From: Tepidicaulis marinus | Lineage (GTDB): Bacteria > Pseudomonadota > Alphaproteobacteria > Parvibaculales > Parvibaculaceae | Direction: 5' to 3' | NCBI RefSeq assembly: GCF_000739695.1 | Contig: NZ_BBIO01000009.1 | Coordinates: 1-64,000 of the forward strand | DNA length: 64,000 bases | Shown: one piece after another, positions 1-64,000 of the stretch | Layout: the number at the start of each line of letters is the position of its first letter | Position numbering within the stretch: the first letter of the stretch is position 1 | Notes under the pieces: generated by a model | What the model saw: only the letters and a program-made list of their open reading frames with translations | Told to the model about the DNA's origin: nothing | The model's database searches: none | Translations under genes and position numbers: made by a program

Positions 1-320
<320 letters not shown>

Positions 321-382
321 GCTGATCCGACTGTTACCCCGGTGAAACTACCGAGGCCGACGCAAAACACTCAAAATTGTCT

Positions 383-400
383 TTTGACCAAAAGGTCAAA
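383..400. other. Short inverted repeat in the rRNA leader
   Basis: TTTGACC-AAAA-GGTCAAA forms a 7-bp stem with a 4-nt loop about 65 nt upstream of the 16S 5' end. In the pre-rRNA it could be part of the processing stalk or a pausing hairpin; no specific function can be assigned. Confidence 0.4.
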
Positions 401-530
401 TGACAGGGTGTTTTGAAACGTCAGACAGTCAGTGTCTTGTGCGCTCAAGCGTTTCTCTCAAGTTGCCCCGAGAGACGTTCCTGAGCTCGCCAGGACCCGC
501 CGTCCACGTTTCTCTTTCTCAAAACCACAA

Positions 531-542
531 TGTCAAAGAGCA
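531..542 (-). promoter_or_regulatory. boxA-like rRNA antitermination site
   Basis: The minus strand reads TGCTCTTTGACA, one mismatch from the canonical boxA TGCTCTTTAACA bound by NusB/NusE (S10). It lies in the leader between the rRNA promoter (761-789) and the 16S gene, where an antitermination signal is expected. Orientation and position both fit. Confidence 0.7.
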
Positions 543-760
543 AGTGTGCTTTAAGCCGCAAGGCGTCCCAAAACACGTCAGTCTGTTTCCAGACCGAAGA
601 AGCTGATTCACCTCATTAACTTAACGAGGCGGCCAGCCTTTGTACGAAGCGTTGGATCTTCGATTTGGCCACAAAAACCGCTCAAACGCAAGACCTTGCG
701 AAGGAACCGTCTTTCCACCGGGAAGTGGAGCGCCGAAGCGCCGTGGCCCGGTGAGCGCGG

Positions 761-822
761 TTTATATGGGGACTCTCCGGGGGTGTCAAACACCTTTTTG
801 AAGGATTTCTGAATTTTTTCAC
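761..822 (-). promoter_or_regulatory. rRNA operon sigma-70 promoter with A/T-rich upstream element
   Basis: The minus strand has TTGACA (complement 784-789), a 17-bp spacer, then TATAAA (complement 761-766): a near-perfect housekeeping promoter. Upstream of the -35, 790-822 is rich in A and T tracts on the minus strand, resembling an UP element. Downstream of the -10 the sequence is GC-rich (CCGCGC), as expected for a discriminator under stringent control. Predicted transcription start is near 753, giving a leader of about 430 nt before 16S. Confidence 0.8.
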
Positions 823-981
823 CGGCATACGCTAACCCCCTGAAAAATATGAAAATATTCTCCCGGATGAGGCGAAAAAACTTCCCCGGCCCACCACCTT
901 CTTCCGCCAGAAACCAATTAAACCGGCTCCGGAATTGACTCAGTTTTCCGCCCTTGCCGGTACTTGGCCGGGAACCAAGCG

Positions 982-1002
982 GTGAATCGCCCGGCGATTC
1001 AC
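982..1002. promoter_or_regulatory. 21-bp palindrome with two GANTC sites upstream of rRNA promoter
   Basis: GTGAATCGCC-C-GGCGATTCAC is a perfect 10-bp inverted repeat around one central base, about 190 bp upstream of the rRNA -35 box. Each arm contains GAATC/GATTC, i.e. GANTC, the CcrM methylation target in Alphaproteobacteria. No T-run follows on either strand, so it does not look like an intrinsic terminator. The rest of 321-1453 shows no convincing gene. Confidence 0.5.
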
Positions 1003-1245
1003 GGTTTATTGGACCTTTTGTGACAAACTCAAAACCATGCTTGGGAAAAGACGAGCAATTGGAAGGCGTTAGCAGGCGATCTTCCTGTACGGTCGAACAA
1101 AAAGGGCTAACTTGCGGAAAACCGAGGGAAATATTGGCCCGAATACTGCGTGGCCAATTGACACTTGTTCCATAGCGGGTCATCGTTCGGATCACCGTTA
1201 TGGGGATAGCGGAAACGGTCACTGTTTGAGCGAGGCAAGCTCCTT

Positions 1246-1276
1246 GCGTGAAGCAGGCGCCTCGCGTGAAGCAGGC
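1246..1276. repeat. Direct repeat of 13 bp
   Basis: GCGTGAAGCAGGC occurs at 1246-1258 and again at 1264-1276 in the region between the rRNA promoter and the M23 peptidase gene. No function can be assigned; it could be a regulator site or a chance duplication. Confidence 0.5.
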
Positions 1277-1453
1277 AGGCTACCTGGGGAATTGGGGGTA
1301 TCTTTGTTCGATTCGGGGACTCGCGTGGACGATTCATCGAGAAACGGCAACGCCGCGTATTGGCGGGCGGCAGAAGACACTGCTTGGCCGCAGCACACAC
1401 CCAAATGGCAGCGATCTCTTAAAGAGCGCCTTCACACCTTCAAGGAACGTCTT

Positions 1454-3034
1454 ATGGCATCGGCCGGGTATCTGGCCGTGCCCGGCACCGCCTCGGCCAG
1501 CGAGCGCAGCAGGTATCTGAAAGCTGCCGCCGGCATGGCGGGCTTGTCCCTTGCCCTGCTCGGCATCGGCCTTGGCGTCTTGCTCGCCCCGCATGCCGGC
1601 ACCGAACCTGCCATTCTGGCGGCCGATGCCACGCCCAAGCTGCTGGTGGAAGATATGCGCCCGCATGAAGAAGGCCGCGCGCAGGTTGCCGCCTCTTCTG
1701 TCGCGCCGGTAACGCTGCGGCTGGAAGAGCCGCGGACAACCACACAGGAAGAACTTGGCGAGACGGCGGATGAAACCGAGCTGAGCGCCAAAGATCAGAT
1801 TACGGAAGAACTTCTGAGCGCCGACGCGCCCGCCCAAAAGGCGCAAGCGGCAGCGCCGGTCACGCCGGAACGCATTACCCGCACGGTCTCCGTCGGCCGC
1901 GGCGACACGCTGATGGGCGTGCTTGTGGGCAAAGGCGCCGTGCGCGAGGACGCGCATATGGCGATCGCAGCCATGCGCTCTCATTATGACCCGCGCAAGC
2001 TGCGTGCCGGCCAGGAACTGGAACTGACTTTCGAGGAATGGCCGCGCGAGGCCGATGCGACAGCGAACGCGGATGAAGAGGCGCCCGCCAACACGCTGCT
2101 CTCCATGGCGATCAAGACCGATGTCGACCGCCAGGTTGCCGTGCACCGCATGGCCGACGGCACGTATAAAGGCGAGGAGATCGTCACGGAGCTGAAGACC
2201 GGCTACGTGCAAGCCAAAGCCACCATCGATTCCAGCCTTTTTCTCGCCGCCAATGATGCAGGCATTCCCCCTGCCATCACGGTCGAGCTGATCCGGATGT
2301 ATTCCTACGACATCGACTTCCAGCGCGAGATCCGCGTCGGCGACAGTTTCGAGGTATTCTTCGCCCGCGATTATGACGAGAACGGCGTTGCGGTGCGCGA
2401 AGGCCAGGTTCTTTACGCGGCCATGACCGTCGGCGGCAAGAAACGCCAGCTTTGGCGCTTCGATCCGGGTGACGGCAATTGGGACTATTTCGACCAGAAC
2501 GGCCAGAGCATGAAGAAATTCCTGATGAAGACGCCGATCGACGGCGCCCGCATCTCATCGAATTTCGGCCGCCGCAAGCACCCGATCCTGGGCTACACGA
2601 AACTTCATTCGGGTACGGACTTCGCCGCGCCCACCGGCACGCCGATTTATGCGGCAGGCGACGGCACGGTGGAAATGGCCCGCCGCTATGGCGGCTACGG
2701 CAACTATATCCGGCTGCGCCATGCCAATGGCTACAAGACGGCCTATGCGCATATGAACGGCTTCGCCCGCGGCATCAAGGAAGGCCGGCGCGTGCGCCAG
2801 GGCCAGGTGATCGGCTATGTCGGCACCACCGGCCGCTCCACGGGCCCGCACTTGCATTATGAAGTCATGGTCAATGGCAAGAAGACCAATCCGCTTAAAA
2901 TCCGCGTGCCGACCGGGCGCAAACTGGCGAAAGCGGAGCTCAAAAAATTCGCCGCCATTCAACAAGACATCAATTTGAAGATGGCTGCCGCGCCCGAGCT
3001 GACGAAAGTCGCCAAGGCGGATATCACCGAATAA
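1454..3034 (+). CDS. M23 family metallopeptidase, membrane-anchored (murein endopeptidase)
   Basis: Predicted zinc endopeptidase that cuts peptidoglycan cross-links in the periplasm. The 526-aa product has one hydrophobic segment (about residues 24-46), an acidic linker, a LysM/OapA-like region (about 140-200, VGRGDTLMGVLV) and a C-terminal M23 domain with the zinc ligands H385-SGT-D389 and H466-L-H468. The start is the first in-frame ATG, chosen because AAGGA lies 7 nt upstream. The frame stays open back to a TTG at 1112, and TTG 1304 or GTG 1325 are possible earlier starts; residues encoded there (basic, KERLHTFKERL) could be a real cytoplasmic tail. It is followed by a bidirectional terminator. 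Confidence 0.88.
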   Translation: MASAGYLAVPGTASASERSRYLKAAAGMAGLSLALLGIGLGVLLAPHAGTEPAILAADATPKLLVEDMRPHEEGRAQVAASSVAPVTLRLEEPRTTTQEELGETADETELSAKDQITEELLSADAPAQKAQAAAPVTPERITRTVSVGRGDTLMGVLVGKGAVREDAHMAIAAMRSHYDPRKLRAGQELELTFEEWPREADATANADEEAPANTLLSMAIKTDVDRQVAVHRMADGTYKGEEIVTELKTGYVQAKATIDSSLFLAANDAGIPPAITVELIRMYSYDIDFQREIRVGDSFEVFFARDYDENGVAVREGQVLYAAMTVGGKKRQLWRFDPGDGNWDYFDQNGQSMKKFLMKTPIDGARISSNFGRRKHPILGYTKLHSGTDFAAPTGTPIYAAGDGTVEMARRYGGYGNYIRLRHANGYKTAYAHMNGFARGIKEGRRVRQGQVIGYVGTTGRSTGPHLHYEVMVNGKKTNPLKIRVPTGRKLAKAELKKFAAIQQDINLKMAAAPELTKVAKADITE

Positions 3035-3052
3035 GCCGCGCAAGGCACACAT

Positions 3053-3082
3053 AAAAAGGCCGGAGACTTCTCCGGCCTTTTC
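3053..3082. terminator. Bidirectional intrinsic terminator
   Basis: AAAAAGGCCGGAGA-C-TTCTCCGGCCTTTTC makes a GC-rich stem flanked by A-run and T-run, so it can act on both strands. It sits between the convergent M23 peptidase and alpha/beta hydrolase genes. Confidence 0.9.
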
Positions 3083-3100
3083 TTTGCGCAAGGCCCAAGC

Positions 3101-3955
3101 TTATTCCGCCAGGAACGCCAAAACAGCAGCGTTCACAGCCTCCGGTTTTTCCAGCGGGATGAAGTGGCTCCCGCCGGGCACGATATGGAGCTGGCCGTTC
3201 GGCAAAAGCGCCGCCATTTTTTCCGTATGTGCCGGTTTCGTGGAATCGAACTCCCCCGCCATAACAAGAACGGGCGCCGATACGCCTTGCAGTTCAGCCT
3301 CGGTGATGGAGGGCTCCGTCTGCCACATGGTCATGATCTTCCCAAAGAAGACAGGCCAGTGTGCAGGGTCCTCCGCCAGACGCTCATACATGCCGCGCGC
3401 CGCTGCAAAGGCCTCATCATCCGCACTGAGCGAAGAAAAATCCCCCTCGATTCCGCTGACATCGTAATTCGCACCGATCGCCACGACTTTGCCGACACGC
3501 TCCGGCGCATGGACGGCGAGCAGCAGGCCGATAATGCCGCCATCGCTCCAGCCCACGACATCGGCTTTGGCAATGCCCAGATGATCCATCAGCGCCGTGA
3601 CATCGCCGGCCATGTCGCGGTAATGCAGCGCGCCTGCCGGCTCGCTCGAGCGGCCATGCCCGCGGCTGTCCACCGCGATAACCCGGTGCGCGTCGCTCAG
3701 GGCCCTGATCTGATAATGCATGCTTTCAATGAAGCCCGTGCCGCCATGCAGCACGATCACCGGCGGCCCCTCACCGTAAACCTCGTAGTAAAGCTCGATG
3801 CCGTTGACCGGCACCTTGTCAGCCGCATGAGGCGCGCCTGTCACCGCCTTCCAGGCATAAAAGCCCGGAATGCCGCTTGCCGACTGATTGATCCAGTAAG
3901 CCCCCGCTGCAGCTAGCAGCAAGAGGACGGCGAGTCCTGCCCAAACCTTCCTCAT
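3101..3955 (-). CDS. Alpha/beta hydrolase, membrane- or periplasm-targeted
   Basis: A 284-aa serine hydrolase of the alpha/beta fold. The N-terminus (MRKVWAGLAVLLLLAAAGAY) is a signal peptide or anchor, so it probably acts in the periplasm. Oxyanion-hole motif LHGGTGF lies near residue 70, nucleophile elbow G-W-S137-D-G, and the catalytic histidine is H264 in GGSHF. Start ATG has GGGGAGAG upstream. The substrate is not deducible; the closest functional types are non-haem peroxidase-like hydrolases and lactone or ester hydrolases. It stands alone between two terminators. Confidence 0.85.
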   Translation of the reverse strand: MRKVWAGLAVLLLLAAAGAYWINQSASGIPGFYAWKAVTGAPHAADKVPVNGIELYYEVYGEGPPVIVLHGGTGFIESMHYQIRALSDAHRVIAVDSRGHGRSSEPAGALHYRDMAGDVTALMDHLGIAKADVVGWSDGGIIGLLLAVHAPERVGKVVAIGANYDVSGIEGDFSSLSADDEAFAAARGMYERLAEDPAHWPVFFGKIMTMWQTEPSITEAELQGVSAPVLVMAGEFDSTKPAHTEKMAALLPNGQLHIVPGGSHFIPLEKPEAVNAAVLAFLAE

Positions 3956-4032
3956 GAAATCTCTCCCCTGTTGCGCCCCAACTTAAAAGCAGGAGACGGC
4001 AAAAGAACAGAGGCAAGAGCGGGAAACAAGAA

Positions 4033-4063
4033 CCAAAGAAAAGGCCGGGCAGGGCCCGGCCTT
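4033..4063 (-). terminator. Intrinsic terminator of clpB
   Basis: On the minus strand AAGGCCGGGC-CCT-GCCCGGCCTT is a 10-bp perfect stem with a 3-nt loop, followed by TTCTTTGG. It lies about 20 nt after the clpB stop codon. Confidence 0.8.
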
Positions 4064-4084
4064 CTCAAACACGTTTCATCAGAC

Positions 4085-6691
4085 TTATTCCGCCGCCGCC
4101 TGCTCGGCTGCCTTCTCATTGAAGAGCAACCCGTCTTCGCCCAGCGTCACCTTGACGGTTTCCCCGTCCTTGATTTCGCCTTCCAGCAAGAGCTCGGCAA
4201 GCGGGTCCTGCACATTGCGCTGAATGACCCGCTTCAAAGGCCGGGCGCCATAGACAGGGTCATAGCCTTTCTCGGCCAGCCAGTGCCGGGCCGCGCCGTC
4301 CAGTTCCAGCGTGATGTGCCGCCCTGCCAGAAGCTCCAGCAAACGGGCAAGCTGGATATCGACAATGGCGTCCATCTGGCTGCGGTCCAGCCGGTGGAAG
4401 AGCAGGATCTCATCGAGCCGGTTGAGGAATTCGGGCCGGAAGCGGGCACGGACCACATCCATCACCTGTTCGCGCACGGCCTCCGTGTCCTCGCCTTCGC
4501 TTTGTGCGGCCAGGAACTCGGCGCCCAAGTTCGATGTCATGATGATAATGACATTCTTGAAGTCGACCGTGCGGCCCTGTCCGTCCGTCAGGCGCCCGTC
4601 ATCGAGCACCTGAAGAAGCACGTTGAAGACATCCGGATGGGCTTTTTCGATCTCGTCGAAAAGCACGACCTGATAGGGCCGCCGGCGCACCGCCTCGGTC
4701 AGCGCCCCGCCTTCTTCATAACCCACATAGCCGGGCGGCGCCCCGATCAGCCGGGCAACCGAATGTTTCTCCATATATTCGGACATATCGAGCCGGCAGA
4801 TCGCCTGATCGTCATCGAAGAGGAACCCGGCGAGCGCCTTCGTCAGTTCCGTCTTACCGACGCCCGTCGGCCCGAGGAAGAGGAAGGAACCGATCGGCCG
4901 GTTGGGATCCTGCAAGCCCGCGCGCGCGCGGCGCACGGCGCGGGAGACGGCGGCAACCGCCTCTTCCTGCCCGATCACCCGTCCGCGCAGCGCCGTTTCC
5001 ATTTGAAGGAGCTTTTCGCGCTCGCCCTCGAGCATCTTGTCGACGGGAATCCCCGTCCAGCGGGAGACGACCTGCGCCACATCTTCGTTCGTGACGGCCT
5101 CATCCACCAGCGTCTCGCTTTCTTCCTCGGCCTGCTCAAGTTCCTGCAACCGCTTTTCCAGCGCCGGAATGATGCCGTAGGAAAGCTCGCTGGCCCGCTC
5201 CAGATTGCCCTTGCGCTGCGCCTGCACGAGTTCGTTGCGCGCGCCGTCCAGCTCTTCCTTGAGCTTTTGCGCATCGCCCAGGCGCTGTTTTTCCGCTTGC
5301 CAGGCAGCAGTCAGCGCCGCCGACTTCGAATCGAGTTCGGCCAGTTCTTGCTCAATGCGATCGAGGCGCTCTTTGGAGGCGCTGTCGGTTTCCTTTTTCA
5401 GCGCTTCGCGTTCGATCTTGAGCTGAATGATCCGCCGGTCGAGCTCGTCCAGTTCTTCCGGCTTGGAATCGACCTGCATGCGCAGCCGGCTTGCCGCCTC
5501 ATCCACAAGGTCAATAGCCTTGTCGGGCAAAAACCGGTCGGTGATATAGCGGTCCGACAGCGTCGCCGCCGAAACGATGGCACTGTCGGTAATCCGCACC
5601 CCGTGATGCAGCTCGTACTTCTCTTTCAGCCCGCGCAGGATCGAGATCGTGTCTTCCACCGTCGGCTCGGCAACGAAGACCGGCTGGAAGCGGCGGGCAA
5701 GAGCGGCATCCTTTTCCACATATTTGCGGTACTCGTTGAGCGTCGTTGCGCCCACACAGTGCAGTTCCCCGCGCGCCAGGGCGGGTTTGAGCAAGTTCGA
5801 GGCATCCATCGCCCCGTCCGTCTTGCCCGCGCCGACAAGCGTGTGCATTTCGTCGATGAAAAGAATGATCTGCCCGTCCGCCGAGCCGACTTCCGAGAGC
5901 ACCGCTTTCAGCCGCTCCTCGAACTCGCCCCGGTATTTCGCCCCGGCGATGAGCGAGCCCATATCGAGCGAAAGCAGCGACTTGTTGCGAAGACTTTCGG
6001 GCACATCGCCATTGACGATGCGCAGCGCCAGCCCTTCCACGATGGCCGTCTTACCGACGCCGGGCTCGCCGATCAGCACCGGGTTGTTTTTCGTACGCCG
6101 CGAGAGCACCTGGATTGAGCGGCGGATTTCCTCGTCGCGCCCGATCACCGGGTCGAGTTTGCCGTTGCGCGCCTCTTCGGTCAGATCGCGCGCATATTTC
6201 TTCAAGGCGTCATAGGCCTCTTCCGCCGAGGCGCTGTCGGCGGTGCGCCCTTTACGTATTTCATTGATCGCGGCATTGAGATTTTGCGGATTGGCCCCGG
6301 CAGCCGAAAGCGCTTTTTGCGCGCCCGTGCCCGGCTCGATGGCCAGCGCCAAAAGCAGCCGTTCGACGGTGACGAAACTGTCGCCCGCCTTTTTCATCAA
6401 TTGTTCGGCCTGCTCGAAAACTTTTGCGGTTTCAGGCGCGAGATAAAGCTGCCCGGCGCCGCCCCCTTCAACCTTGGGGATGGCGGCAAGCGCTGCTTCC
6501 ACCGCGCTTAAAGCCGCGGCCGGATCGCCGCCTGCATTGCGGATGAGGCCGGCGGCAAGCCCTTCTTCATCGTCCAGAATGACTTTGAGCAGATGTTCCG
6601 GCGTCAGGCGCTGATGGCCTTCACGCAGCGCCAAACCCTGGGCGGATTGAATGAACCCGCGCGCACGGTCCGTATATTTTTCCAGATCCAT
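4085..6691 (-). CDS. clpB: ATP-dependent disaggregase ClpB
   Basis: Hexameric AAA+ chaperone that extracts polypeptides from aggregates together with DnaK/DnaJ. At 868 aa it has the full family length: Clp N-domain (about 1-145), first AAA+ module with Walker A GEPGVGKT (208-215) and Walker B ILFIDEMH, a middle coiled coil (about 405-530, rich in E/K/L), and second AAA+ module with Walker A GPTGVGKT (607-614), then a C-terminal domain. The ATG has AGAGGA upstream. Expression is normally heat-shock (RpoH) driven, but no convincing RpoH promoter could be read in 6692-6850. A strong terminator follows the gene. Confidence 0.98.
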
Positions 6692-6911
6692 GACGGTCCT
6701 CTTGTCAGCACATCAAGGTTACCCGATCAAATCAGCATAGCCCGAGATGTCTATTGTGGCATTGATCTGCCGCATGCCGCAGCTTCCCTTGAAGCCCAGA
6801 CAAACAGCAGAAGATGACGCGGCCCTTAAAGGCGCCGCGCTTCATCTATATGGGTGTGCCCCATCTGCCACACAAGAAGAGTGGGATTGAAAATCTGCGC
6901 GCGGCAGCGCG

Positions 6912-7637
6912 TTACTGGGCCGCTTCCGCCGGCGTGCCGTCCGAACCGGTTCCCGACGGGCCTTCATCGCCGCCCTCACTGGAGGCATCGCTGCGCGGCG
7001 CGCGGCGCCGGCGTGTGGTGCGGCGCTTGGGCTGCGCCTCGGCGTCGCCGTTTTCTTCGGCTGCCGGCCCGTTGTCGCGGCCATTGCCTGAAGCCGTTTC
7101 CCCGGTGTCCTGCGCGCCGTTTGCCCGCTCATCGGACGGAGCTTGATCCTGCCCCGCCTGGTTCCGCTGGTCTTGGTCCCGTGACGGCTGACGGTTCTGA
7201 GTCCGGCCGCCGCGTGTGCGCGCTTGCCGGGGCTGGCCATCTGCCTGTGCTCCGGCCCCTTGTGCTCCGGCCCCTTGTGCTCCAGCCCCTTGCGCTGCAG
7301 CGCCGTCGCCGCCTTCCTCGTACTCGCCCTCCTCGCCATTATCCTGGCTCTCGGAGCGCCGGGCATCGCCGTTCTGGCGCGCCTCGTCGTTCGAATAGCT
7401 TTGATGCTGGAGAATCAGCCGGTAGTAATGCTCCGCATGCTGAAGATAGTTCTCCGCCGCAATCCGGTCGCCCGAAGATTGCGCGTCGCGGGCGAGCGCC
7501 TGATATTTCTCACAAATATGCTGAACGGTGCCGCGGATTTTTACATCCGGCCCGCTGCTGTCCATGGTCCGTCCAAGCGGATTTTGCGGACGGCGGCCAC
7601 GGCCGCGGGCTCTTTTTGGGTTTTGACCCTGCCTCAT
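6912..7637 (-). CDS. DUF4167 domain protein
   Basis: A 241-aa alphaproteobacterial protein of unknown function. The N-terminus MRQGQNPKRARGRGRR is Arg-rich and the conserved segment GPDVKIRGTVQHICEKY...EHYYRLI identifies DUF4167. The rest is low-complexity: a Gly/Ala/Gln repeat, then an acidic and Arg-rich tail with TTRRRRAPR. Basic disordered composition suggests binding to nucleic acid or ribosomes, but this is inference. ATG 7637 gives the canonical family N-terminus; an in-frame TTG at 7664 would add nine residues and is unlikely. The position between prmC and clpB is typical of the group. Confidence 0.9.
   Translation of the reverse strand: MRQGQNPKRARGRGRRPQNPLGRTMDSSGPDVKIRGTVQHICEKYQALARDAQSSGDRIAAENYLQHAEHYYRLILQHQSYSNDEARQNGDARRSESQDNGEEGEYEEGGDGAAAQGAGAQGAGAQGAGAQADGQPRQARTRGGRTQNRQPSRDQDQRNQAGQDQAPSDERANGAQDTGETASGNGRDNGPAAEENGDAEAQPKRRTTRRRRAPRSDASSEGGDEGPSGTGSDGTPAEAAQ
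7246..7295. repeat. 15-bp tandem repeat inside the DUF4167 gene
   Basis: About three and a half copies of a unit close to CTTGTGCTCCGGCCC encode repeated Gly-Ala-Gly-Ala-Gln pentapeptides on the minus strand. Because the unit is a multiple of three, copy-number change would keep the frame. Confidence 0.8.
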
Positions 7638-8076
7638 TGTTTTTCGACTCTCGTAACAGTCCAAAAAAATGGATTTATCTACTGGCTATACGCCCATTCG
7701 ATAATGTGATCGGCATATCTCGCCGCTAGAGCGGAGCGAAAGAACGTATTCTTTTTCCGCCGTGAAATTTCTGCTCATACGCTCATCGCACAATTCCGCC
7801 GGTAGAAGCCGTCAGGCGCGAACTGCTTAGGCAATGATGCGTAGAAGTTTGGCGAAGGTGCCCAATCACGGCACCCGTTACCATTATGCTTTGATTGCCT
7901 GAGATCAAGTTTGTCTGAAACCAAGCCTTGCCGCCCGTCGAAAAACTTCCTCCGAATGAAAGATCGAAGAAGGATCCATGGGCGGGACGGCAACTCAAAG
8001 CGCCAACCCTCACTCGCAACCTAGCCGCTGGGCCCGGTCTTTCCAAGTCTTTTTTACGCGGCTTTTTTGCCCGTTT
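7638..8076. other. Non-coding gap between prmC and the DUF4167 gene
   Basis: 439 bp lie between two minus-strand genes. The stretch is less GC-rich than the genes, with short T/A runs just after the prmC stop (complement of 8038-8076) that could be a weak terminator, and it must hold the DUF4167 promoter. I see no tRNA, small RNA or conserved open frame, and no confident -35/-10 pair. Confidence 0.4.
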
Positions 8077-8955
8077 TTATCGCCTGCGAACGGCCATAAC
8101 GCGGGGTTTTCCGGCCAAATCCTCGGCCACTTCGATCACATCGAGCGCCGCGCGCTCGGCCAGATCGAGCAAGGCCGTTTCCTGCCCCGCACCGAACTCG
8201 AAAACGCCGATACCACCATCAAGCGCCAGCGCACCGAACTGCCGGAAAAGAACACGGTAAGGATCGAGCCCGTCCTCACCGCCATTAAGCGCGGCATGCG
8301 GATCGTAGTCTCTAACCTCGCGCTGCAAGGCGCCGATATCCGCATAAGGAATATAAGGCGGATTGCTTACCACAAGGTGAAAACGCCCGCAAAACGCCCC
8401 GCCCCAATCGGCACAGGCAAAGGCCGCGCGGCGCTCGAGGCCCAGCGCCGCTGCATTCTGCCGGGCCATGCGCAGCGCTTTTTCAGAGCGGTCGGTGCCG
8501 AGCCCCCAAGCACCGTCAAGCGCATGAAGCAGCGCCAGCAGCAGGCAGCCCGTGCCCGTTCCGAGATCGAGCACCCGCGGGCTTTCACCCTCCGGCGCGT
8601 TAAAATGACGGAGCGCCGTTTCCACCAATGTTTCGCTATCGGGGCGCGGGTCGAGCGTTGCGTCATTGAGGCCGAACGAAAGCCCCCAAAACTCCCGCCG
8701 CCCCAGAATGCGCGAGACGGGCTCACCCGCAAGCCGCCGCTCAAGAAAGGCCTGTGCGGCATCCCGCTCTTCAATGCTCAGTTTTTCTTCCGGGGCTAAG
8801 ATCAGCGCGATCTCTTCCACGCCGAGCGCGGCGCATAGAAGAAGGCGCGCATCGAGCGCCGGAGTCTCGATACCGCTCCGGGTGAGCTCTACCGCCATCT
8901 GGCGGCGCATGTCTTCCCGGCTCGGCAAAGCTCCGGAGGGCGGCGCCTTACTCAC
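8077..8955 (-). CDS. prmC: Peptide chain release factor N5-glutamine methyltransferase PrmC
   Basis: Uses S-adenosylmethionine to methylate the glutamine of the GGQ motif of release factors. The 292-aa product has the helical N-terminal substrate domain (about 1-95), SAM-binding motif [15 protein letters not shown], and the catalytic NPPY motif at residues 198-201. The start is GTG, embedded in the stop of prfA (GTGA, 4-bp overlap), so the enzyme is translationally coupled to its substrate RF1, encoded just upstream. Confidence 0.96.
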
Positions 8956-10019
8956 GCGACATCGCCCATGGCGGCAAGCTGGGCGGCCTGGTCTTCGGCG
9001 ATCAGCGCCGAGATAAGTTCCTCCAGCGCTTCGCCTTCCAGCACCTTGTCGAGCTTGTGCAAAGTCAAATTGATGCGGTGATCGGTCACGCGCCCTTGCG
9101 GGAAATTATAGGTACGGATGCGCTCCGAGCGGTCGCCGGAGCCCACTTGGCCCTTGCGCGTTGCCGCCCGCTCTTCCGCCTGGCGCTCGCGCTCGGCTTC
9201 AAAGAGCCTGGCCCGCAGCACCTGCAAAGCGCGGGCGCGGTTCTTGTGCTGGGATTTTTCATCCTGCTGCGTCACCACGATGCCCGTCGGAATATGCGTA
9301 ATACGCACCGCGCTGTCGGTCGTGTTGACATGCTGGCCGCCCGCCCCGCTCGAGCGGTAAACGTCGATGCGCAAATCCTTGTCTTCGATCTTCACATCGA
9401 CCTCCTCGGGCTGCGGCAAAACCGCAACCGTTGCAGCGGAGGTATGAATGCGCCCGCCCGATTCCGTTGCCGGCACGCGCTGCACCCGGTGAACCCCGCT
9501 TTCGAATTTCAGCCGCGCGAAAACCCCCTCGCCCGAAACGGCAAGAATGATTTCCTTATAGCCGCCCACCTCGCCTTCCGACACGGAGATGAGTTCGATC
9601 TTCCAGCCGCGCGCGGCGGCATAACGCTCATACATGCGGAAAAGATCGCCTGCGAAAAGCGCCGCTTCATCGCCGCCCGTCCCGGCGCGGATTTCCACGA
9701 TAGCGTTGCAATTATCGGCAGCATCTTTCGGCAGCAGCATCAGCTCGACGCCGCGCTCAAGCTCGGGCAATCGCTCTTCCAGCTCTTCGGCTTCCTCGCG
9801 CGCCATCTCCGCCATTTCAGGATCGGCCTGCATTTCGCGGGCCTCCTTAAGCGCCGCCACGGCATCGCGGTACTCCATGACCGCTGCGGCAATGGGCTGG
9901 AGCTCGGAAAATTCCTTGGAGAGTTTGACGAAGCGGTCCGGCGCCAGATCGGAATTCATTTCCGATTGAATGGCATCGAACCGGTCGAGAACGCGCTGCA
10001 GCTTTTCCTGGGGTATCAT
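8952..10019 (-). CDS. prfA: Peptide chain release factor 1
   Basis: Recognises UAA and UAG and triggers peptide release on the ribosome. The 355-aa protein carries the codon-reading tripeptide PAT (183-185) and the catalytic GGQ (227-229) within [11 protein letters not shown]229 is the PrmC target. Length is normal for the family. The ATG lacks a strong Shine-Dalgarno. It lies between ispG and prmC in the order usual for Alphaproteobacteria. Confidence 0.98.
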
Positions 10020-10064
10020 GGGTCCGGTCTTGCAAAGAAAAAGGAAAGGGCGACGGACCCCGCG

Positions 10065-11216
10065 CTAATCGCCCGCCGCCGCATGGGGCAGCTCTTTCTT
10101 TGCCGCTTCTTCTTCGGCCCGTGCCTTATCGATTTCGGCGGCCTTTTCCTCAACCAGCGAGACAAGATGATCGATCATCTTGTCATTCGCCATTTTATGG
10201 TCCGGCAGCCCGGCAAGATAGACCATGCCCGAGCCCGCGCCGCCGCCGGTAAAACCGATATCGGTATGCGTCGCCTCGCCCGGCCCGTTCACCACGCAGC
10301 CGATGACGGAGAGCGTCATAGGCGTGGAGATATGCGCAAGCCTGTCTTCCAGCACCTTGACAGTCTCGATGACATTAAAGCCCTGACGCGCGCAGGAGGG
10401 ACAGGAAATGATATTGACGCCCCGGTGCCGGAGGCCAAGCGATTTCAGGATATCGAAACCGACGCGGATCTCTTCCACGGGATCGGCGGAAAGGGAGACG
10501 CGGATCGTATCGCCGATGCCCGCCCAAAGCAGCGAGCCGAGACCGATGGAAGACTTCACCGTCCCGCTCATCAGCCCGCCCGCCTCCGTAATCCCAAGAT
10601 GCAAGGGGCAATCCACCGCTTCGGCCAGCGCCTGATAAGCGGCAACGGTCAGGAAAATATCCGACGCCTTGACGGAAATCTTGTACTCGCGGAAATCGTT
10701 ATCTTCGAGCACACGCACATGATCGAGCGCGCTTTCCACCATCGCTTCGGGGCAAGGCTCTCCGTATTTTTCCAGAAGATGTTTTTCCAGCGAGCCGGCA
10801 TTCACGCCGATGCGGATCGAGCAGCCATGATCTTTCGCCGCCTGCACCACCTCGCGCACGCGCGCGGGTGAACCGATATTGCCCGGATTGATGCGCAGGC
10901 ATGCCGCCCCCGCCTCCGCCGCTTCGATGGCACGCTTATAATGGAAGTGGATATCCGCCACGATGGGAACGGAAACCTCGGCGGTAATTTCTTTAAGCGC
11001 CCGCGCGGAAGGTTCATCCGGGCAGGAGACGCGCACGATATCGGCGCCAGCTTCCTCCAGCTGATGGATCTGCGCCACCGTCGCCGCCACGTCATGAGTG
11101 AGCGTATTGGTCATGGACTGCACGGTGATCGGCGCATCGCCGCCCACCGGCACGTTGCCGACAAAAATCTGGCGGCTTTTGCGCCGCTCGATATCGCGCC
11201 AAGGACGAATGCTCAT
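10065..11216 (-). CDS. ispG: 4-hydroxy-3-methylbut-2-enyl diphosphate synthase IspG
   Basis: Penultimate step of the MEP isoprenoid pathway: converts methylerythritol cyclodiphosphate to HMBPP with a [4Fe-4S] cluster. The 383-aa product has the N-terminal TIM-barrel ([19 protein letters not shown]) and the cluster cysteines C272-P-S-C275 and C307 (CVVNGPGEA), with spacing as in the E. coli enzyme. A charged tail (about 355-383, [12 protein letters not shown]) follows the conserved fold. GGAAGG lies upstream of the ATG. The MEP rather than mevalonate route is therefore used. Confidence 0.97.
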
Positions 11217-11353
11217 GAACCAACTGCCTTCCGCAGGCTTGACCGGGCCAGCCGCAAGGGCCGCTGCCGTCTTTTAGAACCGTTTCGCGTTCTATAGCAA
11301 AATGGACGCGCGCTTGCAGCTATCAAGGCCGCGAGGCGTCCTGCCGGGCGAAT

Positions 11354-11389
11354 TAAAGGCGCAAAAGGCGCAAAAGGCGCAAAAGCCGC
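11354..11389. repeat. Four tandem 9-bp units in the intergenic spacer
   Basis: Four consecutive copies of AAAAGGCGC (first and last with one mismatch) fill part of the 185-bp spacer between the RodZ-like gene and ispG. No hairpin is evident; it is a slippage-prone minisatellite. Confidence 0.8.
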
Positions 11390-11401
11390 ATAAACCCCTG
11401 A

Positions 11402-12601
11402 TCAGCGCAGATCGCCCGGATTGAGCGACTTGCCGGTCAGGACCAAACCCGCAGGGCCCGCATAGCCGACCGACTGATCGTCCACCAGAATTTCAAAGGC
11501 ACCCGCGTCCCGGGCCACCAGAATAAGCCCGTCGATATTGGGCGTGCGGTAAACATCGCCGGATTTCAGCGTCTGATTGATCAGCACGTTGCCGGCCTGA
11601 TCTTCCACCCGCATCCAGGCATCTTTAAGGGCGCGGATGATGACCCGGCCTGCGGCCGCCCCTTCCGCGCCATAAACGGCCCCGCCATCGAGCGGTGTGG
11701 CGGTCGCCTCGCCTCCATCCGGGGTTTCATAATCTTCCGGCCGCCCAGCGCGCGTGTCGAGCGTCTGGGCGGGGCTCGGCCCGGTCTCGCTGCCGGGCGC
11801 AGGGGTGAGCGCGGCCATCTGCTCTTCGCCCGCCGTTTCTTCACCCGCGCTGCCTTCAAGAGCGGGGGCGGCAGGCTCGGGAACCGAATTTTCAAGCGGC
11901 CCAGCTTCGAGCGGCAGCGCGTCATCGAGCAGCGCTTGGCGCTGCAAGGCAGGGCTCCGGCTCATCGGCGCCGCCGTTGCCCGGTCGCCCGCAAAAGAGC
12001 GGATTTCAGGCTCATCGCCGGAAGGGGCGGGCGCGGCACTGCTTTCCCCGCTCTGCGCGGGAAGCGGCGGCACACGCTCGCTCACCATCTTGTCGGCGGA
12101 AATCGACAGATACCAGCCGCCATAAATTGCGCCGGCCAAAAGGAAGAAAAGAATGATCAGCGAGCCGCGCGGCAGCCGCGCTTCCTCGATGACTTCAGGA
12201 AAGGAAAACGCATCGTTGCCGGCCTGCGGACCGCCTTGTCCGGCACGTTCGCCCGTTTCATCGGGCGGCGCGGTTTCCTGCTTATAGGCATCGGCCATCG
12301 CCGCCCCGTCGAGCCCCAGATAAGCGGCATAGGAGCGGATGAAACCCAGCGCGTAGGGCCGGCCGGGAAGCGCCGTATGACGCCCGTCTTCCAGCGCCTC
12401 AAGATAGGCGCGGCGGATGCGCAGGCTTTCGGAAATCTGCGCCAGATCCTCGCCGCGTTTCAGCCGGGCCGCGCGCAGCTTGTCGCCCACCCGCTCCACC
12501 GCGGGGCTGCCCGTCTCGGGCACATCGTCGCGAATGTCGCGAAGCTGGAGCCGGCGGCGGCCAGCTTCCTGCTCAGCATCTGAACCTTCTTGATCCACCA
12601 T
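11402..12601 (-). CDS. RodZ-like cytoskeletal protein (HTH-Xre, one TM, DUF4115)
   Basis: The 399-aa product has a RodZ-type layout: an Xre-like helix-turn-helix (about residues 26-95, VGDKLRAARLKRGEDLAQIS), a single membrane span near 145-165 (GSLIILFFLLAGAIYGGWYL), a Pro/Ala/Glu-rich periplasmic linker and a C-terminal DUF4115 beta-domain (about 315-399, DAWMRVEDQAGNVL). RodZ links MreB to the elongasome and affects rod shape. Start ATG 12601 matches the domain boundary; upstream starts would add an unconserved leader. It lies between ptsP and ispG, a conserved position in the group. Confidence 0.85.
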   Translation of the reverse strand: MVDQEGSDAEQEAGRRRLQLRDIRDDVPETGSPAVERVGDKLRAARLKRGEDLAQISESLRIRRAYLEALEDGRHTALPGRPYALGFIRSYAAYLGLDGAAMADAYKQETAPPDETGERAGQGGPQAGNDAFSFPEVIEEARLPRGSLIILFFLLAGAIYGGWYLSISADKMVSERVPPLPAQSGESSAAPAPSGDEPEIRSFAGDRATAAPMSRSPALQRQALLDDALPLEAGPLENSVPEPAAPALEGSAGEETAGEEQMAALTPAPGSETGPSPAQTLDTRAGRPEDYETPDGGEATATPLDGGAVYGAEGAAAGRVIIRALKDAWMRVEDQAGNVLINQTLKSGDVYRTPNIDGLILVARDAGAFEILVDDQSVGYAGPAGLVLTGKSLNPGDLR

Positions 12602-12979
12602 AAGTCCCGCTCGCGGAATCTCTCGTTTCGCCAAAACCCCAATTGGACCCTGCAGGCCGCTTCCCCGCGCCCGCCAGGCTCCCAGCGCCCTGCCTTCATC
12701 CCGCAAGGACCTGGCAAGGACCCGGCAAGGACAAAGGACCGCCTCTTGCCGTTTTCATCAACTCTTGCAGCCTAAACGCCCCAGCCCGCATCCCCAAATG
12801 CGAACCGGACGCAAGAACTGGACATCAAGGCCGTCCGCTACCCAAGCTGCCAGGATCGTAACGCTGTTTGGTTAACTAAATCAAAAGACGAAGCCCGGCG
12901 CAATGACCGATCTATCTGAAATCAAAGGCAAAATAGGTCAATGCGGAGTGCCGGTGCCCTGTGGATGCTTTCCTGCCCT
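12602..12979. other. Non-coding gap with a weak promoter candidate
   Basis: 378 bp between the ptsP stop and the RodZ-like start, both on the minus strand. A possible minus-strand promoter is TTGATT (complement 12879-12884), 18 bp, TACGAT (complement 12855-12860), four of six matches in each box. 12690-12735 contains short GGACC/GGCAAGGACC direct repeats. Nothing else recognisable was found. Confidence 0.3.
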
Positions 12980-15247
12980 CTAGAGCTGGATATCGTTTTC
13001 TTCGGCAAAACGCAAAAGGTCGCCCCGCACGCTGGCATCGGGACGTGCGTAAAGCGCCTCCATGAAAGCGGCCAATTTGCCGGTATCGAGCGACCGGACC
13101 ATCATTTTCACCGGGCCGACGGCGGCCGGGGACATGGAAATCCGCCGGAAACCGATCCCTATCAGCGCCATGGCCTCCAAGGGCTTGCCCGCAACTTCCC
13201 CGCATAACGTCAGCGGCACGCCGTGCTTCTGGCAGGCAAGCACCACATGGCGCAGGAAATTCAGCGCGGAGGGCGATAGCAAATCATAGCGCTGGGCAAC
13301 CCGTGCGTTGCCTCTGTCGCTAGCAAAGAAAAACTGCAAGAGATCGTTCGAGCCGACGGAGACGAAATCCACCAGCGGTAAAAGCGTATCGAACTGCCAG
13401 GCAAGCGAGGGCACTTCCAGCATCGTGCCCACTTGCAACCCGGTCGGGCGCGGCTTGTCGAATTTCTCGAGCCGCCGCAGCTCTTTATCGACGAGCGCGC
13501 GGGCACGCACGAATTCGGAAACTTCCGTCACCATCGGGAACATGAGCCTGAGCTCGCGCCCTGCCGCCGCCGCCAGAAGCGCGCGCAGCTGATGACGCAA
13601 CAGCGCGGGCCGGTCGAGCGCGATGCGGATCGCGCGCCAGCCGAGCGCCGGGTTTTCTTCGTTCGCCACCTTCATGTAAGGCAGCACCTTGTCGCCGCCG
13701 ATATCGAGCGTGCGGAAGACGACGGGCTTATCGCCCGCCGCATCGAGCACCGCCTGATAAAGTTCCTGCTGATCCTTCTGGCTCGGCAGCGTCGAGGCGA
13801 TCATGAATTGCAGCTCGGTTCTGAAAAGACCGATCCCATCCGCCCCCGATTCTTCCATATGCGGCAGATCGACAAGCAGGCCCGCGTTCACATTGAGATC
13901 GACCCGCACGCCGTCCAGCGTCCGGGGTTCTTCATGGCGGATGGCTTTATATTGTTCCTGGCGCCGCGCCCGGAAGCGCGCTTTTTCCGAATAGGCTTCG
14001 ACGACTTCCTGCGAGGGGCGGATGTAAAGCTCGCCCGTATCCCCGTCGACGATGATCGCATCGCCGTCTTCGATATGATCGAGCACGCCGTCCGCGCGCC
14101 CCACCGCCGAAAGTCCGAGCGCGCGCGCCACGATGGCGACATGAGCATTCGCCGCGCCTTCTTCGAGCACCAGCCCGCGCAATTTCGACTTGTCGTAATC
14201 GAGCAGTTCCGCCGGGCCCATATTGCGCGCAATGACGATCGCATCCTCCGGCAGCATGGCGCTGACGGAGGAAAGCCCGACCCCGGTCAGAACCCGCAAG
14301 AGCCGGTTGGCAAGATCGTCGAGATCGTGCAGCCGGTCGCGCAAATAAGGATCGGTCTGGCGCAGCATGCGCGCACGCGTGTCGTTCTGCACCCGCTCGA
14401 CCGCCGCTTCTGCCGTGAGCCCCGTGCGCACCACATCGACCATGCGCTTCAGCCAGCCGCGGTCATTGGCGAACATGCGGTAGGCTTGCAGCACCTCGCG
14501 GTGCTCGCCCGCATGGGAGAGATCGGAGGTGGAAAGCATCCGGTCGATGGAAGAGCGAAGCTCATAGACCGAGCTTTCAAGCCGCGCGATTTCCTGATCC
14601 ACATCTTCCGCGATGAGATGGGTGACATGAACGCGCGGCTCATGCAGCACCGCATGGCCAAGCGCAATGCCTTCGGAAAGCGAGGTGCCGGCAAGATAAT
14701 GCGGCTGGCCGGGCTGGCTCGCCGCCACTTCGGAAAACTCGTCCGCATCGAGAAGATCCGCCGCACCGATCAGCTCGGCCAGCACCATGGCGACGGTTTC
14801 CAGCGCCTCGACTTCCTCTTCGGAATAGTGACGCATCGTGCGGTTCTGCACGACAAGCACGCCGATCACCCGCCCCCCGCGCAAGATGGGCACGCCCATC
14901 AGGGACTTGTAAATTTCTTCGCCTGTTTCCGGCCGGTAGGCGAAGGCGGGATGCGCCTGCGCATCCGTCAGATTGAGCGGGCGGGCATGCTGGGCGATGT
15001 CGCCGACAAGACCTTCGCCCACCCGCAGCCGTGTCTGGTGCACGGCGGAAGGGTTCAGACCTTGCGTGGCGAACAGCTCGAGCAGATTGCCTTTGCGCAA
15101 GAGGTAAAGCGAGCACACCTCTGTGACCATGTTCTGCGCGATCAGAACCACGGTCTTGTCGAGGCGTTTTTGCGGGCTGCCCGGTTCGGCCATCGCCTCC
15201 CGGAGCCGCCGCAGCAAAACGCGCGGATTGCCGACATCGCGCCGCAT
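12980..15247 (-). CDS. ptsP: PEP-protein phosphotransferase of the nitrogen PTS (EI-Ntr)
   Basis: First enzyme of the regulatory PTS-Ntr: autophosphorylates from phosphoenolpyruvate and passes phosphate to NPr. The 755-aa product has an N-terminal GAF domain (about 25-165), the PEP-utiliser N-domain, phospho-histidine H369 in ANAHVAIVARALG, and the C-terminal PEP-binding TIM barrel (FRTDLDIGGDK-like FRTLDIGGDK, LFRTELQFM, GSNDLLQFFFASDR). ATG 15247 has GGTGACGG upstream; the longer TTG start (15271) seems less likely. It follows lysC on the same strand, as in most Alphaproteobacteria, and is thought to respond to glutamine through GAF. Confidence 0.96.
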   Translation of the reverse strand: MRRDVGNPRVLLRRLREAMAEPGSPQKRLDKTVVLIAQNMVTEVCSLYLLRKGNLLELFATQGLNPSAVHQTRLRVGEGLVGDIAQHARPLNLTDAQAHPAFAYRPETGEEIYKSLMGVPILRGGRVIGVLVVQNRTMRHYSEEEVEALETVAMVLAELIGAADLLDADEFSEVAASQPGQPHYLAGTSLSEGIALGHAVLHEPRVHVTHLIAEDVDQEIARLESSVYELRSSIDRMLSTSDLSHAGEHREVLQAYRMFANDRGWLKRMVDVVRTGLTAEAAVERVQNDTRARMLRQTDPYLRDRLHDLDDLANRLLRVLTGVGLSSVSAMLPEDAIVIARNMGPAELLDYDKSKLRGLVLEEGAANAHVAIVARALGLSAVGRADGVLDHIEDGDAIIVDGDTGELYIRPSQEVVEAYSEKARFRARRQEQYKAIRHEEPRTLDGVRVDLNVNAGLLVDLPHMEESGADGIGLFRTELQFMIASTLPSQKDQQELYQAVLDAAGDKPVVFRTLDIGGDKVLPYMKVANEENPALGWRAIRIALDRPALLRHQLRALLAAAAGRELRLMFPMVTEVSEFVRARALVDKELRRLEKFDKPRPTGLQVGTMLEVPSLAWQFDTLLPLVDFVSVGSNDLLQFFFASDRGNARVAQRYDLLSPSALNFLRHVVLACQKHGVPLTLCGEVAGKPLEAMALIGIGFRRISMSPAAVGPVKMMVRSLDTGKLAAFMEALYARPDASVRGDLLRFAEENDIQL

Positions 15248-15325
15248 CAGCCCGTCACCTTTCCGGCTCAAATGAGAACGTTGACACCCGGTTTCCGCAC
15301 AAAGCCGTTATGGGCCCGGTGCCGC

Positions 15326-16588
15326 TCACGCGGCATCGAGCTCATAGGCCGAATGCAGGGCACGCAGCGCAAGTTCGGTGTACTCAGCATCGATCAGAAC
15401 GGAAACCTTGATTTCCGACGTAGAGATCACATGGATGTTGATGCCCTTGTCGGCAAGCGTCTGAAACATCTTTTGCGCGACACCGGCATGCGAGCGCATG
15501 CCCACGCCGATGATCGACAGTTTCACGACATCCGTATCGCTTTTCAGTTCCTCAAAACCGATATCGGCCTGCGCTTTGCGCAACACGTCTTCGGCGCGGG
15601 CCAGATCGCTCGCCGGCACCGTGAAGGTCACATCCGTGCGCTTGTCTTCTTCGGAGACGTCCTGAACGATCATATCCACATTGATCGAGGCATCGGCGAG
15701 CGGTCCGAAAATTTTCGCGGCGACGCCGGGCTGATCCTGGACTTTCTGGACCGTGATTTTCGCTTCGTCTTTCGTATAGGCAATACCGCTGACGACTTCC
15801 TGTTCCACAATCTCATCCTCACCGCAAACTAGGGTACCTGGGCCATTGTAATTTGCCCCCTCGCCGCCGCCTTGCGGCGCGTCGGGCGCATCGAAACTGG
15901 AACGCACCTGCAGGCGCACACCGTGCACCATGGCAAGTTCCACCGACCGCGTTTGAAGAACCTTGGCACCGAGCGATGCCATTTCCAGCATTTCTTCGTA
16001 ACTGATCTTATCAAGGCGCCGGGCCTTCGCAACGATACGCGGATCTGTCGTGTAAACACCGTCCACATCCGTATAGATGTCGCAGCGCTCCGCCTTGATG
16101 GCGGCGGCAATGGCAACGGCGCTCGTATCCGAGCCGCCCCGGCCAAGGGTCGTGATTCGGTTGTCCGGGCCGATGCCCTGAAAACCGGCAATCACCGCCA
16201 CTTGTCCCTGTTCGAGACGTTCGATCAGGTTGGTGCCGTCGATCTCCGTGATACGGGCGGTCGAGTGCGCGCCGTTCGTGCGGATCGGCACTTGCCAGCC
16301 GAGCCAGGAGCGGGCCGCAACGCCCATTTCCTGCAGCGCAATCGATAAAAGACCGACCGTTACCTGTTCGCCGGAGGCGACGACGGTGTCATATTCGCGC
16401 GCGTCATGCAGGCGCGCCGCTTCGTTCACCCAGCCGACGAGTTCGTTGGTTTTGCCCGACATGGCCGAGACCACCACCGCAACCTGGTTGCCGGCGTCCA
16501 CCTCACGTTTCACGTGGGCAGCGACATTCTTGATACGCTCCACATCGGCTACCGATGTGCCGCCGAATTTCATGACCAAACGGGCCAT
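15326..16588 (-). CDS. lysC: Aspartate kinase
   Basis: Phosphorylates aspartate, the first step towards lysine, threonine, methionine and diaminopimelate. The 420-aa monofunctional enzyme begins with the nucleotide motif KFGGTSVADVERI and has the GRGGSDTSAVAIAAA and DVDGVYTTDPR segments of the amino-acid kinase domain, then two ACT domains (about 270-420) for feedback control. Two adjacent ATGs exist; ATG 16588 is best spaced from AGGAG. It is divergent from ubiG. Confidence 0.96.
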   Translation of the reverse strand: MARLVMKFGGTSVADVERIKNVAAHVKREVDAGNQVAVVVSAMSGKTNELVGWVNEAARLHDAREYDTVVASGEQVTVGLLSIALQEMGVAARSWLGWQVPIRTNGAHSTARITEIDGTNLIERLEQGQVAVIAGFQGIGPDNRITTLGRGGSDTSAVAIAAAIKAERCDIYTDVDGVYTTDPRIVAKARRLDKISYEEMLEMASLGAKVLQTRSVELAMVHGVRLQVRSSFDAPDAPQGGGEGANYNGPGTLVCGEDEIVEQEVVSGIAYTKDEAKITVQKVQDQPGVAAKIFGPLADASINVDMIVQDVSEEDKRTDVTFTVPASDLARAEDVLRKAQADIGFEELKSDTDVVKLSIIGVGMRSHAGVAQKMFQTLADKGINIHVISTSEIKVSVLIDAEYTELALRALHSAYELDAA

Positions 16589-16785
16589 CATTTCTCCTCT
16601 TTGATGCGGGCGTCTGGACCGCAGCCGCTCTTGGCTCATATACAAGGACTGGATGAAAGTGATGAAACATCCGAAACTTTACGGCCCCGCACCGGCGGGC
16701 TCATACATACTGGCTTGCCCGGCAAGTCGCAACCGCCCCTGAAAAGGCGCCCCCCACGGGCCCCGGAAGCCCCAGAAGGTCCTGA

Positions 16786-17625
16786 ATGAACCCGAAACGC
16801 GAACCCCCTGCCTCTTCCCCCGCCTCTGCCAAGGCTCCGTCCGGGAAGCGCCCGCGCCCAAAAACCCCGCAAGACCCCTCCCAAGGGCCGCAAGGGGTCA
16901 CGGTGGATGCCGGAGAAATCGCCCGTTTCAGCGCCATGGCCGCGGAATGGTGGGACCCGCGGGGGAAATTCCGCCCGCTCCATAAATTCAATCCCGTCCG
17001 CCTCGGCTATATCCGCAGCCAGGTCTGTGCCCATTTCGGCCTGGATGAGAGCGCACGCCAGCCGCTGAAAGGCCTGCGCCTGCTCGATATCGGCTGCGGC
17101 GGCGGGCTTTTGAGCGAGCCCATGACACGGCTGGGGGCTGAGGTCGTGGGCGCGGATGCGGGGGAGGCGAACATCAAGACCGCCAGCGTCCATGCCGCCG
17201 AGCAGGACCTTGCCATCGATTACCGCGCCACCACCGCCGAGGCGCTGGCGGAAGCGGGCGAAAAATTCGATGTCATTTTGAACATGGAAGTCATCGAGCA
17301 TGTCGCCGATGTCGATGCGTTTTTGGCCGCCTGCGCCGCCATGCTGAAGCCGGAGGGTATGATGATCTGCGCCACACTCAACCGGACGTTGAAAGCGCTC
17401 GGCCTTGCCGTCATCGGCGCGGAATATGTGCTGGGCTGGCTGCCGCGAGGTACCCATGACTGGCGCAAATTCATTACCCCGCAGGAGTTTGAGAGGCATT
17501 TGCAGCGCCAGAAGCTGAAAGTGAACCACTTGACCGGTGTGTCGTATAATCCCTTGCAAGATAGGTGGTTTCTCAGCGGCGATAGAGACGTAAACTACAT
17601 GCTCGTTGCCGTGCCTGTCCGTTAA
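16786..17625 (+). CDS. ubiG: Ubiquinone O-methyltransferase UbiG
   Basis: Carries out both O-methylations in ubiquinone synthesis. The 279-aa product has a Pro/Ser/Lys-rich N-terminal extension (about 1-35), the UbiG hallmark [25 protein letters not shown] split into [10 protein letters not shown] and [12 protein letters not shown] motif LLDIGCGGG (about 97-105) and [13 protein letters not shown]. The start has AGAAGG upstream. The gene is divergent from lysC, a conserved alphaproteobacterial arrangement. An aerobic or facultative respiratory chain with ubiquinone is implied. Confidence 0.95.
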
Positions 17626-17640
17626 TTGACGGATAGGAAA

Positions 17641-17655
17641 CCGGAGAGTCTCCGG
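17641..17655. promoter_or_regulatory. 15-bp perfect palindrome before the TetR gene
   Basis: CCGGAGA-G-TCTCCGG lies between the ubiG stop and the TetR start, 20 bp before the ATG and just before the ribosome binding site. Its size and place fit an autoregulatory TetR operator; it could instead be a weak hairpin ending ubiG transcription. Confidence 0.45.
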
Positions 17656-17675
17656 AAAGGGGGAGGGCAACCGGT

Positions 17676-18329
17676 ATGGATCATAGCGTAAACCTGGAAC
17701 CGAAAATTCAGCCGCGCCAAAAACGGGCGAAAGCCACCTATGAGCGCCTGCTGGATGTTGCCGCCCGCCTTTTGGAAGAAGAAGGCGTGGAGCGTATCTC
17801 CACGAATATGATCGCCGAACATGCGGGCGTGACCGTGCCCGCGCTCTACCGCTACTTCCCGAATAAATATGCCGTACTGCGCGCGCTGGGCGACCGGCTG
17901 ATGGAGCGCCAGAACGAAGTGGCGATGGCGTGGCTTTCCGAGCAAGGCGAGCCTGACCCGGTCGGCCTTTTCGAAAGCGCGGAAGATTTCATGCTGCGCA
18001 CCATCACCGTTACGGTGGAACAGCCGGGAGGCCTTGCCATCATGCGCGCTCTGCGCGCCGTGCCCACATTGCAGGATGTGCGCCTTGCCTCCCACCGGCA
18101 GGTCACTGATCTCATCGTCGAATATCTGGCCACGATCACGCCGATGGAATCGCGCGAGAAAGCTTGGAAACAGGCGCGTTTTTCCGTCGAGATGGGCTAT
18201 GCCGCGGTGGAAATGGCGCTGGAGGAAGACCGGCTCTCCTATGAGGACATCGTCAAGGAGGCCTCGCGTCAGCTCAGGGCCTATTGGGCGCCCTGGCTGG
18301 AGAAATTCCGCAAAGATAGCGATAACTAA
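17676..18329 (+). CDS. TetR/AcrR family transcriptional regulator
   Basis: A 217-aa repressor-type protein. The N-terminal HTH (about 25-70) reads ISTNMIAEHAGVTVPALYRYF-like: ISTNMIAEHAGV then PALYRYFPNKYAVL, the standard TetR pattern. The C-terminal ligand-binding half is helical and not assignable to a ligand. GGGAGG precedes the ATG. It heads the block with the cytochrome, flavoprotein and PLP-fold genes on the same strand, so it may control them; the spacing to the cytochrome (61 bp) allows a common transcript. Confidence 0.9.
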   Translation: MDHSVNLEPKIQPRQKRAKATYERLLDVAARLLEEEGVERISTNMIAEHAGVTVPALYRYFPNKYAVLRALGDRLMERQNEVAMAWLSEQGEPDPVGLFESAEDFMLRTITVTVEQPGGLAIMRALRAVPTLQDVRLASHRQVTDLIVEYLATITPMESREKAWKQARFSVEMGYAAVEMALEEDRLSYEDIVKEASRQLRAYWAPWLEKFRKDSDN

Positions 18330-18390
18330 TTTATTGTTGATCGGCCCGGCCGTTTCCGCCATTGTCTTCAGAACAGCACATCAAGGGGGA

Positions 18391-18864
18391 ATGATCGTGC
18401 CCGGTTCTGTAAACCCAAGCGCGGCATATGCCGCGGACCATTCTTCAAGAAAAACCGCGCCGCCGCTTAAACCGAGCCGGTCCGTTCTGGCGCTCGGCCT
18501 CGGCGCCGCGCTTATGGGCCTTGCCGCCTGCGCGCCCGATGAGCCGCAAGATACCCGCAGCCCGGAGGAAATCGCCGAGGACGCGCGCGCGCGGCTGCCG
18601 GATGATCCCGTTCTTGCCGAAAAATATGCCCGCTCCTGCAAGACCTGCCATGGCGACCCGATGAACGGCGCGCCGCTCTCGGGCGACATCAAAGCCTGGG
18701 CAAAGCGGCTGGAATGGCGCGGCAGGGACGGCCTGCTGCAAAGCACGTTGAACGGCTTCGGCGCCATGCCGCCGCTCGGCCTCTGCCCCGACTGCTCTGT
18801 GGAAGAGTTCGAAAAGCTCATCGCTTTTCTCGCCAATCAGCCCCAGCCTGAAGGCGCGCCTTAA
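18391..18864 (+). CDS. Small c-type cytochrome, probable lipoprotein
   Basis: A 157-aa electron carrier of the cytochrome c5/class I type. The haem site is C83-K-T-C86-H87 and the likely axial ligand M126 lies in GAMPPLG; a second cysteine pair, CPDC near residue 133, is typical of cytochrome c5-like proteins. A hydrophobic segment ends in LAAC47, a lipobox, so it is probably lipid-anchored and faces the periplasm. The ATG follows AAGGGGGA directly. It precedes the Tat-exported flavoprotein by 37 bp, suggesting that it takes electrons from that enzyme. Confidence 0.88.
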   Translation: MIVPGSVNPSAAYAADHSSRKTAPPLKPSRSVLALGLGAALMGLAACAPDEPQDTRSPEEIAEDARARLPDDPVLAEKYARSCKTCHGDPMNGAPLSGDIKAWAKRLEWRGRDGLLQSTLNGFGAMPPLGLCPDCSVEEFEKLIAFLANQPQPEGAP

Positions 18865-18901
18865 TCCCGTTTCAAATAAGCCGAAGCCCAGGAGCCGGAC
18901 C

Positions 18902-20284
18902 ATGGACCTTACCCGCCGCAAAATCTTGACCCTTGGGGCCAGTGCCGCCGTGAGCGCCGCCGCCCTTGCCGCCGGCACGCCGCTTAAAGCGCTGGCGCAG
19001 TCCGCTCGGCGCATCAAATGGCAGAACTGGTCGGGCGGGCAAAGCTGTCTGCCCGAAGCCCGCCTTGCGCCGGGCACGGCCGGCGAGCTCGCCGCGCTCC
19101 TTAAAGAAGCCCCGCGTCCCATCCGCCCGGTGGGGGCCGGCCATTCCTTCACCGCGCTCGTGCCGACAGAGGGCACAGTGCTCTCCCTCGACCGCCTCTC
19201 CGGTGTCCTCGATGCGGATGCTGAGAACATGACCGCCACTTTCGGCGCAGGCACAAGGCTCGGCAATATCGGCAAGGCACTCGAAGAAAAAGGCCAAGCG
19301 CTGATCAATATGCCCGACATCAACAAGCAGACCCTGGCCGGGTCCGTCTCCACCTCCACCCATGGGACGGGCGCAGAGTTCGGTTCGCTGTCGAGCTATA
19401 TCACCCAGCTTGAACTCGTCACTGCGAGCGGCGAAGTGCTGACCTGCTCGCCGTCACAGAATACGGAAGTGTTCGAAGCGGCCCGCGTCTCGCTCGGCGC
19501 GCTCGGCGTTCTCACCAAAATCACGCTGCAAAACCGCACGCCCTACAAACTGACGCGGCGCATCTGGTCCCTGCCCTTCGATCAGATGATGGAGGAGGCC
19601 GAGAGCCTCGCCGCGCAGCACCGCAATTTCGAATTCTATTACATTCCCTATTCGGGTATGTGCCTTGCCATCACCCATGACGAGACGGATGAAGACATCC
19701 GTCCGCGCGTCAGCACCGATGACGATGATGCCGTGATGACCTTGAAGGCGCTGCAGGAGTGGCTGGGCTGGGCGCCGTCACTGCGCGAATATCTCATCCG
19801 CTCCGAGCTCGAAGACCTGCCCGAAGAAGTCTATGTCGATACCTCCTGGCGCATCTATCCGAGCGAGCGCGGCGTGCGCTTCAACGAGATGGAATATCAC
19901 CTGCCGCGCGAAAAGGCGCTCGATGCCTTGAAGGAAGTGCGCCGCACGATCGAGGAAAACAATATCGAAGTGTTCTTCCCCATCGAGTTCCGCTTCGTGA
20001 AGGGCGATGATCTCTGGCTTTCGCCCTTTACGGGCCGCGAGAGCTGCTCCATCGCCGTCCACCGCTATCACGAAGAAGAATACGAACCTTACTTCCAGGC
20101 GATGGAACCGATTTTCCGCGCTCATGATGGCCGGCCCCATTGGGGCAAGCTTCACACGCTGGGCGCAGACGATTTCGCCGCGCTTTATCCGCGCTGGAAC
20201 GATTTCCTGAAAGTGCGCCGCGCGCTCGACCCGGAAGGCATCTTCCTCAACGATCATTTGCGCCACGTTTTCGGAGAAGCCTGA
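18902..20284 (+). CDS. Tat-exported FAD oxidoreductase, D-arabinono-1,4-lactone oxidase family
   Basis: VAO-type flavoprotein of 460 aa. The N-terminus has a Tat signal (LTRRKILTLG, cleavage after ALA near residue 36). The FAD domain contains VGAGHSF with H81, the expected site of covalent flavin attachment in aldonolactone and alditol oxidases, and LAGSVSTSTHGTG. The C-terminal ALO domain ends with RPHWGKLH (H413-K416), the substrate-site motif. Family members oxidise aldonolactones or polyols using oxygen or a cytochrome. AGGAG precedes the ATG. A cytochrome c gene upstream suggests a dehydrogenase rather than an oxidase; the substrate is unknown. Confidence 0.9.
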   Translation: MDLTRRKILTLGASAAVSAAALAAGTPLKALAQSARRIKWQNWSGGQSCLPEARLAPGTAGELAALLKEAPRPIRPVGAGHSFTALVPTEGTVLSLDRLSGVLDADAENMTATFGAGTRLGNIGKALEEKGQALINMPDINKQTLAGSVSTSTHGTGAEFGSLSSYITQLELVTASGEVLTCSPSQNTEVFEAARVSLGALGVLTKITLQNRTPYKLTRRIWSLPFDQMMEEAESLAAQHRNFEFYYIPYSGMCLAITHDETDEDIRPRVSTDDDDAVMTLKALQEWLGWAPSLREYLIRSELEDLPEEVYVDTSWRIYPSERGVRFNEMEYHLPREKALDALKEVRRTIEENNIEVFFPIEFRFVKGDDLWLSPFTGRESCSIAVHRYHEEEYEPYFQAMEPIFRAHDGRPHWGKLHTLGADDFAALYPRWNDFLKVRRALDPEGIFLNDHLRHVFGEA

Positions 20285-20287
20285 GCC

Positions 20288-21601
20288 ATGGCCGATTTCA
20301 AGAAACAGCTTGCCTCCATCGACCGGCGCCTTCTCATCGGCGGCGGCGCGGCGCTCGGGCTCACCGCCGGTTTCTTCGGCCTGCGCCCTTCGAATAACGG
20401 TGCGGAGGCTACCCCCTATTTCAATGCCATGACGGGCGCGCTCAAACGCGAAAAGCTGGAACGGCCCACCCTTGTCATCGACCGCGCCGCGCTCGACCGG
20501 AATATCGACCTGTTAAAAGCCGATCTTAGCCCCGGCATGGGCTACAGGATCGTGGCGAAATCCCTGCCCGCGCTCGGCCTTGTCAAACGCATCATGGAAC
20601 GGGCGGGCACGGACAAGCTCATGGTCTTCCATCAGCCCTTCCTCAATTACGTCGCCGCCAATGTACCCGGCGCAAACGTCCTCCTCGGCAAACCGATGCC
20701 GGTGGCAGCGGCGGCGCGGTTCTACGATCATGCCGCCCCCGGCTCTTTCGATCCGGCCCGGCAAGTAGAATGGCTGATCGACACGCCCCAGCGCCTTGCG
20801 CAATACGCAGACCTTGCCAAGGCGCTGGGGGTTGCCATGCGCGTCAATATCGAAATCGATGTCGGCCTGCACAGGGGCGGCGTGCGCGACAAAGCCACAC
20901 TCAAAACCATGCTGGAGGCGATCGATGCCGCGCCCGGGCTCAGCTTTTCCGGCTTCATGGGCTACGACCCGCACCTTGCCAGCGTGCCCGGCCTTCTCGG
21001 CTGGCAGGAAAGCGCCATCGAAAACTCGAAAGCCGTCTATCGGGGGTTCGTGGAGACCGCCCGCGCCCATTATGGCGAGGCCTGGAACAGAGACGCGCTG
21101 ACGCTGAACACAGCAGGCAGCCCGACTTACCGCTTTCACACGGAAAGCAAAATCGCCAATGAAGTGGCGGTGGGTTCGGCCCTCGTCAAACCGACCGATT
21201 TCGACATTCCGACGCTGGAAGGCCATGAACCGGCGGCCTTCATCTCGACCCCGGTTCTCAAAACCGCCGAGCGCACGGAAATTCCGGGCCTCGAATTTCT
21301 CTACGGCCTCACCTCGGCCTGGGACCGCAACAGCGCCAAAACCGCCTTCATCTATGGCGGCAAATGGCTCGCCAAACCCGTCGCCCCGCAAGGCCTGCAG
21401 CTCAATTCCCTGTTCGGACGCTCGACCAATCAGGAAATGCTGAACCATTCGGACCACATCTCCTTGAAGCCGGGCGATCACGTTACCTTCCGCCCGACAC
21501 AGAGCGAATTCGTTTTCCTCCAATTCGGGGATATTGCCGTTTACGACCCGGCGGAAGAGCGCATCGTGGAAAGCTGGCCGGTCTTCCAGCAAGGCGCATG
21601 A
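20288..21601 (+). CDS. Alanine racemase / D-threonine aldolase-fold PLP protein with twin-arginine N-terminus
   Basis: A 437-aa fold-type III protein. The N-terminus IDRRLLIGGGAALGLTAGFF resembles a Tat signal without a clear cleavage site, so it may stay anchored in the membrane. The barrel contains K91 in RIVAKSLPALG, the expected PLP Schiff-base lysine, and GDHVTFRP in the C-terminal beta-domain. The metal-binding H-x-C found in D-threonine aldolases just after this point is replaced by TQSEF. It starts 3 bp after the flavoprotein stop with GGAGAA upstream, so the two are co-translated. Reaction and substrate are unknown. Confidence 0.82.
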   Translation: MADFKKQLASIDRRLLIGGGAALGLTAGFFGLRPSNNGAEATPYFNAMTGALKREKLERPTLVIDRAALDRNIDLLKADLSPGMGYRIVAKSLPALGLVKRIMERAGTDKLMVFHQPFLNYVAANVPGANVLLGKPMPVAAAARFYDHAAPGSFDPARQVEWLIDTPQRLAQYADLAKALGVAMRVNIEIDVGLHRGGVRDKATLKTMLEAIDAAPGLSFSGFMGYDPHLASVPGLLGWQESAIENSKAVYRGFVETARAHYGEAWNRDALTLNTAGSPTYRFHTESKIANEVAVGSALVKPTDFDIPTLEGHEPAAFISTPVLKTAERTEIPGLEFLYGLTSAWDRNSAKTAFIYGGKWLAKPVAPQGLQLNSLFGRSTNQEMLNHSDHISLKPGDHVTFRPTQSEFVFLQFGDIAVYDPAEERIVESWPVFQQGA

Positions 21602-21614
21602 GGCGCGCGAAACG

Positions 21615-22055
21615 CTAATTCGTTTTGCGCTTTTCGAGGCCGGGCAGCGGCGCCACTTCCACACCCTCCTCGATCAGCTCGCACGCTTCGGCAAGTGTGG
21701 TCTCGCCGTAAATATCCCGGCGCGGGGTTTCTTCGTAATGCATGCGGCGGGCTTCTTCGGCAAACCTGTCGCCGACATAATCGTAATGCGTTTCCACATG
21801 GCGGCGCAGCTCGCTCATCATGAGCGTGACTTTCTCGGCGATCTCGGCGCCCGCGCGCGTCTTGCCGGGCGCCTCGGGCTTCGTGTTCCCCTTGCGCGGA
21901 ATGGAGGGCGCCATCAGCCCTTTGCGCACCCTGGCGCTGGCGCATTGCGGGCAAATTACATCGCCCGCTGCCGCCTGTTCATCGAAATCAGATGAAGAGC
22001 GGAACCAGCCGTCGAATTCATGGTCCTTATCGCAGATCAGCCGGTAGCGGATCAT
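21615..22055 (-). CDS. DUF1178 family protein
   Basis: A 146-aa protein typical of Alpha- and Betaproteobacteria. The N-terminus MIRYRLICDKDHEFDGWF and the CPQC pair near residue 36 look like a zinc-ribbon, followed by KGLMAPSI and a helical region with HVETHYDYVGDRFAEEARR. Function is not known. Strong AGGAGAGG upstream of the ATG. It begins 2 bp after the nitrilase-family gene stop and belongs to the minus-strand run comF-grxC-nit-DUF1178. Confidence 0.9.
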   Translation of the reverse strand: MIRYRLICDKDHEFDGWFRSSSDFDEQAAAGDVICPQCASARVRKGLMAPSIPRKGNTKPEAPGKTRAGAEIAEKVTLMMSELRRHVETHYDYVGDRFAEEARRMHYEETPRRDIYGETTLAEACELIEEGVEVAPLPGLEKRKTN

Positions 22056-22057
22056 GC

Positions 22058-22921
22058 CTATGCCTCTCCTGAAGCCTTAAAAGCGCCGGAAGGTGCCAAA
22101 ACTGCCCTATCGTGGTCAAGCGCGGGAATGCGCGAGCGCGCCTCGGCAACCTTGGCCGGATCGATCTCTGCCAGGATAAATGTAGGCTCTTGCGCCGCTT
22201 CGGCCAGAATCTCGCCCCAAGGAGAGATGATGAGACTGTGGCCGTAGGTCTGGCGGCCGTTTTCATGGGTGCCCCCTTGCGCGGGCGCGATCACGAAACA
22301 GCCCGTCTCGATGGCCCGGGCACGTAAAAGCACATGCCAATGCGCCTCGCCCGTCTTCTGCGTAAAGGCGGAGGGCACGGTGAGGAAAGAGGCCCCGGTT
22401 TTTGCAAGCTGGCGGTAAAGATAAGGAAAGCGCAGATCGTAGCAAACGCTGAGCCCGAGGCGGCCCCAGGGCAGATCCGCTATCACCGCTTCCGTGCCCG
22501 CGCGGTAATTCTTCGATTCCCGGTAGCTCTCCCCGCCCGGCAGATCGACATCGAACATATGGATCTTGTCATAGCGGGCTTTGAGGCTTCCGTCCGGCCC
22601 GATCAGAAGCGAGCGGTTGACGACTTTATCGGGCGCAACACGCAGGGCGAGCGAGCCTACCAGCAGCCAGACGGAAAGCTCCTCCGCCAACTGCCGGAAA
22701 GCTAAAAGCGCGGGGTCTTTGGCTTCTTCCACGCAAGTGGCGAACAGCACATCCGCCTTCAATTCCATAAGCGAGGTGGTTTCAGGCGTCGCGATGAACT
22801 GCGCGCCCGCACCATGGGCCGCGCGGATGAGCGCGCTCGCCGCCTCTATATTCTCCTGGACATTGCGGCCCGTGCGCAATTGCACGCAGGCCGCTTTGAA
22901 AGGCGCCGCGGTCATCCCCAT
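22058..22921 (-). CDS. Carbon-nitrogen hydrolase (Nit1/Nit2-type amidase)
   Basis: A 287-aa nitrilase-superfamily enzyme with the Glu-Lys-Cys triad E47 (ATPETTSL), K119 (YDKIHMFDVDL) and C160 (LSVCYDLRFPYLY). This set of flanking residues resembles the Nit branch, whose members hydrolyse deaminated glutathione or omega-amidase substrates rather than true nitriles. Being next to glutaredoxin supports a link with glutathione repair, by inference. AAGGAGCGGG precedes the ATG. Confidence 0.93.
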   Translation of the reverse strand: MGMTAAPFKAACVQLRTGRNVQENIEAASALIRAAHGAGAQFIATPETTSLMELKADVLFATCVEEAKDPALLAFRQLAEELSVWLLVGSLALRVAPDKVVNRSLLIGPDGSLKARYDKIHMFDVDLPGGESYRESKNYRAGTEAVIADLPWGRLGLSVCYDLRFPYLYRQLAKTGASFLTVPSAFTQKTGEAHWHVLLRARAIETGCFVIAPAQGGTHENGRQTYGHSLIISPWGEILAEAAQEPTFILAEIDPAKVAEARSRIPALDHDRAVLAPSGAFKASGEA

Positions 22922-22938
22922 CCCGCTCCTTCTTGAAA

Positions 22939-23196
22939 TCAGGCCGCGAGAAGCGGGTCGAGCTTGCCGGAGGCTTCCAGCGCATAAAGCTCGTCGCAGC
23001 CGCCGACATGCGTGTCACCGACGAAAATCTGCGGCACCGTATGCGCGCCGCCCGCCTTTTGCATCATCTGGCGGCGCACATCGGCATCCATGCCCACATC
23101 GATTTCGCGGAACGTAACGCCTTTCTTGTCGAGCAGCGCTTTGGCCCGGTAGCAATAGGGGCACATCATGGTGGTGTAGATGGTGACGTTGGCCAA
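22939..23196 (-). CDS. grxC: Glutaredoxin 3
   Basis: An 85-aa dithiol glutaredoxin that reduces disulfides with glutathione in the cytoplasm. The redox site is C12-P-Y-C15 (MMCPYCYRAKALL), with the TVPQIF cis-proline motif and GGCDELYAL glutathione-binding motif. The frame extends to an ATG at 23235, but that would add 13 unconserved residues; TTG 23196 has GAGGA 5 nt upstream and gives the normal N-terminus MANVTIY. The upstream comF stop overlaps the longer reading. Confidence 0.95.
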   Translation of the reverse strand: MANVTIYTTMMCPYCYRAKALLDKKGVTFREIDVGMDADVRRQMMQKAGGAHTVPQIFVGDTHVGGCDELYALEASGKLDPLLAA

Positions 23197-23231
23197 AATA
23201 ATCCTCAACTCTTCAACAAGGGTGAAGCTTA

Positions 23232-24014
23232 TCATATAGGGGGCGCTTCCTCTCCCGCAACTCGCGCTATCGTGAGCACGCTGACCATTGCCGCGCCTTC
23301 CTTAAGGAGCACCCGGGTGCAGGCTTCCACCGTCGCCCCGGTGGTCAGCACATCATCCACCAGCAGCACATGCTTGCCCGCGATCTTGGCGCCTTTGCCC
23401 GCTTTCAGCGAAAAAGCCCCGGCGACATTGCGCCGCCGTGCCCCCGCGCTGAGGCCCACCTGCGCCTTTGTCGGGCGGTGGCGAAGGAGAATTTCAGGAT
23501 CGGCAGGCTTGCCGGAAAGCCGTGCAAGAGCTCTGGAAAGCTCGGCCGCCTGATTGAAGCGCCGCCATAAAAGCCGCCGGGCATGAAGCGGCACCGGGCA
23601 AATCAGATCGGCCTCGGCAAGCAGCCCGGCGCCCGCCTGCGCCATCAGCCGGGCAAAGGTTGGGGCAAGCTCCAGCCTATCGCCATATTTCAGCCGGCTG
23701 ATGAGCCGGGCCGCGGCATCATTGTAAAGCAGCGCCGCGCGCGCCCGCGTGAAAGCGGGAGGCCGGGCAAGGGCTGCCGCCGAAACCGCGCCCTCCCCCG
23801 GATCATAAGCAAAGGGCGCGCCGGTGATCCGGCAAAAAGGCTCGCCGATGAAATCGAAGGCGCTCCAGCAAGGCGCGCAAAAGGCATAGTGACGGTCTAG
23901 CCCCGCCCCGCAGGAAAGGCAGCGCGGCGGCAGAAGAAAATCCCCGGCCCGGCGCATGAGCGCGCGCAAGGCCGCGCCATCGCTCTTTCCCGCTTCCCCC
24001 GCCTCCGCCTGCAT
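23232..24014 (-). CDS. ComF family phosphoribosyltransferase-like protein
   Basis: A 260-aa protein homologous to the competence factor ComFC/GntX. The N-terminus has zinc-ribbon cysteines (CLSCGAG, FCAPC, FC) and the C-terminus has the PRPP-binding loop VLLVDDVLTTGATVEA. In naturally transformable bacteria it acts in DNA uptake; in other proteobacteria its role is unclear. Start ATG with GAGGGG upstream. It is divergent from the methyltransferase gene and followed closely by grxC. Confidence 0.92.
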   Translation of the reverse strand: MQAEAGEAGKSDGAALRALMRRAGDFLLPPRCLSCGAGLDRHYAFCAPCWSAFDFIGEPFCRITGAPFAYDPGEGAVSAAALARPPAFTRARAALLYNDAAARLISRLKYGDRLELAPTFARLMAQAGAGLLAEADLICPVPLHARRLLWRRFNQAAELSRALARLSGKPADPEILLRHRPTKAQVGLSAGARRRNVAGAFSLKAGKGAKIAGKHVLLVDDVLTTGATVEACTRVLLKEGAAMVSVLTIARVAGEEAPPI

Positions 24015-24130
24015 CTTGCCCCTCCCGGCTCACCTGAAACGCCCGGCAAATATCCTGCGCCCCTTCATCTTGCCAATAGACGATCCCGTGTCATAGTGCG
24101 CGCCTACCGCGCCGAGCGAGATGAGGGCTC

Positions 24131-25057
24131 ATGCAACTTTTCGACCGCACGCTATTGCGCCGCCGCCGGGACCGCGCGGCCCCGGGCTTCAGCGCGCATG
24201 ATTTTCTTATCCGCCATGCCAGCGAGGACCTCGCCGAACGGCTCATGGCCGTGAACCGCAGCTTCCCGCTGGCACTCGATCTCGGCGCCCATCAAGGCGC
24301 ACTTTCCTATGCGCCGCTGCCCGAGGATAAGATCGGCGCCATTGTCGAAACCGACCTCTCCCCCGCCATGCTTTCCGGGCCTGAGCAAAAGGTACGGCAA
24401 AAGGCGCGGCCCTTGCGCCTGGCCGCGGATGAAGAGGCCTTGCCCTTCGCCGAGGAAAGCGCCGATCTCGTCACCTCGCTTCTCTCGCTGCACCTCGTCA
24501 ACGATCTGCCGGGTGCGCTCATTCAAATCCGCCGCATCCTGAAACCGGACGGGCTCTTCATCGGCGCGCTTTTCGGCGGGGAAACTTTGTCCGAACTGCG
24601 CGAGGCGATGAGCCTTGCCGAAATCGAATGCGAAGGCGGGCTTTCCCCGCGCATCGCCCCTTTCACGGAAATCCGCGATCTCGGGGGCCTCATGCAGCGC
24701 GCGGGCTTTGCACTTCCCGTCACGGATGCGGACAAGCTCACCGTGCGCTATGCGACGCCGATGCATCTTTTGAACGAACTGCGCGGCATGGGCGAAACGA
24801 ACATGCTGAGCGAGCGGCGCAAGACGCCGCTGCGCCGCGCCACGCTGATGCGCATGATGGAAATTTACCGGGAAAAGTTTTCGGACCCGGACGGGCGCAT
24901 TCGCGCCACGTTCGACATTCATTACGTCACGGGCTGGGCGCCCCATGAAAGCCAGCAAAAGCCGCTGCGCCCCGGCAGCGCGAAAACGCGCCTCGCCGAC
25001 GCGCTCGGCGTCAGCGAAAAGCCTGCCGGCGAAAAATCGGGGCCCAGCGAAGAATGA
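24131..25057 (+). CDS. SAM-dependent methyltransferase (BioC / NDUFAF5-like)
   Basis: A 308-aa class I methyltransferase. The start MQLFDRTLLRRRRDRAAP and the block ALDLGAHQGALS (motif I), SADLVTSLLSLHLVNDLPG and RRILKPDGLFIGALFGGETLSELR match the alphaproteobacterial relatives of BioC and of NDUFAF5, which hydroxylates a complex I subunit. It may therefore act in complex I assembly or biotin synthesis; no bio genes are near. GAGGG precedes the ATG; the C-terminal tail is Lys/Glu/Pro-rich. Confidence 0.88.
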   Translation: MQLFDRTLLRRRRDRAAPGFSAHDFLIRHASEDLAERLMAVNRSFPLALDLGAHQGALSYAPLPEDKIGAIVETDLSPAMLSGPEQKVRQKARPLRLAADEEALPFAEESADLVTSLLSLHLVNDLPGALIQIRRILKPDGLFIGALFGGETLSELREAMSLAEIECEGGLSPRIAPFTEIRDLGGLMQRAGFALPVTDADKLTVRYATPMHLLNELRGMGETNMLSERRKTPLRRATLMRMMEIYREKFSDPDGRIRATFDIHYVTGWAPHESQQKPLRPGSAKTRLADALGVSEKPAGEKSGPSEE

Positions 25058-25064
25058 GAAAGAA

Positions 25065-25292
25065 TTAGAACTCGAAAGAGCCGAGCTTGGCGGCAATGTC
25101 CTGGAAGATCTGGACCACCGCATCGCCCACAAGCGAGGTGGCGCCGAACATGGCAAGGCCGATACCGGCAACGATCAGGGAATATTCCAGCGCCGTCGCC
25201 CCGCTTTCATCGCAGAAAAAACGGCGGGTAAAGGACTGGCCATCCAAAATTTGGTGGATGTCACCGCTCACACATACTGCCCGGTCGATCAT
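25065..25292 (-). CDS. Flp/Fap family type IVb pilin, orphan
   Basis: A 75-aa prepilin. The segment FFCDESGATALEYSLIVAG has the Flp features: short basic leader, Gly-Ala processing site, Glu at +5 and Tyr at +6, then one hydrophobic helix. No tad/cpa assembly or prepilin peptidase gene is in the window. ATG 25292 overlaps the mutT stop by one base (TGATG), with GAGGG upstream, so it may be translated by coupling from mutT. The 40-residue leader before the processing site is longer than the usual 10-25. Confidence 0.85.
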   Translation of the reverse strand: MIDRAVCVSGDIHQILDGQSFTRRFFCDESGATALEYSLIVAGIGLAMFGATSLVGDAVVQIFQDIAAKLGSFEF

Positions 25293-25699
25293 CACAACAA
25301 ATCCCTCAACGTTGCCACGAGCGGCTCGTCGGCGGGCGGCATCGGATAGCTCTCCATCCGGTTCGGCGCGACCCATTTCAAGGTCTGCCCTTCCAGAGGC
25401 TGGGCAATCCCCTCCCACTTCCGGCAGATGTAAAGTGGCATCAGAAGGTGAAATTTTTCATAAGAGTGACTGGCAAAGGTCAGCGGCGCGAGGCAGGAGG
25501 CGCTGGCATCGATCCCCAGCTCTTCCTTCAGCTCGCGGATGAGCGAAACCTCAGGCGTTTCGCCGCTTTCCACCTTGCCGCCGGGAAACTCCCAAAGCCC
25601 GGCCATGGATTTGCCTTCCGGGCGCTGTGCCAAAAGGACACGCCCGTCCCCATCGGCAAGCGCGCAGGCAGCCACGAGTATGATCGGCTTGTCACTCAT
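25292..25699 (-). CDS. mutT: 8-oxo-dGTP diphosphatase (MutT-type Nudix hydrolase)
   Basis: A 135-aa Nudix enzyme that removes oxidised guanine nucleotides. The Nudix box G-x5-E-x7-REx2EExG is complete (GGKVESGETPEVSLI then RELKEELGID). ATG 25699 with AGGCGGG upstream gives the usual N-terminus MSDKPIILVA; a GTG at 25711 is possible. It follows argJ within 14 bp, as in many Alphaproteobacteria. Confidence 0.94.
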   Translation of the reverse strand: MSDKPIILVAACALADGDGRVLLAQRPEGKSMAGLWEFPGGKVESGETPEVSLIRELKEELGIDASASCLAPLTFASHSYEKFHLLMPLYICRKWEGIAQPLEGQTLKWVAPNRMESYPMPPADEPLVATLRDLL

Positions 25700-25713
25700 T
25701 GCCCGCCTCACGC

Positions 25714-27177
25714 CTAGCTGCGGTAATCGGCATTGATGGCGATATATTCATGGGTGAGATCGCAGGTCCACACCGTCGCAGAAGCGGTGCCGACACCGAC
25801 ATCCACCTCGATGTCGATCTCGTGCCCCTTCATATGCTTGGCGACCGGCGCTTCGTCATAGCCCGGTACGGCAACGCCGTTCTTGGCAATGTCGATACCG
25901 CCCATGCGCACGGCAAGCTTGTCCCTATCCGCTGCCTCGCCCGCCTTGCCGACGGCCATGACGACACGGCCCCAATTCGCGTCCTCGCCCGCGATCGCGG
26001 TTTTGACAAGCGGAGAATTGGCGATGGAAAGGGCAATGCGCCGCGCCGCCTGATGGCTGGCAGCGCCATTGACCGTGACGGAGATGAACTTCGTCGCCCC
26101 TTCCCCGTCGCGCACCACCTGATGGGCAAGCTCCTGCATGAGATCGTGCAAGGCGGCGCGGAATTCGCGCAGGCGCGGATCGCCCGCCCGCGTAATGGGC
26201 GGCCAATCCTGGCCCGTCTCCCTTTCCGCCTCGCGCATCGCCTCGCCCGTCGCGAAAAGCAGCACGCTGTCGGAGGTCGAGGTATCGCTGTCCACGGTAA
26301 TGGCGTTGAAACTGTCGCGCGTTCCCAGCATCAGCAAGGTCTGCAGGATGGGCGCGGGGATCGCGGCATCGGTGAAAATGAAAACCAGCATGGTTGCCAG
26401 ATCCGGCGCTATCATGCCCGAACCTTTGGCGATGCCGTTGATGCGCACCGGCACGCCGCCGATCATCACCTGGCGCGTCGTGTACTTGGGAAAGGTATCC
26501 GTGGTCATGATGGCCCCGGCCGCTGCTTCCCAATTGTCCCGGCGCAGCACTTTCATCGCCTTGCCGATGCCGTTTTCGATCGGCTCGGGCGGCAGGAACT
26601 GGCCGATCACCCCCGTCGAGGCAATGAAGACATCTTTCTGGCGGCAGCCGATTTCCTGCGCTGCCTTTGCAGCCGTCGCGCGCACAGTCGCCATCCCGGC
26701 CTTGCCGGTAAAGACGTTGGAATTGCCCGCATTGACGACGAGCGCGCGGGCCACGCCGTTTTCGATATTGGCGCGGCACCAGTCAACCGGCGCGCCCGGC
26801 ATCTTGGAATTGGTGAAGACCCCGGCAACGCTCGTGCCTTCCGGGAAAACCGCAACCAGCATGTCGTCGCGGTTCTTATACTTGATACCGGCCTGCACGG
26901 CGGCAAATTCCACCCCGGCCACTTCGGGCATTCTGGGATAGCTCTTCGGCGCGAGCGGGGAAATTTTCGCGGCGGTCTTGCGCTTGCCGGCCACTTTCGT
27001 GCGGCTGGCGGCTTTGGCGACCGGTTTCTTGGCGGCAACTTTCTTGCGCGCGGCGCGTTTCGGTTTGACGGCCGTTTTCTTCTTGGCGATGAGCTGCCGT
27101 TTCTTCTTCGGCTTCGCCGCTTTGCTCTTGGCGCGCACGTTTGCCGGTTTTCTTTTCTTACCGCCCGTTTTCGTCAT
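25714..27177 (-). CDS. argJ: Bifunctional glutamate N-acetyltransferase / ornithine acetyltransferase with H1-like tail
   Basis: Recycles acetyl groups in arginine synthesis. Residues from about 75 match ArgJ, including the self-cleavage region GSGMIAPDLATMLVF whose Thr becomes the catalytic nucleophile. The total of 487 aa exceeds the usual ~410 because residues 1-75 are almost only Lys, Ala, Arg and Val (KKRQLIAKKKTAVKPKRAAR), like a histone H1 C-tail. The reading frame is continuous and no later Met lies before the conserved start except near YPRMPEV. The parvulin gene lies 44 bp upstream and mutT 14 bp downstream. Confidence 0.94.
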   Translation of the reverse strand: MTKTGGKKRKPANVRAKSKAAKPKKKRQLIAKKKTAVKPKRAARKKVAAKKPVAKAASRTKVAGKRKTAAKISPLAPKSYPRMPEVAGVEFAAVQAGIKYKNRDDMLVAVFPEGTSVAGVFTNSKMPGAPVDWCRANIENGVARALVVNAGNSNVFTGKAGMATVRATAAKAAQEIGCRQKDVFIASTGVIGQFLPPEPIENGIGKAMKVLRRDNWEAAAGAIMTTDTFPKYTTRQVMIGGVPVRINGIAKGSGMIAPDLATMLVFIFTDAAIPAPILQTLLMLGTRDSFNAITVDSDTSTSDSVLLFATGEAMREAERETGQDWPPITRAGDPRLREFRAALHDLMQELAHQVVRDGEGATKFISVTVNGAASHQAARRIALSIANSPLVKTAIAGEDANWGRVVMAVGKAGEAADRDKLAVRMGGIDIAKNGVAVPGYDEAPVAKHMKGHEIDIEVDVGVGTASATVWTCDLTHEYIAINADYRS

Positions 27178-27221
27178 CGCTCGTCCCGTCTTTGCCGCTA
27201 TCTGCCTCTCATGCGCCGTGC

Positions 27222-28097
27222 TTATTGCGGCGCGATCGCCGGGCGCGAGGAACCGCCATCCGCACCGACAATCTCGATTGTCGCATCGTTGCGCAACTTT
27301 TCTATGAGGGCTTTCCCCTCTTCCTGAAGGAACTGCGCCGTCAGCTCGTCCTTCACCTCTTCAAAGGTGGGCTTGGGCTGCGGACGGCGGTCTTCCAGCT
27401 TGATGACATGCCAGCCGAACTGCGTTTCCACCGGCTCGGAAATCTCGCCCGGCTTCAGCTTGAAGGCTGCCTCGGCAAAAGGCTCGACCATGTCGGCCTT
27501 GACGAAATAGCCGAGATCGCCGCCATTCTCGCCGCTTGGCCCGGTGGATTTTTCCGCCGCCACCTCTTCGAAGGCTTTGCCGCCTTCAATCTCGGCGATC
27601 ACCTCGCGCGCTTGCCCCTCGCTTGCCACGAGAATGTGCCGGGCGCGCACTTCGTCTTCAGGTTCCCGGGCCGCGATCTCCTGCTGGTAATACTCTTTCA
27701 GCGCCGCGTCCGTCGCCTTGCCGGAAATCAGCTGCGTCCAGTAAACGTCCCGCAGGGCCTTTTCCTTGTAATAGTCCACGCGGCGCTGCACCGAGGGATC
27801 GTCCTCCAGGCCTTTTTCCTCGGCCTGTTGGGAGAGGATTTTCCGGTCGATCAGCATGCTCAGAAGATATTGAAAGCGCACATTCTGCGGCAGCTGGTCG
27901 AGCACCCCGCCCAGTTCCTCTTCGGCAAGGGCCAGATCGGAGAACATGATCGCCTCGCCGTTAACCTTGGCAACCGCCTGATCGGCGCTTTCCCCGGCTG
28001 GGGCGGGCTCCTGAGCCAGTGCCGGCGCGATGAGAGGGGCGTGAACCATGCCCGCCGTGATCCCCGCTGCCAGTGCCGATGCTAGTAAGAGCCGCAT
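27222..28097 (-). CDS. Periplasmic parvulin-type peptidyl-prolyl isomerase
   Basis: A 291-aa SurA/PpiC-like foldase. It has a signal peptide (MRLLLASALAAGITAGMVHA, cleavage near ALAQE at 29), an N-terminal helical SurA-N-like domain and a rotamase domain (about 140-235: RARHILV, GGDLGYF, FGWHVIKL). It should help outer-membrane proteins fold after Sec export, apt beside secA, which is divergent. GGAAGG upstream of ATG. It is the first gene of the argJ-mutT-flp run. Confidence 0.92.
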   Translation of the reverse strand: MRLLLASALAAGITAGMVHAPLIAPALAQEPAPAGESADQAVAKVNGEAIMFSDLALAEEELGGVLDQLPQNVRFQYLLSMLIDRKILSQQAEEKGLEDDPSVQRRVDYYKEKALRDVYWTQLISGKATDAALKEYYQQEIAAREPEDEVRARHILVASEGQAREVIAEIEGGKAFEEVAAEKSTGPSGENGGDLGYFVKADMVEPFAEAAFKLKPGEISEPVETQFGWHVIKLEDRRPQPKPTFEEVKDELTAQFLQEEGKALIEKLRNDATIEIVGADGGSSRPAIAPQ

Positions 28098-28243
28098 GCC
28101 GATCCTTCCCGGCGGAAAACCGCCAAAGCCGATAAACTGTTTGATACACCCTGTTACCAGCCTTTCGGGCCGCTGAGAAATGAATCTGCCGTAATTTTAG
28201 AGATTTAGAGCCCGAAAGCGCACCTCTGCGGCAGGCGGTGACA

Positions 28244-28272
28244 TTGACAGGTTAAGCCCCCAGCCCTTACAT
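28244..28272 (+). promoter_or_regulatory. Candidate secA promoter
   Basis: TTGACA at 28244-28249, then 17 bp, then TTACAT at 28267-28272, about 95 bp before the secA ATG in the divergent spacer 28098-28366. The -35 is perfect but the -10 matches only three of six, so this is a weak call. Confidence 0.3.
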
Positions 28273-28366
28273 GCTTGCCTACGTAATTCTGCCGTAAAGC
28301 GCCTTTAGAAACAGGCGCTCCGGCATCAGGGGGCGCCCGCCCCCGAGAGAATGAGGTTAATACCCA

Positions 28367-31087
<2,721 letters not shown>

Positions 31088-31098
31088 CGGCACAGACC

Positions 31099-31752
31099 TC
31101 ACGCGCCGGACTTGGCGGCAAAAGGATAGGCTTCAAGAGAAAACGCGGTGGCCGCAAGGCTATCGCGTTTTTTCATGCGCGCCCACCAGGCGGCAAGCGC
31201 GCGCCGCTCTTCCATCAAGGCAAGGCCTTGGCGGGTCTGCATCAGATAATCCATCATCGGCGCGAAGTGGCAATCGGCGAGGCTGAAACGATCCCCCACA
31301 AGCCAATCACCGCCCCCATAATGGCCGGCAAAAGCGCTGAGCGATTTGGCAAGCCGCGCTTCCATGCGCTCGCTCAGCATGTCGTCCGGCCAGCCGCCCG
31401 CAAGCGGCGCGAAGACCTGCTGCGTCACAAGCTCACGGATATCGGGCCAGATGTAATGATCGAGCATGGCGATGGCAGCGCGCACCTGGGCGCGGCCCGC
31501 CGCATCGTCCGGCAGAAGCGCCGGCCCGCCCGCCGCCTCTTCAAGATAAAGGCAGATGGGCCCGGTCTCGAAAAACCGCTGGCCGTTATGGGCAAGCACC
31601 GGCACCTTGGCGAAAGGATGGGCGCTTTGGCCCATCCCCTCTGAGATAAAGTCGATCTCCTCGAACTCATAGGCGAGCGCCTTTTCCTCCAGCACCAGCC
31701 GCACGATCCGCGTATAGGCGCTATAGGCGGCGCCGTGCAGCGTCAGGCTCAT
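31099..31752 (-). CDS. Glutathione S-transferase family protein
   Basis: A 217-aa GST: thioredoxin-like N-domain (about 1-78, LHGAAYSAYTRIVRLVLEEK, VPVLAHNGQRFFETGPICLYL with the ESxAI-like ETGPI glutathione motif) and helical C-domain. It probably conjugates glutathione to electrophiles. The ATG overlaps the stop of the upstream MFS gene by 4 bp (ATGA), so the two are co-expressed. Proximity to epoxide hydrolases suggests work on epoxides, by inference. Confidence 0.92.
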   Translation of the reverse strand: MSLTLHGAAYSAYTRIVRLVLEEKALAYEFEEIDFISEGMGQSAHPFAKVPVLAHNGQRFFETGPICLYLEEAAGGPALLPDDAAGRAQVRAAIAMLDHYIWPDIRELVTQQVFAPLAGGWPDDMLSERMEARLAKSLSAFAGHYGGGDWLVGDRFSLADCHFAPMMDYLMQTRQGLALMEERRALAAWWARMKKRDSLAATAFSLEAYPFAAKSGA

Positions 31753-33104
31753 GCGCCTGCCTGCTGCTCGAATTTCAGCCGCTGGCCCGCCGCCCAATAA
31801 TGATAGGCCGCCCAGATGTTGAGCATCGCCGTGCCGAAAAGCGCCCAGCGCAACGAGTCCACGCCAAGGCCGTAATCGGCGCGCAACACATCGGAAATAA
31901 TGCCCACAACCTGCGGCCCAAGGCCGAGGCCGATCAGATTGAGGATAAAGAGCATCACGGCGGAGGCGAGCGCGCGCTGGCGCAGCGGTGTCAGCGTTTG
32001 GATCATCGCGAAGGATGGGCCGAGATAGAAGGCGCCGAGCAGCGCGATCGGCACATAGAGCACCCAAAGAATGGAAACATCGATCCCGCCGATGCTGAAA
32101 GCGGCGAAATTGTCGATGAGATAGAAAACCGCGATGAAAGGCACGGCAGCAAGCTTGGCAATGGCCACGACCCAGGTGTTCCAGCGCACATCCTTCTTGG
32201 CAAGATGGTCGGTCAGCTTGCCGCCGATCAGCGCGCCGAGCCCGCCCACAACGCCGACAAGCGGGGCAAGCCAGGTGCCCACTTCCGCCGGTGACATGCC
32301 GTGCGTGCGGATCAGGAAGGCCGGCCCCCAGGCAATGCCGCCATAGCCGACGAACGAGGTGAGCGTGACCCCGATCACCACATGGCGCGCGGCAATCTTG
32401 CTCCAAAGATGATGAAAGCCCGCCTTGATCATGCCGGTGAAAAGAGTGAGCGTCATCGGCGGATGGGCTTCCTGCTCGCCCGCCCCTTCCGAATGGCCGC
32501 GCGGCGGCTCGACCAGCGTGTAGCGCACGAGCAGCGCGATAAGAACGCCGGGCAGGCCGACCACGAAGAACGCCATGCGCCAGCCGTAAAGCTCCGTCAC
32601 CCAGCCGCCGACGAAAAGCCCGATCATCACGCCGAGATAAACCCCGAGCGAATAGATCGCCATGGCCCCCGCCCGTTCGGTAGGTCCGTAAAGATCGGCA
32701 ATCATGGAATGGGAAGGCGGGCTCGAGCCTGCCTCGCCGATCCCAACCCCGATACGGGCAAGAGCGAGCGTCCAAAAATTATTGGCCAGGCCGCACAGCG
32801 CCGTCATCACAGACCAGATGGCAATGGCCCCGGAAATAATGTTGCGCCTGTTGCTGCGGTCCGCCCAGATGGCGATGGGAATACCGAGCGTGGCGTAGAA
32901 AAGCGCAAAGGCGATGCCGCTCAAAAACCCGATTTGCGTATCGGAGAGCAGGAGGTCCGCTTTCAGCGGCTCGACCAGGATGCCGACAATATTGCGGTCC
33001 ACATGGCTCGATGTGTAGCCGAGCACCAGAATGCCGAGCGCATAAGACCGGTATCCCGGCGTAATCTTGTCGGCCGGTGACACCGGCGCCGTTTCTTGAG
33101 CCAT
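31749..33104 (-). CDS. MFS transporter, spinster-like
   Basis: A 451-aa inner-membrane carrier with 12 predicted spans. Motif A-like GIPIAIWADRSNRRNI after TM2 and RIGVGIGEAGSSPPSHSMIADL near TM4 are characteristic of the spinster-type (Spns) major facilitators found in sphingomonads and relatives, often near degradation genes. Substrate unknown. It forms a two-gene unit with the GST and is divergent from the epoxide hydrolases. Confidence 0.9.
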   Translation of the reverse strand: MAQETAPVSPADKITPGYRSYALGILVLGYTSSHVDRNIVGILVEPLKADLLLSDTQIGFLSGIAFALFYATLGIPIAIWADRSNRRNIISGAIAIWSVMTALCGLANNFWTLALARIGVGIGEAGSSPPSHSMIADLYGPTERAGAMAIYSLGVYLGVMIGLFVGGWVTELYGWRMAFFVVGLPGVLIALLVRYTLVEPPRGHSEGAGEQEAHPPMTLTLFTGMIKAGFHHLWSKIAARHVVIGVTLTSFVGYGGIAWGPAFLIRTHGMSPAEVGTWLAPLVGVVGGLGALIGGKLTDHLAKKDVRWNTWVVAIAKLAAVPFIAVFYLIDNFAAFSIGGIDVSILWVLYVPIALLGAFYLGPSFAMIQTLTPLRQRALASAVMLFILNLIGLGLGPQVVGIISDVLRADYGLGVDSLRWALFGTAMLNIWAAYHYWAAGQRLKFEQQAGA

Positions 33105-33229
33105 CTCCTACCCCGCCTCGATTTTTCAAATTCTTGTTGCGGGCAATCTATCTGCTTGTTGCCGCGGCGACAATCGGCCATTCGCCTTTTGCCGGGCCGG
33201 ACGATGCGGAAAACCGCTCTCTGGCTTTG

Positions 33230-33258
33230 TTTGCACCGCGCGGCACGGCTGTCATAAT
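33230..33258 (+). promoter_or_regulatory. Candidate promoter of the epoxide hydrolase operon
   Basis: TTTGCA (33230-33235), 17 bp, CATAAT (33253-33258; five of six to TATAAT). The ATG of the first epoxide hydrolase is 38 bp further on, a reasonable leader length. Confidence 0.45.
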
Positions 33259-33296
33259 GCGCGCCAACAAACAATAAGGTCAGCAGGAGAGCGCTC

Positions 33297-34481
33297 ATGA
33301 CATCCCCCGTTCCCTTCAAGGTCGATATTCCGCAAAACGTCATTGACGGCATCCTGGCCAAGGTCCGCCAATATGAGTGGCATGAAATGCCAATTATCGA
33401 AGATGGCGGCGACCGCTGGGCCTATGGCACGGACATGGCCTATATGAAAGAGCTGTGCGAGTACTGGACGCACCGCTATGACTGGCGCGCCTTCGAAACG
33501 AAGCTCAATGCCTTTCCCCAGTTCAAAACCGAAATCGACGGCCAGGAAATTCACTTCCTGCATGTCAAAGGCTCGGGCGCCAATCCGCAGCCCGTTCTTC
33601 TCACCCATGGCTGGCCGGGCTCGGTGCTGGAATTTTACGATGTGATCGAACCTTTGGCGCATCCGGAAAAATTCGGCGGCAAGGCCGAAGAAGGGCTCAC
33701 GCTGATCGTGCCGTCCCTTCCCGGCTACGGCTTTTCCGGCAAACCGAAAAAACCCGTCGGGCCGAAATTCACCGCCGCGCTCTGGGATAAGCTCATGCGC
33801 GATGTCTTGGGCTATGACACTTATATCGCCCAGGGCGGCGACTGGGGCTCTGTCGTCACCGGCTGGCTGGGCTATGAGCACGGGGTGAACAAAGGCGGCG
33901 GCTGCAAGGCCATTCACCTCAACATGTACGGCGTGCGCGCGCCCGCCTTGCCCGAAACGGACGAAGAAAAGAAATGGGCCGAAGGGGCGGCCTTCATGTT
34001 CGAAATGGAAGGGGCCTATTTGCGTTTGCAAATGACCAAACCCCAATCGCTTTCTTACGCGATGATGGACAGCCCCGTCGGGGCGGCCGCCTGGATCGTG
34101 GAAAAATTCGCGACCTGGGGCGACACGCGCGGACCGGACGGCACAGTCCATATCGAGCATGCTTTTTCAAAAGACACGCTCCTCACCAACATCATGATCT
34201 ATCTCGTCACCCGCACCTTCAACACGGCAACCTGGTATTACCGCGGCATGTTCGAGGAAGGCGGCACGAACATGGCGCCGGGCACCTCTGTGGCCGTGCC
34301 CACCGGCATTGCCAATTACCCGAAGGAACTTTTCACCTTCCCGCCCCGTTCGATGGTGGAGAAGGGATATAATGTCGTTCACTGGTCCGAGTTCGAAAAA
34401 GGCGGCCACTTCGCGGCACTGGAGGAAGGCAAAACCTTCACCCAGGACTTGCAGGCATTCATCGCCAAGCTCGCAGACTGA
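33297..34481 (+). CDS. Epoxide hydrolase (EHN-type), first copy
   Basis: A 394-aa alpha/beta hydrolase with the N-terminal EHN lid domain (PFKVDIPQNVIDGILAKV...YGTDMAYMKELCEYW). Catalytic set: oxyanion motif HGWPGS, nucleophile D182 in GGDWGS, and H371 in GGHFAAL. It should open epoxides to diols, as microsomal-type and juvenile-hormone epoxide hydrolases do. AGGAG precedes the ATG. The second copy starts 59 bp downstream and differs enough to imply an old duplication. Confidence 0.92.
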   Translation: MTSPVPFKVDIPQNVIDGILAKVRQYEWHEMPIIEDGGDRWAYGTDMAYMKELCEYWTHRYDWRAFETKLNAFPQFKTEIDGQEIHFLHVKGSGANPQPVLLTHGWPGSVLEFYDVIEPLAHPEKFGGKAEEGLTLIVPSLPGYGFSGKPKKPVGPKFTAALWDKLMRDVLGYDTYIAQGGDWGSVVTGWLGYEHGVNKGGGCKAIHLNMYGVRAPALPETDEEKKWAEGAAFMFEMEGAYLRLQMTKPQSLSYAMMDSPVGAAAWIVEKFATWGDTRGPDGTVHIEHAFSKDTLLTNIMIYLVTRTFNTATWYYRGMFEEGGTNMAPGTSVAVPTGIANYPKELFTFPPRSMVEKGYNVVHWSEFEKGGHFAALEEGKTFTQDLQAFIAKLAD

Positions 34482-34540
34482 GCCGCCGAGCCTGCGCCTA
34501 TCTGATATGGAAACAGCTGGACCGCCAAAGGAAGAGCGTC

Positions 34541-35734
34541 ATGACCCATCCCGTCATTCCCGCCGACCCCTTCACCATTCACGTCTCGGACGGGGAAATC
34601 GCGGACCTGAAAGCGCGGCTCGCCCAGACCCGCTTGCCGAACGAGCCGGATGGGAACGAGAATTGGGACTACGGCACCAATCTTAGCTACATGGAGCGGC
34701 TGCTGACCTATTGGCGCGATGACTTCGATTGGCGCAAACAGGAAGCCTGGCTCAATACCTTCAAGCAGTACCGCGCGACGATCACGGATGAGGACGGGGC
34801 CGATCATGAAATCCATTTCATCTATGAGCGTTCCTCGCAGCCGGGCGCCATTCCGCTGATCATGACCCATGGCTGGCCCTCCACCTTCCGCGAATTTCTG
34901 GATGTCGTGGACCGGCTTGCCCATCCGCAAACCTACGGTGCGGAGGGTCCCGCCTTCGACGTGATCGTGCCCTCGCTCATCGGCTACGGCTTTTCCTCAA
35001 AGCCGGCGCAGCCCATCGGCCCCGCCGCCATTGCCGAGCTTTGGCACAAGCTCATGACCGACGTGCTGGGTTATGACAAATATGCCGCCCAGGCCGGTGA
35101 CTGGGGCAGCTTCGTCACCTCGCGCCTTGCCCTGCAACATGCCGAAAGCCTGCTCGCCATTCACCTGACCATGTTGCCGCTGCGCCCGGATGTGAAAGAC
35201 AAACCCGTGACGGAAGAAGAAGCGGCCTGGATCAAGGAAATGCAGGCCTGGTGGCGCCAGGAGGAAGGTTACCGTTCCATCCAATCCACCAAACCCATGG
35301 CGCTTGCTTTCGGCCTCCACGATTCGCCCGCCGGTCTTGCCGGCTGGCTCGCGGATAAATATTACCGCCTCGGCGATATCGACAAATCCCACCCTTGGGA
35401 GGGTATGGAAGCACGCTTTCCCATGGACACGATCCTGACCCAGTTTTCCATCTACTGGTTCACCGGCACCATCAATTCCGCCAACACGCTTTATAAGGCG
35501 GGACCGGCGGAAAATTCCAACCGCTTGAAGCGGGGTGAAAAGGTCACCGTGCCCACCGCCTATAGCGAATATCCGATGGACACGCTCCCCCTTACCCCGC
35601 AAAGCTGGGCCGAGCGCGGCTATAATCTGAAGCGCTTTAAAATCATGGAGCGCGGCGGCCACTTTGCCGCGATGGAAGAACCGGAACTTTTTGCAGACGA
35701 CGTGCGCGCTGCCTTCAAAGAATTACTCGGGTAG
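34541..35734 (+). CDS. Epoxide hydrolase (EHN-type), second copy
   Basis: A 397-aa paralogue of the preceding gene, with the same layout: EHN domain, HGWPST (Gly-Ser changed to Ser-Thr compared with the first copy), nucleophile D187 in AGDWGS and H374 in GGHFAAM. The altered oxyanion loop and lid suggest a different substrate. AAGGAAG precedes the ATG. The SLC13-type permease begins 12 bp after its stop, so the three genes look like one operon. Confidence 0.92.
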   Translation: MTHPVIPADPFTIHVSDGEIADLKARLAQTRLPNEPDGNENWDYGTNLSYMERLLTYWRDDFDWRKQEAWLNTFKQYRATITDEDGADHEIHFIYERSSQPGAIPLIMTHGWPSTFREFLDVVDRLAHPQTYGAEGPAFDVIVPSLIGYGFSSKPAQPIGPAAIAELWHKLMTDVLGYDKYAAQAGDWGSFVTSRLALQHAESLLAIHLTMLPLRPDVKDKPVTEEEAAWIKEMQAWWRQEEGYRSIQSTKPMALAFGLHDSPAGLAGWLADKYYRLGDIDKSHPWEGMEARFPMDTILTQFSIYWFTGTINSANTLYKAGPAENSNRLKRGEKVTVPTAYSEYPMDTLPLTPQSWAERGYNLKRFKIMERGGHFAAMEEPELFADDVRAAFKELLG

Positions 35735-35746
35735 ATCGGGGCACAC

Positions 35747-37534
35747 ATGACAATCGAGCAGATGATCGCGCTGGGGCTGCTCATTCTGGCGCTGACCCTC
35801 TTCATTTGGGGCAAGCTGCGCCATGATATCGTGGCGCTGATCGTCATGATCGGCACGGGCTTGAGCGGCCTTGTGCCGCCCGATGCGCTGGTGGAAGGCT
35901 TCGGCCATCCCGCCGTGATCACCGTCGCCGCCGTGCTTGTCGTCAGCCGGGCCCTCAAGAACGCAGGCACGGTCGACATCATCGCCCGCTATATCGGCCC
36001 TTTCACGAAAACCTCGTTCAGCCAAATGGCGGTGCTGACAGGGGTTTGCGCGCTGGCCTCGGCCTTCATGAACAATGTCGGCGCGCTCGCCGTCCTCTTG
36101 CCCGTCGCCCTTGCCAGCGCCGAGGAACGCGGCCGCCCGCCTGCCCTGCTGCTGATGCCGCTCGCCTTCGGCTCGATCTTAGGCGGCATGATGACGCTGA
36201 TCGGCACGCCGCCCAATATCATCATCTCCTCCTTCCGCGCCGAGGCAATGGGCGCGCCATACACCATGTTCGATTTTTCTTACGTAGGCGCTCCCGTCGC
36301 ATTGGTCGGCCTTTTCTTCATCACGCTGATCGGCTGGCGGCTTATTCCGAAGGAGCGCAAAGGCGGCGTCTTCGGCGATGCGCTGTTTCATATCGACGAT
36401 TATGTCGTTGAAGCGCGCGTGCGCGAAAAAAGCAAGCTCATCGGCAAACGCATGGTGCATCTGGAAAGCATGACGGGCGAGGAAATTTCCGCCACCGGCA
36501 AGGTGGGCCCGGACGGGCAGATCGAAACGCCAGATCCCTGGCGCACCATCAATCACAACGACATTCTCATCCTGCGCGCCGACCCGAAGGATCTGGAACC
36601 CTGGATCGACGAGCTGGGCCTCGAGCTCATCACCGACCGCTCGAAAAGCGCCATCCAAAGCGAAAAGGAGCGGGGCGAAGCGCTGCATCTGAGCGAGGCG
36701 ATCGTCTCACCCGATTCCATGCTGCTCGGGCGCAGCGCCGCCTCCATCGAACGGCGCTCCGGTTACCAGCTCTCGCTGATCGCGCTGGCGCGCAAAAGCG
36801 AGCCGGTGCGCCGGCGCCTGCATAATGTGCGCTTTCAGGCAGGTGACGTATTGCTGCTGCAGCAGCGCGGCGAACAGCAGCTCGATCTCATTCAGGAAAT
36901 GGGCCTCTTGCCGCTGCCCGAACGCGGGCTGAGCCTCGGCCAGCCGCGCAAGGCGCTGACCGCCGTGCTGATTTTCGCCGGCTGCATCGCGCTTTCCATG
37001 CTCGGCATCCTGCCCATCGCCGTCGCCTTCATCACCGCCATCGTCGCCTATTTGCTGCTCGATATTCTCAATCTGCGCGAGCTTTATTCTTACATCGACT
37101 GGCCCGTCATCGTGCTTTTGGGCGGCATGATCCCGCTCGGCACGGCGCTGGAGGCCTCGGGCACCACCGCGCTTCTTGCCGGCAGCCTGCTCGAGCTGAC
37201 GGGAAATCTGCCGGCCTGGTGCATCATCGCACTTTTGATGGTGGTGACGATGTTCCTCTCCGATTTGATGAACAACGCCGCCACCGCCCTGATCATGGCC
37301 CCGCTTGCCATCGCCATTGCCGGCGGCATGGGCGTCAATCCCGATCCCTTGTTGATGAGCGTCGCCATCGGCGCAAGCTGCGCGTTCCTGACGCCCATCG
37401 GCCACCAGTCCAACACGCTCGTCATGGCGCCGGGGGGATATCGCTTCGGGGATTATTGGCGGCTCGGCCTGCCGCTGGAGGTGCTGATCGTCGCCGTCGC
37501 CGTGCCGCTGCTCATGGTATTCTGGCCGCTTTAG
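35747..37534 (+). CDS. SLC13/DASS-type permease with two RCK_C domains
   Basis: A 595-aa transporter of the divalent-anion:Na+ symporter class. Hydrophobic halves (about 1-200 and 395-595) each contain the conserved loops NNVGALAVLLPVAL / GTPPNIIIS and LMNNAATALI / TPIGHQSNTLV. Between them are two TrkA_C (RCK_C) domains, about 210-300 and 315-390. Such proteins import sulfate or dicarboxylates. Being 12 bp after an epoxide hydrolase it may bring in acids related to that pathway, which is inference. Confidence 0.92.
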   Translation: MTIEQMIALGLLILALTLFIWGKLRHDIVALIVMIGTGLSGLVPPDALVEGFGHPAVITVAAVLVVSRALKNAGTVDIIARYIGPFTKTSFSQMAVLTGVCALASAFMNNVGALAVLLPVALASAEERGRPPALLLMPLAFGSILGGMMTLIGTPPNIIISSFRAEAMGAPYTMFDFSYVGAPVALVGLFFITLIGWRLIPKERKGGVFGDALFHIDDYVVEARVREKSKLIGKRMVHLESMTGEEISATGKVGPDGQIETPDPWRTINHNDILILRADPKDLEPWIDELGLELITDRSKSAIQSEKERGEALHLSEAIVSPDSMLLGRSAASIERRSGYQLSLIALARKSEPVRRRLHNVRFQAGDVLLLQQRGEQQLDLIQEMGLLPLPERGLSLGQPRKALTAVLIFAGCIALSMLGILPIAVAFITAIVAYLLLDILNLRELYSYIDWPVIVLLGGMIPLGTALEASGTTALLAGSLLELTGNLPAWCIIALLMVVTMFLSDLMNNAATALIMAPLAIAIAGGMGVNPDPLLMSVAIGASCAFLTPIGHQSNTLVMAPGGYRFGDYWRLGLPLEVLIVAVAVPLLMVFWPL

Positions 37535-37558
37535 GCAGCCCGTAAGGCGCGCATAAAC

Positions 37559-38518
37559 TCAGGAAATGCCGAGCCGGCCCATGGCCATGAACTTCTCGCG
37601 GCGCTGGCGGCGGAGCGCGTCGGCATCGAGCCCGTCAAGGCCGCGCAGTTCTTCTTCGATGGCATCGCCCGTCTCGCGGATCATTTGCGCCCGCTCCCGG
37701 TGCGCCCCGCCCACGGGCTCGGGCAAGATGCGGTCGATGATACCAAGCTCCTCAAGGCTCTGGGCCGTCACCTTCATGGCGGTTGCCGCTTCCTTGGTCT
37801 TGTCGGAAGAGCGCCACAGGATGGAGCTGCATCCTTCCGGCGAGATCACCGCATAAATGGAATGTTCGAGCATCAGCACCCGGTTGCCCGCGGCGATCGC
37901 AATGGCGCCGCCCGACATGCCCTCGCCGATCACCACCGAGATCAGGGGCACGGAAAGGCCGAGGCAGCGGTCCATGGAGCGGGCAATGGCTTCGGCCACG
38001 CCGCGCTCCTCCGAGCCGATGCCGGGATAGGCACCCGCCGTATCCACCAGCGTGATCACCGGCATGTCGAAACGCTCGGCCATATCCAGGAGGCGGATGC
38101 CCTTGCGGTAGCCTTCCGGGCGCGCCATGCCGAAATTGTGGCGCATGCGCGTTTCCATATCCGAGCCTTTTTCATGGCCCATGACAACCACGGAGCGGCC
38201 GCGGAACCGGCCAAGCCCGCCGATGATCGCCGCGTCCTCCGCAAACAGGCGGTCGCCGGCAAGCGGGGTAAAGTCCTGGATGAGGTTTTTGACGTAATCG
38301 ACGAAATGCGGGCGGTTCGGATGGCGGGCGACCTGGGTCTTCTGCCAGGGGTCGAGACGGCTATAAGTGTCTTTCAGCAGCTGCGCCGCTTTGGTTTCGA
38401 GCTTGGCCACTTCATCGGAAATGCTGACCGACGGGTCCTCCTGAGCCAGGGTTTTCAGCTCTTGAACCTTGCCTTCCAGTTCAGCAATCGGCTTTTCAAA
38501 CTCAAGATAACTCAGCAT
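37559..38518 (-). CDS. accA: Acetyl-CoA carboxylase carboxyltransferase subunit alpha
   Basis: With AccD it moves the carboxyl group from biotin to acetyl-CoA, giving malonyl-CoA for fatty acids. The 319-aa product starts MLSYLEFEKPIAELEGKV and has the crotonase-like core with GEGMSGGAIAIAAGNRVLM and SPEGCSSILWR. ATG 38518 has GGGGAGCG upstream and matches the family; the longer open frame to 38785 is not conserved. Convergent with the SLC13 gene. Confidence 0.97.
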   Translation of the reverse strand: MLSYLEFEKPIAELEGKVQELKTLAQEDPSVSISDEVAKLETKAAQLLKDTYSRLDPWQKTQVARHPNRPHFVDYVKNLIQDFTPLAGDRLFAEDAAIIGGLGRFRGRSVVVMGHEKGSDMETRMRHNFGMARPEGYRKGIRLLDMAERFDMPVITLVDTAGAYPGIGSEERGVAEAIARSMDRCLGLSVPLISVVIGEGMSGGAIAIAAGNRVLMLEHSIYAVISPEGCSSILWRSSDKTKEAATAMKVTAQSLEELGIIDRILPEPVGGAHRERAQMIRETGDAIEEELRGLDGLDADALRRQRREKFMAMGRLGIS

Positions 38519-38689
38519 CGCTCCCCGCTCGCGCCATCCCGTTCCAACTGTGACAAGAGAGCCACAAATTTGCGGCACACTGGCCCGGCTTCCCCCCCTT
38601 GTCAACTGCGTTGACGCGCCGCCCTGCCCCTGCCCGTTGCCGGATTGGCCCTGCCAAAAGCCGAGCGAATAGAAGACGTTAGGGAAGGG

Positions 38690-38716
38690 CGTCACAAACC
38701 TGGCAGACGCCCCGTC
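38690..38716 (+). promoter_or_regulatory. ECF41-type promoter signature
   Basis: CGTCACA (38690-38696), 16 bp, CGTC (38713-38716). From memory, ECF41 sigma factors recognise TGTCACA at -35 and CGTC at -10 with similar spacing; this differs by one base. It lies 53 bp before the membrane-protein gene that directly precedes an ECF41-like sigma gene, where a self-controlled promoter is expected. Confidence 0.55.
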
Positions 38717-38769
38717 AACAGGAGTGCCGGCGGCTGGCGCTGGCCATGACCGATCTGGGGAGATGAGGA

Positions 38770-39198
38770 ATGCAAGAGGCCGCAACAGGAGAGCGCAGCA
38801 CGCTCATGAAACGGGGGCTGATCGCGCTTTTCGCACTCGCCGCCGCCGCAAACGGGATTTACATGCTCGCCGCCCCGCTTGCCTGGTACGGCGATATTGC
38901 CGGGGTGCCGAATACCGGCCCCTTCAACCCTCATTTTGTGCGCGATATCGGCGTTGCCTATCTCACTCAGGGCCTGCTGCTCTTCTGGGCGGCGCGCCGT
39001 CTTGCGCTTGCAACGCCTTTTCTCATCGCCGTTGCCATCTTCCTCGGCCTTCATGCCCTCCTGCATCTTTGGGATGTGGCAGCAGAGCGCCTGCCGATGG
39101 ATCATCTGATCATCGACCTGCCCGGCGTCTTCCTGCCGGTCTTTATCGCCCTCGGCCTTGCCTATTGGTGCAGAGGCGAGCGCGCGGGAGTAAGCTAA
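38770..39198 (+). CDS. Four-TM membrane protein, putative ECF41 target
   Basis: A 142-aa protein with about four membrane spans (about 13-35, 60-80, 83-105, 115-137). HFVRDIGVAYLTQGLL and HALLHLWDV are reminiscent of DUF4345/DoxX-like families but I cannot place it firmly. A second ATG at residue 13 (MKRGLI) is an alternative start; the first has GAGGA just upstream. The sigma-factor gene begins 4 bp after its stop, so they are co-transcribed. Partners of ECF41 factors are commonly the targets of the sigma factor. Confidence 0.82.
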   Translation: MQEAATGERSTLMKRGLIALFALAAAANGIYMLAAPLAWYGDIAGVPNTGPFNPHFVRDIGVAYLTQGLLLFWAARRLALATPFLIAVAIFLGLHALLHLWDVAAERLPMDHLIIDLPGVFLPVFIALGLAYWCRGERAGVS

Positions 39199-39202
39199 GG
39201 AA

Positions 39203-40186
39203 ATGAGCCCGGAGGAAACATTCGAAAACCTGCGCCCCCACGCCATGCGCGTCGCCTACCGCCTGCTCGGCACGCTGGCGGAAGCTGAAGACGTGGTGCA
39301 GGAGGCCTGGCTGCGCTGGTCGCGCGTGCAGGCAAGCGAAATCCGCTCGCCCAAAGCCTGGCTCACCACCACGGTCACGCGCCTTGCCATCGACCAATTG
39401 CGCGCGCAAAAGGCCCGCCGGGAAACCTATCCCGGCCCCTGGCTGCCCGCCCCGCTCATCGAATTCGACCTCGACCATCTGCCGGACGAAAAGACGCCTT
39501 CGCCTGAAGACAGGATCGCCCTTGCCGATGATGTCTCCCTGGCACTCATGATGGTGCTGGAACAGCTCGGGCCGGAAGAGCGCGCCGCCTTCATCCTGCG
39601 CGAGGCTTTCGACACGGAGTATGGCGAGATCGCCCGCATCCTCGGCAAGTCGGAGGCCGCCTGCCGCCAGATCGTCAGCCGCGCCCATAAACATATCCGC
39701 GCCGGCAAACCGCGTTTCGAGCAAACGAAAGACCAGCACAGCTCCCTGCACACGGCCTTCCTGCAAGCTCTGCAATCGGGCGATGTGGAAGCCTTCGGCA
39801 GGCTCTGCGCACAAGATGCGGTGCTGCTTTCGGATGGCGGGGGCAAGGTGCAGGCCGCGCTCAACCCGCTATACGGGCGCGACCGGGTGACCCGCTTCAT
39901 CCTCGGTCTCGCGCGCAAATGGGTGCGCTGGGTGGAAAGCGGCCGGCTGCCCGGCCAGACGCTGGAATTTTACAGCGCCCGGATCAACGGCCTGCCCGGT
40001 TTCGTCACTTTTACCGGCGAAGAAATCTATATGAGCGTTGCCCTCGATACGGATGATGAAGGCCGCATCTCCCATGTCTATATGATGCGCAATCCCGACA
40101 AGCTGAAACATGTGCACCGCCCACCCGGCCCGCCCACGCTCAGCTTCGACTTGCGCGCGGGAACCATCCCCGGCGGCACCTCTTAG
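39203..40186 (+). CDS. ECF41 (SigJ-like) RNA polymerase sigma factor with SnoaL-like C-domain
   Basis: A 327-aa extracytoplasmic-function sigma factor: region 2 (about 10-75), region 4 (about 115-165, GEIARILGKSEAACRQIVSRA) and a C-terminal NTF2/SnoaL-like domain (about 180-300). Three ECF41 marks are visible: WLPAP at W80 between regions 2 and 4, DGGGK at D211, and NPDKL at N297. In this group the C-domain, not an anti-sigma protein, controls activity. It follows the four-TM gene with TAAGGA overlapping the stop. Confidence 0.93.
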   Translation: MSPEETFENLRPHAMRVAYRLLGTLAEAEDVVQEAWLRWSRVQASEIRSPKAWLTTTVTRLAIDQLRAQKARRETYPGPWLPAPLIEFDLDHLPDEKTPSPEDRIALADDVSLALMMVLEQLGPEERAAFILREAFDTEYGEIARILGKSEAACRQIVSRAHKHIRAGKPRFEQTKDQHSSLHTAFLQALQSGDVEAFGRLCAQDAVLLSDGGGKVQAALNPLYGRDRVTRFILGLARKWVRWVESGRLPGQTLEFYSARINGLPGFVTFTGEEIYMSVALDTDDEGRISHVYMMRNPDKLKHVHRPPGPPTLSFDLRAGTIPGGTS

Positions 40187-40207
40187 AACATCCTGCGAAA
40201 ACGCCCT

Positions 40208-41191
40208 TCAGAAACGCTTGGCAAGCGGGTGATGGGTTTCCACCAGCGTGCGCAAGCGCTCTTCAAGCACATGGGTATAAATCTGCGTCGTGGAAATATC
40301 CGCATGGCCGAGCAATTTCTGCAAGGAACGCAGATCCGCGCCGTTCGCCAGCAAGTGGCTGGCAAATGCATGGCGCAGCACATGCGGGGAAACCTGGCGC
40401 GCATCGATGCCCGCCTCGCGGGCCACGTCTTTCAGGATTTGCGCAAAGCGGTGCCGGGTTAAATGCGGTTCCTTGCCGCGCGAGGGAAAGAGCCAGGGGT
40501 TGCCCTCACCCGCTTTCTCCGCCCGCAGCGGCAAATAAAGATAAACCGCATCGCGCGCCGCCTCGGTCAGCGGCACGGTGCGCTCTTTATTGCCCTTGCC
40601 TTTAACGAGGATCAGCCGCGCCTCTCCCGTCACCGCCCGCAAGGGAAGGCTCACAAGCTCGCTGACGCGCAGGCCCGTTGCATAAAGAAGCTCGAGCAGA
40701 CAGACCGTGCGCGCATTCTTATAGGCAAGGCGCAGCTCCGCCTCCGCCGCGCCGCTTGCGCTTCTGCCCGCGCAGAGCCGGGCCGCTTCCAAAAGCCGGT
40801 CCACTTCTTCCACGCTTAACGTGCGCGGCAAGCTGCGCGGGCGTTTCGGCCCTTCGATCGCCGCGCTCGGATCATCGGGGCGCAGCCCTTCGGCAAAGAG
40901 AAACTGATGAAGCTGGCGAAGCGAGGAAAGCCGCCGCGCCGCTGTCGTTTCCGCCAGCCCCTCGCTGGCGATCAGGCCGAGATATTTGCGGATATCGGCG
41001 GCGGCGGCAGTTTCAAGCGAGCGCTGGCGGGTACGCAAAAAGGCGGTGTAATCCCGCAAGTCCCGGAAATAAGCATCAATGGTGTTTTTCGAGGCGCCGC
41101 GCTCGGCCTGCATCATCTCGAAAAACATCTCGACGAGACGGGCATCCGCCCCGCCGATGGTTTTTCCCTCCGATGCTTTTTGCCGCCCCAT
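40208..41191 (-). CDS. xerD: Site-specific tyrosine recombinase XerD
   Basis: Resolves chromosome dimers at dif together with XerC. The 327-aa protein has the SAM-like core-binding N-domain and a catalytic domain with all active residues: R in ATGLRVSEL, K in VKGKGNKERTVPL, H-x-x-R in SPHVLRHAFASHLL, LGH and the nucleophile Y305 in TTQIYTHV. ATG 41191 with AAGGGA upstream fits; earlier in-frame starts would overlap the upstream gene. It is 13 bp after the secreted-protein gene. This is core, not a mobile-element integrase. Confidence 0.95.
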   Translation of the reverse strand: MGRQKASEGKTIGGADARLVEMFFEMMQAERGASKNTIDAYFRDLRDYTAFLRTRQRSLETAAAADIRKYLGLIASEGLAETTAARRLSSLRQLHQFLFAEGLRPDDPSAAIEGPKRPRSLPRTLSVEEVDRLLEAARLCAGRSASGAAEAELRLAYKNARTVCLLELLYATGLRVSELVSLPLRAVTGEARLILVKGKGNKERTVPLTEAARDAVYLYLPLRAEKAGEGNPWLFPSRGKEPHLTRHRFAQILKDVAREAGIDARQVSPHVLRHAFASHLLANGADLRSLQKLLGHADISTTQIYTHVLEERLRTLVETHHPLAKRF

Positions 41192-41204
41192 CCGATTTTT
41201 CCCT

Positions 41205-43115
41205 TTAGGCAGGCGGCACGCGCCCCGCCTCGCTTGCCGCCAGCAGCGCATCGAGCGCCAGGCGGAAAGCCTCCTCGCGCAGCCCGACTTTCAGCAGCGC
41301 CGACACCATATTGGCAAGCGCCTGCGGGTGAAGATCGTCAATGCCGGTCTTGCCCGGCAGCGCCAGAGTGAGGAGCACCGTCTCCCCGCGCCGACCGGCA
41401 GTGCTTGCCTCATCCAGGGCGCGCAGCAGCTGCGGGCCGGGCATCAGCCCGTCCGGCAGCTCGCCGCTATCGAGCAGCGCCGTCCAAAGATCGGGGCTGA
41501 GCTGATAGCCGAGCGCATCGAGAAGCAGCGCCTCGCGCGCCGCCACCGCCCGCACGCGCCCGCCTTCGCCGATACGCAGTTTGAGCTCGGCGCTTGCCGC
41601 CGCAAGATCGGGCTCCACCCCGCGCTTGCCGGTCAAAAGCCGCACCATGCCTTTCAGCTCATCGAGCTGCGGCGTGCGGTGGCCTGCCTCGCTGAGCGCT
41701 GCAAGCCACATGGAGGCGCGCACCCGCTCTTCATTGACGATAAGCGCGCGCACGAAATGCCCGCCCAGCACCGGATCGCCCCCGCGCGGGGGAATGGAGG
41801 CGATGATGGGACCGAGCACGCGGGCAAGCATCCGGAAATCTTCGGAAGTTTCCGCCGCCGCAAGCCCGCCGCTGACAAGCACCGCCTTATCGCCCGGCAC
41901 GTTTTCATCCGACAGGGTCTTGTAAAGCGCGGCGCGGGCCTGCCAGGCCTCATCCGTCTTTTTAGGAAGCGTTGCGCCGGCATAAAGCGCGGCAAGCTCA
42001 TGCGGGGCGGCAAGATAAGCGGCGACGGCTTTCTCGCCTGCCTGAATGCGCAGGCCCATATCGAGACCTTCCCGGCGCATCATGTCTGCGAGCAGGGAAG
42101 GCTCGGCAAGGGAGACGGCATCGGCAGGCAGCGCCCGGCCCGCGGCAAGATAAAGCGCATAACGAAGCGGACCGAGCCGGCCCGGCGCCGGGGCATCGAG
42201 TTTCAGGCCGTCCGTCTTTTGCGCGAGAAGCGAATAGAAAAGCGCGTCTTCCATACCCTGCTCGCGGGCAAGGTCGGCGGTCAGATTGGCGGCCACCGTC
42301 TCACCGGCCTCCGCCTGGCAAAGCGCCGTCAGTTTTAAGCTGAAAGCGGCAAGCGGATCGCCCAGCGGGTCGCTGCCCACCGGAAGAAGGTCGAGCGAGC
42401 GGCAGGCTTCTTTCACATCACCGGCGGCAAGAAAGGCTTCGGCGCGCAGCTTCGCCGAGCCCGCATCCATCTTGACCCGCTCACGCCCGGCAAAGAGCCG
42501 GCGCACCGCCTCGCTTTCACCGGCCGCCATCAGCCGCTCGAGACGCAAATAAAGGATGGACTGGCCCGCCGTTGCGCCCGAAGGGGGCGCGGCGCTCGAC
42601 AGCAAAAGCCGGTACTGCAAATCATGCAGCGAGGGCTGAAAGAGCGGCGCAGAAAGCTCGGGCAACAGGCGCTCGGCATCGCGCCGGTTCGTGCCCTGCC
42701 ACATGCGCGCGCCGAGCCCGCCTTGATCCTCCGTCAAAAGCCCGATGCTCGCCTCACCCACATCGCCAAGCACACCCACCTCGATGCCCGCCTCCAGCGC
42801 ACCGGGGCGGGGGGAAATCTGGCGCGGCGGCAGGTCCGGCGCTTGCGGTGCCTGGCCGCCCGGATAAAGCAGCAAAGGCCCCGCACCGCCCGGCGCTTCT
42901 TCAGGCAGCGTGTGTTCGCCTTCGGGAAGGTCCGGCAGATTTTGCGGGACAAGCTGCACCGGTCCGCGCGGCACCTGGCGGTCCGGCTGCGGGCTTTCCG
43001 GCGCCTCCTGGGCGAACGAGCGCGGCAGCGCAATGACAGTCAGCGCTGCAAGGACATAAAGGGAAACCGCCAGCCGGGCGGATCGCCGGGCGGCTTTATT
43101 TGGGGAACGCGTCAT
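41205..43115 (-). CDS. Hypothetical secreted protein, 636 aa
   Basis: A large exported protein I do not recognise. It has a signal peptide (ARLAVSLYVLAALTVIALP, cleavage near SFAQE), a Pro/Gly-rich segment (about 40-130), then about 500 Ala/Leu-rich residues in short helices resembling TPR-like or alpha-solenoid repeats. It starts inside the previous small gene (20-bp overlap, different frame) and is followed by xerD at 13 bp. The position between aroK and xerD recurs in Alphaproteobacteria as far as I recall. Function unknown. Confidence 0.8.
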   Translation of the reverse strand: MTRSPNKAARRSARLAVSLYVLAALTVIALPRSFAQEAPESPQPDRQVPRGPVQLVPQNLPDLPEGEHTLPEEAPGGAGPLLLYPGGQAPQAPDLPPRQISPRPGALEAGIEVGVLGDVGEASIGLLTEDQGGLGARMWQGTNRRDAERLLPELSAPLFQPSLHDLQYRLLLSSAAPPSGATAGQSILYLRLERLMAAGESEAVRRLFAGRERVKMDAGSAKLRAEAFLAAGDVKEACRSLDLLPVGSDPLGDPLAAFSLKLTALCQAEAGETVAANLTADLAREQGMEDALFYSLLAQKTDGLKLDAPAPGRLGPLRYALYLAAGRALPADAVSLAEPSLLADMMRREGLDMGLRIQAGEKAVAAYLAAPHELAALYAGATLPKKTDEAWQARAALYKTLSDENVPGDKAVLVSGGLAAAETSEDFRMLARVLGPIIASIPPRGGDPVLGGHFVRALIVNEERVRASMWLAALSEAGHRTPQLDELKGMVRLLTGKRGVEPDLAAASAELKLRIGEGGRVRAVAAREALLLDALGYQLSPDLWTALLDSGELPDGLMPGPQLLRALDEASTAGRRGETVLLTLALPGKTGIDDLHPQALANMVSALLKVGLREEAFRLALDALLAASEAGRVPPA

Positions 43116-43239
43116 TTTCCATGACTTTCTGAACGGGCTGCACCTGCGGCGGATCGGACTGCGCAAGAAAGATCAGACCTGCAAAAACGGCACCGGCCAA
43201 AACGGCCACGACAACCAACATGCGCACAACGCCCGCCAT
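43096..43239 (-). CDS. Small membrane protein, 47 aa
   Basis: Starts MAGVVRMLVVVAVLAGAVFA, a single membrane helix, then a short Pro/Gln/Asp tail (QSDPPQVQPVQKV) that would lie in the periplasm. AAAGGGG lies 6 nt upstream of the ATG. Its end overlaps the start of the 636-aa secreted-protein gene, which makes co-translation likely. Too short for family assignment. Confidence 0.7.
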   Translation of the reverse strand: MAGVVRMLVVVAVLAGAVFAGLIFLAQSDPPQVQPVQKVMENDAFPK

Positions 43240-43657
43240 TCTTATCCCCTTTGACTTGATGCCGCCCGCCCGGCCACAACCGGCCTCATGGCTCAAACGG
43301 CACATTCCGCGCAGCTTGCCCGCAGGCTGAGGCGAAATTTTGGCAGCCTCTCGTTTTATCCATACTGGGCAAACCTGGCCGATTAAGGCATAAGTCCTTG
43401 TTAAAACACGGCCCTGCAGCCCCTTGACGGGTCCCGCCCAGCTAGACCCTCCGAGCCAATCTTGTAGGATGCCCCTGGATGCAGGATATCGCGGTCTTCA
43501 CCGTTCTATCCGGCTTTACCGCATCCTGCCAGATGTGATGCCGGATGTGATGGAAGGCGAGGATAGGCAGGGGTAAAGCGGAATTCAACTTGCGGAGCCA
43601 CCCTTTGGCGCCGGGCCGCAAGCGGCGTTCGAACCGACGAGCAGGAAAAAGAGCAAG
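43240..43657. other. Divergent non-coding spacer upstream of aroK
   Basis: 418 bp between two divergent operons. It contains a GATGTGATG direct repeat (43532-43540 and 43546-43554) and a TTGACG at 43424-43429 that has no matching -10. No tRNA or small RNA signature was found; promoters for aroK and for the small membrane gene must be here but cannot be fixed by eye. Confidence 0.4.
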
Positions 43658-44290
43658 ATGACGCGCAGCGGCAAATCGGCAAAACCGGTCCCAAAACCCG
43701 GCACGGGTGAGGCAAGCACCGCCTTGCCCGAGGAAGCCCATGGCGCGCTACGCGAAAAAATCGGCGCACGCTCCCTGGTGCTGGTCGGCCTTATGGGCGC
43801 CGGCAAAACCACCGTCGGCAAACGGCTCGCCCACCGGCTTGGCCTTTCCTTCGTCGACGCCGATGCCGCGATCGAGGAAGCGGCGGGAGAAAGTGTCAGC
43901 GAAATCTTCGAAAATCACGGCGAACAATATTTCCGCGAGGGCGAGCGGCGCGTCATTGCCCGTCTGCTCGATGAAGGGCCTTACGTGCTGGCAACGGGAG
44001 GCGGCGCCTTCATGGATGAAGGCACGCGGGAGAATGTTGCGGCCAAGGGCATTTCCATCTGGCTGCATGCCGATCTTGATATTCTGGTGGAGCGGGTCTC
44101 CCGGCGGGGCGGGCGTCCCTTATTGCGCAAGAAAGACCCTGTTCAAGTCATGAAAGACTTGATGGATACGCGCTACCCCATATATGCGCAGGCTGACATC
44201 CGCGTGGAAAGCGGTGAAAGCAGCCATGACGCCGTCGTCGAGGCGATCTTGCACGCCTTGAAAGATTATTTCGAAGGACAAAACCAATGA
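43658..44290 (+). CDS. aroK: Shikimate kinase
   Basis: Phosphorylates shikimate in aromatic amino-acid synthesis. The 210-aa product has a Pro/Lys-rich 35-residue N-terminal extension, Walker A GLMGAGKT (44-51), the shikimate motif DADAAIEEAAG and ATGGGAF. It overlaps aroB by 4 bp (ATGA). Confidence 0.96.
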   Translation: MTRSGKSAKPVPKPGTGEASTALPEEAHGALREKIGARSLVLVGLMGAGKTTVGKRLAHRLGLSFVDADAAIEEAAGESVSEIFENHGEQYFREGERRVIARLLDEGPYVLATGGGAFMDEGTRENVAAKGISIWLHADLDILVERVSRRGGRPLLRKKDPVQVMKDLMDTRYPIYAQADIRVESGESSHDAVVEAILHALKDYFEGQNQ

Positions 44291-45420
44291 GCAAGGGTCA
44301 ATCCGCGGCCCCTGAAAAAGTAAACGTGGCGCTGGGCGAGCGGGCTTATGACATTTTTGTCGGCCCCGGCCTGATCGCCCGCGCCGCAGACTATCTGGAA
44401 CCTGTCCTGCGCCGCCCGCGCACCGCCATCATTACCGATGAAACCGTGGCCGGCCTCCACCTGCCCGCCCTCACGCAAAGCCTCGATGCCGCCGGCATCC
44501 GCCATGCGCATCTGGCGCTGAAACCGGGCGAGCAGACGAAATGCTTTGCCGAACTGGAGCGCGTTACCGCCTTTCTTCTGGAACAAGGCATCGAGCGCTC
44601 GGACATGGTGATTGCCCTTGGCGGCGGCGTTATCGGCGACCTGACGGGTTTTGCCGCCTCGGTCCTGCGCCGGGGTACCGATTTCGTGCAGATCCCGACG
44701 ACGCTTCTCTCCCAAGTCGACAGTTCCGTCGGCGGCAAGACCGGCATCAACACGCCCCATGGCAAGAACCTGATCGGAGCCTTCCATCAGCCCCGCCTGG
44801 TGCTTGCCGATACCGGCGCACTCGCCACCTTGAGCGAGCGGGAGTTTCTGGCCGGCTATGCCGAAGTCGTCAAATACGGGCTGATCAACGACCGGGATTT
44901 CTTCGATTGGCTGGAGGCCAATCTGGACGCCATAAAACAAGGCGACGCAGCCGCCCGCACCCATGCCATCGTCAAAAGCTGCCAGGCGAAAGCTGCCGTC
45001 GTCGCCGAGGATGAGCGCGAGGGCGGCGTGCGCGCCCTGCTCAATCTCGGTCACACATTCGGCCATGCGCTCGAAGCGGCAACCTCTTACGATGCGCGCC
45101 GTCTCGTACACGGCGAGGCCGTTGCCATCGGCATGGTTATGGCGTTCGAATTTTCCGCCATGCTGGGGCTTTGCCCGGGCCAGGACGCAGGCCGCGTCAA
45201 AGCCCATCTGAAACGGGCGGGCCTGCCCACTGCGCTTGGCGACATTCCCGGCACTCTGCCCGGCGCCGAAGCGCTGGTCGGCCTCATGGCGCAGGACAAA
45301 AAAGTCGTGGACGGCAAGCTTACCTTCATTCTGGCCCGCGGCATCGGCAAGAGCTTCATCACCCGCGATATCGACACCGGCGATCTGCAGCGCTTCTTGA
45401 GCGAGCGGGAGGCCGCCTGA
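44287..45420 (+). CDS. aroB: 3-dehydroquinate synthase
   Basis: Second step of the shikimate pathway, NAD- and metal-dependent cyclisation of DAHP. The 377-aa enzyme shows ALGGGVIGDLTGFAAS (NAD), the PTTLLSQVDSSVGGKTGIN active-site block, KNLIGAFHQP and metal ligands in NLGHTFGHALE and HGEAV. Translation is coupled to aroK upstream (4-bp overlap) and to the CBS protein downstream (1-bp overlap). Confidence 0.98.
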   Translation: MSKGQSAAPEKVNVALGERAYDIFVGPGLIARAADYLEPVLRRPRTAIITDETVAGLHLPALTQSLDAAGIRHAHLALKPGEQTKCFAELERVTAFLLEQGIERSDMVIALGGGVIGDLTGFAASVLRRGTDFVQIPTTLLSQVDSSVGGKTGINTPHGKNLIGAFHQPRLVLADTGALATLSEREFLAGYAEVVKYGLINDRDFFDWLEANLDAIKQGDAAARTHAIVKSCQAKAAVVAEDEREGGVRALLNLGHTFGHALEAATSYDARRLVHGEAVAIGMVMAFEFSAMLGLCPGQDAGRVKAHLKRAGLPTALGDIPGTLPGAEALVGLMAQDKKVVDGKLTFILARGIGKSFITRDIDTGDLQRFLSEREAA

Positions 45421-46700
45421 TGGAATATCTCGGGCTCTTCTGGACCGTCCTCGTCGTCTTCGTCCTGCTCGGCCTTTCGGGGTTCTTTTCCGGCTCCGAA
45501 ACCGCGCTGACCGCCGCCTCGCGCGCGCGCATCCACCGCATGGCCGAAGAAGGCGACAAGCGCGCCAAACTCGTCAACCGGCTGATCGGCGATCCTGAAC
45601 GGTTGATCGGCGCCATTCTGCTCGGCAACAATCTCGTCAACATTCTGGCCTCGGCGCTTGCCACGACCGTGCTGCTGACGGTGTTCGGTGAGGCGGGCGT
45701 CGTCTATGCGACGCTGATCATGACGGCCCTCATCGTCATTTTCTCCGAGGTGCTGCCCAAGACCTATGCCATCACCAATGCCGACCGCATGGCGCTCACC
45801 GTTGCACCCGTGCTGCGCTGGGTGGTGCTGGTCTTCGCGCCCATCACAAGAGGCGTGCAATTCATCGTCCGCCGCACGCTGTCGCTCTTCAACATCAACA
45901 CGGACGACACGATGCATGTGCTCTCCGCCCATGACGAGCTGCGCGGCGCAATCGACCTGCACCACCGCGAAGGGGCGGTGGTCAAGCGCGACCGGGACAT
46001 GCTGGGCGGCATTCTGGACCTCGCCGATCTTGAAGTCGGCGAAATCATGGTGCACCGGAAGAACATCGTCATGATCGACGCCAATCTGCCGGTTGAGGAA
46101 ATCGTCGCGGAAGTCCTGGCAAGCCCCCATACGCGCGTGCCGCTCTGGCAGGACGAGCCGGAAAACATTATCGGCGTCATTCACGCCAAGGACCTTGCCC
46201 GCGCGCTTGCCCATGCGCGCGGCGATGTTTCGCAAATCTCCGTCACCCAGCTTGCAAGCGAGCCCTGGTTCGTGCCGGACACGACAAGCGTGCAGGCGCA
46301 GCTCAATGCCTTTCTGCGCCGCAAGAACCACTTCGCCCTCGTCGTCGATGAATATGGCGCGCTGATGGGCCTCGTGACGCTGGAAGACATTCTGGAAGAG
46401 ATCGTCGGGGAAATTTCCGACGAGCACGATGTCGACCGGCTCGACATCCGCCCGAAGCCCGATGGCACCGTGGTGGTCAACGGCTCGGTGACGCTGCGCG
46501 ATCTCAACCGAGCCATGGACTGGTCATTGCCCGATGACGAGGCAACCACCATTGCCGGGCTTGTCATCCATGAAGCCCAGACGATCCCTGAGGTCGGGCA
46601 GATCTTTTCTTTTCACGGCTTCCGCTTCGAGATCGTGCGCCGCCAGCGCAACCAGGTAACGGCCCTGCGCATCACGCCGCTGCCGCCGTCCGATTCTTAA
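45420..46700 (+). CDS. CNNM/HlyC/CorC family membrane protein (DUF21, CBS pair)
   Basis: A 426-aa inner-membrane protein: DUF21 (about 1-190, with FFSGSETALTAASRARIH and EVLPKTYA), a CBS pair (about 205-325, MVHRKNIVMIDANLPVEE and EYGALMGLVTLEDILEEIVGEI) and a C-terminal CorC_HlyC domain (about 340-420). Relatives export magnesium or affect cobalt and magnesium resistance. ATG overlaps the aroB stop (TGATG), chosen over longer frame starts that lie inside aroB. Confidence 0.93.
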   Translation: MEYLGLFWTVLVVFVLLGLSGFFSGSETALTAASRARIHRMAEEGDKRAKLVNRLIGDPERLIGAILLGNNLVNILASALATTVLLTVFGEAGVVYATLIMTALIVIFSEVLPKTYAITNADRMALTVAPVLRWVVLVFAPITRGVQFIVRRTLSLFNINTDDTMHVLSAHDELRGAIDLHHREGAVVKRDRDMLGGILDLADLEVGEIMVHRKNIVMIDANLPVEEIVAEVLASPHTRVPLWQDEPENIIGVIHAKDLARALAHARGDVSQISVTQLASEPWFVPDTTSVQAQLNAFLRRKNHFALVVDEYGALMGLVTLEDILEEIVGEISDEHDVDRLDIRPKPDGTVVVNGSVTLRDLNRAMDWSLPDDEATTIAGLVIHEAQTIPEVGQIFSFHGFRFEIVRRQRNQVTALRITPLPPSDS

Positions 46701-46722
46701 AAAAGCGGGCAGAGCGGCGCGC

Positions 46723-47001
46723 TTAGCCCTTCGCCGCCTCTTCCGGCGTCTGCGCTTTCACGGCCAGCGCGTGCACGGGATTATCCATCAGCTCGGCCAC
46801 GGCCTTGTTCACCATCCGGTGACGCTCGATCCGGGACTTGCCATCGAAGGCCGGGGAAACAATATAGACATTGAAATGCGTTTCCCCTTCCGGCCGGGCG
46901 CCGGCATGGCCTTTGTGTTTGGCGGATTGGTCCGAAATTTCCAGAACCTCTGGCGCAAGCGCCGTTTCCAGCATGCCGCGCATCGTCTCTGCCACGCCCA
47001 T
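46723..47001 (-). CDS. BolA family protein
   Basis: A 92-aa BolA/IbaG-type protein; relatives work with monothiol glutaredoxins in iron-sulfur and iron homeostasis. The family motif RIERHRMVNKAVAELM and VHALAVKAQTP are clear, and the histidine used for cluster ligation is present in ERHR. AAGGAG precedes the ATG. Divergent from the J-domain protein, convergent with the CorC-like gene. Confidence 0.95.
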   Translation of the reverse strand: MGVAETMRGMLETALAPEVLEISDQSAKHKGHAGARPEGETHFNVYIVSPAFDGKSRIERHRMVNKAVAELMDNPVHALAVKAQTPEEAAKG

Positions 47002-47168
47002 CTCGCATCTCCTTCAAATGACGCCCAGGTTTACTGACGTCTAACGCGTTTTGTGCTTTTCTATCGGGCTCGGCAGGCGGGCGGCAAGCCGTCCGCGCGC
47101 CGAAGCCCCGAAAACCGGGCGAAAGCCTAAAACCCGTGTAACCTTATGGACACTAGAACCTGACCGCC

Positions 47169-47798
47169 GTGAAGCTGAACTCGAAATATTTCGATATGAT
47201 CCGCATCGCCCCGCGCAAGGCCAAGAATGCCGAGCCGGAGGTGCGCCAGTGCCAGCATCCCGGCTGCGAGGCACCGGGCCCTCACCGGGCACCCAAAGGC
47301 CGCTTGCCGGACGAAAAACCGCCCGTCGAGGACTTCTATTATTGGTTCTGCGCCGATCACATTCGCGAGTACAACCGGGCGTTCAACTATTTCGAGGGCA
47401 TGTCGGAGGCCGAGCAGACCGCCTACCGGGAGCAAATGGCCACCGGCTACCGGCCGACCTGGAAAATGGGCGTCAACTCCTGGGCAGGGCAGGCAGCCAA
47501 GGGGGACGCGACGTTTTTCGACGATCCGCTGGGGCTCTTCAAATACCGCAATACCGGCCCCGGCGAGCGGCCCCAAGAAGAAGGCCCGCGCCGCCGCCCG
47601 CCCCGCAATGCGGAGCGCAAGGCATTGGAGGCATTGGGCCTTGACGAGACCGCGGCCTTGAACGACATCAAGGCAAGGTATAAGGAACTGGTCAAAAGGT
47701 TTCACCCCGACGCAAACGGGGGCAACAGGGCTGCTGAAGACCAGTTACGCAAGGTCATCCAAGCGTATGACTATCTTAAAAAAAGCGGCTTCTGCTAA
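47169..47798 (+). CDS. J-domain protein with C-terminal J domain
   Basis: A 209-aa DnaK co-chaperone. The J domain is at the C-terminus (about 150-209) with HPD in KRFHPDANGG; the N-terminal two thirds (KYFDMIRIAPRKAK, CQHPGCEAPG, FYYWFCADHIREYNRAFNYF) is conserved in Alphaproteobacteria and carries a CxxxxC-like cysteine pair. Start is GTG 47169 with no good Shine-Dalgarno, chosen because it gives the usual MKLNSKYFD. It lies between bolA and cobS in an arrangement common in the class. Confidence 0.92.
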   Translation: MKLNSKYFDMIRIAPRKAKNAEPEVRQCQHPGCEAPGPHRAPKGRLPDEKPPVEDFYYWFCADHIREYNRAFNYFEGMSEAEQTAYREQMATGYRPTWKMGVNSWAGQAAKGDATFFDDPLGLFKYRNTGPGERPQEEGPRRRPPRNAERKALEALGLDETAALNDIKARYKELVKRFHPDANGGNRAAEDQLRKVIQAYDYLKKSGFC

Positions 47799-47800
47799 TC

Positions 47801-47829
47801 TTCCCTGCATTTTGCATATTTGCAGGGAA
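47801..47829. terminator. Hairpin after the J-domain gene
   Basis: TTCCCTGCA, 11-nt loop, TGCAGGGAA, 2 bp after the stop codon. The 9-bp stem is followed by an A-run rather than a T-run on the plus strand, so it may be a weak terminator or an RNA 3' end stabiliser. Confidence 0.45.
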
Positions 47830-47936
47830 AATAATGGGGCGGAAGGGCAGTAAACTCCCCGATCAAGGGTGCCCGGCAATGCGGCGTCGCCGCACCATCC
47901 GCCTGAGTTTGATGTAACGGACGTAGTGGACGGACC

Positions 47937-48938
47937 ATGAGCGAATCTATCGAAATCACGGGATCAATCTCCAAAGAGATGCCTGAAAAGAAAATCAGCG
48001 TCCGCGACACGTTCGGCATCGATGTCGATATGCAAGTGCCCGCATTCGCCGAAGCGAACGAATATGTCCCGGATTTCGATCCCGACTATTTGTTCGACCG
48101 CGACACGACGCTGGCGCTTTTGGCCGGTTTCGCCTTCAACCGCCGCGTCATGGTTCAAGGCTATCACGGCACGGGCAAGTCCACCCATATCGAGCAGGTG
48201 GCAGCCCGCCTCAACTGGCCCTGCATCCGCATCAATCTCGACAGCCACATTTCCCGTATCGACCTGATCGGCAAGGACGCCATCGTCCTGAAAGACGGCA
48301 AACAGGTCACCGAATTCCGCGAAGGCATTCTGCCCTGGGCGCTGCAGCACCCGGTGGCCCTGGTCTTCGACGAATATGACGCCGGCCGCCCGGACGTGAT
48401 GTTCGTCATTCAGCGCATTCTGGAACTGCAGGGCAAGCTGACCCTGCTCGACCAGAACAAGGTGATCCGCCCGCATGGCGCCTTCCGCCTCTTCTCCACG
48501 GCCAATACGATCGGCCTTGGGGACACGAGCGGGCTCTATCACGGCACGCAGCAGATCAACCAGGGCCAGATGGACCGCTGGAACATCGTCACCACGCTCA
48601 ACTATCTGCCCCATGATGCCGAAATGAACATCATTCTCGCCAAGGCCAAGAGCTACAATGAAAGCCAGGAAGGCAAGGACAAGGTCTCTGCCATGGTGCG
48701 TGTGGCGGACCTGACGCGCTCGGCCTTCATCAATGGCGATATTTCCACCGTCATGAGCCCGCGCACGGTGCTGACCTGGGCGGAGAATGCCGAGATTTTC
48801 GGCGATATCGGCTTCGCCTTCCGCGTCACCTTCCTCAACAAGTGCGATGAGCTGGAACGGGCGACCGTTGCCGAGTTCTATCAGCGCTGCTTCGGGGAAG
48901 ACCTGCCGGATTCGGCCAGCCAGGTCATGGTGGCCTGA
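47937..48938 (+). CDS. cobS: Cobaltochelatase subunit CobS
   Basis: AAA+ ATPase of the aerobic cobalamin pathway; with CobT it powers cobalt insertion by CobN. The 333-aa protein has Walker A GYHGTGKS (75-82), Walker [12 protein letters not shown] and sensor [18 protein letters not shown]. The ATG follows GGACGG. cobT starts 35 bp downstream. CobN and the rest of the B12 genes are not in the window. Confidence 0.97.
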
Positions 48939-48973
48939 GCCAGAAGTGAAGGCGGTTCGGAAGCGAAAAAGCC

Positions 48974-50893
48974 ATGCCTGACGAAAAAAGCCCGGTCGAA
49001 CCGTTCAAGCGCGCGCTGGTTTCCACCATGCGCACCATCGCGGAAACGGAAGAGCTGACGGTGACGTTCGGCACCGAACCCCCGGGCCTGCGCGGTTTGC
49101 GCGCCCGCCTGCCCTTGCCGAGCCGCGAGCTCAATGCAGGGGAGGTCGCCGAACTGCGCGGCTTTTCAGATGCCTACGCGCTCCACCTTGCCCATCATGA
49201 CGACAAGATCGGCAATGCCTATGAGCCGCAAGGAGGCAATGCGCGCGCTATCTATGACGCCATGGAACAGGCCCGCTGCGAGGCGATCGGCGCCAACCAG
49301 ATGTCGGGCATGGCCTCCAACCTGACCGCGGCGCTGGAAAAACGCATCAAGACCCGCGGCTACGACAAGATCACCAATAAGGACGAAGCCCCGCTCGCCG
49401 AAGCGGTGGCGCTGATGGTGCGCGAAAAGCTGACGGGCGCCGCCGTGCCGGAAGGGGCGCGCGCGCTGGTCGATTTCTGGCGCGGATGGGTCGATGAAAA
49501 AGCCGGCAAAGACATGGCCCGCCTTGCCGAGGCCGCCGAGGATCAGCGCGCCTTTGCCCGTGTCACCCGCGATATTCTGACCGATCTCGACATGGCCGAT
49601 GAACTGGGCGAAAACCCGGACCAGTCGAACGAAAACGAAGAAGGCCAGGAAGAGGGCGAGGAGCAGCAATCCGACCAGTCCCAGGCCGGCGAGGCCGAGC
49701 AGCCTGAAGGCATGAGCGCGGAGGAGATGGAAATCTCCGAAGGCGAAGGCGAGGAAGGCGAAGGGGAGATGGTCGAGATCGACGCGGACGATGTGCCCGT
49801 CGATGGCGAGGAATCGGATGAGACCGCCGAGGGCAATCAACCTTGGCGCCCCGACAACGCGCCCTCTCAGGCCCGCGAGCCCGATTACAAAATTTTCACC
49901 GCGCAATATGACGAAGTGATCGCCGCCGAAGATCTGTGCGATCAGGAAGAGCTGGCGCGGCTGCGCCAATATCTCGATCAGCAATTGCAGCAATTGCACG
50001 GCGTCGTCTCGCGCCTTGCCAACCGCTTGCAGCGCCGCTTGATGGCGAAGCAGAACCGGACCTGGGAATTCGATCTGGAGGAAGGCATTCTCGATGCCGC
50101 GCGCCTGACCCGCGTCGTCATCGACCCCATGCATTCGCTTTCCTACAAGATGGAACACGACATGGATTTCCGGGACACGGTGGTCACGCTGCTCCTGGAC
50201 AATTCCGGCTCCATGCGCGGGCGGCCCATCACGGTCGCCGCGCTTTGCGCCGACATTCTGGCCCGCACGCTGGAGCGCTGCGGCGTGAAGGTGGAGATCC
50301 TCGGCTTTACGACCCGCGCCTGGAAAGGCGGGCAGTCGCGCGAGCGCTGGCTCTCGGAAGGCAAGCCTTCCAATCCGGGCCGCCTCAACGATCTGCGCCA
50401 CATCGTCTATAAATCCGCCGACAGCCCCTGGCGCCGGGCCCGGCGCAATCTCGGCCTGATGATGCGCGAGGGTCTTCTGAAAGAGAATATCGACGGCGAA
50501 GCGCTGATCTGGGCGCATAACCGCCTCCTCGCCCGGCCCGAACAGCGCCGCATCATGATGGTGATTTCGGACGGTGCGCCGGTGGATGATTCCACGCTGT
50601 CGGTAAACGCGGGCAATTATCTCGAGCGCCATTTGCGCCGGGTGATCGAGGAAATCGAAAGCCACTCGCCGGTCGAGCTTTTGGCCATCGGTATCGGCCA
50701 TGATGTGACGCGCTACTACCGCCGCGCCGTCACTATCGTGGATGCCGAACAGCTGGGCGGCGCGATGACCGACAAATTGGCCGAGCTTTTCGATGAGGAA
50801 ACGGGGCCCGCCGCACGCGGCACAGGCCGCAGCGCCGTGCTCAACCCGAGAGCAGCGGGCGGGGCAAAAGCCAGCGCCGGCGCACGGCGCTAA
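48974..50893 (+). CDS. cobT: Cobaltochelatase subunit CobT
   Basis: Partner of CobS, 639 aa. The order is a helical N-domain, a very acidic stretch (about 215-285, Glu/Asp/Gln-rich) and a C-terminal von Willebrand A domain with MIDAS motif D409-x-S-x-S (LDNSGSMRG) and [13 protein letters not shown]. The acidic spacer mirrors magnesium chelatase BchD/ChlD. A short Ala/Arg/Gly tail follows. Confidence 0.97.
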
Positions 50894-50903
50894 CGCGCCT
50901 CAC

Positions 50904-51527
50904 TCAATCCGGCATGATCCGATAAGCGCAGCGCCGCCCGCCTTCGAGCAGATAGTCGGTGCGGGCAACCGTGACGCCCTCGCCCAGCACTTCTTCGAAA
51001 AGATGCAATTCCGCCCGGCAAAAGCCCTGGCAGATCGCGGCCGCCGCACAGATCGGGCAATGATCCTCGATCAGAAGAAAACTGCCGTCAGCGGCTTTTT
51101 CCACCCGCGCCATATAGCCTTCCGCAGCCCGGAGCGCCGCCAACTTTTCCACCCGCGCCTCCAGCGTCTTGCACGCGCGGAGCGCGGTGTCATAGACCTC
51201 CTTGGCACTTTTCTCGCGCTTATCGATGAGCCGGGTCAGCCCCTCTTCCCCGTAAAGCTCGCGCACCGAGGAAATCAGCTCCAGCGTCAGGTCCGAATGG
51301 CGGTCGGGAAAGCGGCCATGGCCTTTATCGGTGAGCCGCCAGGCCTGTTTCGGCCGGCCCACGCCCGCGCGCCGCTCGAAGGAGGCAACGAGCCCCTCCT
51401 CTTCCAGCTTCTTTAAATGCTGACGCGCGCCCATGCCCGTCATGCCGAGCGCCGCGCCGAGGGTCTGCGCGTTCTGCGGCCCCCGCGTCTTGAGCAGATA
51501 GAGAAGATCGTCAGCACGCAGGCTCAT
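50904..51527 (-). CDS. SufR-like winged-helix regulator with cysteine cluster
   Basis: A 207-aa regulator. The N-terminal winged helix (GPQNAQTLGAALGMTGMGARQHL) resembles SufR/DeoR-type repressors, and the C-terminal half has the spaced cysteines HCPIC-AAAAIC-QGFC plus CAYRI. In SufR a C-terminal cysteine set binds an iron-sulfur cluster, so redox or iron sensing is likely. No suf genes are here; it is divergent from an MFS exporter, its probable target. GGAG lies 12 nt upstream of the ATG. Confidence 0.85.
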   Translation of the reverse strand: MSLRADDLLYLLKTRGPQNAQTLGAALGMTGMGARQHLKKLEEEGLVASFERRAGVGRPKQAWRLTDKGHGRFPDRHSDLTLELISSVRELYGEEGLTRLIDKREKSAKEVYDTALRACKTLEARVEKLAALRAAEGYMARVEKAADGSFLLIEDHCPICAAAAICQGFCRAELHLFEEVLGEGVTVARTDYLLEGGRRCAYRIMPD

Positions 51528-51603
51528 GCGAATGTTTTCTCCAATTTGGAAAGCGCGTCCGGAGAATTTATCCGTTCAAAATTAGTAGCTTGGATAAATG
51601 AGG

Positions 51604-51640
51604 TTGACAATCATTTTTTATAAACATATTTCTTTATAAA
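51604..51640 (+). promoter_or_regulatory. MFS promoter with paired TTTATAAA boxes
   Basis: TTGACA (51604-51609), 17 bp, TATTTC (51627-51632) forms a probable promoter 29 bp before the MFS start. Two copies of the self-complementary octamer TTTATAAA lie at 51617-51624 and 51633-51640, 16 bp apart, covering the spacer and the start-site region. They are candidate binding sites for the divergent SufR-like regulator. The spacer is strikingly A/T-rich for this genome. Confidence 0.5.
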
Positions 51641-51660
51641 AGAACGAAGGACGGCCCGTC

Positions 51661-52905
51661 ATGCACCTTTCCCACGAAGAAGAACCGGCTCCCGTCCTTG
51701 CAGCCCCCTTGGCCGATCCCCAAGCCAGCCCCCAGGCCGACCCCCTGTCTGCCCGCCAGCGCTTCTTCAGCCTGGCCGCCGTCATCTGGGCCATGGCCAT
51801 GGTGACCTTCATCATCGGCCTGACCTTTCCTTTTCTCGCCCTGCTGCTGGAGCGCCAGGGCGTCAGCACGGCCATGATCGGTTATTCCACCGCCGTGCAA
51901 GGCATGGCGATTCTCTTCATCGCGCCTTTCGCGCCCCGCCTTATCGCTTTCATGGGGCCGAACTGGAGCATGGCGGTCGGCATGGGCGGCTCGGCGCTAT
52001 GCATCGCGCTTTTGCCGCTTTGGCCGAATGTCTGGGCCTGGTTCCCGCTGCGCTTTGCCCTTGGCGCCGTCTCGAGCCTCTTGTGGATCGCAAGCGAAGC
52101 CTGGATCAATTCCGTGGCACGGGAGGAAACCCGCGGCCGCGTCGTCTCCGTCTATTCCATCGCCGGCGCGGCGGGCTTCACGATGGGCCCCGCCATCCTC
52201 ACGCTTATCGGCACGCAAACGAACCTGCCCTTCCTCATCGCGGTCACCGCGCTTGTCCTTCCCTGCCTGCCGCTGCTGCTGGCGCCGACAGCCGGGATCA
52301 CCTTCGAGAAAACCGAGAAAGGCGGCTGGGGCCGCGTCCTGGCGCTAGCCCCTGCCCCCATTCTCATCACCTTCATTTTCGCAGGTTCCGAAGAAGCGCT
52401 GCATACGTTCTTTGCGATTTTCACCATGGAGCTGGGGGAAGGGGAAACGCTGGCGCTGCGCCTCATCGCGGCGCTCGGCTTCGGCGGCATCGTCCTCGGC
52501 TATCCCATCGGCTGGCTTGCCGATCACGTCAACCGGCTTAACCTGCTCATCCTCCTGACGCTGACGATCTTTGCGGCGATCCTTGCCGTGCCGCAAATCT
52601 TCAACGTCTACCCGCTGAATTACATCTACTTTCTCGTCCTCGGCGGGATCATGGGCGGCACCTATACGGTCGGCATGACCCTGCTCGGCGAGCGCTTCGA
52701 AGGAGCGGACCTCGTCACAGCCAGCACCATGACCACCACGTTCTGGGGCGTCGGCGCCGTGGCAGGGCCCAGCCTTGCCGGCCAAAGCATGGGGATGATG
52801 GGACCCAACGGGCTTATCTTCGCCATTTGCTTCGTCATTCTTCTTTATCTGCCTTTTCCGCTCTGGGAACGGTGGCGCCTTTTGCGCCCCCGCGCCCGGA
52901 CATGA
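51661..52905 (+). CDS. MFS transporter
   Basis: A 414-aa 12-TM major facilitator, probably an exporter of the YcaD type. After a 30-residue Pro/Ala N-tail come TM1 (FSLAAVIWAMAMVTFIIGL), ERQGVSTAMIGYSTAVQGM and the charged motif VAREETRGRVVSVYS after TM4. Substrate unknown. GAAGGA lies 9 nt upstream. The divergent iron-sulfur-type regulator suggests induction by redox-active compounds, which is inference. Confidence 0.9.
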   Translation: MHLSHEEEPAPVLAAPLADPQASPQADPLSARQRFFSLAAVIWAMAMVTFIIGLTFPFLALLLERQGVSTAMIGYSTAVQGMAILFIAPFAPRLIAFMGPNWSMAVGMGGSALCIALLPLWPNVWAWFPLRFALGAVSSLLWIASEAWINSVAREETRGRVVSVYSIAGAAGFTMGPAILTLIGTQTNLPFLIAVTALVLPCLPLLLAPTAGITFEKTEKGGWGRVLALAPAPILITFIFAGSEEALHTFFAIFTMELGEGETLALRLIAALGFGGIVLGYPIGWLADHVNRLNLLILLTLTIFAAILAVPQIFNVYPLNYIYFLVLGGIMGGTYTVGMTLLGERFEGADLVTASTMTTTFWGVGAVAGPSLAGQSMGMMGPNGLIFAICFVILLYLPFPLWERWRLLRPRART

Positions 52906-52953
52906 CGGGGCGGGCACACTGCACCCCCCTGCCGCAGCACTCCCGCCCCGTCA
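52903..52953. terminator. Long-stem inverted repeat at the MFS stop codon
   Basis: TGACGGGGCGGG (starting with the stop codon) pairs perfectly with CCCGCCCCGTCA at 52942-52953 across a 27-nt loop, followed by TAAAA. A 12-bp GC-rich stem could end transcription or protect the 3' end; the lack of a U-tract makes intrinsic termination uncertain. Confidence 0.5.
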
Positions 52954-53020
52954 TAAAACCACGCTTGTTCATTTGCTCTGCATGACTATTATGCCCGTCT
53001 CACCATTCAGGGAGGATGAG

Positions 53021-54067
53021 ATGGGGGAGCGCGTGCCGGAAAAGGCCGGGCGGCAGTTTTGGCGTGCCGGGTTTTTCTTCGTAGGTCTCGGCCTTGCCGC
53101 TGCCTTTTATGGCGGCTTCACGCTTTTCGCGGGCAACATGCCTGAAGAAGAAGCCGCTGCGCTATCCGTCACGGCATCGCCAGTGCTTTGGAACCCGGAT
53201 GACTGGGAGGAGAAGCAGACCGGCAAGTTGCGCTTCATTGCCGGGCTCGAGCTTTCCTCGGACAACCCGGATTTCGGCGGTCTGTCCGGCCTTTGGATTT
53301 CCCCCGATGGAACGGCGCTGCTTGCCGTTACCGATCAGGGCAACTGGCTGAGCGCGCGGCCCGTGCACACGGGTATCGCCCTCTCCGCGCTTGAAGCGGT
53401 GCATCTTGCCCCCTTGCGCGGGCCGGACGGCCAGCCGCTTGACGGTAAAGCCATGCAGGACGCAGAAAGCCTTGCCCTTGGCGGCGGCCTTGCCTGTGTG
53501 AGCTTTGAACGCGTGCACCGCATTTCCTGTTACACGCACGAGGAAGGAACGATCGGGCCTTACGCGGCCGATATCGGCCTCGGCGCGCTGAAAGAGGCGT
53601 TGCCCTCCAATGGCGGGATTGAAGCATTGGCCGTCCTGCCAGGCAAAGAAACGCCGCCTGCCCTTCTTGCCATTGGCGAGAAAGCGGGTGAAGACGGGTT
53701 GATGCCCGCCGCCTTTCTTTCTGCTGCCGGCGTAAAAACCGCCGCTATCAGGGGAAAAGACCCCTTCTCCATTACCGATGCCGCCTTCACCGCAAAAGGC
53801 GACCTCATTCTTGTCGAACGCCGCTACAGCCCGCTTTCCGGCGTCGGCTTGCGCCTGCGCCGGATAAAAGCAAGCACGCTGAATGAAGAAGGACCGCTCA
53901 CGGGCGAGGAGCTTCTCAATGCGGGCCAGTCCTACACGATCGACAATATGGAAGGCCTCGCCATCCGCGAGACGGCGCAAGGGCGCACCTTTCTCTATTT
54001 GATCTCCGACGACAATTTCAGCGCCGCCCAGCGCACCTTGCTCTTGCAGTTCGAGCTGATCGAATGA
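53021..54067 (+). CDS. Phytase-like esterase domain protein, membrane-anchored
   Basis: A 348-aa protein with an N-terminal anchor (about 12-35, FWRAGFFFVGLGLAAAFYGG) and a periplasmic beta-propeller-like domain of the esterase-like activity of phytase family: FIAGLELSSDNPDFGGLSGLW, LLAVTDQGNW, DAESLAL, CVSFERVHRI, YTIDNMEGLAI. Likely role is a phosphoesterase, but the substrate is unknown. ATG 53021 has GGAGGATG upstream; an upstream ATG 52973 lacks this. Convergent with the ABC permease. Confidence 0.85.
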   Translation: MGERVPEKAGRQFWRAGFFFVGLGLAAAFYGGFTLFAGNMPEEEAAALSVTASPVLWNPDDWEEKQTGKLRFIAGLELSSDNPDFGGLSGLWISPDGTALLAVTDQGNWLSARPVHTGIALSALEAVHLAPLRGPDGQPLDGKAMQDAESLALGGGLACVSFERVHRISCYTHEEGTIGPYAADIGLGALKEALPSNGGIEALAVLPGKETPPALLAIGEKAGEDGLMPAAFLSAAGVKTAAIRGKDPFSITDAAFTAKGDLILVERRYSPLSGVGLRLRRIKASTLNEEGPLTGEELLNAGQSYTIDNMEGLAIRETAQGRTFLYLISDDNFSAAQRTLLLQFELIE

Positions 54068-54149
54068 AAGCAGCCCTTTACGGCGCTCAAACGCAAGTTG
54101 CGTCAATCGAAACCCGCCAACAAGTACAACGGGTCTAAACTAACACCCC

Positions 54150-55265
54150 TTAGACTACCGCCCTTCGAAAGCGGATGACGCTGACCGAGAAGAAGGCAAG
54201 GCCCAGCGCGGCAATGGCGGCGAATTCCGGCCAGACGATATCGAAACCCGCCCCCCGGAAAAGGATCGCCTGCGCGATGCTCACGAAATGGCGTGAGGCC
54301 AGAAGAAGTGTCATCGGCTGAAGCCACTCGGGCTGGCTTTCGATGGGAGAGAAACTGCCGGAGAGCATGTTCATCGGCAGGATGATCAGAATGATCAAGA
54401 GCCCGAGCTGCGGCATGGAGCGGGTGAAAGTGCCAAGAAACACCCCGAAGGACGCCGCAAAAAAAATGTAAAGGGCGGTGCCCGCGAGAAAGAGCGGCAT
54501 GGACCCGGAAAACGGCACGCCCAGCACGCCTCCGACCAGCAGGAAAAGCGACAAGGTGGCCGCCACAAAAATAACGAGCCCATTCGCCCAGATTTTTGCT
54601 GAGAGAATTTCAAGCGGCGTGAGCGGCATGACAAGAAGATGCTCGACGGTGCCGTGCTCACGCTCGCGGATGAGCGCCGAGCCGGTCAGAATGATCGTAA
54701 GCATCGTCAACATGTCGATGATACCCGCGATAGCGGCAAACCATTCCGATGTAAGGTTTGGATTAAAGGCGTAGCGCGTTTCAAGCCGCACCGGCAGGAC
54801 GCTTTCGGCCGGCGGCTGCTTCAAGAAGCGGCGTATCTCATCCCTTATGATGTTCTGAATATAAGCCGCGCCGATCTGCGCCTGCATGACGGCGGTCGCG
54901 TCGATATTCACCTGCACGGCAGGCCGCCGCCCGGCAATGATATCGGCTTCGAAATTGGGCGGAATATCGATGACGAACATGTAGCGCCCGCTATCCATAT
55001 GCTCATCGATATCGGTAACGGCGATCGGCTGCGGCTCCTTGAAATAAGGCGGAAAGAACGCTTCACCGATACGCGCGGAAAGCACGGACCTGTCCTCATC
55101 GGCAATGGCAATCGCCGCATTGTGGACATCGGCGGATATGCCCGTCGCCATGGAGTAAATGGCAAAACTGAAGGCATAGATCACAAAGAAGAACAGCACC
55201 TTGTCATGGAAAAGCGAGCGCAATTCCTTAAGACCAAGCCGGTAGATGTTTTGCAGGCGCTCCAT
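54150..55265 (-). CDS. ABC-2 type transporter permease
   Basis: A 371-aa membrane protein: TM1 (VLFFFVIYAFSFAIYSMA), a large periplasmic loop (about 45-175) and five further spans at the C-terminus, as in YhhJ/YbhS-type permeases. It starts 1 bp after the stop of the ATPase-permease fusion, so both are translated together. With HlyD and the fusion it makes a complete drug or metabolite efflux pump of YbhFSR type. Confidence 0.93.
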   Translation of the reverse strand: MERLQNIYRLGLKELRSLFHDKVLFFFVIYAFSFAIYSMATGISADVHNAAIAIADEDRSVLSARIGEAFFPPYFKEPQPIAVTDIDEHMDSGRYMFVIDIPPNFEADIIAGRRPAVQVNIDATAVMQAQIGAAYIQNIIRDEIRRFLKQPPAESVLPVRLETRYAFNPNLTSEWFAAIAGIIDMLTMLTIILTGSALIREREHGTVEHLLVMPLTPLEILSAKIWANGLVIFVAATLSLFLLVGGVLGVPFSGSMPLFLAGTALYIFFAASFGVFLGTFTRSMPQLGLLIILIILPMNMLSGSFSPIESQPEWLQPMTLLLASRHFVSIAQAILFRGAGFDIVWPEFAAIAALGLAFFSVSVIRFRRAVV

Positions 55266-55266
55266 T

Positions 55267-58002
55267 TCACCGCCCCTGCTTTTTAAGGAAAAAGAGGCTG
55301 AGCGCGGTCAGCACCGGCACGAAGAGACTAAGAAGCGCGGTGTGAGGGAGAAGCTGCCCGAAACCGAGCGCCTTGGTAAAAGCGCCCACGCTCACCTTGA
55401 CGAAATAGCTCGCCGGCCAAAGATCGCCGATCACCCGCCCCGCGCCCTCGAGCGTTGCCACCGGTTGCAGCATGCCGGAAAAATGCAGCGTCGGTGTCAT
55501 GGTCAACACCCCTACCGCAACAAGCGCGGCGATCTGCGTGCGGGTGAAAGAGGAAACAAGAAAGCCGATACCCGTCGTCGCGGTTACGTAAACGAGGGCG
55601 CTGAGCGCAAGGCCGGTAAAGCTCCCTTTCATGGGAATGGCGAAGATGAAAACCGCCATTAAAAAGAGAATGACGAAATTGATCATCGAAATGGCGATGT
55701 AAACCACCTGCTTGCCTGCCAGAAACTCCATGCGCGTTACCGGCGTCACGTAGAAATTCGTGATCGTGCCGAGCTCTTTTTCCCGCACCACACTGAGCGC
55801 CATGAGAATGGCGGGAATGAAAAGCAGAAGAAACGGCACCATGGCGGGCACCATGGCGTAAACGCTCCGGAAATCCTGATTGTAGCGGTAGCGCATCTCG
55901 ATATCGGCCGCCCCGAAGCGCAGTTCCTGCCCATAGATTCGCCAAGACATGTCGGCGAGATAGGCCAGATGCAGCCCCTGCACATAGCCGCCGATCGTCT
56001 CCCCCCGGAACGGCATGGCCCCGTCCACCCAGACGGAAACTTCCGTCTGATGACCGCGCCGCAAGTCTTTCCCAAAGCCCGGCGGGATTTCGACGGCCAG
56101 CGCAATGTCGTTGCTCTTCAGGCGCGCATCGAGCTCCGCATGGCTTGCAAGCGGCGCTTGTTCGAGGAAATAGCGCGAACCGCTATACCCTTCGAGATAG
56201 GTACGGCTTTCGGGCGTTCGGTCGTTATCCAGCACCGCATAGCGCAGATCCTCCACATCCGTGGAAATGCCGTAAGCCAGCACCACCATCAAAATGGCCG
56301 TGCCGAGAAAGGCAACCGCCAGGCGGATGGGATCGCGCCAAAGCTCCATCGCCTCCCGGTAGGCATAGGCGGTGAACCGCCGCCTGCTCCGTGTAAAAGC
56401 GCTCTCGCGGCCAGCGGCTTGCCTTTTCTCCCCGGCGGAGGCGCCATGCTGCAACTGGCCATCTCCCTCGCTCAAACTGGGGCGCACTTCCTTCAGATAT
56501 CCGATAAAGGCTTCTTCAAGGCTCGTAGCCCCTTGCCGCTTCATGAGGGCCGCCGGTGTTTCAACCGCAAGCACGCGGCCCGCATCCATGAAGGAAAGCC
56601 GGTCGCAGCGCTCCGCCTCGTTCATGAAATGAGTGGAAATGAAAATCGTCACGCCTTCATTGCGCGACAGATCGACCAGGATTTCCCAGAACCCGTTCCG
56701 GGCAACAGGATCGACCCCGGATGTCGGCTCATCGAGAATGAGAATTTCCGGCGCATGTACAACGGCCACCGCGAGTGAAAGACGCTGGCGCACGCCGAGC
56801 GGCAATTTCTCCGCCAGTTCCTCTGCATAATGTTCAAGATCGAAGCGGTGAATGAGCTCGGCAATGCGCGCCTCCATCCTCTCCCGCGGCAGATGAAAGA
56901 GCCGGGCGTGAAGATCGAGGTTCTGCCGCACCGTCAGCTCCGTATAGAGCGAAAAGGACTGCGACATGAAGCCCACGCGCTTGCGGTTCTCCAGATTGCG
57001 GCCGTTCACCGCCTCGCCGAAAAGCCGGGCGCTGCCTTCGCTGGGCGGCAAAAGGCCCGTCAGCATTTTCATCGTCGTCGTCTTGCCGCAGCCATTCGGC
57101 CCCACGAACCCGAAAATCTCTCCCCGCTCGATGCGGAAATCGGCATGATCAACCGCCGTGAAATCTCCGAAACGGCGGGTGAGCCCCCGCGCCTCGATGG
57201 CGATCTCGCCTTCCCCTTCCGGGCGGGGCGGCACATTAAGCGCCTCATGCCCGCGCCGCACAGCCTCAGGCAGAAGCGCAACGAAAGCCTGCTCAAGATC
57301 TTCCGCGCCCGTCTGCCTCTTGATCTCATCGGGCGTGCCTTCAGCCAGCACCTTGCCGTCGTTCATGGCAAAGAGCCGGTCGAAATCTTCGGCTTCTTCC
57401 ATATAGGCCGTTGCGACCAGCACGCTCATTTCCGGGCGCTGGCGGCGAATCCGCGCAATAAGGTCCCAGAACTGGAGCCGGGAAAGCGGATCGACCCCCG
57501 TCGTCGGTTCATCGAGAATGAGAAGATCGGGATCGTGGATAAGCGCGCAGCAGAGACCGAGCTTCTGCTTCATGCCGCCGGAAAGCTTGCCCGCCGGCCG
57601 GTCCGGAAAAGGATCAAGCCCCGTGGCTTTAAGAAGATCTTCGATGCGTCGCGCCCGCTCCGCCCTTGGCAGCCCAAAGAGCCGGCCGAAGAAATCCAGA
57701 TTCTCGAAGACGGAGAGGCTCGCATAAAGATTCTTACCGAGCCCCTGCGGCATATAGGCGATCCGGGGCATGACCTTGCGCCGGTGCCGCGCCCGCGCCA
57801 TGTCGCCGCCGAGCACCTGCACCGTGCCGCTCTGAAGCTTGGTCGCGCCCGCCACAAGTCCGAGCAGGGTCGATTTGCCGACCCCGTCGGGTCCGATCAC
57901 CCCGATCATGCAGCCCGCAGGAAATTCGAGCGTAATGCCGTCAAGCGCCGCCGTGCCGTTATAGGCATGGTGGACACCGGAAAGCCGCACGACACTGCTC
58001 AT
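55267..58002 (-). CDS. RbbA-like ABC transporter: two ATPase domains fused to a permease
   Basis: A 911-aa fusion. ATPase 1 has Walker A GPDGVGKST, signature LSGGMKQ and Walker B LLILDEPTTGVDP; ATPase 2 has GPNGCGKTT, the degenerate signature LPLGVRQR and ILILDEPTSGVDP. From about residue 545 an ABC-2 permease follows (TM start FTAYAYREAMELWRDPIRL, large loop, five spans). The same order and LPLG signature occur in E. coli RbbA/YhiH. It lies 13 bp after the HlyD adaptor gene. Confidence 0.95.
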   Translation of the reverse strand: MSSVVRLSGVHHAYNGTAALDGITLEFPAGCMIGVIGPDGVGKSTLLGLVAGATKLQSGTVQVLGGDMARARHRRKVMPRIAYMPQGLGKNLYASLSVFENLDFFGRLFGLPRAERARRIEDLLKATGLDPFPDRPAGKLSGGMKQKLGLCCALIHDPDLLILDEPTTGVDPLSRLQFWDLIARIRRQRPEMSVLVATAYMEEAEDFDRLFAMNDGKVLAEGTPDEIKRQTGAEDLEQAFVALLPEAVRRGHEALNVPPRPEGEGEIAIEARGLTRRFGDFTAVDHADFRIERGEIFGFVGPNGCGKTTTMKMLTGLLPPSEGSARLFGEAVNGRNLENRKRVGFMSQSFSLYTELTVRQNLDLHARLFHLPRERMEARIAELIHRFDLEHYAEELAEKLPLGVRQRLSLAVAVVHAPEILILDEPTSGVDPVARNGFWEILVDLSRNEGVTIFISTHFMNEAERCDRLSFMDAGRVLAVETPAALMKRQGATSLEEAFIGYLKEVRPSLSEGDGQLQHGASAGEKRQAAGRESAFTRSRRRFTAYAYREAMELWRDPIRLAVAFLGTAILMVVLAYGISTDVEDLRYAVLDNDRTPESRTYLEGYSGSRYFLEQAPLASHAELDARLKSNDIALAVEIPPGFGKDLRRGHQTEVSVWVDGAMPFRGETIGGYVQGLHLAYLADMSWRIYGQELRFGAADIEMRYRYNQDFRSVYAMVPAMVPFLLLFIPAILMALSVVREKELGTITNFYVTPVTRMEFLAGKQVVYIAISMINFVILFLMAVFIFAIPMKGSFTGLALSALVYVTATTGIGFLVSSFTRTQIAALVAVGVLTMTPTLHFSGMLQPVATLEGAGRVIGDLWPASYFVKVSVGAFTKALGFGQLLPHTALLSLFVPVLTALSLFFLKKQGR

Positions 58003-58015
58003 GGCTTGCCCCGCG

Positions 58016-59005
58016 CTATTCGGGCAGGCGGACGGTAAGACTGTCCGGCCAGGCCATCGTGCGGTCGAGTTTCACATAGGCCACACCAGGCAGGCCCGTT
58101 TTCACCTGCGTCATATATTGTGTGAGAAGTTCACGCGGTATCCGCACTTTAACGCGGAACATCAGTTTCTCGCGCTCGGAACGCGTTTCGACTTCCTTCG
58201 GCGTGAACTGCGCCTGAGCGGAGACGAAAGAGACATGCGCCGGCACCACGTAATCGGGGGCGGCATCGAGAATGATGCGCGCTTCCCCGCCGATCGCCAC
58301 GCGCCCCGCCTCCGATGTCGGCAAAAAGATGGTCATATAGACATCCGTCACATCGAGCAGCGTCAACACTTTGCCGCCGCCTGCCAGCACCTCCCCCGGC
58401 TCCGCCAGCCGGTAAAGCACCCGGCCCGAAGTAGGCGCAGTGAGCGCGGCTTCCTTCAATTGCGCGTTCAGCCTGTCCAGATTGGCCATGGCGGAAAGAA
58501 CGGCCTCCTGCGCATTACCAAGCCCTGCCTTGCCTTGATCCAGCGCCGCCTTCGCGCCATCGCGCGCGGTGCGGCGCTGATCGACCCGCTCCTCGGAGAC
58601 ATGCCCTTTGCCGAACAGAATGAGCGCACGCTCAAGTTCCCTCTCAGCCAGACTCAGCTCGCTTTCCAATCTGGCGATCTGCGCTTCCGCTTCGCTGCGC
58701 ACTTGCCGCAAACGCCGGATTTCCGCTTCCGCTTGCCGGATTTGCGCCTGCAGCTCCTCGGTATCCATGCGGGCCAGAAGCTGGCCGGCCTCGACCATAT
58801 CCCCTTCATCGACCAATATCTCGGCGACACGGCCGGCATATTTCGTGGCGATATCGGTCTCATCCGCTTCGATGCGGCCATTGCCCCAGGCGATGCCTTC
58901 GGGCACGCTGTTCCGGCTTTCAAGCCACCAGTAAATGCCGGCACCGCCCACTATCACGGCGCAAAGAAGCGCCGCGATGAGCCACTTGTTCAACCCGTCC
59001 GTCAA
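58016..59005 (-). CDS. HlyD-type periplasmic adaptor
   Basis: A 329-aa membrane-fusion protein: N-terminal anchor (LIAALLCAVIVGGAGIYWW), biotinyl-lipoyl-like halves around a coiled-coil hairpin (about 90-200, LQAQIRQAEAEIRRLRQ and RLNAQLKEAALTAP), and beta-barrel domain. It would link the ABC pump to an outer-membrane channel, which is not in the window. The start must be TTG: 59005 has GGAAGG 9 nt upstream, better than TTG 59014, which abuts it. Carbamate kinase ends 27-36 bp upstream. Confidence 0.92.
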   Translation of the reverse strand: MTDGLNKWLIAALLCAVIVGGAGIYWWLESRNSVPEGIAWGNGRIEADETDIATKYAGRVAEILVDEGDMVEAGQLLARMDTEELQAQIRQAEAEIRRLRQVRSEAEAQIARLESELSLAERELERALILFGKGHVSEERVDQRRTARDGAKAALDQGKAGLGNAQEAVLSAMANLDRLNAQLKEAALTAPTSGRVLYRLAEPGEVLAGGGKVLTLLDVTDVYMTIFLPTSEAGRVAIGGEARIILDAAPDYVVPAHVSFVSAQAQFTPKEVETRSEREKLMFRVKVRIPRELLTQYMTQVKTGLPGVAYVKLDRTMAWPDSLTVRLPE

Positions 59006-59041
59006 CCTACTCAACCTTCCCGTCTTAAATGCCGGTCCGCC

Positions 59042-59944
59042 TCACGGCAGAATTTGCGTGCCTGCCGTGCCATCCGCCACCGATGCAGCTTCCTTCAAAC
59101 TGCCGATCGCGGCAGGCCGTCCCGTCTCTTCCACGAACCGGCACACCGCATCGACCTTAGGCCCCATGGAGCCTTTGGCAAAGGACATGGTTCGCAATTG
59201 GGCGGACCTAGCCTCCCCGATCTTGCGCGCCCTTGCCGTTCCCCAATCCTCGTAAACGGCATCGACATCGGTCAGAATGATCAGCCGGTCCGCCCCGAGC
59301 TTTCTGGCAAGAAGGGAGGCTGCAAGGTCTTTGTCGATCACCGCTTCCACCCCGCGGGTCTGCCCGCGCGCACCCACAATCACAGGCACGCCGCCGCCGC
59401 CCGCGCAAATCACCACCGTGCCTTCGCCCGCCAGCAAGCGGATGGTCTGAAACTCCAAAATGCCCGCAGGCTGCGGTGAAGGCACCACCCGGCGGAAATA
59501 ATCGCCGTCCGCTGCCACCTGCCAGCCCCGCTCATCGGCAAGTGCCCGCGCCTCGGCTTCGCTATAGACGGGGCCGATCGGTTTACTGGGCGCACCGAAT
59601 GCCGGATCATCGGGGTCCACCTGCGTCTGCGTAATCAGCGTCGCGATCTGCCGGTGCGGCATCACATTGCGCAATTCCTGCGCAATCACATAACCGATCA
59701 TGCCCTGGGATTCCGCCCCCAGCACATCGAGCGGAAAAGGCGGCGCTTCCTTGAAAGCTTCTCCTTCAAGCGCCAGCAAGCCCACCTGCGGCCCGTTGCC
59801 ATGTACAAGCACCATCTCGTTGCCATCGGCAAGCTGGGCAAGGGCGCCCGCGGCGCGCGCCATGTTGCGCTGCTGCGTCTCGGCGCTTAAGACCTCGCCC
59901 CGCTCCAGAAGCGCGTTCCCGCCTATGGCCACGACCACTCTCAT
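59042..59944 (-). CDS. arcC: Carbamate kinase
   Basis: Makes ATP from carbamoyl phosphate and ADP, giving carbamate. The 300-aa enzyme has [34 protein letters not shown] and [25 protein letters not shown] split across the kinase fold, all typical. ATG overlaps the agmatine deiminase stop by 4 bp (ATGA). Last enzyme of the agmatine pathway encoded here. Confidence 0.96.
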
Positions 59945-61041
59945 GTGCGGCGCGCCGGTTGCTGCTGGGTGATGCAGTGAATATTACCGCCGCCCAGAAG
60001 AATCTCGCGCGCAGGCACCGGGATGATCCGGCGGTCCGGAAATAGCGCGGCGAGCGCCTGTGCCGCCGGGCCGTCCTGCGGATCATCGAAAGAAGGCATT
60101 ACCACCACACCGTTACCGATATAAAAGTTGATATAGGAAGCGGCCATGCGGTTTCCGGGCTGGCGCGGCAAAGTCCCCTCGATGGCATCGACACCGGAAG
60201 CCTCTTCCTCGGTCATGATCACCGGGGAGGGCTGATGGATCTTGTGAATGTCGAGCCTGCGGCCTTTCGCATCCCGCGCGGCGGAGAGCCGCTCAAAGGC
60301 ATCGCGGCTGATCTCATATTGCGGATCGGAGGTGTCATCGGTCCAGGTCAGGGCTACGCAGCCGGGCTTGATGAAACAGCATAAGTTATCGACATGCCCG
60401 CTCGTCTCATCATTGAAAACACCGTCGCCGAGCCAGATGAACGTGCCGACATTCAGATAATCGGAGAGGATTTTTTCGATATCTTCTCTTGAAAGGCCGG
60501 GATTGCGGTTGGGGTTGAGCAGGCATTGCTCGGTCGTCAGCAACGTGCCCTCTCCGTCCACATGGATCGACCCGCCTTCCAGCGTGAGGGGTGCCCGGTA
60601 CCGGTCCACGCGTTCGATCTCGGCAATCTTCTGCGGCACGATGTCGTCCTGATCCCAGGGAAAATAAAGCCCGCCCCTTATGCCGCCCCAGGCATTGAAC
60701 TTCCAATTGATGAGCCGCATGTCGCCCTTCCCGTTGACCAGGAATGTCGGCCCGCAATCGCGCATCCAGGAGTCGTTATAGGTCATCTCCACGACGCGGA
60801 TATGCGGCGGCAGCATGGAACGGGCATTCTGAAACTGGCCGGGAGAAACGCCCATCGTCACAGGCTCGCCTTCGGCAATGGCGCAGGCCACGGCGGCAAA
60901 GGCATGCTGCGCCGGTTTCGCGCCAAGGCGCCAATTGTCGGGCCGCTCCGGCCAGAGCATCCAGCAGCCCTCATGCGGTTCGAATTCCCCCGGCATACGG
61001 AACCCGTCCGCCCTGGGGGTACTTTCCAGTCTCCTGGTCAT
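59941..61041 (-). CDS. aguA: Agmatine deiminase
   Basis: Converts agmatine to N-carbamoylputrescine and ammonia. The 366-aa product matches the Enterococcus AgDI in length and motifs: [46 protein letters not shown] and the catalytic C356 in [14 protein letters not shown] 61041 has GAGAGG upstream. It lies between the permease and carbamate kinase in the minus-strand run. Confidence 0.97.
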
Positions 61042-61119
61042 GAAGCTTACCTCTCCGCAGCATTGCCGCATGAACAAGGGGAGGCTGCGGGCGGATACCC
61101 CGCAGCCTCCGCAACGCTC

Positions 61120-62532
61120 TCAGGTGCGGGCGGCACCGGCCCTCGAGCGCGAGATCAGCCATTCCCCAACAAGGACGGTGACGATCACGCCCCCGACGAT
61201 GGACCCGGCATAAGTCATATCGAACTCGCCCGGCACGTAGATGAAGAAGACGATCGCCTGCACGATGAAGGAAAGGCAGAGCAGCGTAAGCACCCAGGCC
61301 CCGACTGTGCCGCCCGGCACCCGGTAAGGGCGCGGCCGGTCGGCATCGATCTTCCGCAACCGCAGGAACGCAGCGAACATGAAAAGATAGCAGAGCAGGA
61401 AAACAACGGAGGAGAACGCAAAGAGCGTCCAGAAGAGATCTTCCGCATCCGCCGCCATGAAGCCGTAAACCACGATGACAACCGTCGTCACCACACCCGT
61501 TATGATCGCCGCATTTGCCGGCGTTTTATGGGCGGGGTGGAGCTTGGCGAAAGCCGGGTTGAGATCGCCGGCATGAGCCGCTTCCGCCGCCGAGCGGTTG
61601 GCGCCCATCGTCCAAGTGACCATGTTGGCCAGGAACGTATAAAGCGCCATGATCCCGAGAAGCATCACGGCGGCCCCGCCAAGCCCTTCGGTTCCCAGAA
61701 GCTGATAGAGCGTGTCGATAATACCTTCGATGAGGCTCACCTCTTCCAGCGGCAGCGCAATGAGAATGCCGACCGTGCCCAGAAGATAGAAAGCTGCGAT
61801 CAGCAGACCCGAAACGACGATCGCCTTGGGGACGTCTTTTGCCGGGTCGGTCATTTCCTCACTCGCCCCGGACATCAGCTCGAAGCCCATGAAGTTATAG
61901 ACAATGACCGGCAGGAAGGCGAGCGAAACGCCCCAGCTCGGGCTCAGCGTTTCCAGAGTGATCGGATTGGCGACACCGTGATTGAAGGCGTAGAAGAAAC
62001 CGCCGAAGCCGATCACACCCATGATCACCGCTTTGAAAATGGCGCCTATATTCGGCACCCATTTACCGACATCAAGCGTGATGACATTGACATAAACCGT
62101 CACCCAGGTCAGGCCGATGGCAATGGCGATCTGCGGCCAAAGGCCGAGATCGGGCATGAAAAGCTGCGAGAAGATGCCCGCGAAGATCAGATAGACCGAG
62201 GGCTGCCAGAGCGCCACATTGATCCACCAGAGCCAGGCGGTCCGCCCGCCCCAGCGCCCGCCAAAAGCGCGCTGCACCCAGGCATAGATGCCGCCCTGAT
62301 CCGGATAGGTACTCCCCAGCTCCGCCGTGATCAGACCATAGGGAATGAAAAAGAAGATCAGGGTAAAGATCCACCAGAAGATCGACTGCACACCGATCGA
62401 GGCCGATGCGGCGAGCTGGTCAATCACCAGGATCGCGCAAACCGTGAAGAGGGTCATATCGAGCCCCTTCAGAACACGCTTGAACCCTTTCCTCGAGCCC
62501 GCCGGCGCGGCGGCCACATTTTCCTGTGACAT
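61120..62532 (-). CDS. APC-family amino acid/polyamine permease (probable agmatine-putrescine exchanger)
   Basis: A 470-aa protein with 12 predicted spans. The APC signature starts with LKGLDMTLFTVCAILVIDQL and PYGLITAELGSTYPDQGGIYAWV, and GFELMSGASEEMTDPAKDVP is the conserved loop after TM6. Its place between putrescine carbamoyltransferase and agmatine deiminase points to agmatine uptake in exchange for putrescine; sequence alone does not prove the substrate. Strong AAAGGAGG upstream of the ATG. Confidence 0.9.
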   Translation of the reverse strand: MSQENVAAAPAGSRKGFKRVLKGLDMTLFTVCAILVIDQLAASASIGVQSIFWWIFTLIFFFIPYGLITAELGSTYPDQGGIYAWVQRAFGGRWGGRTAWLWWINVALWQPSVYLIFAGIFSQLFMPDLGLWPQIAIAIGLTWVTVYVNVITLDVGKWVPNIGAIFKAVIMGVIGFGGFFYAFNHGVANPITLETLSPSWGVSLAFLPVIVYNFMGFELMSGASEEMTDPAKDVPKAIVVSGLLIAAFYLLGTVGILIALPLEEVSLIEGIIDTLYQLLGTEGLGGAAVMLLGIMALYTFLANMVTWTMGANRSAAEAAHAGDLNPAFAKLHPAHKTPANAAIITGVVTTVVIVVYGFMAADAEDLFWTLFAFSSVVFLLCYLFMFAAFLRLRKIDADRPRPYRVPGGTVGAWVLTLLCLSFIVQAIVFFIYVPGEFDMTYAGSIVGGVIVTVLVGEWLISRSRAGAART

Positions 62533-62592
62533 GATTGCCTCCTTTATGGCCGTGACGGCCGTTCAGCGGCGATACGCCTCGCGCTCGGAGCT

Positions 62593-63603
62593 TTAAGAAC
62601 CCGACGCCAGAAACGCCTCGATTTCGCCCTTGTGATGCGCAACAAGCTCGGGCGAGGGATGCTTCAAACGGGGGTAGACCAGCCAGACGAGAATACCTTT
62701 CTCCGTGTGCAGCCGGTTTTCCGCCTGATCGAAAATAATGGATTGCGGCCCGTCCAGCACCTCGTCGGTGGCTTCCACCCCGCGCGAGGCGGGCAGGCAA
62801 TGCATCACCTTTGCCGAGGGCGGCGCCTTGGCGAGAAGCGCGCTATTGACCTGATAGGCCGGCATGAAGGCCGCGCGCCGGTCCGGAATCTCGTCTTCCT
62901 GACCGACCCACCACCAAAGGTCCGTATAAATGAAATCCGCCTTAGCAACTGCCGCCGCCGGATCGTCCGTCACGGTGAGCGTACCGCCCGAGGTTTCGCA
63001 GTTTTTGCGGGCGATCGCCTGCCAATCTTCCGGCGCCTGATAGGCCTTGGGCGCGGCATGGGTGAAGTGCATGCCCATCCGCGTGCAAATCCACATCAAG
63101 GAAGAGCAGACATTCGTGGCGTCGCCCACAAAGGTGACATGCAGGTCTTCGAGCTTCTTGCCCTTGGGCGCATGCTCCATCATCGTGAAGACGTCGCACA
63201 GAACCTGGGTGGGATGATTGTAATCCGTCAGCCCGTTGATGACGGGCACCGTCGCATCTTTCGCCAGCGCCACAACCGTTTCGTGTTTGAGCGTGCGTGC
63301 CTCGATCACATCGACCATGCGCGAGATCACCCGCGCCGTATCGCTGAGCGATTCCCGCGCGCCAAGATGGATTTCGCCGGGCTTGAGATAGAGCGCGTGC
63401 CCGCCAAGCTTCGTCATCGCCACTTCGAAGGAAATGCGGGTGCGTGTCGAAGGTTCCTCGAAGAGCATACCGAGAGAAGCACCCTGCAGCAGCTTCGGGC
63501 ATGCCCCTTCCTTGTCGGCCACCTTGAGAAGCCGCACAAGCTCGATGATCTCGAGCAGCTTCTCCTTCGAGAAATCCTGTGTTGCAATGAAATGCTGCAC
63601 CAT
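62593..63603 (-). CDS. ptcA: Putrescine carbamoyltransferase
   Basis: Phosphorolyses N-carbamoylputrescine to putrescine and carbamoyl phosphate. The 336-aa product has carbamoyl-phosphate motif S52-TRTR56 (EPSTRTRISFE), DYNHPTQ and HCLPASRG of transcarbamoylases. The C-terminal section DEAENRL-like DQAENRLHTEKGILVWL and the extended tail resemble the Enterococcus putrescine enzyme more than ornithine carbamoyltransferase. GGAGACGG precedes the ATG. First gene of the agmatine run. Confidence 0.92.
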   Translation of the reverse strand: MVQHFIATQDFSKEKLLEIIELVRLLKVADKEGACPKLLQGASLGMLFEEPSTRTRISFEVAMTKLGGHALYLKPGEIHLGARESLSDTARVISRMVDVIEARTLKHETVVALAKDATVPVINGLTDYNHPTQVLCDVFTMMEHAPKGKKLEDLHVTFVGDATNVCSSLMWICTRMGMHFTHAAPKAYQAPEDWQAIARKNCETSGGTLTVTDDPAAAVAKADFIYTDLWWWVGQEDEIPDRRAAFMPAYQVNSALLAKAPPSAKVMHCLPASRGVEATDEVLDGPQSIIFDQAENRLHTEKGILVWLVYPRLKHPSPELVAHHKGEIEAFLASGS

Positions 63604-63675
63604 AATCCGTCTCCGGCCTGACTTGCGTTACCCACCCCGACCCCAGTAGGGAACACCTGCCGGGCCAGGCATGCA

Positions 63676-63689
63676 TTGATGCAGGTCAG
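63676..63689. promoter_or_regulatory. FNR/FixK-like box upstream of the agmatine operon
   Basis: TTGAT-GCAG-GTCAG differs by one base from TTGAT-N4-GTCAA, the FixK/Anr-type site. It lies about 73 bp before the putrescine carbamoyltransferase start. A palindrome TGCAT-TG-ATGCA (63672-63683) overlaps it. No -10 box can be fixed at the classic class II distance, so this is tentative. Confidence 0.4.
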
Positions 63690-63731
63690 TTCACGCCCGC
63701 CCTGCGCCCTTCCTGTCGCATGGCTTCGTGA

Positions 63732-63753
63732 CATCCCGGTTATGCCCGGGATG
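63732..63753. other. Inverted repeat between the agmatine operon and the right-edge gene
   Basis: CATCCCGG-TTATGC-CCGGGATG, an 8-bp stem with a 6-nt loop, 17 bp after the stop of the partial gene at 63770. No T-run follows on the minus strand; it may be a Rho-type or weak terminator. Confidence 0.45.
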
Positions 63754-63769
63754 AAGCGGCGTTCTGCCG

Positions 63770-64000
63770 TTAACGGATTGGGAGAATCGTCCTCTTGAGG
63801 AAGGTCAGTAGCTCAGCGTCACGGACACCGTGACGATTCCGGCTATTGTGGAAATGACCGATTATCTGGGCGTCGTCGGCAAAAGCTTTCTCCGGTGCCA
63901 CCAGCGCGACCATGCGATTGCCGAACTGAAACTTCCCTTTACCTTCCCGCAGATCAAAGCCGAGGGCATTCTGCATAGTGCCGTAAGGGTGGGAGATTAG
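63770..64000 (-). CDS. C-terminal part of an unidentified protein (cut by right edge)
   Basis: The minus frame is open from the window edge to a stop at 63770 (76 codons). The C-terminus ends RDAELLTFLKRTILPIR and includes KFQFGNRMVALVAPEKAFADDAQIIG, which has natural protein composition. Only the end is present, so no family can be named. The opposite frame (63854-64000, 48 codons) is also open, so coding on this strand is likely but not certain. Confidence 0.5.
   Translation of the reverse strand, partial: LISHPYGTMQNALGFDLREGKGKFQFGNRMVALVAPEKAFADDAQIIGHFHNSRNRHGVRDAELLTFLKRTILPIR

What the first reader, a model, noticed from the sequence alone, without database searches (positions are those of the whole stretch)
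18391..21601. Candidate periplasmic oxidation module: cytochrome c, Tat flavoprotein and Tat-like PLP-fold protein
Seen: a lipobox cytochrome c (CKTCH), a Tat-signal VAO flavoprotein with the covalent-FAD histidine and the ALO motif HWGK, and a fold-type III PLP-like protein with its own twin-arginine N-terminus, in one tight run behind a TetR gene. Known: ALO-type enzymes oxidise sugar lactones and polyols; alanine-racemase/D-threonine-aldolase-fold enzymes are normally cytoplasmic. Inference: Tat export would let both be loaded with cofactor before leaving the cytoplasm, so the PLP protein could make or split a substrate that the flavoprotein oxidises, passing electrons to the cytochrome. 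I know of no described pathway with this set.
Basis: partly seen in the sequence, partly recalled or inferred. Interest (0 to 1): 0.62.

Follow-up and report, generated by a model that had tools for sequence, protein, structure and literature searches.

The report
Periplasmic sphingosine-breakdown operon (sphBCD)
The three genes are an alphaproteobacterial copy of the sphBCD operon that Pseudomonas uses to get rid of sphingosine, a toxic lipid building block of animals, plants and some microbes; relatives show that the oxidising enzyme and its cleaving partner nearly always share a compartment, and that the cytochrome is found only where the oxidising enzyme is exported.

Summary
Behind a TetR gene lie a lipoprotein cytochrome c (18391-18864), a twin-arginine ALO-type flavoprotein (18902-20284) and a twin-arginine fold-type-III PLP protein (20288-21601). 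The set is not undescribed. All three are collinear with, and 45-48% identical to, Pseudomonas aeruginosa sphB-sphC-sphD (PA5328-PA5326), the sphingosine-induced operon.

New from comparative genomics: sphC lies next to sphD in 33 of 35 genomes drawn without regard to the neighbourhood. Both proteins carry Tat-like signals in 63 loci, neither in 33, only SphC in 6, SphD alone in none. The cytochrome is found only where SphC is exported. SphC's oxygen-gatekeeper residue is Gly in every cytosolic form, never beside the cytochrome. The P. aeruginosa SphD start is probably misannotated and hides a Tat N-terminus. Oxidising C1 of natural sphingosine gives a D-configured amino acid, the substrate class of D-threonine aldolases, whose fold SphD has, although its metal dyad is replaced by Q-x-E. 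Substrate and reaction remain unproven.

The parts
17676..18329 (+). TetR-family regulator, likely local regulator of the operon
   Evidence: PF00440 E 3.7e-16; 58-64% identical TetR in the same place in the closest Rhodobiaceae loci L004-L008; TetR homologue within 2.5 kb of sphC in 29 of 103 loci. Role inferred.
18391..18864 (+). sphB-like lipoprotein cytochrome c (c5-like)
   Evidence: PF13442 E 1e-12; 45% identical to P. aeruginosa SphB; lipobox Cys47 from the translation
18637..18651 (+). haem-binding motif CKTCH
   Evidence: translation, DNA
18902..20284 (+). sphC-like VAO/ALO-type covalent flavoprotein with Tat signal
   Evidence: TIGR01679 E 1.5e-164; 47% identical to P. aeruginosa SphC; invariant H81, D139, E362, R364, H387, K416 in 93 relatives
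18914..18919 (+). twin arginine of SphC signal (MDLTRRKILTLGASAAVSAAALAAG)
   Evidence: the equivalent signal was shown functional in P. aeruginosa (PMC6085387)
19142..19144 (+). His81, covalent FAD attachment (equivalent of AldO His46)
   Evidence: alignment to 2vfr, invariant in 93 relatives
19313..19315 (+). Pro138, position of the oxygen gatekeeper (GalDH Ala113)
   Evidence: alignment to AldO Ala105; Pro here, Gly in all cytosolic forms
20288..21601 (+). sphD-like fold-type III PLP protein with Tat-like N-terminus
   Evidence: PF01168; 48% identical to P. aeruginosa SphD; DTA/BhcC fold in model
20324..20329 (+). twin arginine of SphD N-terminus (ASIDRRLLIGGGAALGLTAGFFGL); no strong cleavage site, so perhaps a membrane anchor
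20558..20560 (+). Lys91, PLP Schiff-base lysine
   Evidence: invariant in 32 relatives, aligns with the BhcC lysine
21500..21508 (+). Gln405-Ser-Glu407, in place of the His-x-Asp/Cys metal dyad of D-threonine aldolases/BhcC
   Evidence: Glu407 invariant, Gln405 nearly so; profile-profile alignment with BhcC

Best explanation
The trio is an sphBCD operon for detoxifying or using sphingoid bases. SphC, exported folded with covalent FAD by Tat, oxidises the C1 hydroxyl of sphingosine or a related sphingoid base to the aldehyde and probably on to the acid, giving a long-chain D-beta-hydroxy amino acid (or amino aldehyde). The lipoprotein cytochrome SphB takes the electrons to the respiratory chain. 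SphD, a Tat-exported and perhaps membrane-anchored relative of D-threonine aldolase, cleaves the C2-C3 bond to glycine (or aminoacetaldehyde) and a long-chain aldehyde such as 2-hexadecenal. TetR probably controls the operon. Shown by others in Pseudomonas: induction by sphingosine, need for sphB and sphC in sphingosine removal, Tat export of SphC. Shown here: relationship by identity and gene order, co-variation of compartments, conserved catalytic residues. Inferred: substrate in this organism, oxidation at C1, order of steps, SphD reaction.
For: Gene order and 45-48% identity to P. aeruginosa SphB/C/D; the window SphC is closer to PA SphC (47%) than the genome's own paralogue is (39%). SphR-dependent induction by sphingosine, and the C1-oxidation/aldolase proposal (PMC3900636); loss of sphingosine removal without sphBC (PMC11893366). 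AldO-type catalytic set conserved. SphD has the DTA/BhcC fold and PLP lysine. Compartments: 63 both exported, 33 neither, 6 SphC only, 0 SphD only, which fits SphC acting first. Cytochrome in 47 of 69 loci with exported SphC and 0 of 33 with cytosolic SphC. In Yoonia, SphD lies near aldehyde dehydrogenase-like, AMP-binding ligase, enoyl-CoA hydratase and 2,4-dienoyl-CoA reductase genes, as expected if it releases an enal. Stereochemistry worked by hand: (2S,3R)-sphingosine oxidised at C1 becomes (2R,3R), a D-amino acid of the D-allo-threonine type.
Against: No product has been identified, and direct action of SphC on sphingosine is unproven. sphD was dispensable in the published growth assay. 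SphD lacks the His-x-Asp/Cys metal dyad that D-threonine aldolases use. Caulobacter sphC had little phenotype. This genome has no neutral ceramidase PF04734. The PLP gene occurs without a neighbouring sphC in 12 of 115 loci (at least one, L056, lies at a contig edge).
Confidence: 0.7

Rival explanations
1. The module oxidises and cleaves another amino alcohol or hydroxylated amine (capnine-type sulfonolipid bases, amino polyols), and sphingosine sensitivity in Pseudomonas is only one consequence.
For: Cytosolic versions in Bacteroidota, Rhizobiaceae-like and other bacteria; most sphD-bearing genomes lack PF04734 ceramidase (2 of 23 have it); direct action on sphingosine not shown.
Against: The only experimentally studied members are induced by sphingosine or needed for growth with it, and sphBC also mattered with sphinganine and phytosphingosine. 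Ceramidase and sphD co-occur more than expected, though weakly (p 0.04).
Confidence: 0.17
2. One reading: the PLP enzyme makes or splits a compound and the flavoprotein oxidises the product (polyol, lactone or beta-hydroxy amino acid chemistry).
For: SphC is in the ALO family and keeps the AldO polyol active-site residues E362, R364, H387, K416.
Against: SphD is never exported without SphC, whereas SphC is exported without SphD in 6 loci, on at least four separate tree branches. AldO Ser106 is replaced by an invariant Asp139. sphC but not sphD was needed in Pseudomonas.
Confidence: 0.05
3. SphD does not cleave: it is a racemase, a dehydratase or a non-catalytic PLP/aldehyde-binding helper, and SphB-SphC alone detoxify sphingoid bases (compatible with the sphBCD identity, but not with the cleavage step).
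For: sphD was dispensable in the growth assay; metal dyad replaced by Q-x-E; some Pseudomonas carry sphBC only.
Against: Invariant PLP lysine and many invariant active-site positions across phyla; near-constant adjacency and mostly shared compartment with SphC; the two sphBC-only organisms tested showed little or no phenotype.
Confidence: 0.2

Closest known systems
Pseudomonas aeruginosa sphB-sphC-sphD (PA5328-PA5326)
   Same: Same gene order, families, cytochrome lipobox and SphC Tat signal; 45-48% identity in each protein.
   Different: TetR gene upstream instead of a nearby AraC-type SphR; no sphA porin neighbour in the window and no PF04734 ceramidase in the genome; gatekeeper residue Pro instead of Ala; SphD Tat-like start plain here, apparently truncated by annotation in the P. 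aeruginosa record.
Alditol (xylitol) oxidase AldO, 2vfr; ALO/GULO/GalDH family
   Same: Covalent-FAD His, Glu, Arg, His and Lys of the active site.
   Different: AldO Ser106 is Asp139, invariant; Ala105 is Pro138; Tat-exported with a cytochrome partner.
D-threonine aldolase / 3-hydroxyaspartate aldolase BhcC (6qkb, 4v15)
   Same: Fold-type III barrel plus C-terminal domain, PLP lysine, similar phosphate-binding region.
   Different: About 20% identity; metal dyad H-x-D replaced by Q-x-E; exported N-terminus.
M. tuberculosis Rv1771 (gulonolactone dehydrogenase)
   Same: ALO-family bacterial dehydrogenase.
   Different: Neighbourhood and relation to SphC not tested here.

Membership tests
sphBCD operon | Adjacent genes for mono-haem cytochrome c, ALO-type flavoprotein and fold-III PLP protein in the order B-C-D | tested here: met
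sphBCD operon | Each protein closest to SphB, SphC, SphD among paralogues in the genome | tested here: met
   only one SphD-like gene; window SphC scores above the C45 paralogue. Paralogues of SphB were not searched genome-wide.
sphBCD operon | SphC exported by Tat | tested here: met
   motif and hydrophobic stretch only; export itself shown only in P. aeruginosa
sphBCD operon | Regulation by sphingosine through SphR | not testable with these tools
   No AraC-type SphR gene next to the window trio; a TetR gene is there instead
sphBCD operon | Required for sphingosine metabolism | not testable with these tools
   needs deletion and LC-MS
VAO/ALO flavoproteins (TIGR01679) | Score above family cut-off, covalent-FAD His, HWxK | tested here: met
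   547.9 bits vs 292.25 cut-off
Metal-dependent D-threonine aldolases | PLP lysine in fold-type III barrel | tested here: met
Metal-dependent D-threonine aldolases | His-x-Asp/Cys divalent-metal dyad in the C-terminal domain | tested here: not met
   PTQSE opposite PGHCD of BhcC; so it is not filed as a D-threonine aldolase
BhcC equivalog NF045642 | Score above 690 bits | tested here: not met
   47.3 bits

The most novel reading that the evidence does not exclude
SphC-SphD is a compartment-switchable sphingoid-base cleavage pathway that runs through a D-beta-hydroxy amino acid. An exported form (Tat on both enzymes) passes electrons to a dedicated cytochrome c. A cytosolic form with a Gly gatekeeper uses O2 and occurs in Bacteroidota, Rhizobiaceae-like and other bacteria, some of them likely sphingolipid or sulfonolipid makers. 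A split form oxidises outside and cleaves inside. SphD is a new subfamily of fold-III aldolases with a Q-x-E site instead of the metal dyad, and is exported in P. aeruginosa too.
Probability: 0.4. Interest if true: 0.65.

Novelty: new member of a known kind. Interest (0 to 1): 0.45.

Why it matters
Sphingosine is an antimicrobial lipid at skin and airway surfaces, and sphingoid bases are also common in soil and sea. How bacteria break them down is an open biochemical question: the 2025 study could not find the product and left SphD without a role. The comparative pattern ties SphD to SphC, orders the two steps, predicts a D-amino acid intermediate, and shows that the gene pair reaches well beyond the groups in which it was reported. 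It also flags a probably misannotated sphD start in P. aeruginosa that hides an export signal.

Tried and rejected
Mycobacterial Rv1769-Rv1771 as closest system: a lead from memory; papers gave no link to this PLP family and it could not be fetched, so it is not used. Gatekeeper residue as a clean oxidase/dehydrogenase predictor for the window: rejected, because the rule puts Pro with oxidases and has exceptions. Asp139 as a marker of SphD-linked SphC: rejected, because the cytosolic paralogue without SphD has it too. Phylogeny-corrected significance: export state of SphC changes only three times, so sign tests cannot reach 0.05; cytochrome versus non-Gly gives about 4 of 6 pairs the same way, 0 opposite, median p 0.125. 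SphD Tat in L111: motif false positive, start lies downstream. L027: SphC reading frame chimaeric or broken, excluded. Ceramidase association: only weak. Neighbouring GlpD/YHS genes in Tenacibaculum: genus-level synteny.

Full report
What is there. The window carries, on the plus strand, TetR (17676-18329), a lipoprotein cytochrome c (18391-18864), an ALO-type flavoprotein (18902-20284) and a fold-type III PLP protein (20288-21601), with 61, 37 and 3 nt between them. Family searches give PF00440, PF13442, TIGR01679/PF04030 and PF01168. The next gene downstream is on the other strand, so the unit ends with the PLP gene. Both enzymes begin with a twin arginine and a hydrophobic stretch. The genome has one TatC, one close member of this PLP family (the only other hit is 26% identical over part) and a second, signal-less ALO gene on another contig.

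Conserved neighbourhood. A genome scan with the PLP protein gave 78 loci from Alpha-, Gamma- and Deltaproteobacteria, Bacteroidota and others. Two draws of genomes made without regard to the neighbourhood (398 of the phylum, 385 of the class) gave 35 genomes with the PLP gene, of which 33 have the flavoprotein gene at the locus. Over 115 distinct loci, 103 have it. It is adjacent on the same strand in 99 by the automatic rule, plus two whose stop-to-stop frames overlap beyond the rule's limit (L032, L124). In L111 a transporter gene intervenes, and in L129 the two genes lie about 4 kb apart on opposite strands. The PLP protein is thus a genuine partner of the flavoprotein.

Identity of the system. 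[quoted passage not shown] These are PA5328-PA5326. [quoted passage not shown] Okino and Ito (PMC5150637) saw the same genes induced by sphingomyelin. Gimenez et al. (PMC6085387) showed Tat export of SphC. DiGianivittorio et al. (PMC11893366) showed that sphB and sphC are needed for growth with, and removal of, sphingosine; sphD was dispensable in their assay and the product is unknown. The window proteins are 45, 47 and 48% identical to SphB, SphC and SphD.

Compartments. N-termini were judged by twin arginine plus hydrophobic stretch; no SignalP was available. Among 102 loci with an intact sphC, 63 have signals on both enzymes, 33 on neither, 6 on SphC only and none on SphD only. The cytochrome homologue is present in 47 of 69 loci with exported SphC and in none of 33 with cytosolic SphC. 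On the SphC tree the export state changes at least three times on supported branches: Bacteroidota with L111, a Rhizobiaceae-like clade, and L114/L115. In each cytosolic clade SphD has no signal and there is no cytochrome gene. Three changes are too few for a phylogeny-corrected test, so the numbers describe a pattern rather than prove a law. The split cases (Ruegeria L127, Yoonia L129, L161-L163, L164) lie on at least four separate branches and always leave SphC outside and SphD inside. That fits SphC acting first. In Ruegeria and Yoonia a DUF819 membrane protein is encoded at the locus, a candidate importer of the oxidised intermediate (inference). Three loci with cytosolic SphD (L111, L129, L164) carry mutually similar aldehyde dehydrogenases, and none of the loci with exported SphD had a hit. 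Yoonia also has an AMP-binding (acyl-CoA ligase-type) gene, an enoyl-CoA hydratase and a dienoyl-CoA reductase, as expected for an enal entering beta-oxidation. These neighbour counts are post hoc.

SphC chemistry. H81, D139, E362, R364, H387 and K416 are invariant in 93 relatives. They match the covalent-FAD histidine and catalytic residues of AldO (alignment; residue roles in AldO from general knowledge), except that AldO Ser106 is Asp139. The position of the oxygen gatekeeper (GalDH Ala113; A113G raises oxygen reactivity 70-300-fold, PMC11099136) is Gly in all 33 cytosolic forms and in six exported forms without a cytochrome gene, and never Gly beside the cytochrome, where it is Pro, Ala or Ser. 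Pro, the window's residue, is usually listed with oxidases, with exceptions (PMC11505616), so oxygen use by the window enzyme is open.

SphD chemistry. The model (mean pLDDT 90) matches BhcC and D-threonine aldolases best. The PLP lysine is K91. The His-x-Asp metal dyad of BhcC is opposite Q405-S-E407, with E407 invariant, so the protein may work like, but is not filed as, a metal-dependent D-threonine aldolase. By hand: natural sphingosine is (2S,3R). Turning C1 into an aldehyde or acid raises its priority above C3, so the same centre is now 2R, a D-amino acid, with 3R, the D-allo-threonine arrangement. D-threonine aldolases are known (general knowledge) to accept D-configured beta-hydroxy amino acids with loose beta-carbon specificity, which supports the 2014 proposal.

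A missed signal in P. aeruginosa. The RefSeq start of SphD in the record (L128 position 5998) has an in-frame GTG 23 codons upstream (position 5929), 13 nt after the sphC stop and preceded by AAAGGAG. It opens VNRRKFMFAGLGAGALLAGAAAW. Related loci (L104-L106) have MKRR starts at the same place. SphD is therefore probably exported in P. aeruginosa too, although it is not mentioned in the main text of the published Tat-substrate survey.

Verdict. The trio is a new member of a known kind, sphBCD, in an alphaproteobacterium with a TetR gene instead of SphR. The widespread cytosolic and split variants and the co-variation of signal, cytochrome and gatekeeper are, as far as the held papers show, not described; [quoted passage not shown]

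Noticed in passing
L128:5929-5998 (P. aeruginosa plasmid p1B17416): sphD start appears misannotated; upstream GTG with AAAGGAG ribosome site opens a twin-arginine N-terminus.
   Followed up: yes
L128 whole stretch: The p1B17416 'plasmid' record carries rph, pyrE, sphR, argB and dut next to the sph genes, which look like a piece of chromosome.
   Followed up: no
L126:6201-7538 (own genome C45, around 134221-134991): Second, signal-less ALO-type flavoprotein (42% to P0002) with Gly at the gatekeeper position and no sphD nearby.
   Followed up: partly
L009, L030, L036, L038, L040, L051, L053: SphC in Colwellia/Shewanella/Arenicella-type loci has a cysteine after the Tat hydrophobic stretch (e.g. 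LSACS), so it may be a Tat lipoprotein; most of these loci lack the cytochrome gene.
   Followed up: no
L127:9501-9980; L057-L078 near 7200: YHS-domain secreted protein encoded close to sphD in both Ruegeria and Tenacibaculum.
   Followed up: no
L012:7347-7835, L025:7347-7838: Hyphomonas loci have a different cytochrome c (CNDCH/CHDCH) directly downstream of sphD instead of the sphB type upstream.
   Followed up: no
L020, L022, L024, L028, L031, L054, L063, L068, L075, L118, L156: sphD-like gene without neighbouring sphC, several with a Tat-like N-terminus; L054 has an alcohol dehydrogenase gene just upstream.
   Followed up: partly
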